Source: a virus. Taken from it: a DNA stretch of 22,744 nucleotides. The DNA lies in the IMG/VR virus record IMGVR_UViG_3300025071_000061, positions 1 to 22,744 of that record. One strand, given 5' to 3'. Below are positions 1 to 22,744 of the stretch, one piece after another. The position numbers were made by a program, and so were the translations under genes. Positions within the stretch are counted from its first letter, which is position 1. The number at the start of each line of letters is the position of its first letter. The notes beneath the pieces were generated by a model. The model ran no database searches, was not told the origin of the DNA, and saw only the letters and a list, made by a program, of their open reading frames with translations.

Positions 1-114
1 TATTGAAGCAACTTTAACTTCACGGCCTGTTACTGGATTCTTTACCATCTTTGCCATGAATTCATCTTTAGACGCTTCATTTATATACTGTTCAAATAAT
101 TTTATATGTTTCAT
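1..114 (-). CDS. Probable internal head protein, N-terminal part (runs off window)
   Basis: Only 38 codons are inside the window, from an ATG at 114 to the left edge; the frame is still open there. The protein begins MKHIKLFEQYINEASKDEF. This closely resembles the capsid-targeting sequence of T4 internal proteins (IPIII begins MKTYQEFIAEA), which sends the protein into the prohead core and is cut by the gp21 protease after the Glu. The upstream 307-residue gene ends 2 nt before this start and has the same kind of N-terminus, so the two are probably co-transcribed and both packaged. The body of the protein is unseen, so its function is unknown. Confidence 0.7.
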   Translation of the reverse strand, partial: MKHIKLFEQYINEASKDEFMAKMVKNPVTGREVKVASI

Positions 115-116
115 AG

Positions 117-1040
117 TTATATGGTTTCTCTTAATCTTGAAAATTTCTGAGCAATAGATTCATTTACATAATTATAGTTATTTCCTAGTTCTAATAATTC
201 TGCTTCTAATAAAGAAACAAATTTAGGATTCATAAATCTTTCTTCAGATTCTTTTTGTAATGAAGCAATCTTATCTTTAAGCTTTACTGCTTTTGGGCTA
301 GCAGGATCTTCTTCTTTATCTAAAAGATCTTGAAATCTTTTAATAATATCTGCTTTAGAGTTTTTACCATCTTTGGGTCTAGTTGTAGAATCTTTACCTT
401 TATCATCTACTTTAGTATCATCTACTTTAGTATCATCTACTTTAGTATCATCTGCCTTTTCAGCATCAGCTTTTTCTTTAGCTAATCTTTTTTCCTTTTG
501 TTCTGGAGTTTCTTTCTTTTCTTCTGTTCCACCCTTTCCAAATGCAGGACCATCATCAGTTTCTTTTTTCTTTGCAGTTGATTCATAATCTGCTAATGCC
601 TTTTGTTGACCTGCAGCATCTGTTGCTAATTCCTTTTGTTTAATCTTTAATTGTCTAGCTTCTTCTCCATCAGCAGCCTTAAGCGCAATTTGATTAGCAG
701 CTAACGCAGCTTTAGTTTTAGCTAATTGAGCAACTCTTTTTAAACCTGTAGTTGTAGCAAGATCAGACATTCTTTGAGCTACATTAGATGCAGCATCTTT
801 TAGTGCAGCATTTTTAGCTTTATTTGCCTGATTTAAAATTTCAAGCTTTTCTTTAGGTAAATCATTAGCTTTACCTTTTTCTTTTCTCTTTGCATGATCT
901 ACATCATTAAGCGCTTGTGCTACTTTAGCTTTTTGATATTTCTTTGCATTGTTTTTAATCTTTTTCCACTTAATTGGATTCTTAACGGCATCTATTAGTG
1001 CTTCGTTAACAAATTCTGTATATGTCTTTAATTTTGCCAT
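117..1040 (-). CDS. Lys/Ala-rich protein with capsid-targeting N-terminus (probable internal head protein)
   Basis: This is a 307-residue, highly charged protein. Residues 2-14 (AKLKTYTEFVNEA) resemble the capsid-targeting sequence of T4 internal proteins, with a predicted prohead-protease cut after Glu13. Residues about 25-160 are Lys/Ala-rich and look helical, which would suit DNA or core binding. Residues about 160-220 are a low-complexity acidic/basic linker with three DDTKV repeats at 197-211, encoded by a 15-bp tandem repeat. The C-terminal part is again helical and carries a second candidate site (YVNES, near residue 290). It is the first gene after the capsid-gene terminator and has its own TATATAAAA motif upstream. 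I recognise no enzymatic domain. The internal-protein role is inferred from the N-terminus, composition and location. Confidence 0.75.
   Translation of the reverse strand: MAKLKTYTEFVNEALIDAVKNPIKWKKIKNNAKKYQKAKVAQALNDVDHAKRKEKGKANDLPKEKLEILNQANKAKNAALKDAASNVAQRMSDLATTTGLKRVAQLAKTKAALAANQIALKAADGEEARQLKIKQKELATDAAGQQKALADYESTAKKKETDDGPAFGKGGTEEKKETPEQKEKRLAKEKADAEKADDTKVDDTKVDDTKVDDKGKDSTTRPKDGKNSKADIIKRFQDLLDKEEDPASPKAVKLKDKIASLQKESEERFMNPKFVSLLEAELLELGNNYNYVNESIAQKFSRLRETI
401..453 (-). repeat. 15-bp tandem repeat, about 3.5 copies
   Basis: The plus-strand unit tatcatctactttag occurs at 401-415, 416-430 and 431-445, with a partial copy to 453. On the coding strand it encodes DDTKV repeated in the linker of the 307-residue protein. 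The unit is a multiple of three, so copy-number change would keep the frame. Confidence 0.95.
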
Positions 1041-1062
1041 GATCTATTATTGTTTTTAATTG

Positions 1063-1073
1063 TTTTATATATT
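1063..1073 (-). promoter_or_regulatory. TATATAAAA motif, candidate late promoter
   Basis: The minus strand reads AATATATAAAA, 22 nt before the start of the 307-residue gene and just after the capsid-gene terminator. The same string precedes the gp20, gp21 and 628-residue genes. It resembles the T4 late promoter TATAAATA. Its promoter role is inferred. Confidence 0.5.
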
Positions 1074-1090
1074 AAAGCAGTAAGAACAAA

Positions 1091-1114
1091 AAAGCCACTC
1101 CGAAGAGTGGCTTT
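1091..1114 (-). terminator. Intrinsic terminator after major capsid gene, UUCG loop
   Basis: A perfect 10-bp stem (AAAGCCACTC at 1091-1100 with GAGTGGCTTT at 1105-1114) closes a 4-base loop. Read as minus-strand RNA the loop is UUCG closed by C-G, an exceptionally stable tetraloop, and the stem runs into a U-rich tail (UUUUUUGUUC). It lies about 30 nt after the gp23 stop codon. Confidence 0.9.
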
Positions 1115-1142
1115 CTATATAAAGTATTAAATAAAGTTTCTA

Positions 1143-3002
1143 TTAGATAATAGAAGCTCCACCAGTGAACGTAAAGCCCATTGTGTAATACATTAACTCA
1201 GGATTGAATCCAGCATCTACTAAAGCAAATCTAGATTTAACCGCGATTTTAGGAGCCATAGTTCCTTCTGCGATTGTTTCTACTGATTCAGCCATTAAGT
1301 AAGGCATAAATACTAATCCAGGAGAGTTACCATCACCTTTACGACCTACTGCTATAGTATAGTCATTAAAAGCTCTGTTAGGATCTACATAGATTGTTAC
1401 CCCAGCAATTGCACCGATTGGATATAAAGATCCACCAGCTTGGTTAACTGTATTAGATAACGGATATGCAATAAATCCAGCTACAGATTGAAGAGCAGTT
1501 GCCATTTCTCCACCTGTTACTGCAAATGATGCAGGTCCTCTTCTTCCTCTAGTAGCAATTAAGTTACTTGCAGCAAGAATTTTAGTATAGATTCTACGTT
1601 GTAGATCTCCTTGTGTGTTTCCACCTTGTCCAACTAGCGTTGCAGCACCAACAGCAACTACCTGAGCAACATTTGTTGTATTATTAGCAGTTAACGTAAC
1701 GTTATTTGCAGCAGCAGCAGCTGTGTTGTATGCATCAGATAACATAGTTCCAGAAACAGCTTGGATATTTACAGCATTTGTAGTTCCATTTCTAAAGATT
1801 CTGTCTAAGATGTATTTATTGATAGATTGAGTTAACTCATTTACCAATACAGCTTCAACTTGAGCAACAGCATCAATTCCGAATTGCTTCAGATCTTGAA
1901 CTTGTTCTCTAGTCACAGCAGCAGCAACTTGGAAAGTTTCAGCAGCTACAGACTTGTTGAATAAGCTTAGTCCCATAACGTTATCAACAGTTGATTCACC
2001 TACACCTCTTAAGTAAGGATCTAAACCGTTAGCATTCTGGTTAGCAAAAGCAGGCCCGCCAGTAGCAGGATCATTTGCAGGTTGAAAAGCATTACCAGAG
2101 AAACCAGAAATATGATCTTCTAGAGCTTTTACTAAACCTAACTGAGAACCACCTTGAGCAGTTGCAGTTACTTGAGCAACAGCGTTAGTACCAGCAATAC
2201 CGAATCCTACGATTGCAGCACCTAATGCAGGTCTTACTCCGTTTACTCTTGCTAAACCGTATAATCTTCCAGCTTGTACAATTGAATTGTAAATAGTTCC
2301 AGAAGCAGTTTCAGCACCTTGAGCATAATTGAATCCAGAGTTTCCTGCAGTTCCAGCAGCAACATTAAGTGCTGTTGTATTTGCTCTTACTCTAAATATT
2401 TGTAATCCGTCTATTCTTGAAGCACCTACGTAAGTTAATTCGTAAGCAGCACCTACAGCCTGAGCTACAGTTGGAACAGCGATTGGATCTGCATAATAAA
2501 GATCATTTACTGCAAAAGCAGATGCATCTGTATTAGCTACACTAAATTTAATTAGTAATGGAGCAGCAGTAGTATCTAAAGCGCCGTTTAATGGAGCTCC
2601 TGATCCTCTACCTCCACCATATACAAAGTCTAGGTAAGTTAAAACTCCCATTGGGCCTTGCATTGGTACTACAGGTACTAAGTCTAAACCTACAGTCTGA
2701 GCAGCTACTTGCATTGCAAGTGGTAGCAAAGAAAAAGGTCTGTCACCAGATCCAGCAGCTTGTGCTGGGAAAGCATTCATTGATCCAGGGTTTCCTGGCA
2801 ATGTTACGTTCCCCATACTTTGAACATTCATGTTCGGGTTAAGGTGTACAGTATTGTAAACACTCTCATTAAGGTTATGGTAATGGCAGTACTTAGACAT
2901 CCAAGATAACTTAGACTTTTCAGTAATTCCAGTACTTTCCTCAATAACAGGTCCCCAAGTCTTTTGAACCTCAGCCTCGTTGATTAATTGATTTGCGTAC
3001 AT
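1143..3002 (-). CDS. 23: Major capsid protein, gp23-like
   Basis: A 619-residue homologue of T4 gp23 (521 residues in T4), the HK97-fold subunit of the head lattice. The N-terminal delta region contains a WGPVIEE segment like the start of other gp23 proteins. Residues about 95-130 (LPLAMQVAAQTVGLDLVPV, then PMQGPMG and a YLDFVYG end) match the conserved block after the T4 maturation site. Candidate protease sites are LINE/A near residue 9 and NLNE/S at 43-47; the second lies where T4 gp23 is trimmed. Residues about 135-300 are rich in Ala, Val, Thr and Gly and probably account for the extra length, perhaps as an insertion domain. It follows the protease/scaffold gene in the usual T4 head-gene order and is closed by a strong terminator. 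The assignment is strong; the exact cleavage site is inferred. Confidence 0.93.
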   Translation of the reverse strand: MYANQLINEAEVQKTWGPVIEESTGITEKSKLSWMSKYCHYHNLNESVYNTVHLNPNMNVQSMGNVTLPGNPGSMNAFPAQAAGSGDRPFSLLPLAMQVAAQTVGLDLVPVVPMQGPMGVLTYLDFVYGGGRGSGAPLNGALDTTAAPLLIKFSVANTDASAFAVNDLYYADPIAVPTVAQAVGAAYELTYVGASRIDGLQIFRVRANTTALNVAAGTAGNSGFNYAQGAETASGTIYNSIVQAGRLYGLARVNGVRPALGAAIVGFGIAGTNAVAQVTATAQGGSQLGLVKALEDHISGFSGNAFQPANDPATGGPAFANQNANGLDPYLRGVGESTVDNVMGLSLFNKSVAAETFQVAAAVTREQVQDLKQFGIDAVAQVEAVLVNELTQSINKYILDRIFRNGTTNAVNIQAVSGTMLSDAYNTAAAAANNVTLTANNTTNVAQVVAVGAATLVGQGGNTQGDLQRRIYTKILAASNLIATRGRRGPASFAVTGGEMATALQSVAGFIAYPLSNTVNQAGGSLYPIGAIAGVTIYVDPNRAFNDYTIAVGRKGDGNSPGLVFMPYLMAESVETIAEGTMAPKIAVKSRFALVDAGFNPELMYYTMGFTFTGGASII

Positions 3003-3029
3003 TTTTTAAAATTATTTTTCGCATTTTGT

Positions 3030-3048
3030 GGAATACTATTAATATTCC
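3030..3048 (-). promoter_or_regulatory. Hairpin in capsid-gene leader
   Basis: A 6-bp inverted repeat, GGAATA/TATTCC with a 7-base loop, lies 28 nt before the gp23 start in an unusually long 108-base gap between genes. It has no U tract, so it is probably not a terminator. It could shape or protect the capsid mRNA leader. This rests on the sequence alone. Confidence 0.35.
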
Positions 3049-3110
3049 GTTTTTAATCGCCTGAGTCCTTTTCTTCTTGACTATTCGATTATATTGTTTA
3101 GATTAAATGA

Positions 3111-4340
3111 TTATCTATTTAATCTGAATTTCATTTTTTGAATTAAATCTGCTGAATAGCTTTCATTTAATAATGGCTCAGTTTTAGTTTGAGCAGCCTC
3201 AGCAGCAGTTTTACTTTCGTTCAGAGTTTCTAAATTCATTTGAGTATCTCTAAGATCTCTTGTTTGCCAAAAGTTATTAATGGCATAAGGAGTACTTAAC
3301 GAATGGAATTTAGATTCTGATATGATTTGTTCTTTTCTATTTTCAGAAAGAGCATTCCATTTATCAGAATACTTTGATGGCATATCATTAATAAAGTTAA
3401 TTGCCTTTCTTTCAGTTATAAAACATGAATCCCAAACATTCTCTGCTTGCACAGTTGACATGATTTGATTTGAATTCATTGATTCAACTAATAGAACTTT
3501 TTTGTCATCAGCCAAAGAATCAAATTGATTCTTTTTAGATTCTGATAAGAAATTCATAAAGTGCATTTCAGAAACATTCTTAGCTTCAGCCTTAGAAATT
3601 AAACTTTCTAATTTTTCACTAATAGTATCTTTGTAAGATTTCTTTTCTTCTTGCATACACTTATCGCACATTTCCTTTATTGCGCCTTTGTCAGCATCAG
3701 GATATTGTTCGCATACTTGTTCGTATTTCATACCTTCTCCCATACATTTAGAAACTTCTTCCATAGTTGGAGTATATCCTTCTTTCATTTTGCCATATTC
3801 ATTAACAGCAGATTCATTAATTGATGTTCCTTCAACAGTATTTGCATTTTCAGCAATATACTCCGAATATTTAATAGACTTAGTTAAATTTTCACCAAGA
3901 TATTCTGAATAAGCAATATTCTTATCAACAGTTTCAGCAACATATTCTGAATAGTCAATTCCTTTTTCTAGTTTTTCTCCTAAATAATTAGAATACTCAA
4001 TTCCTTTGTCTGCTTGTTCAGCAACATGCTCAGTATATTGAATAGAACTATCTAGTTCTTCTCCTAAATAAGAAGCGTAATTTTTAATTTTATCTATATT
4101 CTCTGCTAAGTAGTCAGAGTGAGATATACTCTTGTCAAGATTTTCTGATAAGTATTCAGTATAATCAGTTACCTGATTTACTTTCTCTGCAATATGCTCA
4201 GTATATGTAACTAGTTTTTGTAATAGTTCATCACTGTTTGAGTTAGCAGATTCCTTAACACTGTCTAAAGTATCTTTTACATATTCAGTGTACTTATTGA
4301 AATCCTCAACAGTTACAAAATTTCCGGATGTATTTTCCAT
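3111..4340 (-). CDS. 22: Possible internally initiated scaffold protein (gp22-like), in frame within the protease gene
   Basis: An ATG at 4340 (Met198 of the long protein) would give a 409-residue protein starting MENTSGNFVTVEDF. That is just after the protease domain and before the 14-residue repeats. The 13-base stretch ATAAAACAAATAA lies 13 nt before this ATG, and the identical 13 bases lie 11 nt before the start of the full gene. A separate scaffold made from the same frame as the protease has a precedent in lambda C/Nu3. That this start is used is inference. Confidence 0.5.
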   Translation of the reverse strand: MENTSGNFVTVEDFNKYTEYVKDTLDSVKESANSNSDELLQKLVTYTEHIAEKVNQVTDYTEYLSENLDKSISHSDYLAENIDKIKNYASYLGEELDSSIQYTEHVAEQADKGIEYSNYLGEKLEKGIDYSEYVAETVDKNIAYSEYLGENLTKSIKYSEYIAENANTVEGTSINESAVNEYGKMKEGYTPTMEEVSKCMGEGMKYEQVCEQYPDADKGAIKEMCDKCMQEEKKSYKDTISEKLESLISKAEAKNVSEMHFMNFLSESKKNQFDSLADDKKVLLVESMNSNQIMSTVQAENVWDSCFITERKAINFINDMPSKYSDKWNALSENRKEQIISESKFHSLSTPYAINNFWQTRDLRDTQMNLETLNESKTAAEAAQTKTEPLLNESYSADLIQKMKFRLNR

Positions 4341-4931
4341 TGTTAGATCTGTTTTATTTGTTTTATTTATTTCTTCTTTAGTATCTTCCATTTCATAAAT
4401 GTATAAACCTTCAGTATCACCGAATCCATAAGATTCGTTTACCTTTGATAATTCAGCATTTTCAAATCCAGGATCTGCAACTAAATCATACGTAAAGAAT
4501 TTTTTAATTTTAACCTTTCCAGCTTCATCAACTGTTCCAGCTGCTCTACTAGAAATATGTAATGGAATACCATCTTCTATTAATGCTTGAGCTTCTTTAC
4601 CTTTTGAAGTATTTAATAATCTTATTCTTCCTAGAACTTGTTTCTTATCTTTATCGTATTCTAAATCTTCGATAACGTGAGATACATTTGATAGGCTAAT
4701 GTCAAAATCTTTAGGGTGATCTAATTCACCTAAAAGTTTATTTGTTTTAACTTTTTCTTTTAGTTCATTAATATGAGGAAGAACTTCAGCTTCTTCATAA
4801 ATTCTATTGTTTTTATTCTTTACTCCGATCTCAGTAAATACACCTTCAAGAACAACAGAGCCATCGGCATCCTTTGTCATACTTAAATTAGACTTAGATC
4901 TTTCTAGAATTAAAAGTTTCTTATTTGACAT
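3111..4931 (-). CDS. 21: Prohead core protease fused to scaffold (gp21-gp22-like)
   Basis: The 606-residue protein has two parts. Residues 1 to about 165 are a T4 gp21-type prohead serine protease: a GVFTEIGVKNKNNRIY segment at 30-45, the catalytic His72 in LGELDHP, and the nucleophile Ser127 or Ser128 in HISSRAAG, followed by YDLVADPGF. T4 gp21 itself is only about 210 residues. From about 198 onward the protein resembles a scaffold: nine tandem 14-residue repeats at 243-368, a Cys/Lys-rich middle, and a helical C-terminal domain. Many VNES, INES, LSES and LLNES tripeptide-type sites could be cut by the protease itself. Met198 is preceded by an A-rich leader matching the one before the gene start, so a separate scaffold product from an internal start is likely. 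It sits between the portal and capsid genes, as 21 and 22 do in T4. The protease call is firm; the scaffold call is inferred from position, repeats and helix content. Confidence 0.88.
   Translation of the reverse strand: MSNKKLLILERSKSNLSMTKDADGSVVLEGVFTEIGVKNKNNRIYEEAEVLPHINELKEKVKTNKLLGELDHPKDFDISLSNVSHVIEDLEYDKDKKQVLGRIRLLNTSKGKEAQALIEDGIPLHISSRAAGTVDEAGKVKIKKFFTYDLVADPGFENAELSKVNESYGFGDTEGLYIYEMEDTKEEINKTNKTDLTMENTSGNFVTVEDFNKYTEYVKDTLDSVKESANSNSDELLQKLVTYTEHIAEKVNQVTDYTEYLSENLDKSISHSDYLAENIDKIKNYASYLGEELDSSIQYTEHVAEQADKGIEYSNYLGEKLEKGIDYSEYVAETVDKNIAYSEYLGENLTKSIKYSEYIAENANTVEGTSINESAVNEYGKMKEGYTPTMEEVSKCMGEGMKYEQVCEQYPDADKGAIKEMCDKCMQEEKKSYKDTISEKLESLISKAEAKNVSEMHFMNFLSESKKNQFDSLADDKKVLLVESMNSNQIMSTVQAENVWDSCFITERKAINFINDMPSKYSDKWNALSENRKEQIISESKFHSLSTPYAINNFWQTRDLRDTQMNLETLNESKTAAEAAQTKTEPLLNESYSADLIQKMKFRLNR
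3828..4205 (-). repeat. Nine tandem 42-bp units encoding a 14-residue coiled-coil-like repeat
   Basis: Residues 243-368 of the protease/scaffold are nine exact-length units of the type Y-S/T-E-Y/H-x-A/G-E-x-x-D-K-x-I-x, two heptads each. Units with AE at positions 6-7 alternate with units with GE or SE, which suggests growth by copying a 28-residue pair. A tenth, diverged copy (YTEYVKDTLDSVKE) lies at 214-227. The DNA copies have diverged, so the array is not recent. Confidence 0.9.
4354..4366 (-). promoter_or_regulatory. Copy of the gene-start leader motif inside the protease/scaffold gene
   Basis: The minus strand reads ATAAAACAAATAA, the same 13 bases as at 4943-4955 upstream of the gene. 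It lies 13 nt before the candidate internal scaffold start. In the long protein it also encodes the Asn/Lys/Thr-rich linker INKTNKTDLT. Confidence 0.45.
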
Positions 4932-4942
4932 CTTTCTAGTTA

Positions 4943-4960
4943 TTATTTGTTTTATATATT
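4943..4960 (-). promoter_or_regulatory. TATATAAAACAAATAA motif before protease/scaffold gene
   Basis: The minus strand reads AATATATAAAACAAATAA, ending 11 nt before the ATG. It is the fullest copy of the motif shared by the structural genes and a candidate late promoter plus A-rich leader. The gap to the portal gene is only 46 bases. Confidence 0.5.
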
Positions 4961-4977
4961 ATAACTCTTATTAGTTT

Positions 4978-6624
4978 TTAGATTCCAGCTAATGGGTCAT
5001 CATCTATACCATCATCTTTCTTCTCTGGCTTAAAATCTTTAGGATTAGCGCCTAAAAGAATCTTTTCAATATCTTCGTTTTTATATCCCTCTGCTTCTAA
5101 GTCAGTACGTTCTTTAGCACGAGCGTTTGCTTTAATATCATCGCGTGTAAATCCACCATATCTCTTAATTAAGAATCCTAAATCAAAATATGGTATTTCT
5201 TCCATTTCAGCAGTCATTGTACTTAATTGAGTTTTCATATTACCAATAAAATCAACACGCTTTGTCTGTAACTCCATTTCTTTCATTTCTTCAAATACAT
5301 TATCTTTCATAAAGTTTAATCCTAAACCGGCTTTAAATGCAATATCATTTTTTAATTCAGGATGATTAAGACACATTTGTAGATACATTGGCTTAACTAA
5401 TATTTCTTGCCATATTGATCTTAATCTTGAAATAAACCTTCCAAACTTAATTTCATCTCTTAGCATACCACTTGCTTCCATATCATAAGTATTACCACCT
5501 TCTCTATCAAACCTAGAAAATGGTATCTTAGAAGCTAATTGTAATTTATCAGAGAAATATTTTAAAGATTCAGTATCACCTAAATCAGGACCATCCCCAC
5601 CTATTGTTTGAATTTCTGGAGCATCGCCATCTTTAGAAGGTAACCAGTATTCTTTATTAAACGGCATCATTGGTTTACCATTTGTTTGAATCTCACCACT
5701 CTCAAAGTTAAAGTCTACAACCTCACGATATGAATTCATTAATGTTGCTAGAGATTGTTTTGCTCTGGTTTTTGATTTACCACCAACAGGTATTGTAAAT
5801 TGTGTTTTAAATGAAGCATTAGATACTGCCCAGATAATTCTACTGTGTTCCATTATTCTTAATAGATTAAAAGATCTTATTAATCTTTCAACATAAGATA
5901 TTCTCATTGGAGAATTAACTTGTGAATATGAAATATAAATTATTTGAGAATCCCATAATGTTCTCTCCTTTGCCCCTTCGCCTTTATATTGAATCCAAAC
6001 TTTTTTACCATCATCAGTATCAATACCTGGCATTAATGATATAGGATCTAATTCTTTAAAACCAATAATCTCGGTTTGCTTATCATTATAAACTATTTCA
6101 AATGCAAGATATCCATCGATTAGCCATTTTCTAAAATAATTCCATGGAGCAACTGAATCATTAAATCCGAAGTAATTATAGATATTATTATATACATCAG
6201 CAATCTCTTCTTCAATTGATTCTCCAATATGACCATTAAAGTCTGCATAAGCCATGTAATTAGATTCATCAAATACAATTGCTTCATCAGTTAATACATC
6301 TAAGATATCCTCTATTTCATCTTGTACTGCAAAGGTTCTAAGTTGGTCTCTTTTTCTGGTGTAGTCTTGGTCGAAAAATGCAATATTTTTCTTCATGTTA
6401 GTATCAGTCAATGATAGCGCAGCAAATGCACCATACATATCATCACCATCTGAACCCATAGGATTAAATGAATAACCCATTTGATTTTCAGTAAAACCTA
6501 CTGCTCTAGAATTACGAATGATCATATCATCATAAGCCATTCCTAAATTAGAAAGATCTTTAAGAAGCTTTCGTACTGGGTTCCCTGTACTTAAAGGACC
6601 TCTTCTATCTGTAAAACCTGCCAT
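4978..6624 (-). CDS. 20: Portal vertex protein, gp20-like
   Basis: A 548-residue homologue of T4 gp20 (524 residues). Twelve copies form the head vertex through which DNA is packaged and to which the tail attaches. Recognisable family segments are the VQDEIEDILDVLTDEAIV helix near 100-117, the WNYFRKWLIDGYLAFEIVY segment near 161-179, followed by the FKELDP turn at 189-194 that corresponds to RRLDP in T4, and the later SKIPFSRFDREGGN segment. The C-terminus is acidic (DDGIDDDPLAGI). Its candidate promoter overlaps the stop codon of the gene before it. It lies directly upstream of the protease/scaffold and capsid genes, the T4 order. Confidence 0.93.
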   Translation of the reverse strand: MAGFTDRRGPLSTGNPVRKLLKDLSNLGMAYDDMIIRNSRAVGFTENQMGYSFNPMGSDGDDMYGAFAALSLTDTNMKKNIAFFDQDYTRKRDQLRTFAVQDEIEDILDVLTDEAIVFDESNYMAYADFNGHIGESIEEEIADVYNNIYNYFGFNDSVAPWNYFRKWLIDGYLAFEIVYNDKQTEIIGFKELDPISLMPGIDTDDGKKVWIQYKGEGAKERTLWDSQIIYISYSQVNSPMRISYVERLIRSFNLLRIMEHSRIIWAVSNASFKTQFTIPVGGKSKTRAKQSLATLMNSYREVVDFNFESGEIQTNGKPMMPFNKEYWLPSKDGDAPEIQTIGGDGPDLGDTESLKYFSDKLQLASKIPFSRFDREGGNTYDMEASGMLRDEIKFGRFISRLRSIWQEILVKPMYLQMCLNHPELKNDIAFKAGLGLNFMKDNVFEEMKEMELQTKRVDFIGNMKTQLSTMTAEMEEIPYFDLGFLIKRYGGFTRDDIKANARAKERTDLEAEGYKNEDIEKILLGANPKDFKPEKKDDGIDDDPLAGI

Positions 6625-6641
6625 ATTCTTATTTTTTATTA

Positions 6642-6652
6642 TTTTATATATT
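6642..6652 (-). promoter_or_regulatory. TATATAAAA motif before portal gene, overlapping a stop codon
   Basis: The minus strand reads AATATATAAAA, 17 nt before the gp20 ATG. The last codons of the upstream gene are AAT ATA TAA, so its stop codon lies inside the motif. Confidence 0.45.
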
Positions 6653-7222
6653 CTTGTAGTATAATGATTGTGCCTCGTTTATATTTCCACCATAAAAATC
6701 ACTTTCATTATTAACTGCGCCAACATGCCAATCCTCATATCCTAAGACATAAGGGTTTTTCATTTTCTTTATTATATACTGCCTTGTACAGTAAGTTAAA
6801 TTATATTTTCTACCAAATGCTCTTTTTACAAATTCCCACCTAAATGCAGTAATAGGTGCCTGGGCTTTAGGATTACCTAATGCACTACCTTTAAGTAAAC
6901 CAGCAATTTGGCTTTTTAAAGAAACTGTCAATTCAGTTAAAAAAGGTATTCTTGCTTCATACGGCATATAATGTAAATTAATACCTAACTGATGCCCATT
7001 ATCAGATTCTCCTAAACCTATAACTAGCGGGTGTGAGTCATAAAAAGCCTCATCTTTAGTATAATAATAAAAACTATACATTTGACCAGGATTTAAAACA
7101 CCATCAGCCTTTGCAGAAATTCGAGGTATATCTATTTGTGATTTTTTAGATGCACGATTTCTACCTTTATTTTCAGTAAGGTAAATTTCTAAGTCTTCTG
7201 TGAATGTTCCTATTAATGCCAT
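6644..7222 (-). CDS. Structural-type protein of unknown function, between gp4 and portal
   Basis: A 192-residue protein that I do not recognise with certainty. It has an aromatic segment, LNPGQMYSFYYY, at about 43-54, then FYDSHPLVIGLGE and LGINLHYMPYEAR at about 60-92. The C-terminal half includes TYCTRQYIIKKM and GYEDWHVGAV. The pattern of a Tyr-rich strand, a YDxxPLV segment and a G-I-N-L-H-Y motif is one I associate with T4-type virion proteins. In T4, gene 2 (DNA end protector) neighbours gene 4, so a gp2-like role is possible but not shown here. Its ATG overlaps the gp4 stop by one base (TAATG), which suggests coupled translation. Confidence 0.6.
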   Translation of the reverse strand: MALIGTFTEDLEIYLTENKGRNRASKKSQIDIPRISAKADGVLNPGQMYSFYYYTKDEAFYDSHPLVIGLGESDNGHQLGINLHYMPYEARIPFLTELTVSLKSQIAGLLKGSALGNPKAQAPITAFRWEFVKRAFGRKYNLTYCTRQYIIKKMKNPYVLGYEDWHVGAVNNESDFYGGNINEAQSLYYKNI

Positions 7223-7698
7223 TAGAATAATTTTGAGTCTTCAGTTAATAGCATTACTTTACAATTTCTTTCTTTTGCCATTTTATTTAATGCGTTTTGT
7301 TTACACAAATTTCTAACATACGATTCATAGGCATATTTAAAATTCTTTAATGCCTTTGCAGTTTTTCTTTTTGGTTCCTTAGGTTTTTGTAATTGAGCCT
7401 TAGGTTTTATTTCTACTACATATTCTTCTGTCTTGTCTCCTTTTTTCATTTTAAAGAAAAAGTCAGGATAATACTTATGAAACTTATTATCTAACAAATT
7501 AAAATAAGGTATAGAGAACGGTTCTGATATCCAGTAAATCACATCCATATTATGATCACACCAATAACAAAATTTTCTTTCCCAACTACTTCTATATATG
7601 ATTGGACCTTCTCCTCTGTACTTTTGAGGGTATTTAGGTTTATAATAACCTTGTTTAAATCCAGACTTTGAAGTAGGCTTTACCTTCTTTATACTCAT
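7222..7698 (-). CDS. 4: Head completion protein, gp4-like, with PD-(D/E)XK core
   Basis: A 158-residue protein close in length to T4 gp4 (150 residues), which is needed to finish DNA-filled heads before tail joining. The order of conserved parts fits the family: a basic N-terminus with PKYPQKYRG at 21-29, YRSSWERKF at 35-43, WISEPFSIPY at 56-65, YYPDFFF at 76-82 and VEIKPK at 95-100. Pro78-Asp79 and Glu96-x-Lys98 form a PD-(D/E)XK nuclease signature, so it may trim or process DNA. It follows gp55 closely. Its likely promoter, CAATATAAAAT at 7704-7714, overlaps the gp55 stop codon. Confidence 0.8.
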   Translation of the reverse strand: MSIKKVKPTSKSGFKQGYYKPKYPQKYRGEGPIIYRSSWERKFCYWCDHNMDVIYWISEPFSIPYFNLLDNKFHKYYPDFFFKMKKGDKTEEYVVEIKPKAQLQKPKEPKRKTAKALKNFKYAYESYVRNLCKQNALNKMAKERNCKVMLLTEDSKLF

Positions 7699-7703
7699 TC
7701 ACT

Positions 7704-7714
7704 ATTTTATATTG
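7704..7714 (-). promoter_or_regulatory. TATAAAAT motif before gp4, overlapping gp55 stop
   Basis: The minus strand reads CAATATAAAAT, 5 nt before the gp4 ATG, and includes the gp55 stop (ATA TAA). The spacing is shorter than at other genes, so a promoter role for gp4 is less certain. Confidence 0.3.
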
Positions 7715-8072
7715 TATAGATTCCTTCACTATCAGCACTACCGTTAATTGAAACAGTGCCATGATATTTCTTTGGGTGTAATTTATTCCAACCTTTTGCA
7801 AATCCTCTTTTTGCTATTTCAGTAAAATAAGCAAATGCATTAGTACTTTTTTCAGGATTAAAATTTCTCCAATATCTATAAAGATCCATATAAGCATAGG
7901 CAATACAATCTTGCCTATCTTCTGGGTTTCTGTATGTTAATTTTCTTGAACACTTATCAGCTAGTAACATTAAAAATTCTAGTGCCTTCGGTGTCAGTTC
8001 TCCTAATTCTTTTGATAAAACAATTTGATCGAGGAGGTCTCTGTTGTTTAGGTAATTTCTTTTTCTTGCCAT
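7707..8072 (-). CDS. 55: Late transcription sigma factor, gp55-like (short)
   Basis: A 121-residue protein resembling T4 gp55, the sigma-70-family factor that directs host RNA polymerase to late promoters. The N-terminus NYLNNRDLLDQI (6-17) matches the T4 YVNNKELLQAI block. Residues 52-100 (EDRQDCIAYAYMDLYRYWRN onward, then NAFAYFTEIAKRGF and WNKLHPKK) correspond to sigma region 2. T4 gp55 is 185 residues, so about 60 are missing, and the T4 sliding-clamp-binding tail (SLDFLYE) is not evident here; the protein ends SADSEGIYTI. I chose the ATG at 8072, because a TTG ten codons upstream would translate the promoter-like TATATAATAATAAAT stretch. It is the first gene after a terminator, so it probably has its own promoter. 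Confidence 0.8.
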   Translation of the reverse strand: MARKRNYLNNRDLLDQIVLSKELGELTPKALEFLMLLADKCSRKLTYRNPEDRQDCIAYAYMDLYRYWRNFNPEKSTNAFAYFTEIAKRGFAKGWNKLHPKKYHGTVSINGSADSEGIYTI

Positions 8073-8085
8073 TAGCTTTGATTTA

Positions 8086-8100
8086 TTTATTATTATATAC
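8086..8100 (-). promoter_or_regulatory. TATATAATAATAAA motif before gp55
   Basis: The minus strand reads GTATATAATAATAAA, directly after the terminator and about 13 nt before the chosen gp55 ATG. It is a variant of the shared gene-start motif. Confidence 0.4.
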
Positions 8101-8105
8101 AAGAA

Positions 8106-8134
8106 AGGACCGATTGTTTAATTCAATCGGTCCT
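8106..8134 (-). terminator. Intrinsic terminator after the 628-residue gene
   Basis: A perfect 11-bp stem, AGGACCGATTG (8106-8116) with CAATCGGTCCT (8124-8134), has a 7-base loop. On the minus strand it is followed by UUUCUUG. It begins 29 nt after the stop codon of the 628-residue gene and precedes gp55. Confidence 0.9.
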
Positions 8135-8163
8135 CTAATTATTATTAGATGTAGAGTTACTAT

Positions 8164-10050
8164 TTAAATCTTAACTTCTAAATCGCCTTTTGGCATTACT
8201 ATACTTTTTCCATCTTTAGGAACAATTACACTTAACATATCATCATCGCCTAGTGAAGCATATTCTTCAGCAGAAACTAATACTTCTTGTTTCTTTTTTA
8301 AGCCATTACCGTTCTTTTTAACTAATGCTTCTACGAAACCATCATTTAAATAGTCGTCTTTACTTTTTTTTTCAGAAATATATGAATCAGCTAATTCTTT
8401 TTCTTTTCCTTTTAACTCTTCAGCTAATAAATTTAAAGCTTCAGTTAATTCTTCAGTTTCACCTAACTTCTTAATAGCGGCTTCAACTTCAGATTTCTTT
8501 TCTTCTAAGAAAGAAATAGAATCAGTAAGATCTTTTCTTTTGTTTTCATCAATTGCCTTTTCATTATTCTCTGCAATTAATCTTTCAGAAAGAATTGGAG
8601 AAACATCAAAGTTAATAAATTCTTTTACTATTTCAACAGTTTCTGTAGCAGTATCAATTTTTGACATTTCATTTAAGTTCATTCCAGGATTTACTTTATT
8701 AATGTATATACCTTCATTTACTCCGATCATTGTTAAAAATACATCAGCAAATTCTTGATTTTGAATAGTTGTAAAATTATCCATTTCAGCAATCATATCG
8801 ACTGATTCAAAGAATTTACAAATTTTATCATTTTGCCATTGGTTTCTGTATCCTGAGAAATTAGTTGCCAATAAAGATTCCTTTAATTCAATTATACTAT
8901 AATTAGTCATATCAATTTTACCCATCGTTAAAGTACCTTCAGTAATGTTGTATTCTAATGATTTACCGTTTTCTCCATGTAATGAAAGAATGTTTCCATT
9001 TCTTGAGAACATAGCTAAACCTTCAGATACATCGAAGAATCTTGGATCAGTTACATTAGCTTCAGTAATGTCGGTTCCATTATAAGTATAATTCTTTCCG
9101 TGTAAGTTAAATGTTAATCCTTCTTCAGATTCTAATACTGGAGAAAGCACAGATACAACTTTACCATTTGCAGTAGATGCAACCTTTTGATCTTCAGCAT
9201 TCATTTCATTTACTATTTGCTTAGCATCTGTTGACCATGGGTGCTTTGCAGCAACAACAGCAAATTTAGATTTTACATCTGATTCATTTAATAAAGAAAC
9301 TAAATCTGAATTAAATGATTCTATTAGTTTTCCTTTTTGATTTTCTGTTCTTGCAATAGATTCACTAATTCTAAATTCCCATTTAGCATTATTATATGAT
9401 TCCATTATATACTCTCTCAATTCAGAAATTGGATTTAACCAAGTTGATTGAGCTAATTTAGTATATAAGTTTCTTGCAATTTTAAATTTAAGATCTGGGC
9501 TAACTGAATTTTCTAACTCTTCACTAATAGCAGAAAGATCTGCATTTTTCAGTTTCATTGGAAATGCAGTTATTGCATTTTCCAAAATCGTTAAAGATTC
9601 TTTAACAGAATACGAAACTCTGGAATTGTCATTATCCATTGCCTTTAGTCCATTAATACTATCCACAACGTTTTCGTATAGGTCTGTTAATGTAAATTTC
9701 ATTTTGTTATGATTTTTTTGTTTATTATTATTTTCAGTGTATATATCGGATTGATCTGGCATGCTTTCACGATACTTTGAAATACCGCTCATTGCCATTT
9801 GTTGTGGAATTCCCATTCCTACCAAAATTGTCATGACTTGTTGATCTGTCATAGATCCACTATGATCAATTTTACCATCATTATCAATATCTGACATTCT
9901 ACCACTTTGGCTAAACAATACATGAATTATATCCATTAATTGCTGGCTTGGTTGATTTAAGTAAGGAGCAGACGTATTTACACCAGGTTGAGCATCAATT
10001 GCCCCATCTGCATAAACTTGTGTTTGTCCTTCGTTGATTGTGTTTTCCAT
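8164..10050 (-). CDS. Probable virion protein with EF-hand-like loop and C-terminal coiled coil
   Basis: A 628-residue protein of unknown function. Residues 1-8 (MENTINEG) carry an I-N-E site like other proteins of this phage that may be cut by the prohead protease. Residues 54-65 (DIDNDGKIDHSG) fit the D-x-D-x-D-G-x-I part of an EF-hand calcium loop, although the usual acidic residue at position 12 is Gly. An Asn/Lys-rich hinge at 105-116 precedes Met117, from which a second product could start (MKFTLTDLYENVVDS). The long middle holds many L/I-x-E-S segments. Residues about 515-575 (SFLEEKKSEVEAAIKKLGE onward) are strongly coiled-coil-like. It lies between a tail-completion gene and gp55 and ends at a terminator. 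A structural role is inferred from location and motifs. Confidence 0.6.
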   Translation of the reverse strand: MENTINEGQTQVYADGAIDAQPGVNTSAPYLNQPSQQLMDIIHVLFSQSGRMSDIDNDGKIDHSGSMTDQQVMTILVGMGIPQQMAMSGISKYRESMPDQSDIYTENNNKQKNHNKMKFTLTDLYENVVDSINGLKAMDNDNSRVSYSVKESLTILENAITAFPMKLKNADLSAISEELENSVSPDLKFKIARNLYTKLAQSTWLNPISELREYIMESYNNAKWEFRISESIARTENQKGKLIESFNSDLVSLLNESDVKSKFAVVAAKHPWSTDAKQIVNEMNAEDQKVASTANGKVVSVLSPVLESEEGLTFNLHGKNYTYNGTDITEANVTDPRFFDVSEGLAMFSRNGNILSLHGENGKSLEYNITEGTLTMGKIDMTNYSIIELKESLLATNFSGYRNQWQNDKICKFFESVDMIAEMDNFTTIQNQEFADVFLTMIGVNEGIYINKVNPGMNLNEMSKIDTATETVEIVKEFINFDVSPILSERLIAENNEKAIDENKRKDLTDSISFLEEKKSEVEAAIKKLGETEELTEALNLLAEELKGKEKELADSYISEKKSKDDYLNDGFVEALVKKNGNGLKKKQEVLVSAEEYASLGDDDMLSVIVPKDGKSIVMPKGDLEVKI

Positions 10051-10068
10051 ATTACACTATTTGATTTG

Positions 10069-10079
10069 TTTTATATATT
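10069..10079 (-). promoter_or_regulatory. TATATAAAA motif before the 628-residue gene
   Basis: The minus strand reads AATATATAAAA, continuing CAAAT as in the protease/scaffold leader, 18 nt before the ATG. Confidence 0.5.
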
Positions 10080-10104
10080 ATAAGTCTCTTTGATTAATTG
10101 TTTG

Positions 10105-11106
10105 TCACTTTCCAAAGCCATCATCTACACTTCCTAGTCCTGATTCATCTACCTTTGGGATCCTATCTGCGTTCCTGTAATTTAAGCTATCCAACGATTC
10201 AGGTACAATTGGGGCAGATGATACTGATGTATCTATATAAGGACCGCCTGTTTGTATAGCATCTGGATTAATGTATCCTTTATTACTAACTAATCCACTA
10301 GGTTGCATCTTTAAAATACTTTCACTTGTGTATTCAAATTTCTGAAATATTCCACCAAAGAAAATGCCTAATTCATTATTAGAACCTGATCTTAACATAC
10401 CAACCCCTTGAGCATTAGGATTTGCTTTTATAGCAGCTCTTGTCATAAGACTTACTTCAGGAATTAAAATACCACTTTCAAATACTGGCATAAATGATTG
10501 CACCTCTATTGGAAATGTTACACTCCATTCTTTTTTATCATTTAATTGGAATTCAAATAATCTGTTTTGTGCATAATCTTCTGGGACTGCAAATGTTCCT
10601 GCAACTCTCATCATACCTAAATCAATTTGAAATAAAGTATTTTTATAAATCTTACTCATTAAAGATTCTGTAACCTTTAACATTTCTAAATTAGATGAAC
10701 ATACAACAGTACAATCAAAAGACATATTAAGTGGAAGAAAATTTGTTTCCATTGAAAAAGTCTTTAATACACCTTCCCATTCTTGTACAAACTCACTTCT
10801 AGCGAACTTGTTTGTTTGGCTACCTGAATCTATGGATATTCCAGTTAACTGTATAATACCTCTTGGTACTACTTCATAATCACCGATAGCTTTACCTTTT
10901 GCTTCTGCATCAAACAAAAAATTATCCATTAAAAATCTACCGTCTCCTGTTATTGAATAATAAAAAGGTACTGATATTTTCTTTATATTATCTTCATCTA
11001 CTTGGTTATAATAATAAACTTTATCTTTTAGCTCGGCTAAAAGAGCTACTATAATATAACGCAGTATAGTGTTGTCTTTATTAAACTCTTGATTATATGC
11101 TGACAT
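10105..11106 (-). CDS. 15: Tail sheath stabilizer/completion protein, gp15-like
   Basis: A 333-residue protein whose layout resembles T4 gp15 (272 residues), the hexamer that caps the tail and binds the head connector. Parallels are an N-terminal helix LRYIIVALLAELKDKVYYY, then KISVPFYYSITGDGRFL (T4: FIRVPITYASKEHF), VPRGIIQLTGISID (T4: LPRINLHLVDF), PLNMSFDCTVVCSSNLEMLKV (T4: IKMIYELSIFTRYEDDMFQI), and KEWSVTFPIEVQSFMPVFE (T4: IEWSLTFEVNGWMYPP). The last 90 residues are Gly/Ser/Pro-rich and probably flexible. The match is by pattern and order of segments, not by a unique motif. It follows gp46 in the same direction, so a virion gene directly joins the recombination genes. Confidence 0.6.
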   Translation of the reverse strand: MSAYNQEFNKDNTILRYIIVALLAELKDKVYYYNQVDEDNIKKISVPFYYSITGDGRFLMDNFLFDAEAKGKAIGDYEVVPRGIIQLTGISIDSGSQTNKFARSEFVQEWEGVLKTFSMETNFLPLNMSFDCTVVCSSNLEMLKVTESLMSKIYKNTLFQIDLGMMRVAGTFAVPEDYAQNRLFEFQLNDKKEWSVTFPIEVQSFMPVFESGILIPEVSLMTRAAIKANPNAQGVGMLRSGSNNELGIFFGGIFQKFEYTSESILKMQPSGLVSNKGYINPDAIQTGGPYIDTSVSSAPIVPESLDSLNYRNADRIPKVDESGLGSVDDGFGK

Positions 11107-11136
11107 TAGTCATTTTTAATTTTTCTTGTATTATAT

Positions 11137-12807
11137 TTATCCAATAGTTTCAATTGTAAATTCACTAAAGCCTGCATCTTTTGTAATTTCTAACTTTTTA
11201 TCAAAATATTCACTAGGCAATACTGTATGATTAATCACAAATGTATTTAAACCTATATCTTGTATAGTATCATGTAGGATATTAATTATATGATATACAC
11301 CATCAGAATCAATTGAAGAAAATATTTCATCTAAGAATAAAATGTTTAAAGATGGAAACCTGACTTTAATCATTTTCATTAAAGCCATAATAATTACAAA
11401 GTCTACCTTTTTCTTTTCACCTGTACTTAATGTCTTTGGGCTAATCTCAGTTCCTAGGTGGTGAAGTGTACAATTAAATTTATCATCAAATTTTATACCA
11501 AAAGGAATTCCCATTTCCCTACCCATTAAAAGTATATGATTATTAAAAGAAGGCAAGATAGATCTTACTGCTAAATTTTTAATTCCGCCTTCACCCATTA
11601 AGTTTTCAAGTATGGTTAAATAATAATCTTCACTTTCACTTTTTAATTTACCAGACGACTTATCATCTTTACGAACTTTAAAATCTTTTACTAATTGCTT
11701 TAGGTTAGTTGATGAATCCGATTCATCTTTATCAGCTATTTTAATTAATTCAGATTTTAGATTTTCCATTTCAACCTCTAAACCACCTAGCCTTTCATAT
11801 ATGTCTCTACCTTTGTGCCTTAAATCTGTTAACTTAGTAACTGAATCTTCATACTCTTTTTTAATATTAATAAATTCTTCTTCTAATGTAATAAGAGACT
11901 CTTCTTTTTCTTTTTTAATATCTAAGTGAAAATCAGAAGTAAGTGGAGCTGTACATGTAGGGCATGTAGAATTTTCAAATAATTTTAAATCACTTTTTAT
12001 ATTTAAAATTTTATGCTGTAGTGTAGAATGTTCTGAGGCTTTATTTCTAGATGCTAAATCTAATTCCTCCAATTTTTCTTTTGTCTTTGTAGTAAACCCT
12101 TTTAATTTTTTTCTTCTTTCATTTAACTCAACTAAATCAGTTTTTAGTTTAGTAACTTTAGATTTATCTTTTTCTGCTGTAAGTAATTCAATTTGTTCTA
12201 TCTTGTCATAAACAGATCCAATAGATTCATTAAGAGTTCTTATTTCATCTTCATAAGTTCTTATATCCTCAATAATACCTCTGCGTTGTTCTTTAACTAA
12301 TTCAGCCATTTCATTAATAACTGAAAAACCAAATATCTTATCTATAATTCTTTTCTTATCATACGGTGACATTGTAATAAAAGATTTAAAATCATTAACC
12401 GAAAGAATAATTACATTCTTAAAAACGTGATAAGGTATTTCATAAATTTCTGTTTCTAAAAATTCTTGTAAGTTTACTTTACCTGCAACATCATATTCAG
12501 CACCATTAATTTTAACATTAAAAATACCAGGATTAATACCTCTCTCAATTTCAATTTTATTACCTTTTGATTCTAACCATATTCTTCCATACAGTTCACC
12601 ATTAACTCTGTTAGGTAAATCTTTTAAGGTTGCCCCTTCTACTTTACCATAACACATATATGTTATTACTTTTGCTAATGTACTTTTACCTGCACCATTA
12701 CCACCAAGAACTAAATATAAGTTACTCTTATCTTCTTCAAAATCTATAACCTGCAACCTATTTCCATAACTTGCAAAATTCTTAAACTCTACTTTTTTAA
12801 TTTTCAT
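11137..12807 (-). CDS. 46: Recombination endonuclease ATPase subunit, gp46 (Rad50/SbcC-like)
   Basis: A 556-residue SMC-type ATPase. With gp47 it forms the complex that resects DNA ends for recombination-dependent replication and degrades host DNA in T4. Walker A is GGNGAGKS at 35-42. Two coiled-coil arms flank the zinc-hook CPTC at 282-285. The ABC signature LSTGEKKKVD is at 460-469, and Walker B NILFLDEIFSS at 488-498. All expected parts are present and the length matches T4 gp46 (560). Its ATG overlaps the end of gp47 by 11 bases, which fits the equal, coupled expression of a two-subunit complex. Confidence 0.95.
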   Translation of the reverse strand: MKIKKVEFKNFASYGNRLQVIDFEEDKSNLYLVLGGNGAGKSTLAKVITYMCYGKVEGATLKDLPNRVNGELYGRIWLESKGNKIEIERGINPGIFNVKINGAEYDVAGKVNLQEFLETEIYEIPYHVFKNVIILSVNDFKSFITMSPYDKKRIIDKIFGFSVINEMAELVKEQRRGIIEDIRTYEDEIRTLNESIGSVYDKIEQIELLTAEKDKSKVTKLKTDLVELNERRKKLKGFTTKTKEKLEELDLASRNKASEHSTLQHKILNIKSDLKLFENSTCPTCTAPLTSDFHLDIKKEKEESLITLEEEFINIKKEYEDSVTKLTDLRHKGRDIYERLGGLEVEMENLKSELIKIADKDESDSSTNLKQLVKDFKVRKDDKSSGKLKSESEDYYLTILENLMGEGGIKNLAVRSILPSFNNHILLMGREMGIPFGIKFDDKFNCTLHHLGTEISPKTLSTGEKKKVDFVIIMALMKMIKVRFPSLNILFLDEIFSSIDSDGVYHIINILHDTIQDIGLNTFVINHTVLPSEYFDKKLEITKDAGFSEFTIETIG

Positions 12808-13885
12808 AGCTTGGTGATATTGTTCTTTTATATAATTCTTGTACCGATACTTTTAATCTTTCTTTTAAATCATCATCATAATCTAAAGAATTAATGTGCT
12901 CTGCTGCAATATTCATTAAATTCATTTCACCATTAAAGTCTGATAATTCACCATCCTCAATATCAAACGGATTATCTTCATCATAAATTCTCGGTTCTAA
13001 TTTTCTAGCTAAACCATCAAGATAGTCCATAAACATATTAATGTTATATTTACCTAGTACATTTGAAGGTATAAAGATATCTACAAAATTATCTTTTATT
13101 TCTTTTTCAATATCTTCCATTCTCATTTCCAATATTTGATTAATATAATACCTAAGAAAAACTGGACTTTGTTTATTTTCAAAAAACTCATGTTTACCAG
13201 TTTCTAAGTCTAATACATAAATACCTTTTTGATTATCTCTATCAGATCTAGTCATTTGATAAGGATTACCTACAAGAATAAAATTTTCTTTATCTTGTCT
13301 ATAATGAATATGACCAGAATAAACTCTTTTGAATCTTTTAAATATTCCTACTACATTACCACCTTCATGTAAATGTTTTGTACTAGGACTAATTTGAACA
13401 CCTTGTGTTTCTGTATGGCAAAACATATAATCAATATCGCCTTTCACAGAATCTATTGTTTCTTTTTCATGTTGATGATCTCTTCTCCATGGCATAAGTA
13501 AACATGTAGCATCTTTATATTTTAAAATCTTAGGTTCTTTTAATACATTTACATTAGGTAAATATTTTAAACAGTCAACAGATGAAATTTCATTTGAATT
13601 TTTTCTCATTATATCATGATTACCTACAATGATATGAATGTCTGGAAATATTTTACCTAGTTCTTCAAATACTCTAATTGCCAAATCTTGTGCTGCTAAA
13701 TTAACACTTTGCCTATTATCAAATACATCACCTAAATGGTAAAGAACATCACCTTTCTTATATTCTTTTTTTACTAAAGGTATAAAAAATTTAAAAAAGT
13801 AATCTTCAATTATATTAAGCCATAAAACAGAATTTGATCTACAGCCTAAATGTGAATCGGATACCATCCATATTCTTTTTGCCAT
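12797..13885 (-). CDS. 47: Recombination endonuclease nuclease subunit, gp47 (Mre11/SbcD-like)
   Basis: A 362-residue metallophosphoesterase (T4 gp47 is 339). The metal-binding motifs are in order: D10-x-H12 in VSDSHLG, GD at 52-53 in HLGDVFDNRQ, GNHD at 88-91, His157 in CHTETQG, and GHIH at 191-194. The C-terminal 120 residues would hold the part that binds the gp46 coiled coil. It starts one base after the stop codon of the preceding 164-residue gene and overlaps gp46 by 11 bases. Confidence 0.95.
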   Translation of the reverse strand: MAKRIWMVSDSHLGCRSNSVLWLNIIEDYFFKFFIPLVKKEYKKGDVLYHLGDVFDNRQSVNLAAQDLAIRVFEELGKIFPDIHIIVGNHDIMRKNSNEISSVDCLKYLPNVNVLKEPKILKYKDATCLLMPWRRDHQHEKETIDSVKGDIDYMFCHTETQGVQISPSTKHLHEGGNVVGIFKRFKRVYSGHIHYRQDKENFILVGNPYQMTRSDRDNQKGIYVLDLETGKHEFFENKQSPVFLRYYINQILEMRMEDIEKEIKDNFVDIFIPSNVLGKYNINMFMDYLDGLARKLEPRIYDEDNPFDIEDGELSDFNGEMNLMNIAAEHINSLDYDDDLKERLKVSVQELYKRTISPSYEN

Positions 13886-13886
13886 A

Positions 13887-14381
13887 TTAAAATAATTTTC
13901 TAATTTTTCTTTTTTCTAAAATATTGTATTTTTTATCTAGCTCTTCGATTAATTCATCTTTAAATTTATTTGATAATGAATTATAGAACTTATTAGGAAA
14001 TACATCAAAGTAATCTGAAAGAACACTAAATAAATCTATCCTGGTATACGATGATCCAGTATTTTCTATTATGTAAAAGAATACTTTATTAATTTGTACT
14101 TTGTTTAATTTTTTAATAACACCTTCAGGGGTTGCTTCATTTAAATGTTCAAATTCACTACCCTTTATTAATGAATCTATTTTTTCAAACAAAGAATCAT
14201 AATGTTGCTTATCATCTGGATCCATTCCATCTAACCATGAAGATGAAACTGTAAAGTTTATCTTTTGGCCACCTAAGTCTTGTTCTCCGTATGTATTATT
14301 AAAGATCTTATCTTTTTCTACAAACTTTGATTTTTTATCATCTTCCCCTTTAGTAAGAGCTTTTTTCTTTTTTCCCCACAT
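13887..14381 (-). CDS. Conserved-looking small protein of unknown function, between helicase and gp47
   Basis: A 164-residue protein that I cannot name. The first 25 residues are very Lys-rich (MWGKKKKALTKGEDDKKSKF), possibly disordered or nucleic-acid binding. A central NFTVSSSWLDGMDPDD segment is followed by a helical C-terminal half with LNKVQINKVFFYIIENTG and SVLSDYFDVFPNKFYNSLSN. The compact spacing suggests co-expression with the replication and recombination proteins: 19 bases after gp41, and one base between its stop and the gp47 start. Confidence 0.75.
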   Translation of the reverse strand: MWGKKKKALTKGEDDKKSKFVEKDKIFNNTYGEQDLGGQKINFTVSSSWLDGMDPDDKQHYDSLFEKIDSLIKGSEFEHLNEATPEGVIKKLNKVQINKVFFYIIENTGSSYTRIDLFSVLSDYFDVFPNKFYNSLSNKFKDELIEELDKKYNILEKRKIRKLF

Positions 14382-14400
14382 ATTATTTTATATTTTATTA

Positions 14401-15687
14401 TTATCCTGATATATCATCGGTTTCCGTTAACCTCATATGTTCATAATCAATATCAAATTTACACCTTGAGCCTTTTCCTTGCCCATCTCTAATTTTTAAA
14501 ACCTTTAACCAATATTCACGCTCTGCGTGCATTACTGAATCCTGTATTAACGCATACATTACATCAGCAGTATGCGCAAGACCTGCAGATTCTGCAATGT
14601 TTTCCATTCTTACCTCGGTTGCATCCCATGCACCACGATTAATCTGAGTTGCAGATATTACTAACATATCTCTTTTAACTGCTAATGCCCTAAGATCTTC
14701 TGCAATTTGCTTTATCTTCATATAAGTATTTTCAGTATTAGGATTTCTATAATTTGCAAGAATATTAATATAATCTACAACTAATACATTTACTTTATGA
14801 TCAGTGGTTTCTTCTAAGTCTTTTAGATAAGCTTCTATATCTGGTATAGTTCCTTGTGAAGTTGGATATTCTTTAACAAATAATTTACCAGGAGGTAGTA
14901 AACCTCTTGATACCTTTTCCAATCTTCTCTTCATATAATCTCTATTGCTTGAATTTTTATCATAATCAGTCATAGGAATATGTAATAGATTTGAACCTAT
15001 TCTTTTTAATACCTTTTGTGCTGACATTTCAGCAGTGATGAAAACCACATTATGACCCATCTTAACAAAATTAGCTGCATCATTGGCTAACCATATAGAT
15101 TTACCAATGTTTTGTTCACCTGCATAAACAATTAAAGATTTTGTATCATAGCCTCCTCCTGATACTCTATCAACAAAAGACCACCCAGTTTCTATTTTCT
15201 TGGATGTTCTTTGTATATGTGATTCAGGATTAAAAAAATCTAAACCTGTATCTGTATCAAAATTAATTGATCCATCAGTAGAGATCATTCCTATTGCACG
15301 CTGAACAACATCTTCTACGTTTTCTGGAGATACATCTTGAGTTTTTACATATTCAATTGTTCTTACTAATTGTTTATCAAAATGTTTCCATTTAACCCAC
15401 GCCTCTCCAGTTCTCTTTAACCAATCTTGATCATATTCATTAATATTAATATCATAAATAGATTTTACAATATCCTGAGATATATCATTAGGATCATCTT
15501 TAACTAAAGCTGACATCTGTTGTTTAGATGGACTTTCACCAAACTTTAAATAAAAATCTTTTGATAACTTTGCAATCTGATCTAAATCCCTATTTGCAAA
15601 AAAGCCTTTACCTGTTCCTTTTAGATAATGTGGCTTTGTTAAAAAATAGTTAAAGAAAATCTTTTCGTGATCTATGCTTGATTTCAT
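14401..15687 (-). CDS. 41: Replicative DNA helicase, gp41 (DnaB-type)
   Basis: A 428-residue RecA-fold hexameric helicase (T4 gp41 is 475) that unwinds DNA ahead of the polymerase. The N-terminal 160 residues form the helical domain. Walker A is GEQNIGKS at 190-197, with Gln-Asn in place of the usual small residues. FITAEMSAQKVLKRI at 216-230 is typical of DnaB-like helicases. Walker B is VLVVDYINIL at 301-310, the TQINRG segment is at 347-352, and KIRDGQGKG at 398-406 probably carries the arginine-finger region. No separate primase (gp61) is seen in this window. A 22-base upstream element is shared exactly with the 79-residue gene. Confidence 0.93.
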   Translation of the reverse strand: MKSSIDHEKIFFNYFLTKPHYLKGTGKGFFANRDLDQIAKLSKDFYLKFGESPSKQQMSALVKDDPNDISQDIVKSIYDININEYDQDWLKRTGEAWVKWKHFDKQLVRTIEYVKTQDVSPENVEDVVQRAIGMISTDGSINFDTDTGLDFFNPESHIQRTSKKIETGWSFVDRVSGGGYDTKSLIVYAGEQNIGKSIWLANDAANFVKMGHNVVFITAEMSAQKVLKRIGSNLLHIPMTDYDKNSSNRDYMKRRLEKVSRGLLPPGKLFVKEYPTSQGTIPDIEAYLKDLEETTDHKVNVLVVDYINILANYRNPNTENTYMKIKQIAEDLRALAVKRDMLVISATQINRGAWDATEVRMENIAESAGLAHTADVMYALIQDSVMHAEREYWLKVLKIRDGQGKGSRCKFDIDYEHMRLTETDDISG

Positions 15688-15691
15688 GTAG

Positions 15692-15713
15692 TTTTATTTT
15701 TATATGCTAAAAA
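15692..15713 (-). promoter_or_regulatory. 22-base element before helicase gene, identical copy at 20749-20770
   Basis: The minus strand includes TTTAGCATATAAAAATAAAA just before the gp41 ATG. The same 22 bases occur before the 79-residue gene, and close variants precede uvsX and the sliding clamp. It looks like a promoter class of the replication genes. Confidence 0.55.
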
Positions 15714-15725
15714 ACATAATTAGTT

Positions 15726-16028
15726 TTATTGGTATGGATTATAAATTACTTCATATGTAGTATAGGCAGAATTTTGTAAAGATATTTCTAAAAATTCATG
15801 TTTAAGTAATTCTTTTAAAAGAACATTACACTGCTCTTTAGATAAATTCCATCTTTTTGCCATTGAGACATCTGTAAACTTTATATCTTTAGCAACCTTG
15901 CCACAATAATCACGTATTAATTCAAAAAGTACATCTTCAGCATCAGGATATTGTGGTAGTGTTGTGTGATTTCCTAATACATACTTTACTTTAAGCTTTG
16001 CTGTATTAAGAGTTTTCGGTAACATCAT
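15726..16028 (-). CDS. Small protein, possible winged helix, between uvsX and gp41
   Basis: About 100 residues starting MMLPKTLNTAKLKVKYV. I chose the ATG at 16028 over the TTG one codon upstream. Residues about 50-95 (DVSMAKRWNLSKEQCNVLLK, then FLEISLQNSAYTTYEVIYNP) read like a helix-turn-helix followed by a beta wing, so DNA binding is possible. The start overlaps the end of uvsX by 23 bases in another frame, suggesting coupled translation. In T4 the small gene 40 occupies this place between uvsX and 41, but I see no sequence basis for calling this gp40. Confidence 0.7.
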   Translation of the reverse strand: MMLPKTLNTAKLKVKYVLGNHTTLPQYPDAEDVLFELIRDYCGKVAKDIKFTDVSMAKRWNLSKEQCNVLLKELLKHEFLEISLQNSAYTTYEVIYNPYQ

Positions 16029-17211
16029 CAACTGTTTCTGTAATTATGTTTCCTAATTCTTCTTGATCCAATTCATCACCATAAGTAAATTTAGCATTCA
16101 CAATAGGTTCTATTAATTTTAATACATCTTCAGTTAAAACCTGAGGGGTATATAATTGACTAAGATCTACTGCATCATTTAAGTGTTTAACACAGATCTT
16201 ACGAGCAGTTGCAGCAGGTTGGAAATAAACAGTTACATCTTTTTTATCTTTTGTAAAAGAATGTTGTCTACATTCAGACTTTCCTATGTCAGTTAATTTA
16301 TTAAAAGCGCCTTCAGTAATAAATCTTCCTCTTTCAATACCACATGTATCCCAACTAATGTATTCTTCTAATCCTACATAAGGATTCATACCTTTATTAA
16401 AAGAAATATGGAATTTAATATTTGTAGGTTTTGCAAATCTATTTTTATTAGGCTTAGCAGTTACAATAATACCAGTTTGTTCTACACCTTCTTTAAGTTT
16501 AGCTTTACCTAAAAATAAAATAATCGATGCTGCATATTCTGGCCCTGTACCGCCACCTCCAACTTGTCTTGAGAATAAGTCTTGTGTTTGGTAGGTATGA
16601 TTAGTAAACAAGAATGGAATTTTACAAATACCGAATTGTGTCATAATAATTCTAAAGGTAGATTTTAATAATTTAGCTCTAGTCATATCTGCTTTACTGC
16701 TTCCAGTTTTTGCATCATCAATTTCTTTTTGAGTTGCAAGGTTACCAGCAGAATCTAAAACTACCATTATTTTAGGTAATGCAATTCCTTTTTTCTTTTG
16801 CTCTATTAATACATCAGTAATTGCAGTTACTGAACTTCTAAATTCTTGAACAGTATTACATGGCTCATATCTAAAAGTTTTTGGATCAATACCAAATTTT
16901 TCAACTAATGATTTGTCTACTGCGTTTTCTGAATCATAAAAGATAATACTATATCCTTGTTTCTGTGCCTGTTTAATTGCATTTAAAATAAGATATGTTT
17001 TTCCTGTACCTGATGGTCCTGCTAATGCAACAGCTCTGTTATTTGGATAACCACCAAATAATGATCCTGTTAAACATGCATTAAGATGAAAGTTTCCAGT
17101 AGGTATATAATGATCAATTTCTGAAATTGTTGATTTGTCTAAAGTATTTCCGTACTCGGATATCTTTGACATTTCTTTGTTTAAATCTGCGAATGAGAAT
17201 TCCTTTGCCAT
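16006..17211 (-). CDS. uvsX: RecA-like recombinase UvsX
   Basis: A 401-residue strand-exchange protein (T4 UvsX is 391) that coats single-stranded DNA and drives recombination-dependent replication and repair. Walker A is GPSGTGKT at 65-72. FYDSENAVD at 91-99 corresponds to the RecA segment with the catalytic Glu (here Glu95). Walker B is IMVVLDSAGNLAT at 148-160. VGGGGTGPEYAASIILFLG matches the DNA-binding loop 2 and following strand. The C-terminus is acidic (DDVTENS). Neighbours are a glycosyltransferase pair upstream and the helicase region downstream, the same order as bgt-uvsX-40-41 in T4. Confidence 0.93.
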   Translation of the reverse strand: MAKEFSFADLNKEMSKISEYGNTLDKSTISEIDHYIPTGNFHLNACLTGSLFGGYPNNRAVALAGPSGTGKTYLILNAIKQAQKQGYSIIFYDSENAVDKSLVEKFGIDPKTFRYEPCNTVQEFRSSVTAITDVLIEQKKKGIALPKIMVVLDSAGNLATQKEIDDAKTGSSKADMTRAKLLKSTFRIIMTQFGICKIPFLFTNHTYQTQDLFSRQVGGGGTGPEYAASIILFLGKAKLKEGVEQTGIIVTAKPNKNRFAKPTNIKFHISFNKGMNPYVGLEEYISWDTCGIERGRFITEGAFNKLTDIGKSECRQHSFTKDKKDVTVYFQPAATARKICVKHLNDAVDLSQLYTPQVLTEDVLKLIEPIVNAKFTYGDELDQEELGNIITETVDDVTENS

Positions 17212-17221
17212 ATTAAATATT

Positions 17222-17240
17222 GTTTATTTTTATATAGCAC
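17222..17240 (-). promoter_or_regulatory. TATATAAAAATAAA motif before uvsX
   Basis: The minus strand reads GTGCTATATAAAAATAAAC, about 10 nt before the uvsX ATG. It is a relative of the 22-base element before gp41 and the 79-residue gene. Confidence 0.45.
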
Positions 17241-17254
17241 AAAAGGTGTTTTGT
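17239..17254. repeat. Inverted repeat ACAAAA-GGTG-TTTTGT before uvsX
   Basis: A perfect 6-bp inverted repeat with a 4-base centre lies between the stop of the glycosyltransferase and the uvsX TATATAAAA motif. It could be an operator or a weak hairpin. It is short, so chance is possible in AT-rich DNA. Confidence 0.3.
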
Positions 17255-18154
17255 TTAAGTTTTATTAGAGTTTAATCTTTTTTCAATTAGAGGCTTCCAG
17301 TATGTTTTAGCAACATATTCCCAGTTTAATTCACGTGCCAATTCTTCATACACATCATTAATATATTTTTCTAATTTTCTAGGATTAGAATTTAAATCAT
17401 TTATAATAGATACTGCCTCATCTACTGTTGTGAATGTTTTTATACTCTTAAACTTTGATGCATATCCTACTGGTGTGGATATTACTGGTATTTTGCAAAA
17501 CGCTGCTTCTGCAATACCATAAGGCCCTGCCTCACTACGACTAGTACAAATATACATATCTATATCTTTATATAAGTTGTGGTGTTCATTACTAGATTTG
17601 CTATGTATAAACTCATATTTAATATTGGCATTAAGTGCGATATTTCTCATCATTTCAGGTCTTTTTATATAATCCCATCCATCATAAGTACCCGGTTGCC
17701 CGCTTAATCCTAATGTAGTTATCTTATTAATCTTTCGAGTAGGGAAGAAATCCTTTTTGTTAACCCCAGCAATAACGCTCATGGCATTTATATTAAAAAG
17801 ATCTTTTAGTGATTTTTGGATAGCAAGTGTTGGTGCACCCCAAAGAATATCAGGATTATCACCAATTAATTCAATAAAATAACCACCTTCTAAATTAGGC
17901 TCTGCCCACGAAACACAAATAGCCTTTTTATAAAAGTTAGGATCTGTTTTATCATTAAGCTTTGATATCGTACCGTTACTAAGTATAGCATCATAATCAT
18001 TCCAAGTAGAATTAAATTCAAGAATGTCATTATTATTATGCCAATTAAAAAATTTAAAATCATAATCATTAGAAAGATATTCTATAATGCTGTCATGAAT
18101 TCTACCAATAGACCAACCTTTATTGCTGTATATAGCTATTTTAGGTTTTAGCTT
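17255..18154 (-). CDS. Second glycosyltransferase (GT4-like), no start codon; probably made by -1 frameshift
   Basis: The open frame runs without a stop for 299 residues and reads as a GT-B glycosyltransferase from its first strand: KLKPKIAIYSNKGWSIGRIH, then VSWAEPNLEGGYF near 81-93, VIAGVNKKDFFP near 127-138, and SRSEAGPYGIAEA at 205-217 with the E-x7-E pair Glu208/Glu216. No ATG, GTG or TTG occurs in this frame from the upstream in-frame stop (near 18191) to the ATG at 17782, which lies in the middle of the fold between the two lobes. Starting there would lose the whole N-terminal domain. The frame is -1 relative to the first glycosyltransferase, whose last codons are GAA AAA AAA AGC TAA. 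A -1 slip on the A9 run (18153-18161) continues into this frame and gives a fusion of about 694 residues. A pseudogene or a homopolymer length error is the alternative. Confidence 0.75.
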   Translation of the reverse strand, partial: KLKPKIAIYSNKGWSIGRIHDSIIEYLSNDYDFKFFNWHNNNDILEFNSTWNDYDAILSNGTISKLNDKTDPNFYKKAICVSWAEPNLEGGYFIELIGDNPDILWGAPTLAIQKSLKDLFNINAMSVIAGVNKKDFFPTRKINKITTLGLSGQPGTYDGWDYIKRPEMMRNIALNANIKYEFIHSKSSNEHHNLYKDIDMYICTSRSEAGPYGIAEAAFCKIPVISTPVGYASKFKSIKTFTTVDEAVSIINDLNSNPRKLEKYINDVYEELARELNWEYVAKTYWKPLIEKRLNSNKT

Positions 18155-18161
18155 TTTTTTT
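18130..18161 (-). other. Candidate -1 ribosomal frameshift (or transcript slippage) site
   Basis: The minus strand has nine A residues at 18153-18161, in zero frame GAA AAA AAA AGC TAA, so an A-AAA-AAA heptamer directly precedes the stop. Just downstream, AGCTA (18149-18153) can pair with TAGCT (18134-18138) around a 10-base loop. AACCT in that loop is complementary to AGGTT about 16 nt further on (around 18115-18119), so a small pseudoknot is possible. The pairing is short and the spacer is almost nil. Confidence 0.55.
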
Positions 18162-19338
18162 CTAAAGGAGTTCCATCTGAATTTAAACCTCTATCATCTG
18201 CTAAATACTTTTCATCATATAGTGAAATATCATTAATAGTATACCACCCTTTATCTTGAGATATATCTAAAACATCATTAAAGAAAGTTTCATATTTAGG
18301 AGCAATATTTTTTAATGAGAATTTTTCACCATGATTTCTACAGTCAATAGATTTTATTTTACCATCACGGCAATCCTTAGCAGCTTTAACAAAATCTTCA
18401 AAGGTTCTACATCTATAACCAGTATGACCATGAATGTTATTTTCTGTAAATGCTCCCCAGTCAGTTGTAATAGTTGGAGTACCACAAAGTAAATTTTCTA
18501 TTTGTACCCCACCGAATGGTTCAACATACATAGAAGGTAAGAATGATGCTATAGCACCCTTCATTAAATCTTTACGTTCTTTCATCCCAACATAACCCAT
18601 AAACTCAACATGATCAGGCCATTTATAATCAGGTTCTGCATAAGGACCGGCTAATTGACCAGCCACTTTTAACTTAGCCCCAATTGCGTGAGTTGCTTGT
18701 ATTGCAATATTAAGACCTTTGCCATCATATACTCTACCTACAAATAAATAATAATCTTCTTTTTTAGCAGAGTATTCAAATTCATCTAAATCAAAATAAT
18801 TAGGAATAACAATATCATACCAAGATTGATTACACATACCAACATTATCTAAACCACAATAAGCGTGATATATCGAATAAGATTCAAATATTTTAAAATT
18901 AGCCCAATGTCCATGTGCATATCCAATACCTGGTTCAATTACATTAAGGTCAGGGTGAGCATCACAAATTGGTCTAACACCACCGCCCCAAAAAGGTAAA
19001 ATAATATCTCCTGGTTGCTTTCTTTTACCAATTTCTTCAATTGCATTTTTATAAAATTCTGTATATGCTGCATCGTTGACATCAAAGGTAAAAAATTTAC
19101 TATGAAAATCATGATCACCATAAACTGCATCCCATTTCTCTGCTGTGATTACAGGTATTAATTCATCGGCACAAGGATTAGATTCTTCATGACCATAATG
19201 CATTAAGTGGTGGCCTCTACCTTCCATCATTTTACAAAACTTCCATACTTTCATTGTGTATGCACAAGCAGTAAAATCTAAAGTAGTTTTTGTATGAGGT
19301 AAACCTAATAAGTGAATCCTAAATTTTCGATTAAGCAT
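18148..19338 (-). CDS. Glycosyltransferase, family 4-like (GT-B fold)
   Basis: A 396-residue protein with the features of a retaining GT-B glycosyltransferase. The C-terminal lobe starts with YYLFVGRVYDGKGLNIAIQA at 196-215, a typical first strand and phosphate-binding loop. The nucleotide-sugar site SMYVEPFGGVQIENLLCGTP at 269-288 has the E-x7-E pair Glu273/Glu281. The N-terminal lobe contains HHLMHYGHE, ILPFWGGG and EPGIGYAHGHW. No signal or membrane segment is seen, so it should act in the cytoplasm. It lies between gp43 and uvsX, the place of the DNA beta-glucosyltransferase in T4, so a DNA-base substrate is possible; a cell-surface or protein substrate is equally open. It ends in an A9 run that leads into the second glycosyltransferase frame. 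Confidence 0.88.
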   Translation of the reverse strand: MLNRKFRIHLLGLPHTKTTLDFTACAYTMKVWKFCKMMEGRGHHLMHYGHEESNPCADELIPVITAEKWDAVYGDHDFHSKFFTFDVNDAAYTEFYKNAIEEIGKRKQPGDIILPFWGGGVRPICDAHPDLNVIEPGIGYAHGHWANFKIFESYSIYHAYCGLDNVGMCNQSWYDIVIPNYFDLDEFEYSAKKEDYYLFVGRVYDGKGLNIAIQATHAIGAKLKVAGQLAGPYAEPDYKWPDHVEFMGYVGMKERKDLMKGAIASFLPSMYVEPFGGVQIENLLCGTPTITTDWGAFTENNIHGHTGYRCRTFEDFVKAAKDCRDGKIKSIDCRNHGEKFSLKNIAPKYETFFNDVLDISQDKGWYTINDISLYDEKYLADDRGLNSDGTPLEKKS

Positions 19339-19346
19339 ATGTCTAA

Positions 19347-19358
19347 TTTTTATATTTT
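19347..19358 (-). promoter_or_regulatory. ATATAAAAA motif before first glycosyltransferase
   Basis: The minus strand reads AAAATATAAAAA, 8 nt before the ATG at 19338, in a 36-base gap after the polymerase gene. It is a weaker member of the shared gene-start motif. Confidence 0.3.
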
Positions 19359-19374
19359 AATATTTATTTAAGCT

Positions 19375-20499
19375 TTAAAATAAGCTGGTTGTGTAAATTA
19401 AGTTTCTGTTAAATGCCTTAAACCCCATTGCAGTTACTACTCGATTAATAGGATCTAATATAGTTTTTTCAAATTGCCTATCATGATCAATTTCTGGTGC
19501 AAATTCATAAGGATAATCACCTGGTGCAAATGCGAATACATCACATGCTTTATCTTTAGAGAAATACATTTTACATTTTTCACCATTTCCTAGTGGCTGA
19601 TATTTACCTTTAGATGAAGAATTGTTTAATAAGTAATTATGATAACCTGCAGATCTTACACCTATTGGGCACCTTGATGCAAATTCAAACGCTTCATAAT
19701 CGTTTGTAATATATTTTTGATAATTATTTACTTTCCTAGAAAAACAAATTTGATCTACATTAGCTAATTTAAATTGTCTTTTAATATCTTTAAGTAGAGC
19801 AGCAAACGCTTTCATATCTAATTTATCAACCGAAAAGATATATGTCAATAAATCTTTAAGTTTTTCTCTAGCAAATATTGGAGTTGATGATTGAATAATT
19901 TCAAAACCTTTTGAACTAATTTTAGACAAATCTTCATAATGAATATCTGGATCTTTCCATACAATATTTTGCATGTACTTTTTCTTAGCTAACCATATTG
20001 CATTTTTAGCAATACTTTCTAATTCAAAAGATAAAAAGTTTTCTGCATTATTATCATCAGCATATTTTTGAAGAATTTTTTCTAAATAACCATTTACTCT
20101 AACCTTATATAATTTTAAAATAAATTCCTTTTCATCACCTTCCCAGCCTTCTGATTTTGCTATTACTTCATCAAACTTTACATATACTGAATCTGTATCA
20201 ATATAAATACCTACAGGATTTTCTATTCTACCTGTTACTGTAATTCCCATTTCTTTATGGGCAGCGATATCTTTATGCCAATATTTACTAAAGTACATGT
20301 TAAGTAATTCTTCAGTATATAGAATTGCATCTTTACCTTGTAATGTTATAGTCTCTGCTATATCAACATTAAAGAAATAAAAGTAAGGATTACCAAATGC
20401 ACCATAAATAGAGTTAAGCATTAACTTAACTGCTTGTTCATAATTATAAAACTTACTAGCTTCTTTTTGTATTTGTTCTAACTCAGTAGTTTCTGTCAT
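19375..20499 (-). CDS. 43: DNA polymerase gp43, C-terminal half (split B-family polymerase)
   Basis: A 374-residue protein covering only the fingers end, palm and thumb of a family B polymerase. Motif B is KLMLNSIYGAFGNP at 25-38. Motif C is YIDTDSVY at 99-106 with both catalytic Asp residues. KKKY is at 171-174, and GFEIIQSSTP ends at 206 where T4 has QQSSTP. The C-terminus ends LIYTTSLF, in the place of the T4 clamp-binding tail SLDFLFG. Motif A (D-x-x-SLYPS), the 3'-5' exonuclease and the N-terminal domain are absent, and none is encoded upstream in this window. The start MTETTELEQI is one base after the stop of the 79-residue gene. The other half must be elsewhere, as in the bipartite gp43 described for some Aeromonas T4-like phages. 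Confidence 0.9.
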   Translation of the reverse strand: MTETTELEQIQKEASKFYNYEQAVKLMLNSIYGAFGNPYFYFFNVDIAETITLQGKDAILYTEELLNMYFSKYWHKDIAAHKEMGITVTGRIENPVGIYIDTDSVYVKFDEVIAKSEGWEGDEKEFILKLYKVRVNGYLEKILQKYADDNNAENFLSFELESIAKNAIWLAKKKYMQNIVWKDPDIHYEDLSKISSKGFEIIQSSTPIFAREKLKDLLTYIFSVDKLDMKAFAALLKDIKRQFKLANVDQICFSRKVNNYQKYITNDYEAFEFASRCPIGVRSAGYHNYLLNNSSSKGKYQPLGNGEKCKMYFSKDKACDVFAFAPGDYPYEFAPEIDHDRQFEKTILDPINRVVTAMGFKAFNRNLIYTTSLF

Positions 20500-20500
20500 A

Positions 20501-20740
20501 TTATGTTAATTCAGAAGATGTAGTAGCATAACCTTGATCAATTAATAAAGTATCATTACCTTCAAAATATATTTGAGTTTTTGTATTATCATATATACCG
20601 GTTATAGGATTATAATATTGTGTAATATATTGAATGTATGTATCCTGATATCTAGTACTAAAAGGTATAAATTCAATAGCCTCTTGCCCATTCTTTTTAG
20701 TAGTACTTACTCTTAATCCAGTTTTAGTTATGTATGCCAT
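20501..20740 (-). CDS. Small protein of unknown function before split polymerase
   Basis: A 79-residue protein that I do not recognise. It reads as beta-strand-rich with many Tyr, Thr and Ile residues (RYQDTYIQYITQYYNPITG near 29-47, TQIYFEGNDTLLIDQGYATT near the end). It follows the clamp terminator, has a full copy of the 22-base promoter-like element upstream, and its stop codon is one base from the polymerase start, so the two are almost certainly translated from one message. It has no polymerase motif and so is not the missing N-terminal part. Confidence 0.75.
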   Translation of the reverse strand: MAYITKTGLRVSTTKKNGQEAIEFIPFSTRYQDTYIQYITQYYNPITGIYDNTKTQIYFEGNDTLLIDQGYATTSSELT

Positions 20741-20748
20741 AATTTATA

Positions 20749-20770
20749 TTTTATTTTTATATGCTAAAAA
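20749..20770 (-). promoter_or_regulatory. 22-base element before the 79-residue gene, identical copy at 15692-15713
   Basis: The minus strand includes TTTAGCATATAAAAATAAAA starting 8 nt before the ATG. It sits directly after the clamp-gene terminator, where a new promoter is needed. Confidence 0.6.
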
Positions 20771-20789
20771 CTATAAAAAGTTTTAAGAA

Positions 20790-20819
20790 AAAGGCACCCT
20801 AAATAAATAGAGTGCCTTT
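20790..20819 (-). terminator. Intrinsic terminator after sliding clamp gene
   Basis: The stem is AAAGGCACCCT (20790-20800) with AGAGTGCCTTT (20809-20819) and an 8-base loop. The single imperfect pair is C-A on the plus strand but a G-U wobble in minus-strand RNA, so the structure is specific to the direction of the genes. A UUUUUCUU tail follows. Confidence 0.9.
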
Positions 20820-20834
20820 GTTTTAGTTAGGATA

Positions 20835-21584
20835 TTAATCCTCGTCAGTAATCGCAACCGCGACAGTTAAGTGAGTGTTGGTATCTAAAGATCTAAATAC
20901 AACTTTATTATTACAAACTACCACTTTATAGTTTTCTTTATCTAAAAGGTTAATATATTTTTTATAGATTACAACCTTTTGTCCTACTGCATTTTCACCT
21001 TCATAAGAATGAGCTAATGTTGCATCATAAGAAAGTCCTTGAACTGCAACACCTTTATCGGTTACTGCTAAAGTAAATGTATCTTCTTCTCTTTCTAAAT
21101 TAAATAAAGATTTCATTTTATCCACATGAGTTGTTAAAAGATCAAACTGAAATATATTACCATCAGTTCCAAATGCACGATCAGTTTCTTCTTTACTCAT
21201 TTCCATAAAGGATAATGAAGGATCTGCGCATGCTAAGTTAATTTGAAGATCATCATTAGCTAGAGTAAAATCACTTGCCATTAATTCTCCGTCAATCTCA
21301 GAATATTTAATCTTTCCTTGTACATCTCCGTTAAAATGAGATAGCGCATCAATTACTTTCGTACCATTATAAAAACTAACTTTTACTGGATCAGTAATGT
21401 CAGTGTCAAATATATCGGTTGTTGGTGTTGATACTAATTTCACTGCATCCCTTTCTGGGAAGTATACAGATGAAACGGTTCCTTCCTTTCCAATTTTCAT
21501 AAAAATGAATTTATCAATCGGTAAAAGTTTTTTGACGAATGTACTTAATTCGTAACCGTCAATTTTTTTAATAGTTGCTTCCAT
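20835..21584 (-). CDS. 45: Sliding clamp, gp45-like
   Basis: A 249-residue protein (T4 gp45 is 228) with the alternating strand-helix pattern of a PCNA-type clamp. This is a trimeric ring that tethers the polymerase to DNA and, in T4, activates late transcription through gp55 and gp33. Residues about 68-85 (KVSFYNGTKVIDALSHFN), the ADPS turn at 120-123 (also present in T4 gp45) and the C-terminal strands YKVVVCNNKVVFRS and HLTVAVAITDED fit the fold. The second domain begins near 140 (IFQFDLLTTHVDKMKSLF), where T4 has its matching helix. Clamp-loader genes 44 and 62, which follow 45 in T4, are absent here. There is no single diagnostic motif, so the call rests on overall pattern and context. 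Confidence 0.75.
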   Translation of the reverse strand: MEATIKKIDGYELSTFVKKLLPIDKFIFMKIGKEGTVSSVYFPERDAVKLVSTPTTDIFDTDITDPVKVSFYNGTKVIDALSHFNGDVQGKIKYSEIDGELMASDFTLANDDLQINLACADPSLSFMEMSKEETDRAFGTDGNIFQFDLLTTHVDKMKSLFNLEREEDTFTLAVTDKGVAVQGLSYDATLAHSYEGENAVGQKVVIYKKYINLLDKENYKVVVCNNKVVFRSLDTNTHLTVAVAITDED

Positions 21585-21600
21585 TGAATTTATTATTTGT

Positions 21601-21615
21601 TTATTGTTATATGCA
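21601..21615 (-). promoter_or_regulatory. GCATATAACAATAA motif before sliding clamp
   Basis: The minus strand reads TGCATATAACAATAA, 16 nt before the clamp ATG. It is a variant of the GCATATAAAAATAAA element before gp41 and the 79-residue gene. Confidence 0.4.
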
Positions 21616-21631
21616 TTAATTTAATTTAGTT

Positions 21632-22744
21632 TTAAAAAGTACTCTTAACTTTATACTTCTTTTTAGGTATTGCACCTAGCTCTTCCGTTACTAAGATTTT
21701 CTGACTTGTATTATCCTGCTTCATAAAAGTAAAGTTTGTCATTTTAGCTTTACCTTCACAGAATTTTTTAACTTCTACTGCCATATCCATTGCAGTTGTT
21801 GCTGGTACATTTTGAGCAATATGATTAACTTGCCTAGCATCTTTAATTCCAAAGTCTAATGGTAATCCCATTAAGTGTAACATTTCTCTAATGTTTAGAT
21901 ACCTGTTTTCTGTTGGGTGTACGCCATTAAACATATTTCTACCAATAAGAGCAGAAAAGCTTTCATTAAAGAAATGTGGTGAAGCATCCCAATAACCTAA
22001 ACCTTGGCTTGTTTTATATTTCTGGTGTTCTAACATATCACCAAATGATTTTGTTGATTTTTTATTAGAGAATCCTTGTTTATGATAATTTTTATCTAAC
22101 CATTGAATACATTCATCTAATAAATCATTCTTTTCTAAATATTGAGCAATTGTACCTTTACCAAATTTCTTAGCAAAATCAGCATGATTTAATTCTTCTT
22201 TTTCTAATACAAATTCATAAGGTTTATAATGATCTGTTACTTTTCCTGCTACCATAAACATATCTTGTAATGTTGCATCTTTTGGAATTTCTGCAAGATA
22301 ATCTATAAGATGTTTCTTTTCTCTAAACTTCCAACCTAGCATAGGAACTGTTGGTGTATTCCAAAAGAAATAAAATGTTCTTATTCTTCTTTGTGGTATT
22401 CCATGCAATTCAGTATTAGTTTTAATTAAAGAAAAACTATATCCATATTTTTCACCGATGGCTTTAAGGTTATCAACAACACCTTCTCCCATTTTAGTAA
22501 AAAGACCTGGCGCATTTTCACCCCATAAGACTTTAGGTTTAACGTTCTCCAAAACATACTCTGCTGAATTATACATCCATTGATTTTGAACCGCATCAGA
22601 TCCTCTAGATGAGGCGCTACCACTAGCAGAATTTAACTGAGATAAACCTGCACACGGACAAACAGAATTTACAAAATCTACTCGTTCAAATGTTTGGTTA
22701 GGAATATCTAATTCTTCATGATCTATTCTATACATAGGTACATC
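21632..22744 (-). CDS. C5-cytosine DNA methyltransferase, 5' end outside window
   Basis: At least 367 residues of a Dcm-type enzyme that transfers a methyl group from S-adenosylmethionine to C5 of cytosine in DNA. Counted from the ATG at 22735, motif IV with the catalytic Cys is CPCAGLSQ at 26-33, motif VI is ENAPGL at 73-78, and motif VIII is HGIPQRRIR at 111-119. The C-terminal part has REMLHLMGLP and QNVPATTA (motifs IX-X). Motif I (F-x-G-x-G), which binds the cofactor and normally lies 70-90 residues before motif IV, is missing. The frame stays open to the window edge (Asp-Val-Pro before that Met), so the gene surely continues outside. A methylase could protect phage DNA from host restriction. 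No partner restriction enzyme is visible. Confidence 0.9.
   Translation of the reverse strand, partial: DVPMYRIDHEELDIPNQTFERVDFVNSVCPCAGLSQLNSASGSASSRGSDAVQNQWMYNSAEYVLENVKPKVLWGENAPGLFTKMGEGVVDNLKAIGEKYGYSFSLIKTNTELHGIPQRRIRTFYFFWNTPTVPMLGWKFREKKHLIDYLAEIPKDATLQDMFMVAGKVTDHYKPYEFVLEKEELNHADFAKKFGKGTIAQYLEKNDLLDECIQWLDKNYHKQGFSNKKSTKSFGDMLEHQKYKTSQGLGYWDASPHFFNESFSALIGRNMFNGVHPTENRYLNIREMLHLMGLPLDFGIKDARQVNHIAQNVPATTAMDMAVEVKKFCEGKAKMTNFTFMKQDNTSQKILVTEELGAIPKKKYKVKSTF

Follow-up and report, generated by a model that had tools for sequence, protein, structure and literature searches.

Comparative evidence for −1 recoding at a conserved A run joining two glycosyltransferase modules in T4-like phages

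Known slippage systems and the glycosyltransferase junction

In dnaX, an A run marks a domain boundary near a stop codon and one gene gives rise to two product lengths, by transcriptional slippage on A9 in Thermus thermophilus and by a ribosomal −1 frameshift in Escherichia coli (PMC1088944). In the tssM1 gene of Citrobacter rodentium, slippage on a poly-A tract (A11) just ahead of the zero-frame stop leads to a longer protein, and both forms are required (PMC4256274); a longer protein likewise results from A9 transcriptional slippage in IS elements (PMC1088944). In tailed phages, programmed recoding is known mainly for the tail assembly chaperones, for which the −1 frameshift of gpG/gpGT generates a short form and a fusion with the downstream frame (PMC10885494).

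Here we describe a pair of phage glycosyltransferases, GT1 and GT2, encoded on a viral DNA stretch of 22,744 nucleotides (IMG/VR record IMGVR_UViG_3300025071_000061, positions 1 to 22,744), which will be referred to as the window. Unlike tssM1 and the IS elements, which serve secretion and transposition, and unlike the structural chaperone gpG/gpGT, this locus encodes two enzymes, and recoding appears to set the ratio of single to double enzyme. In contrast to Thermus dnaX, whose long product is made in the zero frame, the long GT1-GT2 product needs the shift and adds a whole second enzyme. Homologues of GT1 with about 60% identity are found in cyanophages as group-1 glycosyltransferases (PHROG 3408; ACG-2014f, S-CAM7); in the inspected record of ACG-2014f the homologue has no GT2 partner, the next gene being annotated as PiuC. 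A recoded glycosyltransferase pair in phages was not found in the open-access literature searched, which is consistent with, though no proof of, the claim of an earlier sequence-only reading of the window that no such case had been described. The slippage mechanism is known, and a pair of phage enzymes appears to be a new setting for it, as far as this limited search allows.

GT1 is encoded on the minus strand (19338-18148), and its zero-frame product of 396 aa is a group-1 (GT4-like) glycosyltransferase. Its 3′ end reads ...CCT TTA GAA AAA AAA AGC TAA, comprising an A9 run at 18153-18161 (T9 on the plus strand), which holds the in-frame heptamer A_AAA_AAA, and the stop codon TAA at 18148-18150, 2 nt past the run. 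GT2 occupies an open frame of 311 codons, stop to stop, on the same strand (18190-17255), which is −1 relative to GT1 and reads ...RKKKLKPKIAIYSNKGW... The frame contains no ATG, GTG or TTG before the ATG at 17780-17782, 123 codons past the A9 run and deep in the fold beyond the N-terminal Rossmann half. A plain start-to-stop ORF list consequently truncates GT2 to 175 aa in the window and to 222 aa in the relative L001, compared to about 300. The sequence-only reading had described the second frame as startless, in the −1 frame of the first enzyme and preceded by the end GAA AAA AAA AGC TAA; checking of ORFs and start codons confirmed this, and the startless −1 frame behind A9 is a real observation.

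We propose that GT1 and GT2 represent a single recoded gene. Most readings would end at the GT1 stop, resulting in the 396-aa glycosyltransferase, whereas a fraction would shift at A9 into the −1 frame, either by RNA polymerase inserting one A into the mRNA or by the ribosome stepping back one base on A_AAA_AAA. The shifted product, a predicted 694-aa GT1-GT2 fusion with the junction ...GTPLEKKKLKPKIAIYSNKGW..., would carry the second GT-B module attached via a short lysine-rich linker, and the GT2 module would be exchanged by recombination. Based on the comparison presented below, and without RNA, peptide or read data, programmed −1 recoding at the A run yielding GT1 plus a fusion of about 694 aa is very likely. 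No protein was measured, and that the fusion is made, and in which share, is inferred.

Conservation of the junction in related phages

Scanning of viral contigs (IMG/VR) with GT1 and GT2 of the window, and later with other GT2 proteins, yielded 22 distinct GT1-GT2 junctions including that of the window. GT2 is startless in 14 of these, represented by 22 contigs in all: the window, L001 (six contigs), L006, L007, L008, L011, L012 (two contigs), L020, L095, L096, L106, L107, L113 (two contigs) and L116 (two contigs). In all 14, GT2 is in the −1 frame and an uninterrupted A8-A10 run is located 1-15 nt upstream of the GT1 stop, with A9 in eleven, A10 in two (L008, L020) and A8 only in L106. All three codon phases (0, 1 and 2) occur for the start of the run, and an in-frame A_AAA_AAA or A_AAA_AAC is present at every one of these junctions. 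Common to them is further the conserved first strand of GT2 without a standard start ahead of it. Two of them have a start codon close by, a GTG within strand 1 in L096 and an ATG just after strand 1 in L020; both could start a trimmed GT2 alone and thus represent a point against our proposal. The comparison demonstrates that the A run, the −1 relation and the missing start are conserved across the 14 distinct junctions.

An ordinary start near the GT1 stop was detected at the other eight junctions (L014, L017, L018, L098, L099, L104, L105, L128), in most of which the ATG overlaps the stop (ATGA, TGATG). GT2 homologues with their own ATG begin at the same boundary as the first strand of the startless GT2, and the comparison places a domain boundary at the slip site. 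Searching annotated phage genomes with GT2 gave zero matches, and searching bacterial genomes gave weak partial matches only (E 1e-9 or weaker).

The sequence-only reading had named two findings in relatives that would refute it, decay and an ATG-started GT2. Decay was not found, and no in-frame GT1-GT2 fusion is present among the 22 distinct junctions. ATG-started GT2 homologues, in contrast, do occur in close relatives at this very locus. These do not refute recoding, since they carry a different, swappable cassette with a GT2 about 30% identical, and they leave the startless ones unexplained. The predicted sizes of 396 and about 694 residues held, and the comparison lends strong support to a programmed −1 fusion.

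A sequencing or assembly error in the homopolymer, or a decaying gene, might produce the same picture, and a single contig alone could not rule this out. However, the 14 distinct junctions originate from many metagenomes, and the same junction is identical between assemblies wherever several exist, e.g., six for L001. Pairwise dN/dS of GT2 is low, with 0.10-0.25 in startless pairs compared to 0.13-0.18 in ATG-started pairs, demonstrating that the startless GT2 is under purifying selection, and fold and residues are conserved. Short of raw reads, error and decay are refuted by the comparison and all but excluded.

Long A runs are rare elsewhere in these phages, as evaluated by synonymous-codon shuffling within the 197 ORFs of 18 sequences, which comprise 58,231 codons. 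A single run of A≥9 was observed beyond the junction tails versus 25.5 ± 3.5 expected, and it is also the only one of A≥8, for which 48 were expected. Thirteen of the 14 coding A≥9 runs belong to the 3′ ends of GT1 genes, namely those of 12 startless junctions and of L098. The counts derive from related sequences and hence are not independent; nevertheless, the contrast is large. Among the 13 startless loci other than the window (5.5-13 kb each), L106 has A8 at the junction; each of the remaining 12 carries no further A≥9 run on the strand concerned, except L020, which has one more. This rarity indicates that long A runs are purged everywhere except at the ends of GT1. The only A≥8 coding run outside junction tails in the 18 sequences is a second A9 in the window, which lies on the minus strand at 8364-8372, is read in frame within an ORF of 628 aa (8164-10050; ...NGLKKKQEVLV...) and might be another slip site. 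In L098, the GT1 end carries A9 (3977-3985) despite GT2 having its own ATG, with a −1-frame TAA between run and ATG; this might represent a leftover of the slip arrangement or a step towards it.

As an alternative to recoding, GT2 might be made as its own protein, with ribosomes reinitiating at a non-standard codon (AUA, AUU) beside the GT1 stop in a manner coupled to GT1 termination. In favor of this, the ATG-started homologues at the same locus overlap the GT1 stop, making coupling a neighbouring solution, and ATA is found at that place in most junctions of the window clade, overlapping TAG in several. However, the aligned codon varies (ATA, GTA, GTG, GTT, CTA, ATT), with GTA, GTT and CTA being non-initiators, and a Shine-Dalgarno (SD) sequence ahead of it was not seen. 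Moreover, reinitiation leaves unexplained the A8-A10 run and the −1 frame at all 14 junctions, such runs being avoided elsewhere. We consider it very unlikely; a non-AUG start codon common to GT2 was ruled out, as the aligned codon differs between junctions.

The run could also represent a phase-variable contingency locus, in which DNA replication slippage alters its length and toggles the fusion. Homopolymers of 9-10 mutate easily, and glycosyltransferases are common among phase-variable bacterial genes. Nevertheless, all 22 contigs share the −1 phase regardless of how long the run is and in which phase it starts, with no in-frame case among them, and independent assemblies of one junction agree. 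Phase variation thus appears very unlikely, although it is not excluded as a minor layer.

Transcriptional or ribosomal slippage

For the favored explanation, programmed recoding, the sequence-only reading had offered a dnaX-type slip site or polymerase slippage on A9, which held only in part since the layer is not settled. In the absence of RNA data, the slipping layer, RNA polymerase or ribosome, is inferred and undecided; we lean slightly towards transcription, and both might contribute. An A9 run suits transcriptional slippage no less than a ribosomal slip as in E. coli dnaX. Thirteen of the 14 runs are A9 or longer, in any phase of the run, while seven As would suffice for a ribosomal slip. 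Many bacterial genomes show selection against slippage at a length of nine As (PMC1088944). The heptamer A_AAA_AAG, linked to high ribosomal frameshifting in E. coli (PMC4066793), is never used among the 14 startless junctions.

E. coli dnaX is known to possess a stimulator; in contrast, neither a conserved downstream hairpin nor a conserved upstream SD was seen at the 14 startless junctions, pseudoknots not being covered. The minimum free energies of 60 nt gave z values between −0.94 and +0.73 in 13 junctions and −4.3 in L096 (pseudoknots left out), and SD-like motifs are scattered among the junctions. One proven case of −1 frameshifting without an established stimulator has been described (PMC4066793).

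On the ribosomal side, the criterion of an in-frame X_XXY_YYZ heptamer is met at all 14 junctions. Elsewhere in these phages, A7 runs occur at 0.28 and 0.31 of expectation in the two phases creating A_AAA_AAN, compared to 0.91 in the third. This phase-specific avoidance argues that host ribosomes evidently slip at A_AAA_AAN and that ribosomal slippage matters too. The A8 of L106, with A_AAA_AAC, is short for transcriptional slippage and counts towards the ribosome. Avoidance of A≥8 does not separate the two layers, because such a run contains an in-frame heptamer in any phase.

Two enzyme modules and exchange of the second

Both modules match PF00534 (Glycos_transf_1) above its curated cut-off of 26.4 bits, GT1 with 61.8 bits (E 7e-17) and GT2 with 34.3 bits (E 2e-8), and GT1 is assigned to PHROG 3408 glycosyltransferase with E 1.6e-160. 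For GT2, 310 aa were submitted to AlphaFold2, and the resulting model (pLDDT 87.5, pTM 0.85) shows a complete GT-B fold; its best Foldseek matches are GT4-type enzymes (6eji, SenB, BshA; E 3e-10 to 1e-8). The first beta strand is predicted at residues 16-21 of the submitted sequence, directly past the lysines encoded by the run. The sequence-only reading had taken GT2 for a complete GT-B protein from its first strand, and at the level of model prediction this held. The GT1 model (pLDDT 76.9) falls below 50 over most of the C-terminal tail (residues 382-396), which is predicted to be disordered. As this tail contains the A9 run, the slip site would lie in a linker that connects the two folded enzymes.

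The E-x7-E region of retaining GT4 enzymes, as read from the sequence, is kept in both modules (EPFGGVQIE in GT1, EAGPYGIAE in GT2), making two active transferases plausible; activity is inferred without biochemical data. The most likely function, again by inference only, appears to be the stepwise addition of two sugars to a glycan of the phage or the host, and a host surface glycan, a virion glycoprotein or modified DNA are possible substrates.

In the window, the pair is flanked upstream by one half of a split gp43 (19375-20499, minus strand), identified by PF00136, PHROG 1918 and synteny as the C-terminal portion of a family B DNA polymerase, and downstream by a UvsX/RecA-like recombinase (16006-17211, minus strand), identified by reading of the sequence and the T4-like gene order. 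These flanks surround the pair in the window and in most A9-type and most ATG-type relatives, whereas L020 and L128 have it elsewhere. The polymerase half is a separate ATG-started gene conserved in relatives, and a C5 cytosine methylase, of relevance to modified DNA as a possible substrate, is encoded near the pair in the window (21632-22735).

L104 and L105 are among the backbones closest to the window (polymerase 98% and 96%, UvsX 94-95% identical); their pair, however, is ATG-started, with 66-67% identity for GT1 and about 30% for GT2. L095, with UvsX 94% and gp41 97% identical to the window, is of the A9 type. Between L012 (A9) and L014 (ATG), nucleotide homology stops 22 nt upstream of A9 and resumes at the GT2 stop, indicating an exchange of the GT2 cassette in which one breakpoint lay close to the slip site. 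In accordance with this, the GT1 and GT2 trees disagree. As GT2 of the startless L020 falls in the ATG clade, at least two changes of the A-run state are required on the tree of GT2.

Since phages with near-identical neighbouring genes use either type of pair, slip-fused and ATG-started pairs at one locus offer a natural comparison for asking why two enzymes are fused by slippage rather than made separately. Swapping of GT2 modules among such phages might reflect diversifying pressure, as inferred from the exchange, with host glycans or defences as its suggested source. A bolder reading would be that of an exchangeable cassette in a T4-like phage lineage, in which RNA polymerase slippage at A9-A10 sets a defined ratio of mono- to bifunctional glycosyltransferase and the region of the slip site also serves as the recombination boundary for swapping second modules; taking both parts together, we regard this as less likely than not.

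Some relatives differ in the arrangement of GT1. In L105 (1711-3992), GT1 is present twice in tandem, the copies sharing 58% and 66% identity with GT1 of the window and being followed by the ATG-started GT2, and in L019 (6001-7665) a GT1 homologue is joined in frame to a methyltransferase domain. ORFs of similar length (about 555-594 aa), whose domains were not checked, are present in L030, L032, L033 and L040. GT1 possibly serves as a base for differing C-terminal partners. The gp20-, gp41- and gp23-like proteins of the window (4978-6624, 14401-15687 and 1143-3002) are closest to those of LR756500.1, a 462-kb uncultured phage, with 62%, 59% and 55% identity, respectively, and the window may therefore derive from a T4-like lineage of large genomes that has no isolates.
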